NCBI GenBank assembly: GCA_013368375.1
Contig: JAACJP010000026.1
Coordinates: forward strand, 372,001 to 436,000
Direction: 5' to 3'
Length of the DNA stretch: 64,000 nucleotides
Source: Tricholomella constricta
Lineage: Eukaryota; Basidiomycota; Agaricomycetes; Agaricales; Lyophyllaceae
The stretch's first letter is position 1, and every line of letters begins with the position of its first letter. Shown piece after piece: positions 1 through 64,000 of this stretch. The notes beneath the pieces were generated by a model. It searched no databases, had not been told where the DNA came from, and worked only from the letters and a program-made list of their open reading frames with translations. Position numbers and translations under genes: made by a program.

Positions 1-219
1 GTCTGAATCACTTGTTCGAAGGTCGCCCGCAGCGCGCATCTTTGACTTCCTATTGTAAGATCCCTTTTTATGTAAGGATATAAATGATCTATCAGCGAGT
101 TCGTATGTGAGCAACCGTGTGGGACAGCGAGCCCGTGACGCTTCTGGATCTTCCCAGGTGAACAACCCCAGCTTAAGCACCGATGAAACGAACACATCTC
201 CGTCAATTTGGCCTGGCAG

Positions 220-225
220 TATAAA
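220..225 (+). promoter_or_regulatory. TATA box of the carboxylesterase gene
   Basis: TATAAA lies 38 bp upstream of the ATG at 264. The spacing suits a short-leader fungal promoter. The assignment rests only on motif and position. Confidence 0.4.
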
Positions 226-263
226 GTAGCTCGTTCTGTGATCCTGGAGCTCTCAGTTCGACG

Positions 264-2915
264 ATGATGCTCCCCGTCTTTGTCCTCCTAGGCATCTGGG
301 CCACCACCGTCGCAGCAGCTCCCCTCGCAGCACCGACCGTCCAGCTCGACAGCGCAACCGTAACCGGGACAAGCTCAGGCCGCGTCTCCAAGTTCCTCGG
401 TATCCCATTCGCCAAACCACCGTGAGTGCATTTCCCTTTCCCTCTCCCTCTCCCTCTCCGAAATCCAAGTCCAAGTCCAAGCTCGAGACTCACTTCACTG
501 AAGGACGGGCGACCTGCGATTCCGCCTGCCCCAAGCAAACGCCCCGTACAGCGGAAGCTTCTCCGCGACGTCCTATGGCCTCTCCTGCCCCCAACAGGCG
601 GTCAGCCTCCCTATCCTGAAAGGTCTAGCGGCAGAGGCGGTGGACTATATCGTCAACTCCATCTTCGCCCTCGTATTTCCGGACTCTGAGGACTGTATGC
701 GCATTTTTCTTTTCTTTTCCCTTTTTTTTTCTTTTTGCTCATTGGCAAATGTATGCGCAGGTTTGACGGTCAACGTCGTCAAGCCAGCCACTGCAACCCC
801 ATCATCCAAACTTCCAGTGATTGTGGTATGTACCCTTTTTTCCAACCTCGCTGGTTTGGACACTGAACACTGACTCCTTGTCAACGATCAACGATCATGT
901 AGTGGATATTTGGAGGTGAGCGATGAATACAGATACATTGATGCGTCGATTGACGCGTCTGTCTCCAAGGTGGTTTCGAGCTGGGAAGCACTTCGATGTA
1001 TGTAATTTAAATTCCACCCCTCAGGCTCTATCCCCCCCCCCCTGAGCCTGCATTGACATTGACCTGACCACAAGGTACGACGGAGGCATCATCGTGGACC
1101 GCTCCATCGCTCTCGGCACCCCTGCCATTTACGTCAGCATGAACTACAGGTATGTATACGACCCCAACGCAATGTTTCCGCTGTCTAGATCTTCCGAGTG
1201 AGTAATACTAAATAAACCCATGTGCAGGCTCACAGGTGCGAATGCTCCTGCTCCTCGGCATGCCACATCCCTGTAGCTCTAACGAGCACTTACACTGCCA
1301 GGGTTCGGTTTCCTCGGCGGCAAGGAGGTCAAGAGCGCTGGTGTCGGAAACCTTGGCTTGCAGGACCGTAAGCCCACGTTAACGACTAGTGGAGAATGAA
1401 CCCTAATCCATGTTCCCCTAGAACGCCAGGCCTTGCGATGGGTCCAAAAATACATCGGCGCATTCGGCGGCGACCCCTCCAAAGTCACCATGTAAGTACG
1501 CCATCATTTACCCCGGTCTAAAATCCCTCTAACCATAACAAAATTTCCCTCCTAACAGCTGGGGCGAATCCGCCGGGGCCATCTCCGCCGCACTACAGAT
1601 GGTAGCGAACAACGGGAACACGGAGGGGCTCTTCCGCGGCAGCTTCATGCAATCCGGGTCGCCCATCCCCGTCGCGGACATCACGCACGGGCAGAAATAC
1701 TACGACGCCATCGTTTCGCAGACGGGTTGCGCTGGCTCTTCGGACACCTTAGCGTGCCTCCGGACGGTGCCGTACAAGACGCTGAAGGCGGCGGTGGACC
1801 GGTCGCCTGGGATATTTGACTATCAGGTGCGGGTTGGCCAACTTGGAAATGTGGGGCGTGCGCGAGTGTTGTTGGCTGACGTTGACGTTGGTGGTTATGT
1901 AACTAGTCGTTGAACCTTGCGTGGCTCCCTCGTGCGGACGGAACGTTCTTGACGGATAACCCACAGAAATTGGTTCAAGAAGGCAAGGTTGCGAATATAC
2001 CCTTCATCACTGGTATATATATACCTACATCTGCTGCCTGTCTTATTCACCATATTACAACTTTTTTTTTTCGGCAGGTGACTGCGACGACGAGGGCACT
2101 CTCTTCTCTCTCTCCACTCTAAACGTCACGTACGTACCGTACCGTTCCTTTCCCAGCCGCCATGATCACATTCACATTATTCTAATCCCCCCCCCCCCAC
2201 TGGCAGCACCGACGCCAAATTCCGCACCTACCTAAAAAGCACCTTCCTCCCCACCGTCTCCGACGCCGACATCGACAAGCTCCTCAAACTCTACCCCAGC
2301 GACATCACCCAGGGCTCACCCTACGACACCGGGATCTTCAACGCGCTCACGCCACAGTTCAAGCGCATGGCCTCGTTCCTGGGCGACGGTGTCTTCCAGG
2401 CCCCGCGAAGGTTCTTCTTGGATCAGAGGTCGGGGAAACAGAACACGTGGGCTTTCGGTGCGTTTGTGTGATTTTTTTTTGGGGGGTTTGAGCGTGGTTT
2501 CGTGTGTATGTATCAGTGGGTTTTTGATTTTTTTGATTTTTGATTTATAGTGAGTAAGCGCCTTAAGGCCTTGCCTGTCCTCGGATCGGTGAGTGTCCTT
2601 TCCTTCACATCCATCTTCTGGTCTCCCGCTTCAGAACTGACCTCTTTCTTATATAAAAATCTGAAGGTCCACGCCTCCGACATCCTCAACGTATACGGCG
2701 GCGGGGGGATGGCAGACTACCTGATCCGTTTCGCCGCCACGCTCGACCCCAACAAGCCCAACTCCAGCCTCCAGTGGCCGAAATACACGACGGCGACGCG
2801 CAAGCTGCTGACGTTCTATGATGGGTTGATTTTTGATGAGAAGATTACGGAGGATACGTTTCGGAGGGATGCGATGGCGTTTTTGACGAATGTTACGCTT
2901 GCGCATCCTATCTGA
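264..2915 (+). CDS. Secreted type-B carboxylesterase/lipase (alpha/beta hydrolase)
   Basis: Fifteen exons join in frame: 264-421, 504-694, 761-825, 903-915, 970-997, 1075-1149, 1228-1235 (an 8-nt microexon), 1302-1367, 1422-1491, 1559-1826, 1907-2012, 2078-2129, 2207-2457, 2551-2588 and 2667-2915. They encode 545 aa, the usual size for the Candida rugosa lipase/type-B esterase family. The N terminus is a hydrophobic signal peptide ending near VAAAP. Family landmarks appear in order: FLGIPFAKPP, EDCLTVNV, the oxyanion-hole stretch IFGGGFELGS, the nucleophile elbow WGESAGA (catalytic Ser), DDEGTLFS (acidic residue) and VHASDI (catalytic His). The protein should hydrolyse acyl esters such as triglycerides, sterol esters or xenobiotic esters outside the cell. 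The exact substrate cannot be read from sequence. Intron 1 is filled by a CCCTCT-type microsatellite. No frame disruption was found. Confidence 0.9.
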
Positions 2916-3145
2916 TTTGATTATGAATTGAACTTATACCCCCCGGGCTGGGTGCGTAGTGATTGGGGGGCGGGGGGTTGTTGTAGTTGTACCTACCTAC
3001 TTGTGAAGACTTGGGTGAAGTAGTGAAATTGTATTGTTATTATGTTTGTTGTAGATGCCCGGTGATGTCACAGGCTCAACTAGGCCACTCTCTCAAGTGA
3101 ACCGTCTTAAGGTGATGCCAGCGCAAACGTTGCTTCGTTCATAAC

Positions 3146-4545
3146 ATGCCAGCCCCGCAACGCCGTTCAGCCCGCCTTCAAAAGAAGCGTACTTCCAACA
3201 TCTCCAAGGACCCAACTCCAAGCCCTACTACTCAACCACATCCTCCACAACTCAAGCCTAAACGAACAAAACCAAGAAAAGCCCCAGTCCAGTGGTTTCC
3301 AAAACTCTATCTTCGAATCGACCGCAAGTTCCTGGGTCTCCTCCCTACCGCAACGAGTCCGAACCAGCCCTACCCCGCGCCACTCGCATCTCCACCTCTG
3401 GCACCAGGCACCACACCCGGAACCCTGACCGTCCTGATCGCCGAACTCCCCAACCTCCGTCCCTTCGCAGGCGGTGACACCGTCGACTGGCTCATCAAAG
3501 TCGCGCAGCTCATATTCGAGCCCCTCGGCACGGGCTCCCTCTACACCTTCTCCAGCGGATCCCTCGCGTGGTGGATGGACCAGGAGATGGATTCAAGGTT
3601 GTATGAGTGGCGGACTGTGCTGGATGGGGAGGAGTTGAGGGGCACCATATATGAGTTTCGCCCGGACGATGAGGAGGCGCTGCTTACGCTCACGAGGATG
3701 AGCATCCGTCCCGTGCGGTCCGTGACGACTAAAACGTCCGTACCCCGCGCTGCGACGTTCCGCGAAGCATTGCTTCGCCGGGACCGGGGATGCGTCGTCA
3801 CAGGACATCCGATGGAGGACTTGTTGTATGCGACTCATTTGATTCCGAGGCGGCTTGGCGACCACGGTGTCCAATATGTCATGGACCACTTCGTTGGTTC
3901 TCCAGATAATGTTGTGGACAGCTACGATCCTTCCATTGGGGTTTCTCTCTTCATCCCGTTGGGCATACTGACGGATACTTACAAGATTGGATATTGGAAC
4001 ATTGGTCCCGTAAGTTCTCCTTCAGTATCTTTGATACCCTCTCCCACCTTGATCATATTTTTGCGTCCTGGGGGTTGTTGGGGCGGGGGCAGGACCAATA
4101 CGTCATCCACAACTTCGCCGACATGCCTCTGAATCTCAATGGTGGACAGCTACACCCAAATGAGCAAGCCTTGCCCTTACACGGCCACCAATTCACCCTC
4201 ACCACCCCCAACCCAACCACGCACCCCCTCCCCCCGGAGGGCGTGTTCAACTGGCACTACACCCAATGCGTCCTCCGTAAATTCTCCACCCCCGCCTACC
4301 AAGCCCTCGCCAACATCCACTATCTCTCCTTGCCGTTCCGTACACGAGAGGAGGAGGAGGAGGAGGGGGAAGTGGGGGAGAGCGACGTTGACTTTGACGA
4401 CGAGAGAAACATCGCGAACCCGCCTTATCCTTCCTACCCCTGGGACCTTGCCCGGTCCAGGGCGCGCCGGCATTTGGAGGAAGAAGAGCGCGAGCGCGCT
4501 ATTGCATCGTGGAACTCTGATGTCTCTGCCTCTCCCAGCAGCTAA
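3146..4545 (+). CDS. HNH-endonuclease-domain protein, basidiomycete type
   Basis: Two exons, 3146-4009 and 4093-4545, encode 438 aa. The intron is a clean GTAAGT...GGCAG. The N terminus is basic and Pro/Thr-rich. The centre holds the fungal HNH signature: RDRGCVVTG (first Cys) followed by YATHLIPRRL (the conserved His-hydrophobic-Pro). The usual downstream part, an Asn-Gly then a His before an FD pair, is poorly preserved here (IGVSLFIPLG, then YKIGYWNIG). Activity as a nuclease is therefore doubtful. The C terminus is acidic, with a Glu run and then an Arg-rich stretch. This family is greatly expanded in mushrooms and mostly uncharacterised. Family assignment is good; function is inference only. 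Confidence 0.75.
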
Positions 4546-4927
4546 AAAATGTCTGCACTGCAACTGTGAAGGCACTTGGAGACATTTATATTGGTTCATG
4601 TAACTTGTGAGCTCTCATTTCTCATCATTGGGTCAAATAGATGGGACATCGTTGATCTTCTCGAGGCAGCAGAGAGCCAATACTGTTTAGCATTAGGTCA
4701 AGTACTGTATGTAAATAACTTCTATTCATAGCGTACACTATGTATGTGTAATATGTACTCTCGCTTGCAACAAACGAGTCCATGCAGATGGGCGTACGGA
4801 GTCTGCACCCACATCACCCCGACTTGGACGAATTGAAGGTGTGTACATGATTAGTAGAAAGAGGTGGGACCGGAACTATCAGATTCCAAAGGTCTAAATA
4901 TAGACCCATAAAGCAGCTTCTATTCAT

Positions 4928-6323
4928 TCATTCAAAAGTGGAGTTCAAAAACTGCAACAAATCCTGTCGATTCGCCTCTCTCTCATCATCGCCCTTTTCC
5001 TTCTTAACCTTCAACTTGATCTACTCATGAACATCAGCATCTGCCACGCGAGGGGATGGGGTGGTGACTATCGATAATGACTGAACGTACCTTCTTCCCA
5101 GTGAGAACGCTCCTCCGTTCCTCCCTGTCCCTGTCCCTGTCCTTCCTGCGTTCCCTTTCCTTTTCCTTCTCCTTCTCCTTCCTCCTCTTACGCCTCTCCC
5201 GCGAGGACGACCGCTCCCGATCCCGATCCCTATCCCTGCCCTTATCCCGCGACTTTCCGTCCTTGCGCTTCGAACGCTTGCGCTCCCTGCTCCTCTCACG
5301 CGAACGCGAATGCGAACGAGAGCGAGAGCGTCGTCGTCGGGGGCGCCTTTCAGCTCGGTGTCGCTCATCGTCATCATCCTCATCCTCATCCCCTGACGAC
5401 GACGGCGGGGAGGCCGATCCGCGCGAGGGCTCGTCCGAACGGTATCGCGCCGCACGGTCTGACTCCTATATTGTATTGTATTATGGTGTGGTGTTTTGTT
5501 TCCCGATTTATTATTACATCTTCGGAGGTCAGCGTGGTTTCTTTCCAGTGGATGGGAAGGAGACGTACAATTGCAATCCCTCGGTCGCGGCTACGGCTAC
5601 GTGTCCGACTGCGGCTGCGGCTGCGTTTGCGTTTGCGCTTATGCTCACGCTCACGTTCGCGCTCGCTGCGGTGCCTACGTTCCGGTTCCGGATTCTAACA
5701 ATGTATAGATAGTGAGCTCGACAAACGCGGTGAACAGAACAGAAGAAATATATATCCGCCACCTTGTAGGGTTCGTCTACGTCACGGGTACGATGCCTAC
5801 GTTCTCTTCTTGAATCTCCACTCCCACTGCCGTCCTCGTGCGTTCCGGTTTCCCCACGATATCTCGACAAAGCATCCGGTGGTGCAGGCTTGGTCCTCCG
5901 TTCGTATTCGTACGCATCCCAGCCTCTATCTCTATCATAGCGACGCTCGCGCCCGAACTCATCCAGCCCCCCGTGCCTACCGGGTTTCGGAGACCTCGAC
6001 CGATGCTTTGACTCTGAAGCCGTACAAAGTCAATTCAAACGGCGAGCATTGTCAAATGTCAAATGTCAAAAAGTCCAGTCCCCAAGCCATCCAGGACGGG
6101 GTGACAACGGATACGGACGCAGGAATAATCGGGTCGGGGTGAGGGGACGATGACATTTCGGGAGGGGAAAAAAAGAATCGAGGATGAGTCTGGCGTCATT
6201 TCTTTCTGGAATGGCTCATCTCTCACCGGTGAGGGCGTATTCCTTCTCCCCCTTCCAACTTGCTCCATTGCCTGGTGGGCTTGTACTTGTATCTGCAGGT
6301 GCGTGGTACCGGTCTTTGGCCAT
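4928..6323 (-). CDS. RS/RD/RE-rich nuclear protein (SR-like, probable pre-mRNA processing factor)
   Basis: Five exons read on the minus strand: 6227-6323, 5763-6013, 5569-5694, 5091-5465 and 4928-5020. All junctions keep phase and give 313 aa. The protein starts MAKDRYHAPADTS. It continues with long alternating arginine stretches (RSRSP, RERERE, SRSRSRTRSRSRDR, a DEDEDDDDE patch, KEKEKEKERERR). It ends with a compact segment, KIKLKVKKEKGDD followed by NRQDLLQFLNSTFE. Alternating RS/RD/RE dipeptides are typical of nuclear-speckle and spliceosome-associated proteins. No RRM is visible. Because the DNA is arginine-codon-rich, both strands carry long spurious open frames. This model is preferred for its intron phases and non-repetitive termini. 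Family name not recognised. Confidence 0.75.
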
Positions 6324-6795
6324 GGCGCTCGGGCGGGGCAGGCGGGGCAGGTCGGTTGTCGGTTGGGAGTTTGAAGTGACGTGGAATTCTTTGTGACCTG
6401 TGACGATTCAGGTCACGCAGATCTTTGTCCGGCCCACGACTCGTTATGAGATGCTTGCGATTGGTAGGTAAATCAAAAGGATTTAATGCTGAGTATGTAG
6501 TATAACACTACGAGAGACGTGAATGCCGGGACCCCCAGAAATGCTACGGAAAATATGCAAAGATATGTCCATGGTTGCTTAAATGCGATTGAGAACTTCC
6601 AGCGTTCCAAGTGTGAGGTGAAATGTCGATACAAGTGAGGTCGTATGCTGTCTATGGAGTGGGTCGTGTAACTCATCAGGAAATGTAAGTCCTACATTGT
6701 GGTGTCGTTATCGAAAAAGCCGAGCTCGGGATGGATGCATCTGCCCTCAGATCAAAATCATCAAGGGGGAAAGAAAGTGAAATGAAAAGGGGTGC
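6324..6795. other. Intergenic region between the RS-rich gene and the phosphatase gene
   Basis: It holds the upstream region of the minus-strand RS-rich gene and sequence downstream of the minus-strand phosphatase gene. The phosphatase stop codon overlaps a good splice donor (GTGAGC on the minus strand), so a small extra 3' exon could lie within 6690-6760. No independent gene is seen. Confidence 0.4.
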
Positions 6796-7470
6796 TCACC
6801 AGGTACGCTTAACACCCTTAGGGTGGAAATTGAGGACATAGTTAAACTGCGAGCCTGTCTCAGGGCTATGCGGGTACCGCGTGCACTTCTCCACATTCCT
6901 CCACTCCCTCGCAATAATGCTCAACGCCTCCTCCCCATTCTCCGCATGCCCACTATCCACCAACCAGCACCCAATCACCATCCCCGTCCTTCCAATGCCT
7001 CCCCGGCAGTGCACAGCGCTGACCCGGCCGCGGGCCTCATTATCCCGGAGCACATCCAGCACGCCGTACATGTGGTCGAGCGACTCGGGCAGGGACCGAT
7101 CGCGGATGGGGAAGCGGTGGTATTCGATGGTGGACGTGTCGATCCCGAGGAGCGTGGCGCGCACGCAGAGGACGTTGGCGTAGGACATCAACTCACCGGC
7201 TTCTGTGAGGTCGATAAAGGTCCGCACGCCTGCACGCAGGAGGGCGTCGAGCTTGGGTTTGTGGGGGTTCTTGGGCGTCCATGGGTACTCGCAGGCGAGG
7301 AGAAGGGAAGTGGCCCAGTATGAGTTGGGGATGGGCCGGGCGTGGAGAGCGGTTAGGGGACGTGGTGAGAGAGCGTTGAGTCTGCGCTGGGTCGTCGCGA
7401 GCATATGATGGTCCTTTGTGGGTGTCGTTACAGTTGTCGGAGATTGGGGCGGTGGTCTGAAGCTTGCCAT
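6796..7470 (-). CDS. Dual-specificity/tyrosine-type protein phosphatase domain protein
   Basis: A single open frame of 224 aa starts at ATG 7470. The C-terminal half carries the Cys-based phosphatase P-loop HCRGGIGRTG (C-X5-R, followed by T/S). Upstream is the likely general-acid Asp in FPIRDRSLP. The protein should dephosphorylate phosphotyrosine, phosphothreonine or a related phospho-substrate through a cysteinyl-phosphate intermediate. The N-terminal 60 residues are Pro/Thr-rich and probably unstructured. The motif NSYWATSLLLACEYPW before the catalytic domain occurs in the small cytosolic DSP-like proteins of fungi and bacteria. The stop codon (TGA) sits on a good splice donor, so a short alternative last exon is possible. 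Substrate unknown. Confidence 0.8.
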   Translation of the reverse strand: MASFRPPPQSPTTVTTPTKDHHMLATTQRRLNALSPRPLTALHARPIPNSYWATSLLLACEYPWTPKNPHKPKLDALLRAGVRTFIDLTEAGELMSYANVLCVRATLLGIDTSTIEYHRFPIRDRSLPESLDHMYGVLDVLRDNEARGRVSAVHCRGGIGRTGMVIGCWLVDSGHAENGEEALSIIAREWRNVEKCTRYPHSPETGSQFNYVLNFHPKGVKRTW

Positions 7471-8988
7471 TGTGAAATGAAATGAAATAATATGATAGTT
7501 CGGGTATTGGGTAGATGGGGTAATGCAGGTATACTTGGATGTTCGCGAAACACTTTGTTTTTATAGTAGTGTTTCGGAGCTTTTTGATGAGAGACAACGG
7601 TTCGGAACAAAGAAAGGGTGGGCGTCAATTCACACCGTGTCCGTCACGAGGCACAAAAAAAAATACAATGGGCACTTTCTTCCCGATCTCCAGTACTTAT
7701 CCTCTACGTTGGAATTTATCATTCTGCCCGCTGATTTAGAGTAACAAGTTATGATGCTCCCCCGGTGCGAACTGAGAACTTGTCTGGGAAAACATGCGCA
7801 AGAATCTAATCTCATGGAACCTGGGGTCTCGGCACACCACCGCATGCGCGCTGGACCATGGCCCACACGCGGCCTCTCTGGTCCGCTCGGTGAGCCGCTA
7901 GTCAAAATGAGTTATTTTGAGACTGATTGTCTAGTGGCCCAGGCAAAAATCCGAACAAACTTTCACCTCGGTTCGTTCGGAGGCTGATTTAGGCATATAT
8001 CGCGTCGACGCGATGATTAGCTGAAGGACACAGCATAGCCAAAACACTTAACTCCGGTCACAGGAATGCATCCATGTTTCCTCAGGTTCCAGGTTCCATG
8101 TCACATCCTTGTATCTGTGAAGCCGCATCCTAGTCGTACCAATCATGCACCGCAAGCAAGCGCACGTACCTCTTTCTCGGAAGGATACTTCCTTCTTAGG
8201 TACAAGAACTCGTCGTACCATCGGCCCCGCGCTCCGCGTTCATACATCTGACGTCTGGTATGCAGCGACCTGTCTCGTTTTTCAGGGTACTGAATTGTCA
8301 AAGCGCAGGGTTGCCTTCAAGTATTATAATCACACGGACTCGACGAGGCAGAGGTCTCTCAACGTGATGCTTACAGGCGCCTGGAGCCCGATTCGGCCGA
8401 AAAAGAGCTTGAAAGGCCTTGTGATATACATTGCCGCACTTACGCCGCGTTGTGATGGTGACTTCAAGTTCAAGCCTTCAACATCAGGAAAACCCTCCAT
8501 GCACCAATTAACACAGTGGACAACAGTTTCTGAGTTTTTTGGTCAAAGAACGGGAATGTTGTAAATTATGATGAACTGATCAAATTGACACGAACTCACT
8601 CACTGAGCGAGATGAAAAGTCCACCTTGATTCCTCCGGAAAAAATTGCACAAAAGGGTGATATTTTAAGTAAATTGGGCCCATTCTCGTGTATAGTCTCA
8701 AGCCTGACAAGCATGCAACAGTAACATTTCCCTCACACTTTGGAGTGAAACAGTCATGACGCAAGATAATGGGTCACAAAATAAATTTGTAATGAGCAGT
8801 AATAAGGATTAGTTCGGTTAACATATTAAGGCTGTGGTAGCGTAGCGTCAAAGGGGTATCGGGGAGTAAACAAGTACAGTGAAGGGAGATAGTGATGGGT
8901 AGTGCTAGAATACGATGAGATATGTACTTGGTCAAAAGAGGGTCGGTGTTGTGGGGTATTCAGGTGGCATGATGTCACTGCTCGGCAC
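7471..8988. other. Intergenic region, no supported gene
   Basis: About 1.5 kb holding the phosphatase promoter and the 3' flank of the DUF6532 gene. A 139-codon plus-strand frame (8145-8564) has no recognisable motif and no supporting splice structure. A perfect 16-bp palindrome lies at 7999-8014 and an imperfect hairpin near 7908-7932. The left end of the Plavaka/DUF6532 element could lie here, but I could not define it. Confidence 0.4.
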
Positions 8989-11323
8989 TCACTCGTCCAT
9001 TCCGGCAAGATCTAGGATGGCCATCGAGTTATTGGCGATAGCCTTCGCGGAATGGCCTGCGTGAGATTGGCTGGAGGATATGTTAGACTACGAGCAAAGT
9101 GAACACAAAATATCATGTACGCAGCCTCTTGGTACAGGTCAGCCATCAGCCGGTGGTAAGCGCGACGCTTGTTGGTGCGAATGTTCTCGAGGAAGAGTTC
9201 GTGTCCACGGTAGACATCTTCGTATGCATCCGAGTTGAACTCGGACCTCTTGAGGTATCCAGTGCTCCAATCTTCAATAGCAGCATAGGTCTGAGCTTTG
9301 TAGTGAGTGTCGCTCTCGAAGGAATCAAAAAAAAGATGTACCGCTGTTGCGACCATGCAAAGCATTGGGGCAGGTACTTCGAGCTCCATGGATAGGGGTC
9401 CGTCGTCGATGGTTGAGCCGAAACGAGACACGTGTTTCGACGCCATGGATCCCCGTGCAGCTGAAAAATAACATTCGCGAATTGACGAGATGATAATCGG
9501 ATGGTGGAATGGCTTCGTTCGGAGGATGAGGCCAGCCTGAATCAAGATATTAGAAACAAATTGATGGTTGGTTGAAATAGAAACCACAACTTGCCTGAGT
9601 GCGAGGAAAAATGTAGTCGCCACTGGCGAGAAGTTTTTTCACAATGTCTCTACGTTCCTCCACACTGACTCCGCTTCCCAAACCGAATGACGTCTCGACC
9701 TTGGGTAATGTGATCTTCTTTGCGCTGCAACGTACATTGGACAAACGGGTGGAGAGCTACGAAAAGCATTAGAAATAAGCTCACTCGTGGACCTTAGAGC
9801 TTACCAAGCGAGCAATGTACTCGACCAAGACTGTATCAACTTTAAGGCGCTCGTATAGAGCATCGTACTCAAGCTCCTCGGCAATGTCCATCGAAAGACC
9901 TCGGAGATAGTCATCCAAGGAGGCAGGCGGTGGGTACGCATCGACAAAAAGGGCGTCACCGATTGCACGACGTATAGCTGCCTTGATCACAGTATATACG
10001 ATGGGTGGCTGAGCAGTGAGGGAGATGTTTCTTGATCCAGACTGAGGAGGTACGTAGTGTGCTTCCGCCGGCCATTGATCATTGTTGTTGTTAATGGAGG
10101 GAGTGTTGGAGGGGGCTGAGCGAGTCGTAGGGGTCCTGGAGAGTCCCGTAGCCTGAGCATCATTGTTGTTCCATCTGGGGACCTGGACAGTCCATCGTGT
10201 TGAGTGTCGAAGTATTATAGGATTACAGTCACGTACCTCAGCCTGTCGAGCGAGAGCACGCTTTGACCAATGCTATATATGAGTAGTCAGAACGATGCAT
10301 ACACCACGGAATAATAATATTACTTCTGCAATTTCCTTGTCATCTGGGGTACCTGGGTATTGGCCGCCAATGTCGAAGGGCTCATCAGCATCTAGTTCAT
10401 TGACCTCGAAGTCTTTCGTAACATCAGGGCCTCCAGCAGAAAGAGAGTCATCTACGTCAAGGTTATCCTCATTCTGGGCAGCCCAACGTGGGCGCTTAGA
10501 AGACATCAGCATATGTGGTAAAATATATATGGAAAGAATACCTCTCTTGCCAGCGTTGATACGAGAGACTTGGGATCAAGTCCTTCCAGCTCGTCATCAT
10601 CATCGTAAGGCTCCTCCTCGTCTGATTGCTGGTACATGTCAGAAAGGGTGTCGTCCTCATCGTCGTAAGCTTCTGGCTTGTTGATCTTGACTTTCAGGCT
10701 CGCACGGGCAGGGCGCGCCGGTACAGGCTCATCTTCGACAGCACCATCTTCCTCATCATCACTGTCTGATGCAATAACTGCGGGGGGCTTGCGTGTTGCT
10801 AGCATATACTGAGTAAACAACAGTTAAGGACTCGACGAACTCTCGTACCTTGAACTTGAGATGCTGTAGTGTTACGAGTTACAGGAGCTGCTATCAGAAT
10901 TCAGTGAGCTTATATCAATATGAACGATGGTGATTGTGTAACGCACCTTTAGCCTTCTTAGTAGGTGCAGGCTGGCTCGTAGTTGGAGACAAGGGGCGTT
11001 TGCGACTACCCATAGGCGCAGCATTACGCCAAACTGCAAGATAAAAATATCAGAATAATAATTTGTTTGCCATAGAGCTTGAAGTGTACCAGCATTATTC
11101 AAAGCCTTTTGCTTTGATGCACGCTCACCTAGATGACGGGTATAGGTGAGCATGAAAAATATTTGCAGAAAACTAGTAAGCTAATACCTTTGGAAACCGA
11201 AGGGTCTTCTTCAGCAACACTTTGTGCATTGCCGCGGCTGCGAGTTGTGGTCTCAGGCTGCTTTTTAGCAGCTGCTGTCTTGCGGGTAGGGCCAGGCCTG
11301 GCCTTAGTAGGAGCTTTTGCCAT
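8989..11323 (-). CDS. DUF6532-domain protein, divergent partner of the Plavaka transposase gene
   Basis: Eleven exons read on the minus strand: 11188-11323, 11090-11128, 10947-11033, 10849-10890, 10542-10798, 10324-10494, 10237-10272, 9805-10182, 9595-9756, 9121-9536 and 8989-9070. They sum to 601 aa with every phase consistent. The intron after exon 9 uses a GC donor (GCAAGT). The N-terminal third is Lys/Ala/Pro-rich, then strongly acidic (DSDDEED, DEEEPYDDDDE), and then has RPRWAAQNED and HWSKRALARQAEVPRW. The C-terminal third matches the basidiomycete DUF6532 pattern: a helical region from about residue 345, then VPAPMLCMVATAVH, IEDWSTGY, EDVYRGHELFLENI and LMADLYQEA. DUF6532 has no known function. 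The gene starts only 211 bp from the divergently transcribed transposase, so it may be an element-encoded accessory protein. That link is inference. Confidence 0.8.
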
Positions 11324-11534
11324 GATGAGCGAGTGGGCGACGTGTAAAAAAAAATAGAAAATAAGAACGAGTGTGAGGGTGAGCAAAAAAGGTGGGAAAA
11401 TTGGGGAGGAGAAACGTTAGCGTGGTGCGTAGAACCAGAAGATTTTATACCAACATACGTAGCGGGGTTTCATATATGATGGCGGAGTTGAGGAGTTGAT
11501 CCAAGATATCTTCAGGACCAGTCGAACCGCCAAA

Positions 11535-14500
11535 ATGCCTGTGATATGCAATGGATGTGGGGAGTCACTTCATCGTAATGGAGTGAAAAATCATTTCCGC
11601 CTCAGCAGGGACTTGCGCTGCAAAGCCGAGAAATGGACGAGCTACCCTCCAAATGGTCCTGGAACCAGTTTGAAACCTACTCTTGAGGGCGATGAAAGTG
11701 ACAACAAGTACGGGATTTCTGTCGATCCAGCCGGAGATTTCTTTGGGGACTACGACCTGTATGGTGAGTTTAGTATTTCGAGCTGTAGAATTAGTAGCTG
11801 TTGATGGAACTCACTACAACAGAGGAAAGCGACCAGTCAGACACGCCAAGCAAGCCAACAGAGGAGGATGAAGAAGACTACGACACTCTCGATGCTTTAG
11901 ATGCAGAGCAGGAGTTCGGATTGGAACCCCCACGTGCCAAAATACACTTACCGAGTCATCGTCCAACCGTCGAGGATGATGACTCTGAAATGGAAGCGAC
12001 GACCCATACATCTGCACAGCGGCTCCGGGGAGGTGCTGAAGAGCCGCTACTGAACAAGCCCTATATCATCAAGTTTCCTTCTGAAAGAGCCGGAGCTGTG
12101 TACTCACAGGACGGACAGACGACAAACGAGCAATATAGCGGAAACCTGGAAAACTCTGCAAGCCTATTTGCACCATTTTCATCAAAGATTGAATGGGAGA
12201 TTGCACGTTGGGCCAAGCTACGTGGACCCAGCTCGACGGCCTTCACTGAACTAATGAAAATTGACGGTGTATGTGTGGTATTCGTTATGAGATTTGAATT
12301 TGACTTACCGATTATTAGGTTAAAGAAAAGCTTGGGCTTTCGTTCTCTACCTCTATTGAGCTGAACAAAATGATAGACTATCTCTTACCGGGCCGCCCTC
12401 AATTTGAACGGCACGAGGTTCTCGTTGGCGACGAAGTTTGTGAGGTATTCTTCCGAGATGTAGTTGCTTGCATTCGAGCACTGCTGGGTGATCCTGAATT
12501 CATGGTCTACCTGGTCTTCGTGCCAGAGAAGCAATACACCAACGAGGGGAAACAGATGAGACTATACCATGATATGCACACAGGCAGGTGGTGGTGGTCG
12601 ACACAGGTAATTGAAAATTGTTTGGTTGTGGGTCCAAGTAATAACACTCGCACGTGCAGGAGACACTCGAGAACGACAAACCAGGCGCTACCATCGTCCC
12701 CATAATCATATCGACTGACAAGACTCAACTCACCCTCTTCCGAAATAAATCTGCTTATCCGATCTATCTTACTATTGGAAACATACCAAAGGAGATCCGC
12801 AGTAAGCCCTCAAATCGTGCCTATGTCCTTTTGGGATACCTCCCCACTACACGTCTTGAGAACGTCAGCAATCGAGCAGCTCGTCGCCGTCTACTAGCAA
12901 ACCTCTATCATGCATGTATGGCTCGTGTTCTCGCACCATTGGTCCCAGCTGGGAAAGATGGGATTTTCATGACAACGGGTGATGGACTAACACGCCGTTT
13001 TCATCCTCTTCTTGCCTGCGTCGTCAACGATTATCCTGAACAAGTTTTGACTACGTGCACCTGTACAGGCGAATGCCCGACATGTCCCGCGCATCGGAAT
13101 CAATTGGGTGAATATGTTCGCGACGCTCCAGCTGCGCTTCGTGATTTATCACAAATGCTCGAAATCCTCGATTCCTTCGACACTGATCCCGCCGGCTTTC
13201 TGCAGGCCTGTAAGCAAGCAGGTGTGAAGCCTGTTGTCGGTCCATTCTGGAAAGACCTCCCCTATACCCACATCTATCGCTCCATTACCCCCGATATCCT
13301 GCATCAGCTCTATCAAGGCATCATGAAGCATCTGATGGGCTGGATCATCGAAGCCTATGGAGCTGCGGAAATCGATGCTCGCTGCCGTCGTATGCCTCCG
13401 AACCACAATCTCCGCCTTTTCATGAAAGGCATTTCGACTCTCTCGCGTGTTACGGGCCAGGAACATGATTTCATGTGCCGTATCTTACTCGGCCTCATTA
13501 TCGATGCCCCGCTACCTGATGGACTATCCAGTGCTCGCCTTTTATCTGCTGTCCGCGCAATGCTCGACTTCCTATACCTTGCACAGTACCCTGTTCACAC
13601 GGACGAGACACTCGAACTCCTTGATGATGCGCTTGAGGACTTTCACAAGAATAAAGATATCTTTGTTGACCTCGGTATACGGGAATCCTTCAACATTCCA
13701 AAGCTCCACTGGGCTCAGCACTACTCATTTGCGATCAAACTTTACGGAACTACCGACAATGTCAACACCCAGTACACCGAGCGCCTTCATATTGACCTTG
13801 CGAAAGATGCATATGCGGCATCTAACCGCAAAGACGAATTCTCTCAGATGACTCTATGGGTAGAGCGGAAGGAAAAAATCTTGCGACATTCCCAATACGT
13901 TGACTGGCGCCAGAACGGATTGCCGATCATTGAGCGAAAAGAGTGGTCACCGCCGGGGCTCGAACTTGATCGTACCCTGCACATGGCGAAGCATCCCTCA
14001 ACACGTTCCGTTTCATTTGAAGTCCTCGCCGCAGAATACGGGGCACCATTCTTCCGAATCGCATTAGCCAGATACATTCTACTCCTCAATGAACCCGATC
14101 TCACCTCGCGCGAAGTGGAACGCCGCCTGTGGACCATCCGTATTCCCTTCACCAAAGTGGCTGTCTGGCATCGCGTCAAGTACCTCCGCTCAGACCCTGT
14201 CACCGGCGCGACGTCCACAGCCGACTCTATCCATTCTTGTCCAGCAAAAAGAGATCGTCGGGGTCGTCTGGTCCCCGGAAGGTTTGATACTGCGCTGGTC
14301 AATAGTGGTGAAGGGAACATGACGGGCATCGAAGGTGAGTTTATATACATACCTTCCCCATCTAGGCTGATCTCTGTAGGTTATCACGTTGGACGAGTCC
14401 GAATTTTGTTCTCCATTCCCAAAAGATCACACGAGATCCTCACCGAGGGCCGCACCGACATCATACCTTGCCATTTGGCCTACGTTGAGTGGTACACACC

Positions 14501-14738
14501 ATTCCGAGACCCCGAGCGTCACCATGGCCTACACCGAATTTCGCCTCTCAAAGACCGTGATGGTAGTCAGATATGCAGTATAATCCCTGTAGCCAACCTT
14601 CGCCGTAGTGTTCACCTCTTCCCAAAGTTCGGGCCTGTTGCCCCACAGGCATGGACAAGCAGTAATGTTCTCGATCTCTGTGACACCTTTTTTGTCAACA
14701 TTTTTACTGACAGACACTTATACCGTATACTGTATTAG
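11535..14738 (+). CDS. Plavaka-family transposase
   Basis: Five exons (11535-11763, 11823-12268, 12319-12606, 12660-14334, 14380-14738) give 998 aa with no disruption. The N terminus is a single zinc finger (CNGCGESL ... NHFRLSRDLRC). An acidic linker follows (SDQSDTPSKPTEEDEED), then a long RNase-H-like transposase region. Plavaka landmarks are TIVPIIISTDKTQLT (first catalytic Asp), YPIYLTIGNIPKEIR, CTCTGECPTCPAHR, DILHQLYQGIMKHL and a late WAQHYSFAIKLYGTTDN segment. Plavaka enzymes form a fungal branch related to CACTA/En-Spm-like cut-and-paste transposases. An in-frame ATG 13 codons upstream (11496) is an alternative start. Intact length and frame suggest the copy could still be functional. 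Confidence 0.85.
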
Positions 14739-18579
<3,841 letters not shown>

Positions 18580-18688
18580 GCTTCTTGTCAAATCGTACAA
18601 TGTAAGTACATACTATGATGTCAACCCAACTTCCGGTCCCCCCTAGAAACTTGGACTTGATGATGTACAGGCGTTGAGAGCCATCCAA

Positions 18689-18772
18689 GGCGCTATAGTG
18701 TAGTGGTTATCACTCGGGATTTTGAAGATTATCTCTATTCCCGAAACCCAGGTTCGAACCCTGGTAGAGCCT
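18689..18772 (+). tRNA. tRNA-Gln(TTG) with intron
   Basis: The acceptor stem GGCGCTA pairs with TAGAGCC (one mismatch). The A-box region GTGTAGTGGTTATCAC is nearly identical to other fungal tRNA-Gln. The anticodon stem is CGGGA/TCCCG with loop TTTTGA, giving anticodon TTG. An intron of about 13 nt follows position 37. The T arm CCAGGTTCGAACCCTGG is perfect. The discriminator is T, as in yeast tRNA-Gln. Confidence 0.92.
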
Positions 18773-20932
18773 ATAGCCTATAGCATCAAGCTAGAAAGTT
18801 TTTAGATTTTTGTTTCCTGACATTCCAGCTCTCTCTTTGACAAAGCAAAATTTGGAGAGTTGCATGTTTAATATTATGTATTATATGTGGTCATGACCTA
18901 GAACTATCGTGGCTTCACATAGGACTTGCCAAATCCGTCATCCATCGTTCTAAGTTTTTTGATGGAGGCAAAGGGGGTTTGACCTGATTAGCGATCTTCA
19001 CAGTGTTTGTGCAAAATAATTGGAAAGGCGCATTGAGGAGGATAGTATTGATCCTACAGTCCTACATACGTGAGAGAACCGCCGCCAGAGGCAGGTAGCA
19101 ATATGCGCCACGATGAGCGGCGCACCATTGGAATCGACAAAGACGATCTCATTCCTCTATTTTAAATGTTAATAGCCGGTCCATTAGTGTCGTGGAACAA
19201 AAATAGTCTACTCGTGCAACTGATCCGGATATGTTACATGGAAAATGCCTGACTTGATATGTGCAATGCAAAGGCACTGATAGATGCCGGACTTTATGGT
19301 GGGACTACAATTGATGGATAATCCCGGTTGCTCAGGTGTTTACGAGCTGTTGATCATGGGTTTAGCGAGTGTACAAATGACAGAAGAAAGCCGAAATCTG
19401 GGATAGAAATCACGGGAGCCTCGGCAAGTGGTAGAATAAGCCAAGTATATGGTGCTTATTCTATATCGTCGTATAAACCTAGGATAGATATCAAGGGACT
19501 ATACCAATGTAGTGAGAGATGAGCGTAGGTAAGAGTAATTTCACCTCATGGAATAAGCTGAGGTGCAAGATCCTACCAGATCGCGAACATAATCTGGCGG
19601 TCATGTGATCGTGTCTTGTGTCGGTGACTCGGCTAAGGAACGCGGGAGTCAATCAACAATGTGTACCTCCCATGCTGTAGTGTGGAAAATTCAGACTCCC
19701 GAGCAAATGCTGGTCACAGGCTCACTAGGACCACGATTATGGCACCATTTCTCTTCTTCGGACAGAGGTTGGCATGCGTTAATGTCAGGCCACGAGGCGA
19801 CCGTTTCAGGTAACTTGCAGTAAAGACTTCGCCATAAATTGATCTGCAGGGCCATAAAACATCAGTATATCACAACGAGCCGCTGTCGATCTTGTCCCTG
19901 GAACTCCCGATGTGTTTCTGGCCGAAGCAAAGCATTGAAGGTTGGTCTGGTTTCTCTGTAGAATTATTAAAGAAACCATCCGTAATTCTTGCATTCTCGA
20001 TTATACGGACGTCTGCATGAGCTTTTCCGCTCTGGGGTTCCGGACCAATATCATGCTCGCAGCATCAAGGAATGGTGCTTCCTTTCCTCTCCTAAGCTGA
20101 TATCGTAATTCAAGGCGTGACCGGGATTGCTCTGGCCTGCAGCAGCATTGACTGCAGACCCAGCTCACAAGATCCAAAAAGCCTTCTCATTGGATCTGGT
20201 ATCAATATCAAATCTCGCAGTCAACGCCGAAAAGGTAAAGGTGTGTTGCGTTTGAATCACAGTTGTCTAACTTGCCAAAGGTCTAGCATTGGAGAATTGA
20301 CATATTATTATATGTTTCCCAGAACGCCCACAGCGGACCATATAATGAAAGCCGCGCCGCTTGACCTGTCATATTCGAAGGCCTTCTATCCGTGATCCCA
20401 CGTGTCGCTACGGGGGGACCCACAAATCAGTGACTGATTTTCCCAGATATTTTGAGAATTCCGAACTTCATATCGAACGCAGGTATTTCAGCTGTGTATG
20501 TACCCCAAAAAGTTGACCAGAGCAAGGTTTTTTTCCTGATTTTTTCGAATCGTTTGCGGGATGACCGTTGCTGCTCATCAATGGACCAATAAGCACCTAC
20601 ATGACACCCTGGCGTGCTGAGACAACTCCGTCAGATGCCTCGTGGCGGTCAGACAGCTCTCGTTGGACCTGGATTTCCTATTGTGGACCTCATACCTTGT
20701 ATTTTCCAATTCAATATCTCGTCCTCATTTATCTCTGTTCAGGCAAGAACCCCAACAGGTACATTGATCTAAACACGATCGATACTGCATCTTCGAGCGA
20801 GCCTAAGTATCTTCGAATGTGTCGCAATTGACAACCCTGTTCGGATTTAAATAACAGCCCGTGCCAGCTGTTCATGCTCAGAATACTCGGGTTCTCTCCT
20901 TTCGCAGTCCTACTCGTTTGAGGTAAGTTTCT
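18773..20932. other. Intergenic region, about 2.1 kb
   Basis: No gene is supported. Open frames here are under 95 codons and show no domain or splice context. The last few hundred bases are the F-box gene promoter. Confidence 0.4.
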
Positions 20933-22537
20933 ATGGATTATTTTTATGCCATCTCACTCAAATATCACCCCAGAGCAATGACTATCGCTGATATTATCCA
21001 AAAACTTGCCAGCGAAGAGCTTCCTCCGACTACGATGAATGCACGACGGTTATTTGGTAGCTTCAGCTGTGTTCTCCAACCTCCATCGTCGCATCTGCCC
21101 AACGAATTACTTTCCGAAATATTTCTATTGGCGGCTCATAATGCCGACGACCGATACGGGACGATCTCGACGCCCATCACCGTGTCTCAAGTCTCTACTC
21201 GTTGGAGAAATGTTGCCATCTCCACAGGAAAGCTGTGGAACACCATCATCATCACATTTCCTACTTCCCGCGGACAAATCTCTCGCGCCATAACGTGGTT
21301 GAAGCGATCCATGCCCTACCCTCTCGACTTCTTCCTCGACTTTCGTGACCCTTCATGGAATTGGGAACTCGCAGAATCTTCGCATGCCTTCCGCTGGCAG
21401 GACATGGAAGCCATCCTACGACTCCTGATTGTTCATGTCCGAAGATGGCGGCGATTCGAACTTCTCACTGATACATGGGCGCCTATCTTTACATTTCTCC
21501 ACTATTCGCGACGCGTCGACTCCGCGCCAATCCTCGAAACTCTCTCTCTTTCGCGCTGTAATGCCTTCTTTGCAACCAAGGATGCGACATTTGCCCCCGT
21601 CGAGATGAGGAGGCCTCTCCCCTTATTCGGCGGCCTTGTCATGGATCGATTACGCGAAGTTTCTTTGACCGGCGTTCACGTCGATTGGACCGCGTCCTCG
21701 TTATGTCATTTGACATCGCTCGAGTTCAAATACTTGGCAAGCGACGTCACGCCCTCCAAGAATGAGTTTATCGACATTTTAAACGCATGTCCAGATCTCC
21801 GACATCTCACCATCATCGGAAGGGGCCCACAGACTCGTATCCTTCCATCTTCCGGTAATGCATCACCCGCTGATGAAAGCACCACCGACGTCGTACCGAA
21901 ACCCCCGCAAATAATCGAACTATCGCACCTCACCAGCTTTACTTTTGGATTTGTCGACTCCAGCTACGCTTTAGAAGTTCTTTCCATGTTCTCGTTTCCT
22001 GCAATCAAAAAATTTGTTTTAGAGGGCATCGTGGACCTGGATCCACTGTCACTGCAGAGCCTCGACTCTACACCCATTTTAGAGCGACTAGCACCCTCCA
22101 ACCCTTCCTCGACCAACACAACCCCTTTCCCTTTATCTCGTATCCACTCCCTCGAACTTCAAGGCATCAACGCAAGCAAGGCTACCTTTATGCGACTTTT
22201 TAATAACTTAGAAGGCCTGGAATATTTGGGTTTATTCAATACCGAAAACGACGCTCTTCGGGCCCTCGAACCGCCGTCATCTGATCCACCGTCACCTTCA
22301 TGCACACTACCATGCCCCACCCTGGAGGACCTCGCATGCCGCAATATGGATCCCGGCATCCTCGCCGGCGCAGTGCAGGCGCGTTTGGAGTTGTCTCCCC
22401 TCCAGCATGTATCTTTCGAGTCCAAAGATATAAACCCTGACGATCAACGCAAGCTTCTCGACGCTGGCGTCCAAATTGTGCGTGATGCCACAGGCAATTC
22501 CTCTGACCTCTCGAGCACGGCTAGTACGTCACTGTGA
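20933..22537 (+). CDS. F-box and leucine-rich-repeat-like protein
   Basis: An intronless frame of 534 aa. Residues near 48-95 form the F-box: SSHLPNELLSEIFLLA, then VSQVSTRWRNVAISTGKLWN, the typical L-P-x-E-hydrophobic-x-x-I-F pattern with the following W-R-x-x-A block. The rest is made of irregular leucine-rich segments (LETLSLSRCN, LREVSLTGVHVDW, DLRHLTIIGRGP, IHSLELQGIN, LEGLEYLGL). F-box proteins recruit substrates to SCF ubiquitin ligases through Skp1. This family is very large in mushrooms and individual targets are unknown. The start could instead be the in-frame ATG at 20978, which leaves the F-box intact. Confidence 0.85.
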   Translation: MDYFYAISLKYHPRAMTIADIIQKLASEELPPTTMNARRLFGSFSCVLQPPSSHLPNELLSEIFLLAAHNADDRYGTISTPITVSQVSTRWRNVAISTGKLWNTIIITFPTSRGQISRAITWLKRSMPYPLDFFLDFRDPSWNWELAESSHAFRWQDMEAILRLLIVHVRRWRRFELLTDTWAPIFTFLHYSRRVDSAPILETLSLSRCNAFFATKDATFAPVEMRRPLPLFGGLVMDRLREVSLTGVHVDWTASSLCHLTSLEFKYLASDVTPSKNEFIDILNACPDLRHLTIIGRGPQTRILPSSGNASPADESTTDVVPKPPQIIELSHLTSFTFGFVDSSYALEVLSMFSFPAIKKFVLEGIVDLDPLSLQSLDSTPILERLAPSNPSSTNTTPFPLSRIHSLELQGINASKATFMRLFNNLEGLEYLGLFNTENDALRALEPPSSDPPSPSCTLPCPTLEDLACRNMDPGILAGAVQARLELSPLQHVSFESKDINPDDQRKLLDAGVQIVRDATGNSSDLSSTASTSL

Positions 22538-24390
22538 TGACCTATTTTTTATCGCTTTTTCCCCGACGAGTCGCAAGTCCTGTATCCATACATTTGTATC
22601 CATAGCTGCATTTACCTCGTGTCGTCCATATCATCTCATACTTATCTCGTGTCAAAACAATAATGGCTTCAACAATTGCGGCTCGCAAAACCTGGTCAAT
22701 CTGGCAAATGTTACGTTGGACTGGTCCTTATTCAAGTCCAAAGAGTTTTGCACATGTAGCCGCAATCATACAGTGTTGTCGGTATTCTAGTGACCGTTCC
22801 CTTGGGAGACCAGCCTAGTAAGGCTTTTACTCGGGGCCTGTATTGCTGGTCCTTAGCTACTCGGACACAGCCGACATATGCATGCCGAGTTTATATTGAA
22901 ACGCCCAGGGACGTCCGTTAGTTTGCAGACCTAGATGTGGATGCAGCTAAATACGTGCTTAGGGGATGATTTACACAACATCGATGAGTGTACTCGTAAG
23001 TATCTATCTACGATTTGACCAGTCTGCGTAGCCTCTCTTACTACATAATTTTCACCTGTGCTCGAGCATTGCGTGCATGTAAGCGGAGGAAGCCCATCAG
23101 CCGACTTCCTACGAAGATGATAACGACGTGGTTGAGATCAAGTTGATATTGAGCGTATCAACTGTAAGGATGAATTGTTTGTCAGGTTTTCGGCAGGTGT
23201 CACCGTACATGCGTCCTTGTAAAGATAGCTTGAGGGTGGAAATTTGATATTAATAGATGGCAGTGGACTGATACAAAAGATCTAACCTTGGACTTGACAG
23301 AAGGAAGCGGCTTGGATTGTTTGATGCTAGTAAATACCTACAAAAAGCATGTCGATCCAGACGCGCTGATGATTTCAGCCTCTGATCGTTGTCTGAACAC
23401 TATCAGCACCCAGGACAGAAAAAACCCGACTTTTCCGCGCTGTCTTGAAGTGCCCAATGACGAGCAGAGGTTTGACCAGCAATCCGCATGGTCTGTATCT
23501 CAGAAGCTCTGGCGACAAGTCATCAGAGAACTCATGACCATGGAATCATAGTTAGCTGAGGGCGAGCTAGGTTGGCGCCAGGTGCCGCTGGGATTTCGTG
23601 TCACGACAGGCGAGACTTACAATATTTCATTCATCGGGACCGAGTGCTACGAGCCGTCCAAGTCCAAGGGCAAGAATTAAGAGACACGCCATAATGGCAT
23701 TCGAGAATTATAACCTGATGGATCGAAGCATGCAGAGGAGAGCGAGCACCGTGGGCCAATAGTAAGATAGGATTTCAGACTAGGATGATGCGCGAGAAGT
23801 TCACAGGCAGAGAGTCATAATTCGCGTGGGTGATTCAGTACTATCTCTAGAGATTAAGTAGAGCCTGAGGGAAAATAACTTGAGTTGGTTCGCTGATTTG
23901 GAATCGGGATGAAACTCTTCTCCGAACACCCTTGCAACGGCCCTATCCGGTGAGTCGTCTTATATTAGGGCAGGCCGAAAGCGCGGCAGGCCATCAAATA
24001 ATATTTACCATTTGAATCTTAGCCTCTCCGGTTGGTAACCGGAGCGCCTAACTGAGCTAACTGAGCGCACAAGTAAACACTGAACGGCTCAAAAAAATTT
24101 CATATACCTCTTATTGAGAATCTTTCCATGGGGAACCTGCCGCCCGTTTCAACCTAACCAGCGTATTCATAAGCCCTCTGCGGATTGCTCAAGTCCGACG
24201 CACCGCGCTGTCGCGATTAGCTGTCACGACCCTGCGTCCGGCTGACCTGATGATCACTTTTATATCGGACCCAAGGTTCTCCAATCTCCACACTCATTTT
24301 TAGTCCCTTCATAATCAACCTTCCTCTCGCCATGCGTCTATAATCCCTGTCAACACAACACACACCCGAGACCCACCCAAACGCCGCCAC
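22538..24390. other. Intergenic region with a degenerate tRNA
   Basis: About 1.85 kb without a supported protein gene. It contains the tRNA-like remnant at 24009-24069. An 87-codon frame at 23288-23551 has no recognisable feature. Confidence 0.4.
24009..24069 (-). pseudogene. tRNA-like remnant (anticodon loop TTACCAA)
   Basis: On the minus strand there is a perfect D arm/A box (TAGCTCAGTTAGG). It is followed by a strong anticodon stem TCCGG/CCGGA with loop TTACCAA, which would read ACC. A weak B-box-like GATTCAAATGG follows, but the T stem and the pairing acceptor strand are missing. This is a truncated or decayed tRNA, or a tRNA-derived SINE head. Confidence 0.6.
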
Positions 24391-25875
24391 ATGTCGAGCC
24401 AGGATGCGGAGGTCCTCGTAACAGTCGGCCATGACTTTGTTTTGAAGGTCGCTCGTGTCGTTCCTGGGGCAATATGTTATGGTACGTGACGCTATGACCA
24501 ACATCTGAGCGTAGAACACAGGCTTAGGGAATGCCAAAGGCATCTACCTCATTCTGATGCAATTCTTGATCGGAATATTCATGTACGGCTGCATCACATT
24601 CGCACTTGACTTTCACTAACGCACATCCAGTCGGCATGGAATGAAGAGACGAGCGACCAACATAGTCTTGCTTTTTGTCACGGTACTTATGTTTCTGGGA
24701 GGGACCTTATTCCTGTGTCTCGACGTCGCGGACCTCGTTAGGCGCATGCAAATAATAATGGTCAATAATTCAGGCCAGCCACTCCAAGAGAAGCTTGACC
24801 AAGCCAATGAGGCACTGAAAAAGTTAGTTTGGACTGGCACGATGCTATTCGTCTTTATGGTAAGTCCGAAGGACGACCAAATTGTCGATGCTCACCGTCA
24901 TCGTCCAGTTAATTCTCGGCGACTCTGTGGTTGTCTGGAGAACGTGGGTCATATTCAAAGGCTCTCGTAAATGGGTCGCGATACCCATGGCTACTTGGAT
25001 TGGGTCCCTCAGTACGCCCTCTTTCAATTAGCAACTTCTATAGCACTTAGTGAGCATCTGTTTAGTCGCTGGTCTATTCGAACTCGGATGCGATATCCAT
25101 ACCGACTGGGCTATCACTAGTCTATCGCCATCCGCAGCCAGTGTTGGAGCGGAAAGCTGTGCTCATGCTGACCTTTCAAGCTACACACTGTCATTTGTAA
25201 CAAACATTTTTTGCACCGCCCTCATAGCCTTCAAGGCATGGTGCGTTCAGCTTCGAGTGGCATCCCGGACCAGCTTTGTTATTAACGCCTTCACCTTAGG
25301 CAGCATAGGAAACTAATGTCCAAGTACCTTGGTGCTGCACGTAGGAAAACGGCGGTGGAAAAGATTTTGACGCTCTTGATCGAATCGGGTTTTGTTTATT
25401 TGATTCTCTACGTGAGTCGCAACTGAATTCCTCCCTTCCGATGCCAACAAGACTACCTCCACCCCCAGACACTGCAAGCCGTGCCAATCTACAAAGCCAA
25501 ATTGAATTCTTCAGGACTCTTTGCGTTCAACGTTGTTAATGCCGTCATTCAACAGGCAATGGTAACTCCCACCCTATCCACATGTTTTCCACTTATTCAC
25601 CACGTTCCTAACGTTAGGGAATGTACCCAACCGTGATAATCATCCTCGTGAGGATGCAAAAGTCTATATGGGAGACAACCGAGGTCTCCCAAGGCATGTT
25701 CACCAGCAAGCTACAGTTCGCGGCTGCACCACTCGGGGAGGGAAGCAATGCCACGGAAACTATCGTCTCCGACTTTCCGACTCATACAAGTGGGATGCAA
25801 ATAGCGATGGTCGATTTGAACTCTTCGGGAGATCAGAGGTCCGACCACAAACGAAAAGATGGATCCGAAGTGTGA
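24391..25875 (+). CDS. Multi-pass fungal membrane protein, uncharacterised
   Basis: Translation starts at ATG 24391 (MSSQDAEVLV). Early exons are 24391-24481, 24522-24582 and 24631-24859; the fourth begins at 24909 and further short exons follow to the stop at 25875. The product has about seven hydrophobic helices. Examples are YLILMQFLIGIFI, NIVLLFVTVLMFLGGTLFL, MLFVFMLILGDSVVVW, MATWIGSLIAGLFELG, LSFVTNIFCTALIAFKAW and LIESGFVYLILYTLQA. It has a polar cytosolic tail ending DHKRKDGSEV. The layout (WRTWVIF after helix 3, KAWKLM after helix 5) is that of a large 7TM family common in agaricomycetes with no assigned ligand or activity. Whether it is a G-protein-coupled receptor is unproven. The third hydrophobic segment joins exactly across an intron, which supports the model. 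Confidence 0.75.
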
Positions 25876-25995
25876 CTCGGTGCACTTTATATACCCCAAT
25901 GGACTATATATACGATTCGGTGCTTTCATATTATAGTGTACAAGTTTTGCAATCTCATGGAATGGATGGACTTTCGCTTAAAATCCGATCAAAAT

Positions 25996-26143
25996 TATGA
26001 TAAAACGCGGAAAGTAGATGTATTTATTCTATTCTATTAGGAAGGGTTCAAAACTATAATAAAACGCGGAAAGTAGATATATTCTATTAGTAATTAAAGG
26101 GTAAACTACGGTAAAACGCGGAAAGCAGACGTATTCTATTAGT
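25996..26143 (+). repeat. Three-copy direct repeat, unit about 50-60 bp
   Basis: The phrase AAAACGCGGAAAG(T/C)AGA followed by TATTCTATTAG recurs three times, starting near 26001, 26060 and 26113. The copies are separated by variable A/T-rich linkers. It lies just downstream of the membrane-protein gene. Confidence 0.75.
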
Positions 26144-27118
26144 ATGGGTATACCAAATGATGCCGGGTATGCGTTGGTCTACTGCAACGACACGATGTGG
26201 TGCCTGGCTGTGGCGCGAATTAATGGAAACGGGAGTCAACATCGTCCACAACTTTTCCCTCATTCTTTGAAGGAGACGCAGCGCCTAAGCATCCTGGAAA
26301 GGCGAGACTGCCGCTTTTCAGGAGTCGGACTGAGCGGGATGGGGGTTTCCAGGAGCTTGTCGATATCAGCTTCTGCCTCGTCGATCATGTCTGAAGAGAG
26401 TCAAGGGCAAGCCCAATGAGTGTCTAGAATGTGAGAAAAAAAAGGGGGCAGGAGTGGCTTACTGAGTCTAATATAGCAGGAGATTCTTTGGCGTCTGAAG
26501 ATTCTGATGATTTCCGGGTTGATGAAGCTCAGGTTTCCATAAAACCTTATGACGGTGTTGTATACGAGGATAGCGTCCTCTATTGCGCCATGACGGAGGC
26601 GGTCATTTGCGATATCCTGGAACCCTTGGATCTGAAGTTCAATGGCTGGGTATCGGAAGTCAATTTAAAGCCGAAGAGTAATCGAGGGTTGGAAGGCTTA
26701 CCATCGTATGGAGAGTCGAGAGTCATTTTTGATGTGATAAAAAGGTTGGTAGTGGGCAATATGGTGCTGGGTTGCCTGATTCTAGTAGGTGGGCAAGTGG
26801 ATGGATTGAAATTGCATGGTGAGCGTTGGACTCTTTTATAATTTCGCTTTAGGGGCAAAGGTGAATTGAGGCTATGCAAGAGGAGGCTGTAAGTAAGACA
26901 AACTTCCCTCCTTAAAATCAGCCGTTGGCGAATCCATGTCAATCCTCCTATACTTACAAATTTTTTCCGCGACTCCTAAAAGAGAAATGCGCGCCACTGC
27001 CGAACCACGCCTGTTGAGATTCAGTGCATTATCTTAACCTTCGGAATGCTGATAGCTTCATCCGTATTCTCGCCAACAATGTGACGTTGAAACAAAAACG
27101 AGGAGGCGGTATTCATGA

Positions 27119-27200
27119 TGACCGAGACAGGGGTCGAACCTGCAAATCTCCTGATCACGACGCGTCGTAGTCAGACGCGTTGCCATTACGCCACACGGCC
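27119..27200 (-). tRNA. tRNA-Arg(ACG) with intron
   Basis: Minus-strand acceptor stem GGCCGTG pairs with CTCGGTC (one T-T mismatch, one G-T). The D arm GGCGTAATGGCAACGC is normal. Anticodon stem TCTGA/TCAGG encloses CTACGA, so the anticodon is ACG (Arg, read as ICG). A short intron follows position 37. The T arm GCAGGTTCGACCCCTGT is typical. Discriminator A. Confidence 0.9.
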
Positions 27201-28410
27201 ATACTTATAAGGCATCTTGTGACGATGATATCGAATCGGCCCGGCAAGACTTCATTTTGAGCCGCCGTTTGCCAAGCCAGCCGTTACTGAATAAATGCCA
27301 TAAGTATGTAACTTAAGTTGTGGGTTTTTTATCTCTCGACACAAGTCTGCGGATACTTCGACAACTGGGCTTACGAGTCCGTCATTTGTTCGACTCTCGG
27401 AAGCTTTTATTGACTCGGAAGCAGTTGAAATATTGCCAATATTGGTTCGATCTGGGCATCCGACGCGTGCTTATCGCGTGTCGCGGAAGCATTTTGCGCT
27501 TGGGGGAAGTCTCGAGTGGAACACACAGGGTTTAAAAGGCTTCGGAGCTCCATCCATCCATAGAATCGGGTTTTTGGCACGCAGCAGATGAGCCCATTCC
27601 CACAAATATCCGTTGTGGTTTTGTCAACATTGGGTTCCAAAATATTTCATATGCGGAAGGTGCCTAATTGTGTACGACCATCTTGGAGACATTCGAAGGT
27701 AGGATCTCAAGTGTAACAGTGCCCAATGCTACGTCTACTTCGGTGAGCTTCAAAGTCATGGTTCTCAACAACAGAAACAGGGGAACTTTGCCATATCTCG
27801 ACCTCCCTGTCGCCGCCGTATGGAGGAGAAATGCATGCCACCAAAAAGCGCGGAAAGACTTTATAGTCGTGGCGACAGCGGCGCCTTTTAAAAGTGATGT
27901 AGAATCATCGAAGTGAGTTTGATTCGCATTTTACGCGTAGTCCCACCCGTGTTCACCTGTACACGTCGAAACCGCCCAAATCAAGTTGAGAGAACGCGTC
28001 GATTGTACATCCTTCTTCTCCTATTGCGAATATCGGAAATATCTTTGTCTCCTTTATCTCCCCTTTTCGAAAATGCGACATTTCGTAAAATGTCTCAAAA
28101 GAGGAGCGTACTCTCAGACCTATTCGAGCTTCCTTCAAGGCACTGTTCCACCTGCAGCTGCATGTGAAAGCATCGAGAGTGGGTTGCGATCTCAGAAAAT
28201 ATATTTCGAGCTATAATTCTATTTCACATGCCAGTCGATGCTGGGCAGGGGCCCGTAGTACTCGCAGGGGCCCTATAATCATAAAGATAGCTGTAGTAAT
28301 AGGATAATAGCATACACACTCTTCGGCGAAAGCAGACATTATTACACGGTACAGATATTGTTGAAAGTCGTGATGGTCTACTCTGACCTTGTTCAATAGA
28401 CAGGCATAAT

Positions 28411-30790
28411 TCATAAGACAAATCTGAGGCAGGTATCCTGGCAAGGACAAACGACTTTGTTAGATAGCGGAGAAGAAAAGGACAACAGGATCATACGATG
28501 TGGTGGGAGCTTCCCAATTGCGGTTTCTGGCTGAATCTTGGGTGCAGTATCAACCTGTTCCGCAGTATCGGTTGAATATGGGTATCCATCGACGCAATGG
28601 CATACCTCACCTGATTGATTTAAGTAATTCCTGATAGGACTGTTTGGGGTTCCTGGCTGTGCAAGGTGTCAGCTGCGGCATAAGATGCACACCGATGGAA
28701 CAACGCACATAAAGCGGTAATGAATGCCTACATCAAGGAGTTTAGGTTAGGCAGGTCAGGGGCAGTGTTCAGAATGTCGTACGTAGCTCATGGCGCCGAC
28801 AGCAACGCCTCCTGCAAAGGTATCTGCGCTGGTTTGACCATCTTTGCAGCCGGACCAAGATATCTATGATGGCATGTCCATAACAAAAAATAGGGAAAGC
28901 AACGGTAACACTCACCACATCGGCGGGCGTTCCGAGCTGCCTTCTCATGCGATCACTGACGTGACTTCCCTTTAATCGACCATGGGACGAATACTATATT
29001 CGTGGCAATGATCTTGCGTTCAGACTTCCGATGAATGAGTCAGCGGAGCGTATCACGCACCATGTATGGCAGATCTGCAAAAGAATTGGTTAGCTATATA
29101 ATTCTCGCTCTGCTGTTTCTATACTTACCCAGTACTGTGCCAGAGTGGCAGGCCTATCGACAAACGCATCCATAAGCACCCACGTCCAATTCTGCTAACA
29201 TTGACTCACGTCGAAGAGCGCCTAAGAAGCGGACAAGGCGTTGAGTAGCGATGGCTCGGTATATGGAAGGATACTCACAGTGAGGCGACATCCCGCAGGC
29301 AATGGCTTGACCTAAAGATCACTGCTAAGCCAAAACAGACGAACGACGTATGCATCGTTACAGACCATGATATTGTGCATCTCCTAAAAAAGAAGGTTCA
29401 GTCAAATTGCTAAGGACGGAAGCAAGAAGGCCTCAAAGGACGAACGTCATCTATGATGTGCCCATTCGCCTTGAAGTCCACAGGGTAGATGACTGCCGCA
29501 GTATCAGCTAAACATTACAAACATCGTCAAGGTCGAAAATATTACCTTCGTCCCAGCCGTCAACCTCGTCTCCGTTGACATCCTTGGTCTGACCTCCATG
29601 TCCCGAATCTGAGAATATTATTCCTTGGCAAGGGTGATGTAACGAAGCGAGCGGAACTTACAGTGGAAGAACAGGGAATCGTCGGGCTTTGCGCTGCGGA
29701 TGAGCCAACGCATGGCGTCAATGATGTTCTTCCGGGTAGGTTGCTGACGGGAGTGCTTCGAGTCATCCGAGAGCAACACAATATCTCCCGACCTATATCC
29801 CCATTTGTCTAAAAATATGTGAGCCCCAATCAAAACCGATTTTCGAGCATGCTTACTGATCAGAAAATCGCGAACATGACGTGCGTCATTGATACAACCT
29901 CGAAGTTCATTCTGTTGTCCTTTGTAATTTATCCCGATCTGTCGAGGAGAACATCGTCAGCTGGAATGAATCTGGGAACGCTTGTTCGGTTGAGGCTCAC
30001 ACATAAGGCCTTCTTGCGTCCCGTGCATTTAGAGTACTGAAACTGAGGGTTCAGCGGCGGTAGGGAGGAGGATTGCTGGACTTTGTGGCTGGAGGCCTTA
30101 TGAGACGAAGTCGGTTTAGAAACAGGAGGCGGCTTCGCCGAGGATGGTCCGGTCGGCGCTGGGGGTTTCGAACTGTGGTGCTTCGAACTGTGATGTTTCG
30201 AAGAGTGCGAGTGCGAATGAGAGTGGGTGCGTATCCGTTGTTCAACTTGAGGATGCAGTTGATATGTATAGGTAGGAGCGTAAGGTTGAGACTGCGGCAG
30301 AACATGCATCGGAGGCGGAGGATTGGTTCCATAGTAAATACGTTCGTATCTGAACAGAGAACAATAGACGATGAGTATCTTTCCACAATAATCACAAAGC
30401 GCCAATTACTGTGGCATCCTTTTCGTGGTGTCGCTAGGCGTCAAAATTGATAGATAGATTGGGAGAGATGCACTTACATATAGGTAGGTGGGGCGTACCC
30501 GGCCGTAGGATTTGGTGGGTATGAAGCAGGGATAAAGCCTCCACTTGGTAGGCCTTCTTGTTGTCTGATGAACAGGACGCAATATTAAAACATAATCATA
30601 TCTCTGGAGGCTAGTCTGGCATACGGTATCGGGAATCTATAAGTATTTAAGGCGCGATGAAATTAAAATTAACCGGGATCGTTGAGCATGTCAAAGAATG
30701 AATTTAAACGCACGAAGGAGTTGGCATCTGCATCGCGGGGAGGTGTCGCTGAGAGTCATCCCTACTTCCACCACTGAAATCCCACATCAT
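28411..30790 (-). CDS. Metacaspase (type I), caspase-like cysteine protease
   Basis: About 18 short exons on the minus strand join in frame to roughly 425 aa. The first ATG is at 30790. Residues 1 to about 160 are a Pro/Gln/Tyr-rich prodomain with a His/Ser repeat (HSHSHSHSSKHHSSKHH), typical of type I fungal metacaspases. The catalytic domain follows with KKALC/IGINYKGQ, ELRGCINDA, the catalytic His in HYSGHGGQTKD, IYPVDFKANGHIIDD, the catalytic Cys in ALFDACHSGTVLDLPYM, ISWSGCKDGQTSADT and QSYQELLKSIR. The C terminus is SSHHIDTCLRFVL. Metacaspases cleave after Arg or Lys, need calcium, and act in stress responses, protein quality control and cell death. Tiny exons (for example ALFD and EMHNIMV) make automated prediction error-prone here. 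Confidence 0.92.
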
Positions 30791-32130
30791 CTTCAAGATA
30801 TGAGCGTCGCAAGACAAGTTAAAAGCTGGAGGAGATCTGTTACAACGCAGTCAGCACGAAATTGAGCGCGTCAAGGTGGAAGTCCTAGTTCAAGAGCAAT
30901 TCAGCCAAGGACGGGCCAGCGGCATTCTACCCTTCGGCGTTAAGCAATACGGCTCCTACAAACACGGCATGATCGTTCATGGAAATGTACCGACTTGGCA
31001 TACGTCGTGACTCAAGGTACGGGTCGCTTAACCAAGAGGCCCAAATGCAGAAGGTCGACTAAAGTCGCGTATTTTCAAGCGCACTAACCTACGACGCTCA
31101 AGAAAAAAATCCGGAGGCCTTGGGATTTGAAGGCCTTGGTCCTTCACCACGATAGAGTGATATTGTAGGCGAGAACAAGGCGAGAAGTGGCAAGAGGATG
31201 AAACTGTCAACGTCTGTCAGCCGCGAGCGGACCGGCGCTGGCGGGCGTTCAACGACTCCGATTAGAATCTCCAACTCCGACGAACCCACGGGCCATGGCC
31301 GCGTACGATTCGTCACGCAAGCCTCCTCAGTTTATCCTCCTTACACCGTCTCCCTTGTGGCTTGATCTATATCTGGACGTCTTACAAGCTGGAAGTAATC
31401 TCTATGCCCGCTATGGAATCCCCCAAAATCCAGAAAGGAGCATCTTCTGGCGCTGGTGTCTCCATACATGCCAATGCACGACTGACCCTGAGGGCCCTTG
31501 TCCTCGGCTTTGATATGAAACAATGCTCAAGTAAGACATGTAAGAGCCCTTGTAATGGATCTGACTGCATGCGGGACAAAGGACGGTGCGGCTTGCCTGC
31601 TGCTTTTCGGATCTACTGTATGGCGCCCACTCAAGCCTCATGTGGATTGCGTATTGGCTCCATCTGGTGATTACACCTCATTCAACAGCCGTTGCATCAA
31701 TGCCATTGCATCGCAATATGTTGAGCCATGGGTATTATCACATGGCCTATGTACAGCCCCGCGCTTGACTTGGGCGCTCTGATCACCCAAGCGTCTTTGC
31801 ATGAGAAAAGCCTCGGCCTGTGTTTGTCCTTTTTTCTTCTCATAGGAGGCTCTTGAGGGCGGCCACTTGACTGCATAACCCAAAAACTCTCTACGAAACC
31901 GCCCTTTCAGAACAACTACAGAGACTTGAGGGTTAAATTCTGCGGGCGACTGAGCGAATACTCGTGTTCACCGCCTTTTTTCGTGACTCGGTTTTTGTGC
32001 TTTATCCCTTTGTTGTCGTATTGTAGTGTAGCGCTGCCCACATAGATATAAAGGCTTCCGGTCTTTTGAAGTACTCCCAAGAAGCCCTGTCATCGAGGCT
32101 CGCCCGCCACACCAATCACTGTTATCCAGG
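30791..32130. other. Intergenic region between metacaspase and pseudokinase
   Basis: The left end is the metacaspase promoter and the right end the pseudokinase promoter. Several overlapping frames of 60-100 codons occur on both strands between 31028 and 31883. None shows a domain, signal peptide or coherent splice structure. Confidence 0.4.
32047..32052 (+). promoter_or_regulatory. TATA box of the pseudokinase gene
   Basis: TATAAA lies 78 bp upstream of the ATG at 32131. The call rests on motif and position only. Confidence 0.4.
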
Positions 32131-33347
32131 ATGCGGTATCGATACCCAGACGTGAGTCAACCCCTTTCTACAATTTTATTTCTGTGATTTATACGAACAC
32201 TCTTTTAGTACTGTAAAGCTCATGCTCTTGCGGGGGAATCTCCGCTTCCTCTAATCGGTGAGGTCCCGTATCGCGGAAACGCGTACGTGGATATCTACCA
32301 TGGTAAGGTAGGACAACTTCCCATTCAGCTCAAAGTATGGCGTGGTGCGCCTATGGCTGTGGAAGCGCGTGCTGACTTCCTTCTGGTGAGCTTTTTCTTT
32401 TGCTTTGTACTTGCACTATGTGCCTTCTGCGTCTCTTATGCTCTACATTGTGAACAGCAACTCATGAGAGGCCTCGATGATTGGAAGCGAGCTTCTGTGC
32501 ATCAAAATGTCAGCCTATTCCTTGGCTTGTCCGACAAGCCTGAATGGCAGCCTCTGCCATCGCTGGTCACTCCCTTGTACTCGAATGGAAACATAGTTCA
32601 GTACATTAAGCAAAACCCCGGCATAAGCGTTCTCTCTCTGGTAATTTTCCATGTCATTTACGAGAATTCCTGTTCCAACCGCGCCACACGATTCGTAGCT
32701 TCACAATGTGGCGGACGCTCTTCAATTCATGCACAGCCTAGATCCTCCAGTGGTGCACGGCGGGGTACGAGGCGTACGTCCGACTCCACTTGTTTCCCTC
32801 AAATAATTATCTGACTTTCGATTCCAGAACAATATTGTGATTGCAGACAACGGCGAGGCCCGTCTAACTGATCTATGCATCAATTTCTTGCCCCATCCCC
32901 AAGATTTTGCAATGGTGCGAGACGAGCTTGAGCCTGCTCGGTGGTATGCACCTGAGGTCATCGTACCTCCGAAAGAGTTAGCGAACGAATGCAACGTTAC
33001 CACGCCAGAATCAGACGTGTACAGCTTTGGAATGACGATGCTCGAAGTAAGGCAGTTCCTTCCCATTTGGACTTACTAGGAAATGGAACTGACAGATATC
33101 AACGCAGGTGTATGGCGGAAAGAAACCCTACGCTGATATGAGGCATTATTCCTACATACACGCAGCGAGCCAAGGAATCAGGCCACCGCGGCCGGATACT
33201 GAAGCCTTGACAGACTCTGTATGGGCCCTCATTACAGCTTGCTGGGCACAGGAATCGCGCCATCGCCCGCAGATGAAGACCATACGAGGCTCAATTCACG
33301 CCCTCTATCTGCAGAGTTTCGCAAATAGCTCAACTGGTCATATTTAA
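32131..33347 (+). CDS. Protein-kinase-fold protein lacking catalytic residues (pseudokinase)
   Basis: The gene starts MRYRYPDYCKAHALAGES at 32131 and runs through six introns to the stop at 33347. All exon junctions keep frame. Kinase-fold landmarks: an N-lobe lysine candidate in QLPIQLKVWRG; PLYSNGNIVQYIKQNPG (hinge); VVHGGVRGNNIVI in place of HRDxKxxN; ARLTDLCINFL in place of DFG; RWYAPEVIVPP (APE motif); SDVYSFGMTMLEVYGGKKPY; and RPRPP-type C-lobe helices ending in CWAQESRHRPQM. The catalytic-loop Asp is Gly and the DFG Asp-Phe-Gly is Asp-Leu-Cys, so phosphotransfer is unlikely. Agaricomycetes carry large families of such tyrosine-kinase-like domains. A scaffolding or regulatory role is plausible but unproven. 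Confidence 0.85.
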
Positions 33348-33512
33348 TGCCACTGCGGCAATTGTTCAAACGTTCAAATTCCACATTGTATAACTTCTGC
33401 TTGTATTTATAGATGACTGCAGAATTCAATCCTCCATTTTTCCACCAATAGCCGATTCACATGCCAAAGAAGAACACCAAAGGTAAGATAGAGATTTTGC
33501 CCGGAGGGTTCC

Positions 33513-36083
33513 TTACTTCCAAGACGACGTCAGGGTCTGAGAACCAGAGCCAGCAACCGTGGCCTGGCGGTTAGGGTCAGATTCCCAGGTGACCTGAGTT
33601 TATTGCTGTTAGCGATTGGGTCACGGGTGTTGGTGGGAGGGGACGTACGGCTCCGTTTGCAGCCTTACGGATAAACTTGTACTCGAACACCGTATTAGCA
33701 GGCAAGGAGACAGTCACCGACCAAACGGGGTACGAGGCCGAAGACATGGCGAGCTATTCACAAAAAGGTCAGATACATTGTTTCTGAGATTCTCATGAAA
33801 AGCGAACGCACAGCTGAGGCGGGAGCCCAAGTCCCAAGCTGAGAGATACTGCCAACGAGGAAGATGTTCTGCGCATATTGGTTAGCGAGGCGAGGCAAGT
33901 CGAGCGGGATTTCAATCAAGCTGTCAACGAACCTCGCCGAATACCGTCGTGGCGGTCTCTGCAAACGTCACAGCAACAGAGCCACCACCGCCACCACCGG
34001 ATCCCAAGGCACCCGTGTGGATGGCGATGGCGCTTCGAGCGGCAACTGTTGCAGTGAACGACCCCCCAGAAACGGTGTACGCAGCGCCTGTGCAAGAGCC
34101 TGATGAAGACTTTCCGCTAATGACATCGCAGTAGGTCCCACTCGGCAAGGAGGTGGAGAAGGTGGCCGTCCATGCGGAGTCGACGTTGTTGATTGCAACG
34201 TATCCAAGAGAACCTTGGGAAAATGCCGTTATTAAGAGAAATATGGGGAAGCAAGCAGTAAAAACCCACCACGGCCGAATGCGATTCGCTGGGATTGCGG
34301 GGCCACCCAGTTAGTAATTCCAGCGGTTCCCACTTTGTTCCTAAAGCCGACCATACCGCTGATGGCAACGAAGCGATGCTGGCAGTGCCATCCGCCACTG
34401 CCGCCGGTGGTCGAGCAGGTTCCGGAGCCTATGGAGATGGTTGTTAAAGTCAAGTCATTATTCGAAGAACAACATATAGACAAACCTCCGTTGGGTGGGC
34501 CAGCGTCGTTGTTGGAGAACGAAAAGCTCGACAGCACGGTCGGAGTTCCGTAAGGGTGAGCGAGCGAGAAAATGTGAGCAGTAATGTAGGTGTTCGACGG
34601 CGAATTGATATTCAAAGATCCTCCATTCTGGTACCCTCTGTTGTCAGAGAAGAGAATGACAAATAAAGGAATATGAGTGGTCCACACCCTTTCCGTATCA
34701 TGATTGGCGATAAAGACATTAGCTTGGTTACCTGAAACCCAGCCTGAAGGAATAAAATTCAGCGACGATCGATAAATATCGTGTGTCTACGTGAGCATTA
34801 CCTCGGCCGTCCAAATTTTGCAAGCTGGAAATACCTCCACCCAGGAAGGCATCTCTGACGGTGGTCGTATATCTGAATCTGGAGGAGGATAATTAGATGG
34901 CAACCACGACTGACAAGCAAATTGCACGAACTCCTGGACGTCGCCTGGTGAAGCAAGAGGTATTTATTTTCAGCCACGCGCGATCTTTGATCAATACACA
35001 CCATTTCCTGTGTATTCCGACGGCTGAACAGGTTCGCCTGATCCCCAAATAACCTCCTGAGTAATATAGGGCCTGGTTGAGAGACGGCTGATGATATTGC
35101 CAATGTCTCCAGCAGCGATGTCTAGTTACGATGTCGGTGGAATGCGTGAATTATGATAACTCATTACTTACGTTTTGCTGCATCCAAACGGAAACCATCT
35201 GCGCCGAGAGAGATGAGGTCGTTAGCGTATTGCGCAAGGCGACCTCGGACATAGTCCGTGTTGGTCGCGAGGCTGACCATATTATTATTGCTACGCAGGA
35301 GGAATCAGGAAACCTTATTTACTCAGCCAGGTTAACGAGTTCGCAGGTTTGTACTTGGTTTCTATCATTGTAATTGCTGATGTCGTCACCGGAGGTTAGC
35401 CCGCAGTGGTGGAAGTCCTGAAAAAAATCAAAACAAAGAAAGAAGAAGAAATGATGCACCTACCTGGGTTTGATAGATTCCTGGATAGTTGTAGTGCGAG
35501 AATGAACTGCCGCCGACGCCGGTGCCGGACTCAATACCCGCCATGTGGTTGAACAGCGTGTCTGATGCATAACGGTCAGAACGACCATAGCCACGTGAGC
35601 TGATCGCGAATACTGACCAACGATGACTTTGACACCCGCAGAGTGGCACTTGGAGATCATGCTAGAAAAAGTCGCACGTGAGCAATGGACAATAAGATAC
35701 ATAGACCGAAATTACTTTTGGAACTGGCTGCGGTTGCCGCGCTTCGAGGTGAGCGTGTAAGAGACCGGCTGGTAATCGGTCCACCACTGAGAACCCTGGA
35801 TATGCTCCGCGGGAGGGCTCACTGAAAATCCTTGTCAATATACGAGTAATTGCCGTAATATTTTATCCATACCTTGAACGAAACCGTAGCCAGCGGGTCC
35901 AATAAAATTGGCGCATTCCGACGCGATGCTATCCCAGGTCCATTCGAACATCTGAATGATGACCGACTTCGAGCCAGACGGCGCACGAGAAGTCAACGTC
36001 GCATTGTCGAAAGTCGGCCTAGCAAGCGCAGAGTACGACAACGACAACGCTACCAACGACGTGAACGACGCTGAAAGCTTCAT
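33513..36083 (-). CDS. Secreted alpha-amylase (GH13) with C-terminal CBM20 starch-binding domain, copy A
   Basis: The start is ATG 36083 and the stop TAA at 33513. A signal peptide ([20 protein letters not shown]) is followed by the GH13 barrel. Landmarks are [30 protein letters not shown] (region I), [11 protein letters not shown] (nucleophile Asp), [11 protein letters not shown] (acid/base Glu) and FIANHDTER (transition-state Asp). A Gly/Ser linker ([11 protein letters not shown]) leads to a CBM20 with [22 protein letters not shown] and the ligand Trp pair region WESDPNRQ. It cuts internal alpha-1,4 bonds of starch outside the cell. It shares intron positions and near-identical segments with the copy at 42241-44848, which faces away from it. 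Some introns use GTTCGT donors, which occur at the same places in both copies. Confidence 0.93.
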
Positions 36084-37623
36084 TTTGTAACTCGGAACGA
36101 AGTATGGGGAGGGTCGCTCTTAAGTTTCTGACAGTCGTGAAAAGTGCCCATTTATGTAGTTGGCGGCTGAATGACTTGGGTCATGGTCCACAGGCATGTT
36201 AACATCGAAAGAGTAGACGCGGACGTACATCGTGGAACGAAGCGAGGTCGGTGTCAGATGTTGTGGGCATCCGCATGGATGTGGACATGATCATACATAG
36301 TCTGAGCAAAGATGGAGGTAAGAACTCACGATTAGATCACGAAGAAAGTCAGTTGATAACTTCTACCGACGCATATTGTCACTGACAACGACTCTAGCCA
36401 ACGTACTGGTTATCGATTTTAGGTTTCTCAGACAAAAAGCTGGATGGAGAAGGTGTTAAGTATAGACGTTCCATGAGCGTTTCTTCGTCATTTGGCAATT
36501 GATCGGGTCCTGTTCGTTGACTGTGCATGCGAGAGTCCCTGCTTTCAATAAAAAAATTCGCCACTGGCAGTCGTGATCAGAGGTTATTTAGATGACGCCA
36601 AGCGAACTCCAGCAGATCGAACAAGAACTGCTGGTCATTTTTTCCAAGTCATGCAACTCATTGAAGCAAGCGAACCCGATAGCCGGGTTGCGATCCCGGT
36701 GAAAATGCGACCTGAAGCGCTCCCTCGATGACGTTCCTGTCAGTCTCGCCACACTCCGCCCTCGAACTGGCGCGATCAGATCAGTGCATTAATCAAGTCG
36801 TGGTAAGTGAAAGTATATTTGCATACCTCTTTTCGACAGAGAAACGACGCTGACGCCTGAAATTATAGACAGGCTTCTACAGTCATGTGGCTTGTAAGAC
36901 ACAAGCAACATACCATTTGAGTTCGGCAAGAGTCCGGTGATTTTCGAGTTCAGGGTTCAGTCCGATACACCGGCAGCCGTAAGCTTGCCCGATGAGTACT
37001 TGAATACTTCAGATTGCTCTCCAATGCATGCGCTGCGCTTCTGAGAATAAAATTAGATAAGTGTCAGACGTTCGTGAGTCGCAGTTCAGCAATTTTAGGT
37101 TCCAAATTAGTTGGGCTTTGCCCTTTCAACGAAAGCCTATCCTCAGGTGATTCCAAATTTTGAAAAAGTGTGAAGAAGCGTGGAAAAGAAGCGCGATTCA
37201 GACACCGACCTGCCGCCCCCACATCCAGGCGAGAAGCTTGTACAATTTTTTCTGATGTTTGCTGGTCACCAGCGATGAGAATAGCGCGCTGTGAGTGAAG
37301 CTGTCGGCGTCTCTTTGTCAGTGTCAAAACGTGGCATTGGCACAGAGTAACGTCAACTCATGGCCCCTAACACTCGTGACCGTCATCAATCGTGGATTTG
37401 GTTTCAATTTCCCTTGAATGTTTTGTCAATATCTCTGTGAAAGTAAAATTGAATCCCCGATTACCATAAGTTACTTCCTATTTAGCAAATTTAGCATTCT
37501 GTGGTGCCCTCAAAATGGAGGCATTATGGTTCAGATGCTCACTCCTGGTAAGGAGAATTCTTAGGGCATTCCATTCCAAGGCAAAGAGACTGTTGCCCAA
37601 TAAGTAGGTAAGCATGGAAGAGG
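36084..37623. other. Promoter-side flank of amylase copy A up to the transposon insertion
   Basis: This is the left half of the region between the two divergent amylases. It includes copy A's promoter; a TATA-like TTTATGTA on the plus strand at 36151-36158 lies about 70 bp from the start codon. No other gene is supported. Confidence 0.4.
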
Positions 37624-37630
37624 AAGTTAG
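37624..37630. repeat. Left 7-bp target-site duplication (AAGTTAG)
   Basis: AAGTTAG directly precedes the left inverted repeat and recurs at 41250-41256 directly after the right one. Confidence 0.85.
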
Positions 37631-37645
37631 TGGGGAGGCGCACCG
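37631..37645 (+). repeat. Left terminal inverted repeat of the 3.6-kb element
   Basis: TGGGGAGGCGCACCG is an exact reverse complement of 41235-41249. Confidence 0.85.
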
Positions 37646-38097
37646 CCGCTTCAGGTAGTGGTTTATTTGTATGTGCTGTTTCTCCACCAATGTATCAATT
37701 TACATGGAAAATCAATATTTTGGGATGGATACCTCACTTTTAGATAAGATTTATGTCTAGCTCGGGTTTTAAAGTTATTGCGCTGGGGGTCCTTGCTGTG
37801 TTTTTTTGATATTCGCGTGCAAACCCTATTTTTAACACAAACCCCAGAGTAATAAAAACAAATATAAAAATCGAAAGCAAGGATCCCCAAGAGAAAGGTC
37901 AGAATAATATCTTACGGCGTTTAATAGGGCGTGAACGGGTGTGAGGAAAGAGAAATATTGATTTAGATTCTGCGACGCGAAACCTAATTAAGAGATTATG
38001 TAACGCGTGTCTTGGACGCGTCGAGGGCTGCCCGATAGTCAACAAAACACATCTCATACCCCTTATCGCAAAGGCTTAACCTAACCTAACTCTTCTA

Positions 38098-41087
38098 ATG
38101 GGTCGAGAATACAAGAAGCGAAGAAAAATCTCGCGGAAACATCGGAAATCGACCGTCAAAAACCTGGAAAAGGCGCGTAATCAGCAAAGAAGTCCACTGG
38201 GAGACAACACAAATACTGTTCCACCGTCACCGACCAAGGTTATCAATAAGCTGAAGAAGGAGAAGAGGGACCTCCAGAAGAAGGTCGAACAGTCAAACCT
38301 GAAGTACTGGAATGCACGGCGACGGCACCTGAGATTGGAGAAAGCATCCACTGCACGAAAGGTCGACCTAAAGCAGGCGAAGGCAGATGCCACTCGTCTG
38401 CGTGGGGTGGTAAATATGCTGGGAAGGAACCTGGAAGATGTCAAGAACACTGCAGACGATACAATGTCACTGCTACAGGCAAGAGTTAACTTGGGTTTTC
38501 TCAATGAATAAGCGTCACTCACTGCTGTCTGTAGGCGCGAATTAAAGCCCTTCTCCAAACACAACATGATCTCACCTATCGTCGCATGATTCTCTGGAAG
38601 CGATTCCGGCGGCTCGAGGTGGCGAAACGAAGACTCCAACGGCAGATCCACGAAAGAGCCAGGAAGCATCCTACCACGTTCTGCATGATGCACAAAGGGC
38701 GCTATACCCCGGCTGCACGTTCTCTGGCTCGTCTTATGGTATCCACGGGCACTGCTGAAGCCAAAGTCGGTAGTGCTTTGGTGGAAATTGGAAATGCCCT
38801 GGGAATTAAGGTTGATAGGCGTATGAACAAGCGCTCGGTTCAGCGCTGTATTCTTGAGAAAGGGGTGGCTGCAGACATACAGCTGGTCTATGAAATCCTC
38901 AAGTCACCAAGTACGATTTTCTATACATATACCAGTTATCTTTAACTGACGACTCTCGAAGAAATTACCTACAGCTCTGATTCGACCTCTCATCGACATA
39001 TTGAGTATGAATGCCGCACCATCGCACTCCAGGTCGTCGACTACGCAAATCCTTCAGCAGAACCAGAATGGAAATCGCGCACCCTTGGTGTCGGTACCTC
39101 AATCAACCATGCTAGCCAAACACAGGTGGACGGATTGAAACAACGTCTCCGAGAGCTGGCGGAAGTGTTTAATAACAGTGAATTGGCAAAACGAGAAGGC
39201 CTACGTTTTGTTCCCGATGACTTTGCCTTTCGGTTAATTGGCACGAGCGGTGACCATGCTGCCGACCAGAAGAAAAGCCACGAGATACTCCGGGTATGGC
39301 GCCTCGAAGTAATCCTCATGCGCCTTGGGGAGGATGCGCTGCTTCAGATGGATGTGGGTCGTGTACTTGCCACCCTGATAGCCATGAAAGCAAAGCAGGT
39401 GGAGTCGTACGGTGGGCAGGCTGCCTGGGACGTGCTTTCCGCCGATGAGAAGGCTGGTGCAGATACTCAGATGATTTGCGACATCGGAAAACAAGTCTTT
39501 GATGCCCTTCCCGAAGCTGAACAAGCACGATTGATGCGGTTTATTCGCACAGGATGCTGCATGCACAAAGATTTAAACTGCGTAAAAGGTGGCGCTAAAG
39601 CGATGGCAGAAATGTGGGGTAGGCTCAAGAAAACTGCACCAATTATCCTCGCAAACAAAGATAATGCCGCGGTACTTGCCAACCGATCATCTGGAATGGA
39701 ACCTAGCACAGCCGAGAAACGAGCAGAAGAGGTTTCGAAACGTGGCGGCGTTCACGCTACGACCCTGGGTGGAATGATTTTCAAGAACAAAGATACGAAG
39801 AAGGGCCAACAGGATACCTACCTCTGGTATATGGAACAGCACATCGGGTACCGCATCTCGTTCCCAGACGTGAGCAACACAAGATATGGTTCGCATGGCG
39901 ATGCTGCCGCAACCATTATCGTATATCGCGACACTTTTCTCTCCTTCATGGAAGCCATTCGGGACGCAAAAGACAAACCTGGCGAAACAAACATCGAAAA
40001 GAACTTCTCAGCAGCTATCAAGGACGTACCAACACTCACCGAACTTTGTGTTCTCGCATTATACAACATTGCCGTCTCTCGACCGTTCATGGCACACGTC
40101 CGGACACACGACAACCTTCTAAAATTACGTGAATTCTTCGAAAAGAAGGCAACATTTCTTCAATCAATCATCGACGAACCTTCTCTCTGGACCGGAGCAG
40201 ATGTCTCGCATGAAACGGGATGCCTAGATGGTCAGGAATGGGATGAGTGGTCGCTCAAGGTCATAAACACAATCGAAATCCTCAAACCGCAGCTTCCCGA
40301 TCTCGACCATGCCATCACAGCTTTTGTGCAAGGTGCCCGCGAAACATTTGTCGAGCGCTTCTCGGACGAGTTCAAAGAGGGCGGTGATATCGACAAGATG
40401 ACTGAAAGCGAGCTGGATACACTCTACTTCTCGTCAACAAACGATGCGAATGAGGGTGGCTTGGGTAGCTGGCGACGTGGGCAGGCAAGGCGGCCTGCGG
40501 AAACCTTGCTCAAATTCAACGCGTCTTTTATGGCCTCACGAAATGATACCGAAACCTTTATTCAACATAAGCTCACGGAAGAAGAAGACGAACTTTACCT
40601 CATGAGAACAGCTAGGCAACGCGATGCAAGTGGACACCAAAAAGCACTGAAAGCGGCACAAGTTCGAGCAGACGAGGAAAAGATCACGGAGAACAGGAGG
40701 AAAGAGACGCAGAGGGGGGAAAAGCGACAGAAACACGCCACCGAACTTATGGAAGCTGTCAAGGACCTCGCTCTCACGGATGCCGAGATCGAGAACCTTC
40801 GAAGCGACGCGTTGGTTCTCCAGTTAGAGTGTCATCGTGAGATTGAGAAGCAACGGTTGACAAGTGACAGTGGGAACACCTCGGAAACCGCAGTGGAGAC
40901 AATCCCATTGAAGAGCCATATGAAGAACAAAGCCCAGAGGATACCAGAGTTGAAGAAAGCTGTGGCTAGGTTTCATGCAAGAGGTGAGACGAAGGAAGGA
41001 GCATATGCATTACTTGGTAGGGTTCTGGAAACTGGTAGGCAGAGCGGAGATGATCATATTTATGAGTCAGATAATGATGATTTATAG
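38098..41087 (+). CDS. Putative transposase of an unnamed fungal family (960 aa)
   Basis: Three exons (38098-38478, 38535-38910, 38962-41087) give 960 aa. The first intron is GC-AG (GCAAGA donor). The N terminus is very basic (MGREYKKRRKISRKHRKS) and leads into a long coiled coil (about residues 45-170) and a DNA-binding-like helical stretch (MNKRSVQRCILEKGV). The core has conserved-looking polar motifs: GTSGDHAADQKKSHEIL, then GCCMHKDLNCVKGG, then VSNTRYGSHGDAA, and late TNDANEGGLGSWRR. These are candidates for an RNase-H-fold DDE active site, but I cannot assign the residues. A second coiled coil and an acidic end (ESDNDDL) follow. I recall related proteins only as unnamed agaricomycete hypotheticals. 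The assignment as a transposase rests on the flanking inverted repeats and target duplication. Confidence 0.75.
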
Positions 41088-41234
41088 CTTACTTATTGTA
41101 CATTCTTATGAAATACCCTAATACAGTTTTCATCCATAGGAAACACCACAATGTCGTTTGCGCGTCGAGGAGAACACGATTTGGCAAGTTTGAAGTGGCT
41201 GTGCTATGACTAAGCTGCCGCAACCATTTGCGGA

Positions 41235-41249
41235 CGGTGCGCCTCCCCA
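41235..41249 (-). repeat. Right terminal inverted repeat of the 3.6-kb element
   Basis: It reads TGGGGAGGCGCACCG on the minus strand, identical to 37631-37645. Confidence 0.85.
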
Positions 41250-41256
41250 AAGTTAG
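41250..41256. repeat. Right 7-bp target-site duplication (AAGTTAG)
   Basis: It matches 37624-37630 exactly and abuts the right inverted repeat. Confidence 0.85.
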
Positions 41257-42240
41257 GGATCAAGCCGGATCTGAAGACGGCAAGCTCGTGACCCATTGTG
41301 TCGGAGCCGCTGAGCATTCCCTGTCAGATTTCAAACTCAAATCAAACTCAATCATGTAAGTACAGTTCTGCAAGGCTGCTTAAGGGCACACTACTGCTAG
41401 AATATTGCTTAGAGAACTGAATATTTCCTGTCCCCCGTCACTTCGAAGAGGTATGAATTGTCCATGGACAGGGAGAGTTCTCATTGCTTATCGCCACTTT
41501 ACCACATACTTAGCTCTCCGAAATCTGTGTCGCCTACCGATAGCAACAGACCTTTAGAATTTACCAAGTACCCTATCGAGTCTCGAATTCACTCTCAATG
41601 GTGCTTCGAAGTGTTGGAGTTCGAATACTGTGTTTTACCCCATTCAAGCTGTATGTCTTTGAGATTGACCACCAGGACTAATTCGAGTTCCATGCCTCGA
41701 GAACATAAGCAATGTCATCGAGTCCGTCTTCGATCCAGCCATTTATGGGTCCTCATATCCTGATTATGATCGCAGCGCTGATGTATGCCAAGATTCAACT
41801 CACGCGTCACTGCCGGCGTTGGCGCGACACGTGGAACAGGCTAGGTCGATCAGGGGAAGATGTGAAGTCTTCCAAACATTTATTCACAACCACCGAGGCC
41901 TATTCCTTCTTTTCGTCCTGAAGATTGAAGATCGATAACTTGTGTGGTGGCTCGAGTTGTTGCCAATGACGCCATGTATCGGACGAAAGCAACAACAGAC
42001 CTCTATCCGTAAGTTCTTTGCCACACTGACTTGCTCTGAATGTGGTCTGTAACATCCATGCCCACATGGATCCCAATAACATCTCACAATTCATTTGGTT
42101 TTTGTTTCACGATGTGCATTCTCTCCTGCTATGTCTAAAATCTACGCACAGGCTCCAGGACGGCCAGCTCCAAGCTGTATAAACATGCACGCATTCATGA
42201 CTATCGGACAACCCACAGTGAAAACTCAATTCGTTACAGA
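41257..42240. other. Flank between the transposon and amylase copy B
   Basis: About 1 kb containing the promoter of amylase copy B. Small frames at 41458-41763 and 41712-41921 lack any recognisable feature. Confidence 0.4.
42178..42183 (+). promoter_or_regulatory. TATA box of amylase copy B
   Basis: TATAAA lies 57 bp upstream of the ATG at 42241. Confidence 0.5.
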
Positions 42241-44848
42241 ATGAAGCTCTTCGCGTCATTTGCATCTTTGATAGCGTTGTCGTGGTCGTACACTGCATCT
42301 GCTGGGCCGGATTTCGGGAACGCAACAAACGACTCGTCCAATTCTCGCACTCGGTCTGGCTCGAAGTCCGTCATCATCCAGATGTTTGGCTGGACTTGGG
42401 ACAGCGTCGCGTCGGAATGCACCGATTTCATTGGACCCGCTGGCTACGGTTTCGTTCAAGGTATCGGCAAACGACGACCTAACATTCACTCGTAAATTGA
42501 CTAGGACATTCAGTGAGCCCTCCTGCAGAGCACATCCAAGGTTCTCAGTGGTGGACCGACTACCAGCCGGTTTCCTACACGCTCACCTCGAAGCGCGGCA
42601 ACCGCGACCAGTTCCAAAAGTAATTCCGGGACGAAACGCGTTCTATAACATTCTCATCGTGGTGCCTTTTCAGCATGATATCCGCCTGCCAATCTGCCGG
42701 AGTCAAGGTCATCGCAGGTCAGCATTCATCACTGATGCACTCAATGATGGACATTCTAAACTCCAATCACGATGTCATCTAAAGACACGCTGTTCAACCA
42801 CATGGCGGGTATCGAATCCGGAACTGGCATCGGAGGCAGTTCATTCTCACACTATAATTATCCCGGAATCTTCCAAGTTCAGGTCAGTGCATTGTTCCGT
42901 TTATCTTTCTTTGTCACATGTTTTTTTAGAATTTCCATCACTGCGGGCTGACCTATGGGAACGAGATTGTGAACTATAGCGACAGAGCTCAAGTGCAAAC
43001 CTGCGAACTCGTTAAACTTGCGGAGTAGATGAGCTATTTAGACCTACCTGGACTGATGCTAACCTTATTTTAATCAGTCTCGCGACCGACACAGAATACG
43101 TCCGAGGTCGTCTCGCGCAATACGCCAATGACCTTATCTCGCTCGGGATAGATGGCCTTCGTATAGATGCAGCAAAACGTAAGATTCACACCTACTGGTC
43201 TTCCAGGTCTCATCAACATCATATAACCAGACATCGCTGCTGAGGACATTGGCAATATCCTCAACCGTCTCTCAACCAGGCCCTATATCACTCAGGAAGT
43301 TATTTGGGGACCAGGCGAACCCATTCAGCCATCTGAATACACAGGAAATGGTGTGTATTGATTGATAGATCGCGCGTGATGAAGAACTCATACTTTTCGC
43401 TTCTCCAGGCGACGTGCAGGAGTTCGTGTAATTTGCGTGTCAGTCGGGTTTTCTGTCTAAAGTTTCTCTTCAGGTTCAGATATACGACCGCCATCAAGGA
43501 TGCCTTCCTGGGTGTGGATGGAGGTATCTCCAACTTGCAGTACTTAGATGGCCGAGGTAAGCTTCGCGTGGACGCTAGGCCAGATCCAATCGTCGTTGAA
43601 ATCATCTCTTCAGGCTGGGTTCCAGGTCATCAGGCCAATGTCTTTGTAGCGAACCACGACACAGAGAGGGTGTGTTTACTCCTTCGTGCTTGTCAGTCTC
43701 CATTCTAACTGTGGAGGGCAACAGAACGGAGGATCATTGAACTTCCATTCGCCGTCGAACACCTATATCATTGCCCATGTTTTCTCGCTTGCACACCCTT
43801 ACGGAACGCCAACCGTACTTTCGAGCTTTTCGTTCTCCGACCACGACGCTGGCCCACCCAGCGGAGGTCTGTATATGTGTCCTCTTCATCTAATCATCAT
43901 TCCTTAATTACCATCTTCTTAGGTTCCGGAAGCTGCTCGACCGCGAGGATGAATGGTGGATGGCTCTGCCAGCATCGCTTCGTTGCTATTAGTGGCATGG
44001 TCGGCTTTAGGAACAACGTAGGATCTGCTGGAATCACGAACTGGGTGGCCCCACAATCCCAGCGAATTGCATTCGGTCGTGGTAGGCTCTATCAACTGAC
44101 TTCTGTCTTATTGACGTCGCCTAAACGATGAATCGTCCCCCAGGATCTGCTGGATACGTCGCAATCAATAACGTCGACTCTGCCTGGACAACCACCTTCT
44201 TCACCTCCTTGCCGAGTGGGATATATTGCGATGTCATTGGTGGAAAGCCTTCGTCAGGCTCTTGTACAGGCGCTGCATACACCGTTTTTGAAGGGTCGTT
44301 CACTGCAACGGTTGCCGCTCGGAGTGCCATTGCCATCCACACGGGTGCCTTGGGGTCCGGTGGTGGCGGCGGCGAGCCAGGAAACGGTTCTGTTGCTGTG
44401 ACTTTCGCAGAGACCGCCACCACGGTCTTCGGCGAAGTTCGTTCATAGATTAATTTGTGTCGACTTGCATCACCGCGCTGATCACCATTTGCAGAACATC
44501 TTCCTCGTTGGCAGTGTCTCTCAACTTGGGTCTTGGGCTCCCGCTTCAGCTGTGCGTCGTCCCTCACAAGGCTGTTGACCATATTTACATCTGACAATCA
44601 TTCATGAATAGCTCGCTCTGTCTGCGGCTTCATATCCTATTTGGACGGTGACCGTCTCTTTACCTGCCAATTCGGTGTTCGAGTACAAGTTCATCCGCAA
44701 GGCAGAAGATGGAACGGTATGTCCCCTCTCGCCACGCAGCCTGAATTACTGGCTCACATTGGCACAGGTCTCCTGGGAGTCCGATCCCAACCGCCAAGCC
44801 ACAATTTCTGCCTCCGGTTCTCAGACCTTGACGTCCTCCTGGAAATAG
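42241..44848 (+). CDS. Secreted alpha-amylase (GH13) with C-terminal CBM20, copy B
   Basis: This is a paralogue of the gene at 33513-36083, in opposite orientation. It has the same exon-intron structure and a signal peptide [21 protein letters not shown]. Catalytic landmarks are all present: [21 protein letters not shown] (nucleophile Asp kept; Phe and Leu of copy A's GFRLD are Leu and Ile here), [11 protein letters not shown] (Glu) and FVANHDTER (Asp). The linker is longer ([16 protein letters not shown]). The CBM20 has [27 protein letters not shown] and WESDPNRQ. Every junction I checked is in frame, so both copies look functional. Substitutions near the nucleophile might shift specificity. 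Duplication by inversion is inferred from the mirrored arrangement. Confidence 0.93.
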
Positions 44849-45404
44849 AATATTCTCGATCTACGCCTATACTTAAAGCCTTCCTCCAGTGATATAACTT
44901 AATTATGGTCTTGGTTTTTTAGTCAAATTTACTTCGTAGTTAATTTAATTTGCCTAGAATATGAAGGAGTTTGTAGAATGTCAAGGGAGCATGGTCCTAC
45001 TGTGTCCATAAGAATGGTGCCAGGTGTTTAATATGGGGGGAGAGCGACCGGAAAAATAGTGCCAAGCAACGGTTCGTCCAACAGAGCGAGAAATGCTGTA
45101 CAAGGAGGCATAAACAAAGTTATGGGTGGCTTTTGTTTCTAGATAAAAGAACGTGCACGCTGCACGATGCCAATCTGCCAGCGCAGCGAGTTCCAATGAA
45201 ACGAACGACTGTTATCGTCGTGATTGACGATCGACCATACTTGGCATATAACTTCGGAGACGACCATACCCCACATGCTGCCATGGGTACTCTGCATCTC
45301 CACCAGCAATAGTCGCTTCTCAACAAGCAATGCCCAGATTGGGTGTCCGAAAGGGACACTCATTTGAAAACTTCCTCAAGATGCCACAAACGTCCAGATA
45401 TCGT
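44849..45404. other. Intergenic region between convergent genes
   Basis: The 3' flanks of amylase copy B (+) and the small Gln/Pro-rich gene (-) meet here. Minus-strand frames at 44981-45363 lack a recognisable domain and may be 3' UTR. Confidence 0.4.
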
Positions 45405-46060
45405 TCATCTAGTACTCCGATCTGGGGCCCCGAGGAGATTGGCGACGACAGCAGCGCTGTCCTGACTCCGCTTCAGCTGTTCGTATATGAACTGAATAGA
45501 ACGATTCGCCTCGGCAAGCATCTGTTGCTCCGTCGGAGAAGTGGAGGTTTCGCCAGGACCAGGAATGGGAAGCAGGGGCAGTGCGCCAACTCCACTTTGC
45601 CACAGATGATCGGTAACGGTTTGGATCGTCTGCTTTAGAGTTGCGACGTCCGCTGGACAAGGATCCAAAATGAGAATGCGCGACACTGTGAGCTGGAACC
45701 ATGACATTCGTTACCTTCTGTTTGAGCAGGGCTATTACCTGGATGGTATGCGTTTTGTCTGTTAGATTGAGTTATATGTGATGGGTCTCGAGATATCAAG
45801 ATTTCCACATACATCCCAGCTAGAGCACTACGCGCTAAGTTTTGAAGACGCGCCACGCCTTCCTGCGCAATCTGAATGTTCTGCTGGAAAGCAGCAGGAG
45901 AGTTTGGGTCCGGCCCTTGATGAAGAGAATGGTCCGACATAGTAAACGCTTGCTGGTTTGGAAATGATTGTGCTGAGGAATAACCGGGCTGCATGGTCGA
46001 CGTGTAACCGCTCATATCTCTGCCAGAGGTCGACGGGAAACTCTGAGGATTGGAGAACAT
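45405..46060 (-). CDS. Small Gln/Pro-rich conserved protein, function unknown
   Basis: Three minus-strand exons (45813-46060, 45715-45758, 45405-45652) give 179 aa. The N-terminal half is low-complexity Ser/Gln/Pro (MFSNPQSFPSTSGRDMSGY). The second half looks folded and helical: QNIQIAQEGVARLQNLARS, GIQNAYHPGNSPAQTEADVA, TLKQTIQTVTDHLWQSGVG, and a helix with ANRSIQFIYEQLKRSQDSAA. The intron after TE was placed so that the reading passes directly to ADVATLKQ. An alternative acceptor would insert about 11 residues. The protein resembles small nuclear or cytoplasmic adaptor subunits, but I recognise no family. Confidence 0.65.
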
Positions 46061-46228
46061 GTTCCTTGATCTTTGCCCTTAGTTGGACTCGAACGCCAAC
46101 GACGGCGCGCGATGTGGTTTGCGAGTATTTGTTAAAACCATTGGTATCAAGCACGGGCAAAGCCGCATCCAGCAACGCCACCACATCAGTAAATTTGCAC
46201 GATTGCGGTAATCAATAGTATATAGAAT

Positions 46229-46236
46229 ATCCGAGC
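46229..46236. repeat. Left 8-bp target-site duplication (ATCCGAGC)
   Basis: It directly precedes the left inverted repeat and recurs exactly at 57691-57698. Confidence 0.92.
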
Positions 46237-46341
46237 CAAGGGGCTGCGCCCGGAAGATTCCGTAACACTGACTACCCCCCCTCCCCTTCCATCTGATGCA
46301 GCCGGAGTCCTCGTCAGGGTCATCTACATCAGGAAGGTACC
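46237..46341 (+). repeat. Left 105-bp terminal inverted repeat
   Basis: It begins CAAGGGGCTGCGCCCGG and is a perfect reverse complement of 57586-57690. The match stops at position 106. Confidence 0.93.
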
Positions 46342-46365
46342 GCTCGCTTAGATGAACAATGTTTA

Positions 46366-49300
46366 CTATCTACGTTGTACTTTAGTGGGAGACGGCTGCC
46401 TCGACTGTGAGTATGTAGTCGAAGTTGACACATTAGACACCCCTCTTTTCCTGCCTTCGCGCTCATCCTCTACCATCGCCTGAATGTCATCGCTGCCAAA
46501 AACTCCCTCTGTATCTCTGTAGTAATCAGTATCTTCTGGATCAACACCGATTTTTACTTCTTCCTCGCGTGTAATATGCGACGTCACGATGAGTTCCAAA
46601 GGGAGGACTTCGCGTTGTCCATCATCCGCTGTATGGTGTGTATTAAGGTGATGTTTGAGATTATATTTCCATATTATCTTGTGCCATCAGAACGAGGGGG
46701 ACAGAGGGCGCAATGAATCGGAACATTTGTGGATGGTGTACGGTCAGAAAATCTGGCCGCTTTGGAGTAATTCATCTCCTTGTAATGATATTTGCAGCAT
46801 GATGTCGTCGTTGGAGCTTTGGATGGCGGCGTGAATAGGTGAATATCACATCCCGATGAATCAAGTCCACACCAACCGCACGGGTTGCTTCCAACCTGAT
46901 GAAAAATGAGAAAGAATTAGTAAAAGGATTGGTTTATAGCGCACCTCGATAACACCCTTTTCCTGTACATCATAGTGTGCTCTTAGAAGATGAATTCCAA
47001 CATGATTCCGCATATTTTGAAGTAGTAGTGTTTTTGCGCAAAGAAGGCAGTCGACTTTTGAATTTCCAGGAAGTTTGACCAGTGTTAGCGGTGCGGGTAA
47101 GTCCTTCTTGGATAGGTGGAATTGAGGTGTCCCATCGAGAAGGGTGTAAGGAAGCGGTTTAGATTGACTTGCTATTATGGGGAGACGTTGTACATTGTCG
47201 ACAATTTCTTCTTCGTCAGGATTCAGCTCGTTCCAAGCACGGTCGAATACTGCCTTCAGTTCGGTGTTGCGAAGGGACCACACGGGCATCAGATCATCTT
47301 CACTCCCATCATCTGCCTCATCCTTTCCATCGAAACAGACGGAGGGTGAAAGGAGATGGAAGATGCGGCCTAGAATCCTGGTCATGAAATTGCGCTTTTG
47401 AAGTGTACGATCTTTGCTGTCCTGGATTTGAATATACTTCCTTGACCACCACCACTCGAAATCAGCTTCTTTGTCTCCATCGGGCGCATGCTGCGGGAAT
47501 ATTTCAAGAAATTGAACAGCGATAGATATGGCCTTTGAGCCATTTTCATCGAGATCATCTTCGTTAACACTGGCAAGGTTGATTTTTGAGGCGCCCTGCC
47601 GAAAGTTTAAAGCCTCGACCACAGCCAAACATATTTCGTCAGATACACGGACTAGTACAGCTCCTAGATCTCCAGATTTTACAAACTCATCGGGCGAGTC
47701 CAGTGTATCTCCCGAAGAGTTGATTCTGTCCGAGGATCCACGCAAGGACTGTGCGATAGTAACTCCACGGGCACGGAGCGGTCGAACCGTACTGAGCTGC
47801 CGACGTTCTTTATCTCCGCACAAGTATTCCTTTATCAACACAGGAAGGTAGAATTGCTGTCCGTCAATCGCAAGATAGTGGGCTTTGTTCTTCCCCGGCG
47901 ATGGATTGAGTTCCTCTGCCTCATCAAGGCGGTTGTGTTCCTCGGCATCGACAGTGTCCCGAGCGTCTTCGAATTCATTTTCAGCATCAAGATCTTGACC
48001 ACCGGGTCGTGGAAGACTCCCGATCAACATACCGACGTCCTCCTCCTCCTCTACTTCATCAGAGTCTGAGCTATTAAAGCTGACATACGCCTTTCCACCA
48101 GGCCGAAGGTGGTCTGTCTCTGGATCTGAAAAGAGCTTGTGGAAGTCGGTATACCCTTGTCTGGACTGAATTGTTTCATCATCACTTTATTCGCATCATC
48201 CCTTCCCGCTGAGTATTCCTTCACCACATTAACATCTCCAACGCGGACATTGCCAAGCCATGATTTTGGATTAATGTGATCGACGCCGCGGGCATTGACA
48301 AGGTTGCGACGGATGTGGCCACGATCGAGATCAGGGTATCGTTGGAATATCGCGTCTATCTCGGCGCCAATACTGAGCTTCTGTGCGAGTTGGAGGATAT
48401 CAAAATTACGAGCATGATCCTGTGTACGCGCATGTGAGAAAACATTCTCGAGTCGGTCTGTTCCCTCGAACAAAATATAATAATTTATATCTGGGTCGAC
48501 GAACTGCAGCCGCACGAGATTGAATAGGATACTTTTGACAATTGCTTGAGAGTCAGCTGGGAGGGCGCTCGTCAAGAATCCAAGCCGATGCATCCAATAG
48601 AGGGCTGTTACGAGGTGCGAATATGTGGAAAGTGAACGGATTTGTTGGGATAATGTCGTTTGAACCTCAACGAATGGGAATAAAAAATAACTGAGGACAT
48701 TGGCAACAAAGCCAGCAATTTTTACTCGTTCCCGCTTTGATGGTAGCAGGACCTTTGGGATTTTCGTGGAAATCTCGTGCAGACTTTGGATCAGGTTTAC
48801 GGCTTTGGGAACATTTTGCTTGTCCGCCGGATTAAGCAATGAACTCGCCTCTTTTAGATCCATTGTCTCCTGCAGTGCGTCGAGGGTGTCCTCTCTTGTA
48901 AGACTCGTGTTCCCGACCTGGATTCCCATTGGCGATCGAAGCATAGTGGCGAAGCGTTTCACAATGTGCTTGGGATCGCACGTCCCAATAATTCTGCGTT
49001 TGCCAGTTCTGCAATTTACCCCGGGTAAGCTGTATAAAATTCGGCCCATTTCCGATGCGCGATCCAGGTCCTGCGTTAAACAGAGCAGAAATCGAAGTTT
49101 TCGAAAAGAGGATTCACCATCGGTCGCAAGGTTTACAACGCCTCCGTGAACCTTTGCACCCGATGGATTTTCGTGATATTCCTCCAATGCAGCGCTCACC
49201 CACTCAACCATCGCGTCCGCTGTCTCAGTTTTACAGGAGGCTGAAAGAACAAGTGGAACAACGTGGTAGTTCTGCTCGTCTGTTACTGGCGCGATCCCCA

Positions 49301-50202
49301 GGACTGTAGCGTCCTTTCCACAGTGACAGGTAGGTGGCGCCTCATTTGGGGGGTAGAGTGCCTTCGCTGCATTTTTGAGGTCGTCAATAACTTCAACTTG
49401 TTTTTTGATAGAGGAAGAATTCTCGCGGCATAAGCCCATCAGTGAATTTCGGCCATGATCGAACCGTATGGCCTGCTCGATTGCAACATCATCCATCATA
49501 AAGACCTGTCCAACGTTGGGGTTTTGGGGTGGTTTCCGTCCTCGTTTCCCAAGGAATGAGGGAATATTCATCCGAATGTCGCTTCTCTCGGGAACTCCAA
49601 GTGAAATCAAGAGTTCTGGAATGACCTTTCTCTCTCGTAGTGTCGTTAAAGATGGGTAGGCTTCTGCCTTTTGGAGCACATAAAGAAGCCGTGGTCCACC
49701 GAGCGCTTTAATAAGAAACGCGATGTCAAACTCCCTGTCTGTCCAGCCCGAGCGAGGCCTATACGTCCCAGAAATAGCCATGTGAAGTTTCATACAAATA
49801 GTATCGATGCTTGCCCCATTCCGAAGCGCCGTTGCTAAGATCTTGAGACGCCTGCAATTTTTTTTTGCGAAAGTAGCATGACCATCCGTTTATAGTTGTT
49901 GACCATCTTCTGAAGTCGGCCGATTTTCCGTTTCTGATTCATGATCTACATATTGTTAAACAACAGATTATCTCGTGAAATAAATTGGAAAGGCACCTCT
50001 AATTTCATCGAGTTGTTCTTCTTGGTGGCCAAAATTAAGGCGGTCTGTAACTGTCGAGCGTTGCGGTAAGAGTACGGGGTGTGGGGTGCAGCGCTTTCTG
50101 GATTAGCCCGGCTCATAAATTTCCTTAGTTGTTAGGAGTTAAGCAGTGAATTGCAAGCCGTGCAGATTCCATGCTCTTTCTCGACCGCAGACGCTAGAAC
50201 GT
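46366..50202 (-). pseudogene. P/THAP9-like transposase, downstream (3') part of the gene
   Basis: It continues the gene begun at 57352, after the retrotransposon insertion. The main open block (48051-49793) carries an RNase-H-fold series: FMMDDVAIEQAIRFD plus NSLMGLCRE (first Asp), VNLATDGESSFRKLRF, TCDPKHIVKRFATMLRS, LLNPADKQNVPKAVNL and TDRLENVFSHARTQDHARN (late Glu). This resembles the P-element/THAP9 order, with their DPPHLLK-like and LEN-F motifs. Downstream (46366-48030) are acidic segments, a zinc finger CLLCAKTLLLQNMRNHVGIH, and further Cys/His pairs ending in a WKYNLKHH motif. Frame breaks by single-base loss occur at the 9-T run 49858-49866, near 48154-48156, and near 46684-46685. 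The N-terminal piece contains PYSYRNARQLQTALIL. Non-functional as assembled. Confidence 0.8.
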
Positions 50203-50396
50203 TGGAGCTTGCCAAGTTGATCCCTTGACCTGACTTAGTTGAGAGCGTGGACGGCAGAAAGAGCTGTATTCCTTGTTCCTACTGCCCCCAATTGGGCGTA
50301 ACTATGACTAAGCATCCAAGGTTGCTGCCAAACACAACCAAACAATGTGCTTCCCTTTGCGTTCTGGCGCCCGGAGTGTCGCTCCCCGACACTCCA
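50203..50396 (-). repeat. 3' LTR (194 bp) of the nested Ty3/gypsy element
   Basis: It starts TGGAG and ends CTCCA. It differs from the 5' LTR (56316-56509) by three base changes and a 5-nt loop inversion near its right end. Confidence 0.92.
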
Positions 50397-50411
50397 TGTG
50401 CCCCCCCTCCG
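50397..50411 (-). other. Polypurine tract of the nested retrotransposon
   Basis: The minus strand reads CGGAGGGGGGCACA directly before the 3' LTR, where plus-strand DNA synthesis would be primed. Confidence 0.65.
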
Positions 50412-50454
50412 TGTGGCGGCGTCCGCGCCGCCCAGACTAAGTCGTTTCGCTCGT

Positions 50455-51616
50455 TCATTGGTTTGAAGTGCTCTGCGAGGCCTCCCGTGCCACCCGCGCT
50501 GTCTCCTCAGCCGCTACCCTCCCTTCAGCTGCCTTCTGTTCCTCCGCGAGTTTGGTGCCCTGCCGCGGAAGGAACCTCCTCAAACGCCGCGCGCTAAAGC
50601 TCCCTGCGATCGCATCGCCCTCCGTAGTCTCCAGTGTGTATGAATTGACATTGCGGTCGACGACGCGTCGCGGAACCGACCATTTCGGCAAGAGTTTGCG
50701 TTCCGTCTTGAAGGTGAAGTCGAGATCGCTTCGGTACACTTGTACGAGGTCCCCCTTCTTGAATACAACCTCTTGCTTGGACTCCGCGAGAACCCGCTTG
50801 TCGAACGCACTCTTGCGTTTCACCGCGTGCTGCACCGCCGCTGCGTAACCATCTAGCCGTTGTTGCGCGGTATAGGCCATCTGCGTCGCAACCTCCTCCC
50901 CTTGCAGGGCCGTGATACTGTCTGCGATCGGCGTTCTCGGTGTGTTGACGACCAAGCCCAACAGGAGCTCCTTCGGCTTGTAGTCCAGGGCCGGCAACAG
51001 TCTCCAGTTCAAAATTTTGATGGCTTCGTCGAAATATGATGGCCATGACCTTGGCAAGTCCGCCGCGCTCATGTGCTTGTAGTCATCCTCCCCGAGATCC
51101 GGCGAACATAGCCGTTTCAGCACGTGCAACAACAGCTTGTTGGTGCCCTCCACCAACCCGTTGACCCATGGTGAATACGCCGCGACGACGTGCATTTCTG
51201 TTCCCCACTCCCCGCAAAAAGCCCTAACCTCCGCATTGTCGAAATGCTTCCCCCCGTCCACCATGAGTGCCTCCGATGGGGCGTACGCATGAAAGATGTT
51301 GGATAACGCGCTGACTGTCGTCTTCCCGGTGCCGGCCGACTTATACTTGAAGCCCCAAACGTGCTGCGAGTAAGTATCAAGATACAAGCCCACGGTGTGG
51401 TAGCCTCCGATCCCGACCGGCATGGACAGATAGTCCCCTACGAGAAGCTCGAACGCATGGCGCCGTGTGATTGGGTTCAGGAGCGCATGCAGGTGTGTCT
51501 CTCCGAAATTCTTGCAACGCCCGCAGTCTTTGATGCCTTGAATGATTGATGCATCTAGTCCCGGGCTCCAAATCGTGGCGGTGAGTTTCTTCTTGATTGC
51601 ATCCCTCTGCCAATGC
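50455..51616 (-). pseudogene. Integrase region of the nested Ty3/gypsy pol
   Basis: The zinc-binding HHCC part is CGRCKNFGETH with an upstream HW. The catalytic core has LLVGDYLSM (Asp), EALMVDGGKHFDN (Asp) and SPWVNGLVEGTNKL (Glu), the D,D-35-E set that inserts retroviral-type DNA. The C-terminal part contains KRKSAFDKRVLAESK and a basic-rich tail. The frame is cut off from RT-RNase H by a one-base loss at a C run (51617-51619). The segment is otherwise open for over 380 codons. Confidence 0.85.
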
Positions 51617-51617
51617 C

Positions 51618-54215
51618 CTGTTCCACCTTCACCAGCTCTGTCGCCTCTTTACGGGTTACGCATTCCACCCACGCTCTCGCTCTCGCCCTACGACCTTCTC
51701 CCACACGCCACAACTTCCCGTCGTCTATCGTGTACTCCGATGCACGGTGCCGTGCCCGTCGCCTGTCGGTTGTGCTGCGTTCGTGACCAAGCTCGAGCAG
51801 CGCCTCGATGACCTCCAGAAAGATGGGCTCGTCGGCGAACCTCTGCCGTAACTCGCTCTCCTCCTCGACCGACGCCATTTGGAATATATCGTGCGTCAAG
51901 CCGGTGACCGCCTCCCAATCCTCACACACCGTCCACTCACTACCATCACCTTCCTCCTTCGCAGCCCCTTCCGCAGCCCTGCTCAACCCGTCTGCCACCA
52001 CGTTTATCTTCCCGGCCACATGGCGAACGTCCACTATCTGGTGTGCCAATATCCCGTCCCTCCATCGTGCGTGTGTGGCACTTAACTTATCATTCATCAG
52101 GACGTCCCGAAGGGCTTGACAGTCGGTTTCGATGATGACCGGGAAGCCCCACACCGTATCGGAGAACTTGTCGAGTCCGAATTTCAACGCTGCAAACTCC
52201 AGCAGGAAAGGCTTGTATTTTTCTTCAGCGGACGATGTTCGTTTCGAAGCGAATCCTATTGGGTGTGGCTTCGTGACCGACACCCCGTTCATTGTTGTTG
52301 TGGTAAACGGTTGGGCGAGAACGGCGCCGAACGCGTCGACACATCCGTCCGTGGTGATAACGAATGGCGTGCCGTCCCATCTTGGTGCCCTCAGCACTGG
52401 CTCAGAGGTGAGTATCTTCTTCAGGGCTAAAAAGCTTTCTGTGTGTTCTGATTGCCACCTGTCCACCAGCTTGAAGTTCACCATTGCTCGTCGGTAAACT
52501 GACTTCGATGCTCCAGCCGGTACCTCCACCTCCCTCAGCAGGTTCCTAAGCGGCGCCTCCACCTTCGCGTACCCTTGTATCAGATCCCGGAACCACCCCG
52601 TCAACCCCAAGAACGCCGCCAAATTCTGTGCGTCGGCCGGCTGCTTCCAGTTGACGATCGCTGTCAGCTTGGCCATGTCGGGCTGCACTCCGTCCGGTCC
52701 CACTGACGCCCCCGCGAACACTCCTGTAGTCGCGAACAATATCGTCTTCGCTGCCGATATGGACAGTTTTTTCTCCCTGCACCTTCCGAATATGGCCCCC
52801 AAATTCGTCATCATCTCTCTAAAGTCATCCGACGCCGTGCCGCCATCATCCACAAACAACTCGAGCGTTTCCTGGACCAATAAATCGTGAAGGGTGCGCG
52901 CCGTCATTTGCGCGAACGTGGAGGGGGCCCCCGTCAGGCCGAAGGGCATTTTCCTATACCAAAAGTACCCTCGGCCCTCCACATAGAATGCCGTGTACGG
53001 TCTCGACTCCTCGGCGACTTCCACTGTGTAGAACCCGGACGCGAAGTCGAATAATGATACCCATCTCTTCCCACTGAGCTTCTGTTGTTTGGCGCGAATG
53101 TCGCCCTGTGGCATTGGTGCGATCTTCGTAATTTTGTTAATCTCCGCAAAGTTCTGACATATCCTCCATTTTGGTTCGGCTAGGTTCTCGTCATCGACCT
53201 TACGGGCTTCCGGTCTGTCGGGCATTGGGAAATGGGGTTCAAGACCATTCGCTACACACTGGTCATTGACCCTGTGTTGGAGTTCTTCCAGAGTGAGGCC
53301 GGCGCCCTGGTGTGCTTTTTGGGCGAGCGTCGTAGGTGATACGCACTTCACCTGTCCCGGTTCGCACTGCTCGATTATTCCGGCGGCAAGCATTTCGTCG
53401 ATCTTCTCATGGAGATATGTCCGTTGAGGTGGTGTGAGCGGTCGTTGGTGTACTTTCTTTGCGAATGTTGCGTCCGTTGGTATGTCTAGAGTGTGAACCG
53501 CGCCTTCAACTGCCAGGACCTCCCCCACCGATAGCGCAAACACGTCTGCATTCCTCGCTATGAACTCCTGCACTTCCGCCCTCTGCTCCTCCGAAAGGTC
53601 GTCCCCCACCGTGACCTGCTTCAACACCTCCGCTACTCTCGCCTCCTGGAATGGGTCAGTTCGTCTGGTGAAGATCCCCGTCTCCACTAAGTTGATGTCC
53701 GTTGGCAACTCCGTTCCGGCCTCCCCTGTGTCCTCTTCCATGCCTATCACACAAACAGGCGATGGAGCCGACTCCCCTGTTATACCATCCTTCGCTTCCA
53801 CCGATGCCGCGACTTGGGCCAGCTCACGGGACTCGTTGTTGAGCGGAGCTTCCGGCCTGCCGTCGTCAACGGTGGATGTGCCGGCTTCGTCAATCCGCTG
53901 GTCAGCTGGCCCGCTGTTCTCTCCCTCACCCTCGGCTTGTTCCGTATTCGGCTCAGGTTCCCCTGCTACTCCGGTCTCTGCCAACCCTTCCAGTGCCGCC
54001 TCGTCCCCGTCGTGTGCTTGCTCGACTTCCTCCTTCTCTGCCCTTTCGACGCATGGTGCCTCCCTTTCGTCCCTTCTCCGACGTCCTTCATTGCTTCTCG
54101 ACCCTCCCCCACCTTCGAGGCGCCGAGGTTCCCCGTATCCCAAATAGTGGATGGTTTCGTTGCCAAATTGAGTTTCTCGAAATTTGTTGGCGAGTGTCGC
54201 TTCCTTGTCCCCCAC
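51618..54215 (-). pseudogene. Reverse transcriptase and RNase H region of the nested Ty3/gypsy pol
   Basis: This open segment of about 865 codons has an acidic Glu/Gly-rich linker. The RT follows: KWRICQNFAEINK, WVSLFDFASGFY (first Asp), MPFGLTGAPSTFAQM and LELFVDDGGTAS, with FVDD at the active site where Y(I/L)DD is usual. Then comes RNase H (VITTDGCVDAFGAVLAQ, LLEFAALKFGLDKF, IIETDCQALRD, GKINVVADGLSR). It copies element RNA into DNA. It is out of frame with the protease before it (break near 54208-54217) and the integrase after it. Confidence 0.88.
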
Positions 54216-54700
54216 TTGATAGTGACCTCATTTCTCCTGTAGTAGTGCACCGCATCGAACGCTAGGATGAGGGGTTTCCCGACAAGGAATGACCAGCTTC
54301 CCCCACTATCGAAGATTTCGAACGACCCTTCCAATCGCACCCCGCCCAGGTTGATCACTCCCTTCCACACCGCGTCCGCCCTCACAATCTTCCCGTCCGC
54401 CATTCGGAGTTTCCGCTTGGAAGGTAACGTCTCACCCAGCCTATGCTTCACTTTCTCGTACACTCGACTGCACATCGCTGCCACCATTGTGCCATCGTCA
54501 AACATCCCCCACAGCCTCACCACTTCCCCTCCCGGACCTTCCAAACTTACAACTTGCACGAAAGGTTCGACAACATTCCCCTCCTCATCTGTCAGTTTCT
54601 TATGTCCCGCGGTATACAGATTCACGATGTTTGATTCGTCGGCAGCAGTTACATCGTCAAGAAGTATGTCGTGGGTTTCGACTGTGTCCCCCTCCGCCAC
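54210..54700 (-). pseudogene. Aspartic-protease region of the nested Ty3/gypsy pol
   Basis: It begins MAEGDTVETHDILLDD about 70 bp downstream of the gag stop. The protease-like fold has LWGMFDDGTMVAAM in place of the usual D(T/S)G active-site loop, and SFLVGKPLILAFDAVHYY. The DDG variant is seen in some fungal gypsy elements as I recall, but activity is uncertain. It joins the RT frame only after a one-base shift near 54208-54217. Confidence 0.7.
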
Positions 54701-54767
54701 CGATCGCCGGTGGGGACCTTACTGTCCTCGTTCTCGTGTGATCCCGGGGCCGTCCGTTCGTGTGCGT

Positions 54768-56130
54768 TTACGCGGACGGCCCGTCCCCTTTTCCCTGCAT
54801 CTCCGTGATTCCTGACCCTGTCACCTCCTCAACCGTGCCGTAATCGTCAATGGCCACATAGCGTACCGCGGCTGCTTGGTCCCTGGCTTCCCTCAGTATG
54901 TTCGTGCAGATCGCTCTCCAGCGCTGCTCGTGAGGGTGCAGCTGTTTGTTTTCCGGGGTCGGGCAGTTGAAGCTGAGGTGCCCGCGTCCCGGGTGATCGC
55001 GTCCGCTGAGGCCGCACTTGTAACATTCGTTATTGTTGACCTTGCTCGTTCCCGGTCTCAAGGGGTATGGCGTTAATTCCGTGACCGGCCCTCCCGCACC
55101 GTGAGTCTTCGCCCAGGCCTGCTGTTGCGCTTGATGGGCGAGGCGACCCGCGTCCGTGTCAGGGTGGTGCGGCAACGATGTGTATCTGGCCCTGAATGCG
55201 GCCTTCTCTTCGGCAGTAAATTGGCGCGGCGGTCCCCTAGCGTAGTTTCCTGGTCCGTTCCCTCTGTTTGCAGTGCCCGGTCCGAAGAGTGTGGTGCCCA
55301 CTGCGGGCGGGATGGTGGCCGTACCGAGCATCGTGTTGGCCAGTTGTCTCCCCAAATTGGTCCTCGGCGTCTCGAGTTGCGCGATACGCCCCTTCACGGC
55401 GTCGAGTATGTCCTTCCTCTTTTTCTCCTCCTCCACTCTCTCTTTAATGTACGTGACGCTGATTCCTCTGACTGCCGCCAGGAACAGTGCCCAGGTCGCG
55501 TACTCGTCGGCTAGCTTTGCTTTGATCACCATCGGCAAGCCTTTCCGGACCTGTCCAACGTACACCGCTCCGGCTTCGACACCCGCCTCCTTCGCCAACC
55601 GTCCCATCTCATCCGCCCACGCAACGTGCGTATAAACCTTCCGCCCGGATACGATCCTCATCTCCCCTAATTCCGCTTCCTTGAGTTTCGTCGTGAGTAG
55701 TTCCTCTTCATACTCGCCTGCCGTCTTCATAACGATCGTCGCTTTCGGCCAGCGTGCATCGTACGCCGCTTTCAGCAGGGGCCAAGTTGACTTCGCCGCG
55801 GATCCAGGCCAGAGAACCACTGGTCGGCGACGCTGTCCGAATGGAGGAAGTTTTCGAACTCTGCGAGTTTGTGGGCGACATCCTTCCCGGCCATTGCCCT
55901 GCAAAAGGCTCGCCAAAAATCCTGCGCGTTCTCATTCTCACGCAAATCCCCCCAGAACGGTTCGATGAGCATCGCGGCCATTTCGGATGGATCCTGTGGT
56001 TCGTACAAAGGGTTTGCTTGCGGTGCAGGTGATGTAAAAGGGCTGGATTGACTTGAGTGGAGGCCGAGAGAGTCTGGTGCCGGTGAAGGGTGGAGCTTGA
56101 GGGCTCGCTTGATGGGGGCAAGGGGCTTTG
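54768..56130 (-). pseudogene. Gag of the nested Ty3/gypsy element
   Basis: Capsid-like region: EPFWGDLRENENAQDFWRAF, then KTAGEYEEELLTTKLKEAEL. A Gly/Arg-rich segment and a CCHC-type zinc knuckle follow (ECYKCGLSGRDHPGRGHLSF then NC). The protein coats element RNA. The first 100 codons lie in another frame from the rest; a one-base loss near 55795-55803 explains this. No clear ATG heads the N-terminal frame. Confidence 0.75.
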
Positions 56131-56297
56131 AGGCCTTCTCGAGGCAAAACGACCGTTAATACGGAACTGGGTCCTGTGGGCCAGCGCGCAGCGTTTTTTC
56201 TTGTCGGACTTGGCTTTTCTTGTAGACTTCGAAACTTTTTTCTTTGAACTTTGAACTTTGAAAATCTGAAAACTTGGTTGCTTTAAAATGAGTTGAA

Positions 56298-56313
56298 ATC
56301 GCTGTCGTCACCA
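56298..56313 (-). other. Primer-binding site of the nested retrotransposon
   Basis: The minus strand reads TGGTGACGACAGCGAT, two bases inside the 5' LTR. TGG would pair with a tRNA CCA end. The priming tRNA is not identified. Confidence 0.6.
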
Positions 56314-56315
56314 GA

Positions 56316-56509
56316 TGGAGCTTGCCAAGTTGATCCCTTGACCTGACTTAGTTGAGAGCGCGGACGGCAGAAAGAGCTGTATTCCTTGTTCCTACTGCCC
56401 CCAATTGGGCGTAACTATGACTAAGCATCCAAGGTTGCTGCCAAACACAACCAAACAATGCGCTTCCCTTTGCGTTCTGGCGCCCGGAGTGTCGGGGAGC
56501 AACACTCCA
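56316..56509 (-). repeat. 5' LTR (194 bp) of the nested Ty3/gypsy element
   Basis: A TG...CA-bounded direct repeat of 50203-50396. ACGT follows at 56510-56513, matching 50199-50202. Confidence 0.92.
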
Positions 56510-57352
56510 ACGTGCGCGCAGGAATTAGAGCGGAGGGTGATCCATTTTGAATCTTCTGAGAAACCAATCAGTTTCCATCCTATCCCGACGCGGTCGTGCT
56601 GTTGATACGCATATGTTGCCCAAACAGAGCCCGCCATCCATTCGACGGGCTGTCCTGCACATTTTTCGTGGTTATCTTTGGGGTCCGGCTTGTCAATTTC
56701 CTCATCCTGATCTGGGTCATCCAGAACGTTTATCTCCCAGCGTCCCAGCGATCCATGAAAGCCAATGTCGCTAACCTCTAAGCGCTCGAGGTCCAGAATA
56801 CCCAAATGATCATTAGGGTTGTCGATTAGACTCTCATGATAAGGTCTGAGATTAGCGCGTGAGGCACGCGGAGTTAAGTCCAAAGCAACATAGTCCATCG
56901 GGGAGAGCGAGTTCGTCTCAGTGTAGTGGTCGTCTTCAGGTAAGCGTTAACCAAATTCATAATAAAATAAAGAAGTACGGCTTACAAGGTAGGGAATCTG
57001 CCTCGGGCATTTGACCAAATGATGAACTTGACGCGATCGGTTGTCTGAATCCAACCGTCTCTAAAATCGCTTCCGTTCGTAGCTTCTCTTCACCGGATTC
57101 CCTCTGCCTATCTCTCCTGCTCTTTTCTTTGCTACACTGTTTGCTCCCGCGGTGTTGGCGTAGTCGTGCTGGAGATCGATTGCCTGCGAGGGCAATATAC
57201 AGACAACATAGATCACATTGTATAACTTCTGTGTTGGAGCCGACTTCCGTATAAATCTTGAAGTTAAGGTTTGCACCAGATGGATTCTGGAAGGAAACAG
57301 TCTCGACTGGGTCATTAGCAATGGCATTGTACAATTTGGGTCCTTGAGGCAT
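56510..57352 (-). pseudogene. P/THAP9-like transposase, upstream (5') part of the gene
   Basis: Start ATG 57352 (MPQGPKLYNAIANDP). Exon 1 (56986-57352) has a Cys2-His-Cys finger: CDLC, then LRQHRGSKQC. An intron with a GTAAGC donor leads to exon 2 (56510-56934: YDDHYTETNSLSPMDYVALD, an acidic DDPDQDEEIDKPDPKD, SNSCAHV). Exon 2 is cut at SNSCAHV by the retrotransposon and resumes at 50202. A short zinc finger at the N terminus is usual for DNA transposases and would bind the inverted repeats. An in-frame ATG at 57406 is an alternative start. Confidence 0.75.
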
Positions 57353-57585
57353 TGCACGACGTAGAACTTGAAGAGAATGGCTGGGGAACAGGGTAAAAAA
57401 CAGCACAATAATACCGATGCCTCAAGACTTAATCCCACCCAAACCCCGGTACGCATCACAACATGTGAAAGAATGTGTTCATACCAAGTTCATACATCTC
57501 TGCAAAGGACGGAAGCACAGAGACGAAGGAGACTTGAAGGAGACAAAGACTGTATGATGTTCGCAGATCTCATGATCTAGCCGAG

Positions 57586-57690
57586 GGTACCTTCCTGATG
57601 TAGATGACCCTGACGAGGACTCCGGCTGCATCAGATGGAAGGGGAGGGGGGGTAGTCAGTGTTACGGAATCTTCCGGGCGCAGCCCCTTG
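57586..57690 (-). repeat. Right 105-bp terminal inverted repeat
   Basis: Perfect reverse complement of 46237-46341. Confidence 0.93.
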
Positions 57691-57698
57691 ATCCGAGC
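57691..57698. repeat. Right 8-bp target-site duplication (ATCCGAGC)
   Basis: Identical to 46229-46236 and directly abuts the inverted repeat. Confidence 0.92.
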
Positions 57699-58197
57699 TG
57701 AAATTTGATGTAAGAGGAATAATCTGCTATAATGTTTTACCAACTATTGTAAGTCCGGATATGGCCATAAAGGTCTACCTCTTTTTTCACAACTGGAGGC
57801 CGTTTCGGCATAATATTATATCAAACTGAAAATTTGTAAAATTATAGGTGACAATCCACTGCTTTGCCATTTTGATAAACAGTTCCAATCACATTATCCA
57901 GACATATAGAGGCAGCCAAATTATATTAGCAGAAAATCTAGCTACAGTATGGATGGCGGGCAGTTGCACTCTCAGGTTTCCCAGCAGGCATTCATGGAGC
58001 TTGGTGACCCGAGGCGCCGTTGCTGTCGCGCGCTTGCGACAAACCTGGTGCGTCAGTATAGGTGCACGTGCAGATTACAGGAGTTTGGCGATGTACCCTG
58101 TTCTACACATGCAAACACTGCAAATAAAAATACATTGAATTCTCGTTAACATTTTCAAGTGCCCAAAAAAGCTCCTTTGTGCCAATAAGCTTGGTGC
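57699..58197. other. Short flank between the two large mobile elements
   Basis: About 0.5 kb with no supported gene. GGTGC at 58193-58197 is the candidate target duplication of the next element; its partner lies outside the window. Confidence 0.4.
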
Positions 58198-58542
58198 TGT
58201 TAGGACCTGATGTAGCACGCTGGTTACGGAGTTATTCCGGGACCACCGAGGCGGACAGGCCTGACGTTGTCGAGGAAGACGAGCTCCGAAGGGTTGTTCG
58301 GAGGTCGTGAGCGTCGACAAGGACGTTCGCAAGAGCTTGTTCGAACGAATGAGCTTAAGCGATACGAGAGTGAAGCAGAATAGATTCAAGAAAGTGAGAG
58401 AGAACAAGAACGAGAACAGAGACTAGTCGTAACAATTGGTAATATCGAGGTAAGGAGTCTGAAAAGAAGTGGTGCCATCATATATACGGTGGACGTGCGT
58501 GGGAAAGCGTAAGTGATTGCGAGTTTAGGGGCGGTCGTGACA
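58198..58542 (-). repeat. 3' LTR (345 bp) of the chromovirus
   Basis: On the minus strand it starts TGTCACGACC and ends GGTCCTAACA. A polypurine tract (GAGAAGGGGGTAA, 58543-58555) lies directly upstream. The partner LTR would be beyond 64000. Confidence 0.75.
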
Positions 58543-58765
58543 TTACCCCCTTCTCAAGCGTCGAGCCACTGAGACGCGGAAAAGGAAATGTTCGAATACG
58601 GGGAGTGTGGCGGTTATTCTCCTTTCTGGGTCGCGCGCGGTCACGTGAGGGGCACGTGTCGGTCTCGGTTGTAGGTCCTTGTGGGTGTTTTTTGAGGATC
58701 TCGGAGATCGAAAGAGAAAAAACTTAGGTTGTTTGTTCCTCCTCCATCTTCTCTTCGTCCTGCTC

Positions 58766-60745
58766 ATGTCGTCCTTCAATCTCGATATCGCGGCCCCCGC
58801 CTCCGTTGACCCTAGCACGATTTTGCGCGATTCCGAGTTGGCGCAGCTGTCCGTCGAAGATCGGGCGCGTGTGGCGTTCCTTGGCGTACCCCGACCCGTT
58901 TCCCCGACGTCCTCTCTTCCTGGGATCGTCACACTTGTCGATGGGAGTGTCGGGGCGGTCCCCGAATCTTCTCCCGCACCTCCCTCAATTCCCGATCATC
59001 GGCTGGTCATCCGTCTGCCGGTTCGATCTCGACAGATCCGGCGTCCTCGTTCCTCCACTCCAGAGGTTGAGTTCGAACCGGCCAGCGATCCTGTGTCACG
59101 TCCGGCGGCGACTTCGTTGTCCTGGGGGTCCCTTTTGACGGATGAGCTGTTGGCGGAGATCCTGCGTACCGCTGTGCGGGTTCCCCCTTCCTTGGCGTGG
59201 TGTGAGACGCATGCACCGGTAAGTGTTGCCCTTTTTCTGCGATCGATTGTTGATTCCATTTTGGGGTCTTCGTTAGTGTGATCGTTGTCGGGAGCGTCGG
59301 CTGTCCTGTCGATTTCAGGAGGTCCGTCTTCGCGGGACCCTGCCCTGCGTCGACTGCCGTGCGGCGCACTCCCTGTGTTCGCTTTCGTTGGAGCATGGCC
59401 TAGAAGTGGCCGCTAGGCAGTTGGGGATTCCCTTGGCGTGGTTGCGCTCTCGTGCGGAAGGCTTTGCTTTCTCTCGCACTGGCGTCGCGATGTCCTTTAC
59501 CAGTATCCGTCGCGCCTTGCGTTTACCGCTCCCCCCTCCTCTTCCTGTTGTTTCCACATCCCCTGAAGGGTCCGGTGCTGTTCCTCCTCCTCGTGCTCCC
59601 CCGCCTCGCGCCTTTTTTCGCGGTACGCGAGGCCAGGGTCGAAAGTCTGTGCCTGTTGGCCGTAGGGGTGCGCGCTTGTCCGTTCAGGAGGTGCGCTCTT
59701 CGCCTATCCCTGGCCCTTCTCCCTCCTCCTCCCGCGATAGTTCGGTTTCGCTTGTCCCCGTTCGTCGTTCTGGGCCCATTGTGCGCACCGAGTCTCCGGA
59801 TTCCCCCATCGCCGGCCCTTCGGAGCCTCTCTTTTTAAAAGGGTCATCCTCCTCAGGCTCTTCTTCACCCGTTTTGCCCTCTTCCCCCCCCGCCATGTTG
59901 ATTTCGACCCCCCCTGCTGCTCCGGTTCCCTCCCCTCCCTCGTCTGAGGAGTACCTCCGTCTTCAACGTCTCTATGACCAGGAGGTCGCGCGCGCGCAGG
60001 CCCTCTCTGTTCAAGTCGAGCTTCTCCGGGTCGAGGGTCAACGTGCCAAGTCCCATCTTCGTGGCGTATTGGCCGACTTCACCGATGAACGTGAGCGTTT
60101 CCTTCATCTGCAGGCGCAGACTTCGGAGGTCGTAGACGTCGATCGTGACGCGGAGGTTGAGGATCTTCGGATGGAGGTGTCGGTTCTTCAGGATGAGGTT
60201 GCTGGTTTGCAGGGGCACGTTGTCCACCTTCAGGAGGTTAGGGATCATTGGCGTGGTCACGCCTTGGACCTCCGTACTCGCGTTGACGGTGAGTTTCGAT
60301 TCCCTTCATTTTCTCCTTCTTGTTTCTAAGACTTTTCGTAGCCCTCGACCTTGCGCGTACCGCCTTCGCGTCCGATATGTATATCGCGGATGGTGCTTTG
60401 CGTCGCGCCCTCGTCGAGTTGGAGGCGTCGCCAGTCCGAAGTATCATCGATGGCGCCCACAAGATTCTTGAGCGGCACTCGCTCCTGGAGCTGTTCCGCC
60501 CCCCCGTCGATCCCGAGTCGCCGTTCCCCGCGTTCGAGCATTTCCTTGCTCTTCATCGCCCTTCTCTTACTCGCGAAGGTGCCTTGGCGGAGTTCGTATC
60601 TCAGTCTCAGTTGATCGCCGACGACGAGCAGGACATTGCGTCGATGCGTCCCCTGGAGATAGGGTTGGTTGGGGAGGTGGGGGGTGATCGTGAGGGCGGT
60701 TCTTCTTCCAGTGCGGGTCCCTCTAAGCGTCGTCGCATCGAGTAG
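58766..60745 (+). CDS. Antisense accessory protein of the chromovirus: Zn(II)2Cys6 cluster plus coiled coil
   Basis: Three exons (58766-59218, 59277-60288, 60342-60745) join to 622 aa. The start is MSSFNLDIAAPASVDPS. The first intron is GTAAGT...TTAG. Around residues 150-190 is CDRCRERRLSC, then 12 residues, then CVDCRAAHSLC: C-X2-C-X6-C-X12-C-X2-C-X6-C. This is exactly the Gal4-type binuclear zinc cluster used by fungal transcription factors. A Pro/Ser-rich linker follows, then a coiled coil (about residues 390-490; DRDAEVEDLRMEVSVLQDEV), a helical region, and a basic end SKRRRIE that could act as a nuclear signal. The gene lies antisense to pol, inside the element. It may control element or host transcription, which is inference. 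The frame is intact although pol is damaged. Confidence 0.8.
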
Positions 60746-60815
60746 TCGGTCCCTTCTGCAGCGTCTTGGCCTGCGTTTATTTTTTTGCTGAATATTTACA
60801 GTCCGGAGTTCGTTC

Positions 60816-60818
<3 letters not shown>

Positions 60819-60849
<31 letters not shown>
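60819..60849 (+). repeat. Poly-T tract between the convergent accessory gene and pol
   Basis: An uninterrupted run of about 31 T lies 74 bp after the accessory-gene stop. It continues as T-rich sequence to 60875, between two convergent coding regions. Confidence 0.7.
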
Positions 60850-60985
60850 CTTTTTTCTTGATATTTTTTCTTTGTGTGATATTGTTGCGCTGGTGGTTGA
60901 ATACGTATAGTAGAGTTTAGTCTTGGGAAAATTTGCATAATTTTCGTGATGTGTTGGTGTGCGTGAGTGTTCGTCGAGTGTCTTT

Positions 60986-63035
60986 TTAGATTGTGGGGTC
61001 CCGTGGTTTTCTTGGGAATAGTCGGTGGAATTTAAGGGCCATGTCCTTTGCTCCTTCTATATTCTCCGCTGGTTCCCAGGTATCGTCTTCGGGGCCGTAC
61101 CCTTCCCATCGTACCAAGTAGAGGACGTGTTTCCCTCGTGTTCGGGAATCCAGGATCTGTCCCACTTCGTAGTGTTCTTCGCCCTCGACTTCGATCGTCT
61201 GCGGAGGTGGTTTTGATCGTCCGGGGAAATTCTCGTGCTCGTGCTTCTCGAGCAACTTGACGTGGAAGACATTGTGAATCCCTTTCAGTGTCGGAGGTAG
61301 TTCCAGTCGATACGCGTGGCTGGAGATCTTCTGCAGGATTTTGAAGGGGCCCAGTCTCCGGTGGTCCAGCTTTTTGGAGGGGCGTTTCGTTTTGATGTTC
61401 CGGCAGTCGAGCCATACTTCCGTTCCTACGGCCCAGTCTGGTGTAGGGTCCCGTTTCTTATCTGCAAATCGTTTGTAAGCTTCATTTGCGATCTCTATTT
61501 CTTTGCGGAGGTAGTCCTGGAGGGTCCGGAGGTCTACGGCTACCTCCTGGGCTTCTTTCGCCGGTATATCTTTTATAGAGATTGTCAAGCGGGGGTGATA
61601 GCCCTTGTTTGCGAAGAAAGGGGAAACTCCCGTGGTCGAATGGGTCGTATTGTTGTACGTGAATTCCGCCAGAGGGAGCTGAATTCGCCAGTTGGTCTAG
61701 AGATAGTTCACGTACATCCGGAGGTATTGTTCCAGTGTCTGATTTACTCGTTCCGTCTGGCCGTCGGTCTCCGGGTGATACGCGGTCGAGAGGTTTGATT
61801 TGATGTCCAGGGCTTTACATAGCGAGCTCCAGAAACGGGAGACGAAGAGGGTGCCTCTGTCCGATATGATGTCGTCGGGCAGTCCGTGCTTGGAGAAGAC
61901 ATGTTCCAAGAATAATTGAGCGAGTTCCTTTGCTGTGTCCGTTGTGTGACAGGGTATGAAGATGCCCTGCTTGGTGAGGCGGCATACTACGACTAGTATG
62001 GCGTCGTACCCATCCGATTCCGGTAATTCTACAATGTGGTCCATGGATATGGAGGCCCACGCCCTTCGTCCAATCTGGAGTGGTTTCAATAGTCCGTATG
62101 GGCTATGGCGTGGGACCTTCGCTCTTTTACAGGTATAACAGCTTCGGACGTATCGAGTGACCTCCTTCCTTAATCCGGGCCAGAAATAAGTCCTCATGAT
62201 GAGTTGTGTGGTCTTTCTGATCCCTGGATGTCCGCACAGTTTGTGGTCGTGATGTTGCTGTAGGATGTCGAGGCGTAATCTGGAATGGTCCGGTACGTAG
62301 ATTCTTCCGTCGCGAAAGAGTAGTTTGCCATCCTCGGATAGGGAGAACGCGGAGGTCTCATCTCCGGGTTTGGGTGCGTGTCTCTCGAAGAATTTGTCTC
62401 GGGGTGTGTTCCGGATGTTGTTTAGTAGGAGCTCCTCGTTCAGTATTAGGGCCGCGTTCAATCGTTCGGGAGGTATGATGATGCGGTTGTTGAACGAATT
62501 ATGATCCTGTTCGAACCCTTTCTTGGGATACACGTCTGGCCGTCGCGTGAGGGCATCTGGTTTCGCTCCTAATCTTCCGGGTCTGTAGTTTATTTGGAAG
62601 TCGAAGTTCGCCAGGCATTCCGACCATCGTGCTTGTCTGCGACTGAGTTGCTTGGTCGTAGAGAAATACTGTAGGTTATTGTGGTCGGAGTACACTTGAA
62701 TGCGGTGGGGAGATCCCTCTAGGTAGGCCCTCCATTGCTTAAACGCTTCCACGATTGCTAGGAGCTCCTTATCATAGATGTCGTAGTGTAGCTCCGCGTC
62801 TATCATAATTCTCGCGTAGAAGGCGACAGGACGTAAGTCTTGTGATGTCTCGTCAAATTGGGAGATGATCCCCGCTATGGCGAAGTCGGAAGCGTCGCAC
62901 TCTAATATCACCGGTAGTTGAGGATCGAAGTGTCGTAGGATGGGTGCGGAGGAGAATGCTTTCTTCAATAGTTCGAAGACTCCTTCGCATTCGGAATCCC
63001 ATTTCCAGATTGTGTCCTTTTGCGTGAGTTTGTTT
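60986..63035 (-). pseudogene. Chromovirus pol: RNase H, integrase and chromodomain
   Basis: RNase H: VILECDASDFAIAGI, DKELLAIVEAFKQW, YSDHNNLQYF, GAKPDALTR. Integrase: HKLCGHPGIRKTTQL ... CYTCKRAK (HHCC), SISMDHIVELP, DIISDRGTLFVS, HPETDGQTERVNQTLE (D,D,E). Next come a GPY/F-like LGPFKILQKIS and a chromodomain, YEVGQILDSRTRG then YLVRWEGYGPEDDTWEP. Chromodomains bind methylated histone H3 and steer integration. An in-frame TAG at 61697-61699 interrupts the integrase just after its catalytic Glu. A one-base loss at the C run 63036-63038 separates this part from RT. Confidence 0.88.
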
Positions 63036-64000
63036 CCCTCTTCGTTATGCCCGAGTAATTGTCGATAAACCGCCGATAGAAGTTTGCAAAGCCTAGGAAA
63101 GATTGGAGTTCCTTGACCTTCGTCGGTCTAGGCCACTTCCGGATCGCGTCGACTTTTCCTGGATCCATCTTTACTCCGCCGGGGGATACGATGATGCCTA
63201 GGTATTCGATCTCCGTAGTGTGAAACGTGCATTTCTCCGGTTTCGCATGAAGGTTGTGTTTCCGGAGCCTCTCGAGGACCTTCCGAACGTGTCCGTGATG
63301 TTCCTCTAAGGTCTCCGAGAAAACCAGAATGTCGTCGAGGTAGATCACTACGAACACGTCGTTCATGTCGTGGAAGATGTCGTTCATGAAGTGTTGGAAT
63401 GTCGCGGGTGAGTTTGTCATGCCGAAAGGCATTACCAGGTATTCGAAAAGTCCATAACGAGTGCGGAAGGCTGTCTTCCATTCGTGTCCCGGAGCTATGC
63501 GGACGTTGTTGTAGCCCACTCGGAGGTCGATCTTCGAGTATACTTTCGCTTTTTGAAGTCGGTCTATGAGGTCTCCGATCAGAGGTAGAGGGTAACGGTT
63601 CTTCTTGGTGATCCGATTTAATCCTCTATAGTCCACGCATAGCCGGAGTGATCCGTCCTTCTTCTTTGCGAATAGTACCGGAGCTCCCGCTGACGAACTC
63701 GAAGGTCGGATGAACCCTTTTCCGAGCATCTCGTCGATGTAATCCTTCAATGCTTTCAACTCCAGTTCGGACATGTTGTATATCTTTCCGAAGGGAGGGG
63801 TAGTGTTTTCGTCGAGTTCCACTGTGTGATCGTAGGGTCGGTGTGGGGGGATGGTTTTCGCTTCGCCCGCTGAGAATACGTCTTCGAAGTCCCTGTACTC
63901 CGGAGGTACGACTTCCTCGAAGATTTCCCTTTCTGTCTTTGGTTGCTTGGGTTCATCGTCGGAGGTGTTATTGGCATGGAGGTGTTCTTCCTTTTCGGTG
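63036..64000 (-). pseudogene. Chromovirus pol: reverse transcriptase (continues past the window)
   Basis: The minus-strand frame is open to the window edge. It has [36 protein letters not shown] (first Asp), [16 protein letters not shown] and [13 protein letters not shown] (YLDD active site), then a thumb segment [19 protein letters not shown]. The frame then breaks at 63036-63038. The upstream part ([29 protein letters not shown]) is the usual linker before RT in Tf-type elements. Confidence 0.88.

Follow-up and report, generated by a model that had tools for sequence, protein, structure and literature searches.

The element and its gene

An insertion in the genome of the agaricomycete Tricholomella constricta, bounded by inverted repeats and by an exact 7-bp repeat of the flanking DNA, raises the question of which transposon superfamily it represents. 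It lies in a stretch of 64,000 nucleotides (the window) and had been called, in a preliminary description made from the sequence alone, an intact transposon of unrecognised superfamily. Its 15-bp terminal inverted repeats (TIRs) are perfect, AAGTTAG stands on both sides as a target site duplication (TSD) and the reading frame is intact (Table 1). When the whole window was scanned for 12-bp inverted ends with an exact 7–9-bp flank repeat, two pairs were found, including this element; as a chance control, one of ten mononucleotide shuffles yielded one pair.

The element holds one gene, read from left to right. Once both predicted introns are removed, it encodes a transposase of 962 aa with no internal stops, whereas the longest unspliced start-to-stop open reading frame (ORF) is 653 aa. 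The single intact gene of 960 aa described earlier thus stands in substance, but only after splicing. The gene model is supported because a Gymnopilus dilepis protein of 956 aa (P0003) aligns across the whole query (65% identity over residues 1–962).

Table 1 Features of the element in window coordinates, and further inverted TIR pairs in the genome
Feature	Position	Strand	Remarks
Whole transposon	37631..41249	+	3,619 bp
Left TSD	37624..37630	.	AAGTTAG
Right TSD	41250..41256	.	AAGTTAG
Left TIR	37631..37645	+	TGGGGAGGCGCACCG, 15 bp
Right TIR	41235..41249	-	15 bp, perfect reverse complement of left
Exon 1	38098..38484	+	start codon 38098
Intron 1	38485..38534	+	predicted, GT...AG
Exon 2	38535..38910	+	
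Intron 2	38911..38961	+	predicted, GT...AG
Exon 3	38962..41087	+	carries DDE domain; stop codon 41085-41087
Putative catalytic D1 codon (D261)	38979..38981	+	residue 6 of exon-3 reading; D in 64/69 rows; first strand of the model
Putative catalytic D2 codon (D352)	39252..39254	+	GDHAADQKK; D in 67/69 rows; just past fourth strand
CxxH motif (C453..H456)	39555..39566	+	GCCMHKDLN; C and H each in 69/69 rows
T-R-aromatic-x-S motif	39879..39893	+	TRYGS, resembles hAT TRWxS; aromatic 69/69 (48 Y, 21 F); R 64/69
Putative catalytic E codon (E752)	40452..40454	+	NDANEGGLG; E in 68/69 rows; helix after helical insertion
Further inverted TIR pair	C3:927046-927985		
Further inverted TIR pair	C51:120917-121856		
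Further inverted TIR pair	C15:11639-12577		
Further inverted TIR pair	C17:299565-300511		
Further inverted TIR pair	C24:616275-617232		

The window holds other sequences of note. On either side of the element, in opposite orientations, lies a secreted-protein N-terminus (35835-36083, minus strand; 42241-42495, plus strand); the two resemble each other and look alpha-amylase-like by eye. A Plavaka transposase occupies 12654-14738 (PF18759 at E 1.4e-85). A second transposon-like unit (46237-57690) has the inverted ends CAAGGGGCTGCGCCCG and an exact 8-bp duplication, ATCCGAGC. Two of its ORFs lie on the minus strand (46861-48030 and 48051-49793), the longer transposase-like by eye, and neither gave a Pfam match at E ≤ 1. 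Inside this unit lie ORFs for Gypsy-like reverse transcriptase and integrase (50455-55916).

Related copies in the genome

A protein search of the genome around the window (44.1 Mb in 118 contigs) gave at least 25 places (L050–L074). These loci were scanned for inverted ends with flank repeats, the nested pair L057/L058 being read separately. Nine are full-length elements of 3,619–3,707 bp (L050–L058, the window copy included), and all nine carry an exact 7-bp duplication. We accept the window element as real because its full-length relatives share this feature, and the 7-bp duplication noted at the outset is genuine. The remaining 16 loci (L059–L074), each a partial match to the query, yielded no elements in the same scan.

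Three short copies with similar ends (L042, L043 and L044) measure 902–991 bp, and their longest stop-free stretches are 107–119 aa. L043 is flanked by an exact CATAATA pair after a later insertion (L053) is set aside; no exact flank pair was found for L042 and L044. L044 is tied to the family through its ends only, blastn having aligned no part of it to the window element, and two-mismatch TIR matches are about as frequent in the genome as in the control. Exact 7-bp duplications are thus present in 10 of the 12 TIR-bounded copies with readable flanks. Pattern searches gave five more inverted TIR pairs of 939–958 bp, four of the L056 type and one on contig C24 (Table 1); they are probably non-autonomous copies of related subfamilies.

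The preliminary description had proposed to look for full-length copies and empty sites; eight further full-length copies and one empty site were found. An empty site could be seen directly because L058 has inserted into the end of an identical copy: it interrupts L057 within the right TIR, flanked by the duplication GAGGCAT, and beyond it the remainder of that TIR is followed directly by the outer duplication, CATGTAG. L057 and L058 are identical across 3,672 bp; L056 and L058 have 2 differences in 3,682 positions, and L054 and L055, whose duplications differ, have 8 in 3,707. Because near-identical copies carry different duplications, we conclude that related copies have moved recently. Within its subfamily no copy but the one in the window is intact. 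Leaving aside about 85 bp at the end of one short copy, where identity is 86%, the best genomic match to the window copy reaches 74% identity. Its closest long relative (C40:153578-167031; L045 and L046) matches in pieces of 60–74% identity, and a search for the right end of this broken relative found none. Two stretches of other DNA, about 2.7 kb and 7.6 kb long, interrupt the relative. The recent insertion originally claimed therefore applies to related copies, whereas the genome matches of the window copy do not show that its own insertion was recent.

The proteins have been kept under selection, as pN between diverged lineages is 0.16–0.49 against synonymous sites that are saturated or nearly so (pS 0.73–0.88; 20 of 21 pairs beyond correction). 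In the 7-bp duplications of L050–L058 and L043, 19 of the 20 letters that occupy positions 2 and 6 are A or T, a lead that comes from a post hoc observation on a small sample in which two of the ten sites overlap (17 of 18 letters at nine independent sites). The usual hAT target pattern is nTnnnnAn.

A protein family with a predicted hAT-type fold

Homologues of the window protein numbered 255 at E ≤ 0.001 in a sequence search and 237 at E ≤ 0.01 in a profile search, scored among the roughly 8,000 candidates that shared most words. Names among the 120 listed from each search were 'hypothetical', 'uncharacterized' or 'unnamed' protein, with one generic CCHC label, on P0034, a protein that has a retrotransposon-gag domain (PF03732) as well. 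Three hosts that were looked up are Agaricomycetes from three orders, and the other hosts listed are presumably mushroom-forming Agaricomycetes as well. Homologues occur in Galerina, Gymnopilus, Laccaria, Coprinopsis, Schizophyllum and Botryobasidium, among others.

Alignment of homologues for invariant Asp and Glu, also proposed earlier, revealed D, D and E in nearly all of 69 rows, together with a CxxH motif and a T-R-aromatic-x-S motif at a position where hATs carry TRWxS (Table 1). The structure model confidently predicts an RNase-H core into which an all-helical domain is inserted ahead of the catalytic Glu, and Hermes is its best structural match by far. About 100 residues between D2 and CxxH form five helices in the model; this stretch is shorter in Hermes. 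The N-terminus of the window protein is a coiled coil.

No transposase model in Pfam matched the window protein, nor do the 25 families listed by Pfam for 36 family members (last entry at E 0.63) include one, which bears out the statement that its motifs fit no transposase family that could be named. The hAT C-terminal dimerisation domain (PF05699) was not recognised in the window protein and is absent from the same 25 families, profile–profile comparison with a hAT C-terminal profile (hhalign) found nothing, and neither the 962-aa protein nor P0003 has a Pfam match to the BED zinc finger. As positive controls, hATs of the same genome were recognised at 39 places (L083 at 7.7e-8). Among 54 hAT-type proteins, mostly C-terminal pieces, a T-R-aromatic-x-S-type motif occurs in one (P0209, TRWTSH), whose match to DUF659 (E 1.9e-6) does not reach that model's cut-off. 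'Unrecognised superfamily' is thus accurate for sequence models but not for the predicted fold, which is of hAT type.

Placement among DNA transposons

We regard the element as very probably an autonomous-type cut-and-paste DNA transposon of an agaricomycete, hAT-like but with a 7-bp stagger. KDZ and Plavaka, DNA transposons that abound in such fungi, occur in the same hosts (KDZ at 157 places in this genome, Plavaka with one transposase in the window), yet membership in either is highly improbable: PF18758 and PF18759 gave no match to the window protein at E ≤ 10 and are absent among the families listed for the 36 members, although both models find their own members in the genome (best E 6.5e-67 and 1.4e-85). 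It is also very unlikely that the family belongs to Dada, which resembles it in having TSDs of 6–7 bp and a C/DxxH motif (DxxH in the Dada transposase), and whose Laccaria members hold extra sequence between D2 and DxxH (available sections of PMC3706591); Agaricus bisporus is credited with 15 families of Dada (PMC7473861, in part). The Dada spacing, D567-D635-E811, has a shorter D2–E distance than the D261-D352-E752 found here, and the Dada insert is a DnaQ exonuclease (PMC3706591), of which there is no Pfam match in the window protein or the families listed for the 36 members. Dada further has CCCC and CCHC zinc fingers and targets snRNA and tRNA genes (same sections), whereas Pfam models detected no zinc finger in the window protein or among those families. 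No tRNA was found when eight rejoined target sites were searched, a comparison to be read with the point that some Dadas are not named after an RNA target (PMC3706591), and ten copies with their flanks held neither tRNA nor Rfam RNA.

The closer choice is between a place inside hAT and one beside it. There is an even chance, in our view, that the family falls within hAT proper, as a distant branch on a par with the hAT7 elements of rusts, and that its dimerisation and BED domains have diverged too far to be recognised. The match to Hermes, the CxxH and the TRWxS-like motif argue for this. The usual hAT TSD is 8 bp, but this is not universal. hATs with 5-, 6- and 7-bp TSDs exist, and hAT7, described in 2025 from Pucciniales, is likewise a hAT-type basidiomycete transposon with 7-bp TSDs (PMC12730594, in the text available); the duplication length alone is therefore not new. 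Against a place inside hAT, hAT7 is classed by transposase similarity and clusters with Ac/Tam3 (PMC12730594), whereas the mushroom family has no detectable sequence similarity to hAT models. Pfam listed no hAT model for the 36 members while recognising hATs of the same genome, and the hhalign comparison was negative. Active hATs of Marasmius have DUF659 and a hAT dimerisation region (PMC9674265, in part). We refrain from assigning the family to hAT because a search for the dimerisation domain was negative; the TGGGGA... ends and the coiled-coil N-terminus are further differences from Hermes and other hATs.

Tentatively, and short of an even chance, the family may instead be a lineage of superfamily rank, sister to hAT and spread through Agaricomycetes. 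It would combine a Hermes-like catalytic core and the five-helix D2–CxxH stretch with a coiled-coil N-terminus in the place of BED, would lack the hAT dimerisation domain and would keep a constant 7-bp stagger, with A/T at target positions 2 and 6. Orphan MITEs of mushrooms that carry 7-bp duplications, perhaps Abr1 of Agaricus bisporus among them, would then be its non-autonomous members. The 1999 description of Abr1 reportedly gave a 7-bp TSD. This non-autonomous mushroom element is called hAT-type (PMC10051438, in part).

Proposed mechanism and implications

For a hAT-like cut-and-paste transposon, the spliced gene would yield a DDE transposase whose RNase-H fold, as in hATs, is split by an all-helical insertion ahead of the catalytic Glu. 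Its N-terminal part, a coiled coil and a small helical domain, may bind and pair the TGGGGA... ends. We infer that the enzyme excises these ends, probably by way of flanking hairpins of hAT type, and links them to the target with a 7-bp stagger that repair would turn into the duplication. The same enzymes may mobilise the short 0.9–1-kb copies.

The open-access literature that was searched yielded no description of the family, and the available parts of PMC10051438, PMC7473861, PMC8305134 and PMC4905642 do not describe it. The family could be among those counted without a name of their own, as 'hAT', 'Dada' or 'Unknown', in other mushrooms (PMC7473861, in part). The view that the element is undescribed holds insofar as no curated transposase model matched, but 7-bp duplications are known in hAT7 (PMC12730594) and those of 6–7 bp in Dada (PMC3706591), in the sections available. 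A widespread, recently mobile transposon lineage of mushrooms goes under the name 'hypothetical protein' and escapes the curated models searched. Its tie to the hAT fold makes the family recognisable to genome annotators and provides a natural setting in which to compare 7-bp with 8-bp staggers inside one fold, and the transposase with its matching short elements is a candidate mutagenesis tool for basidiomycetes.
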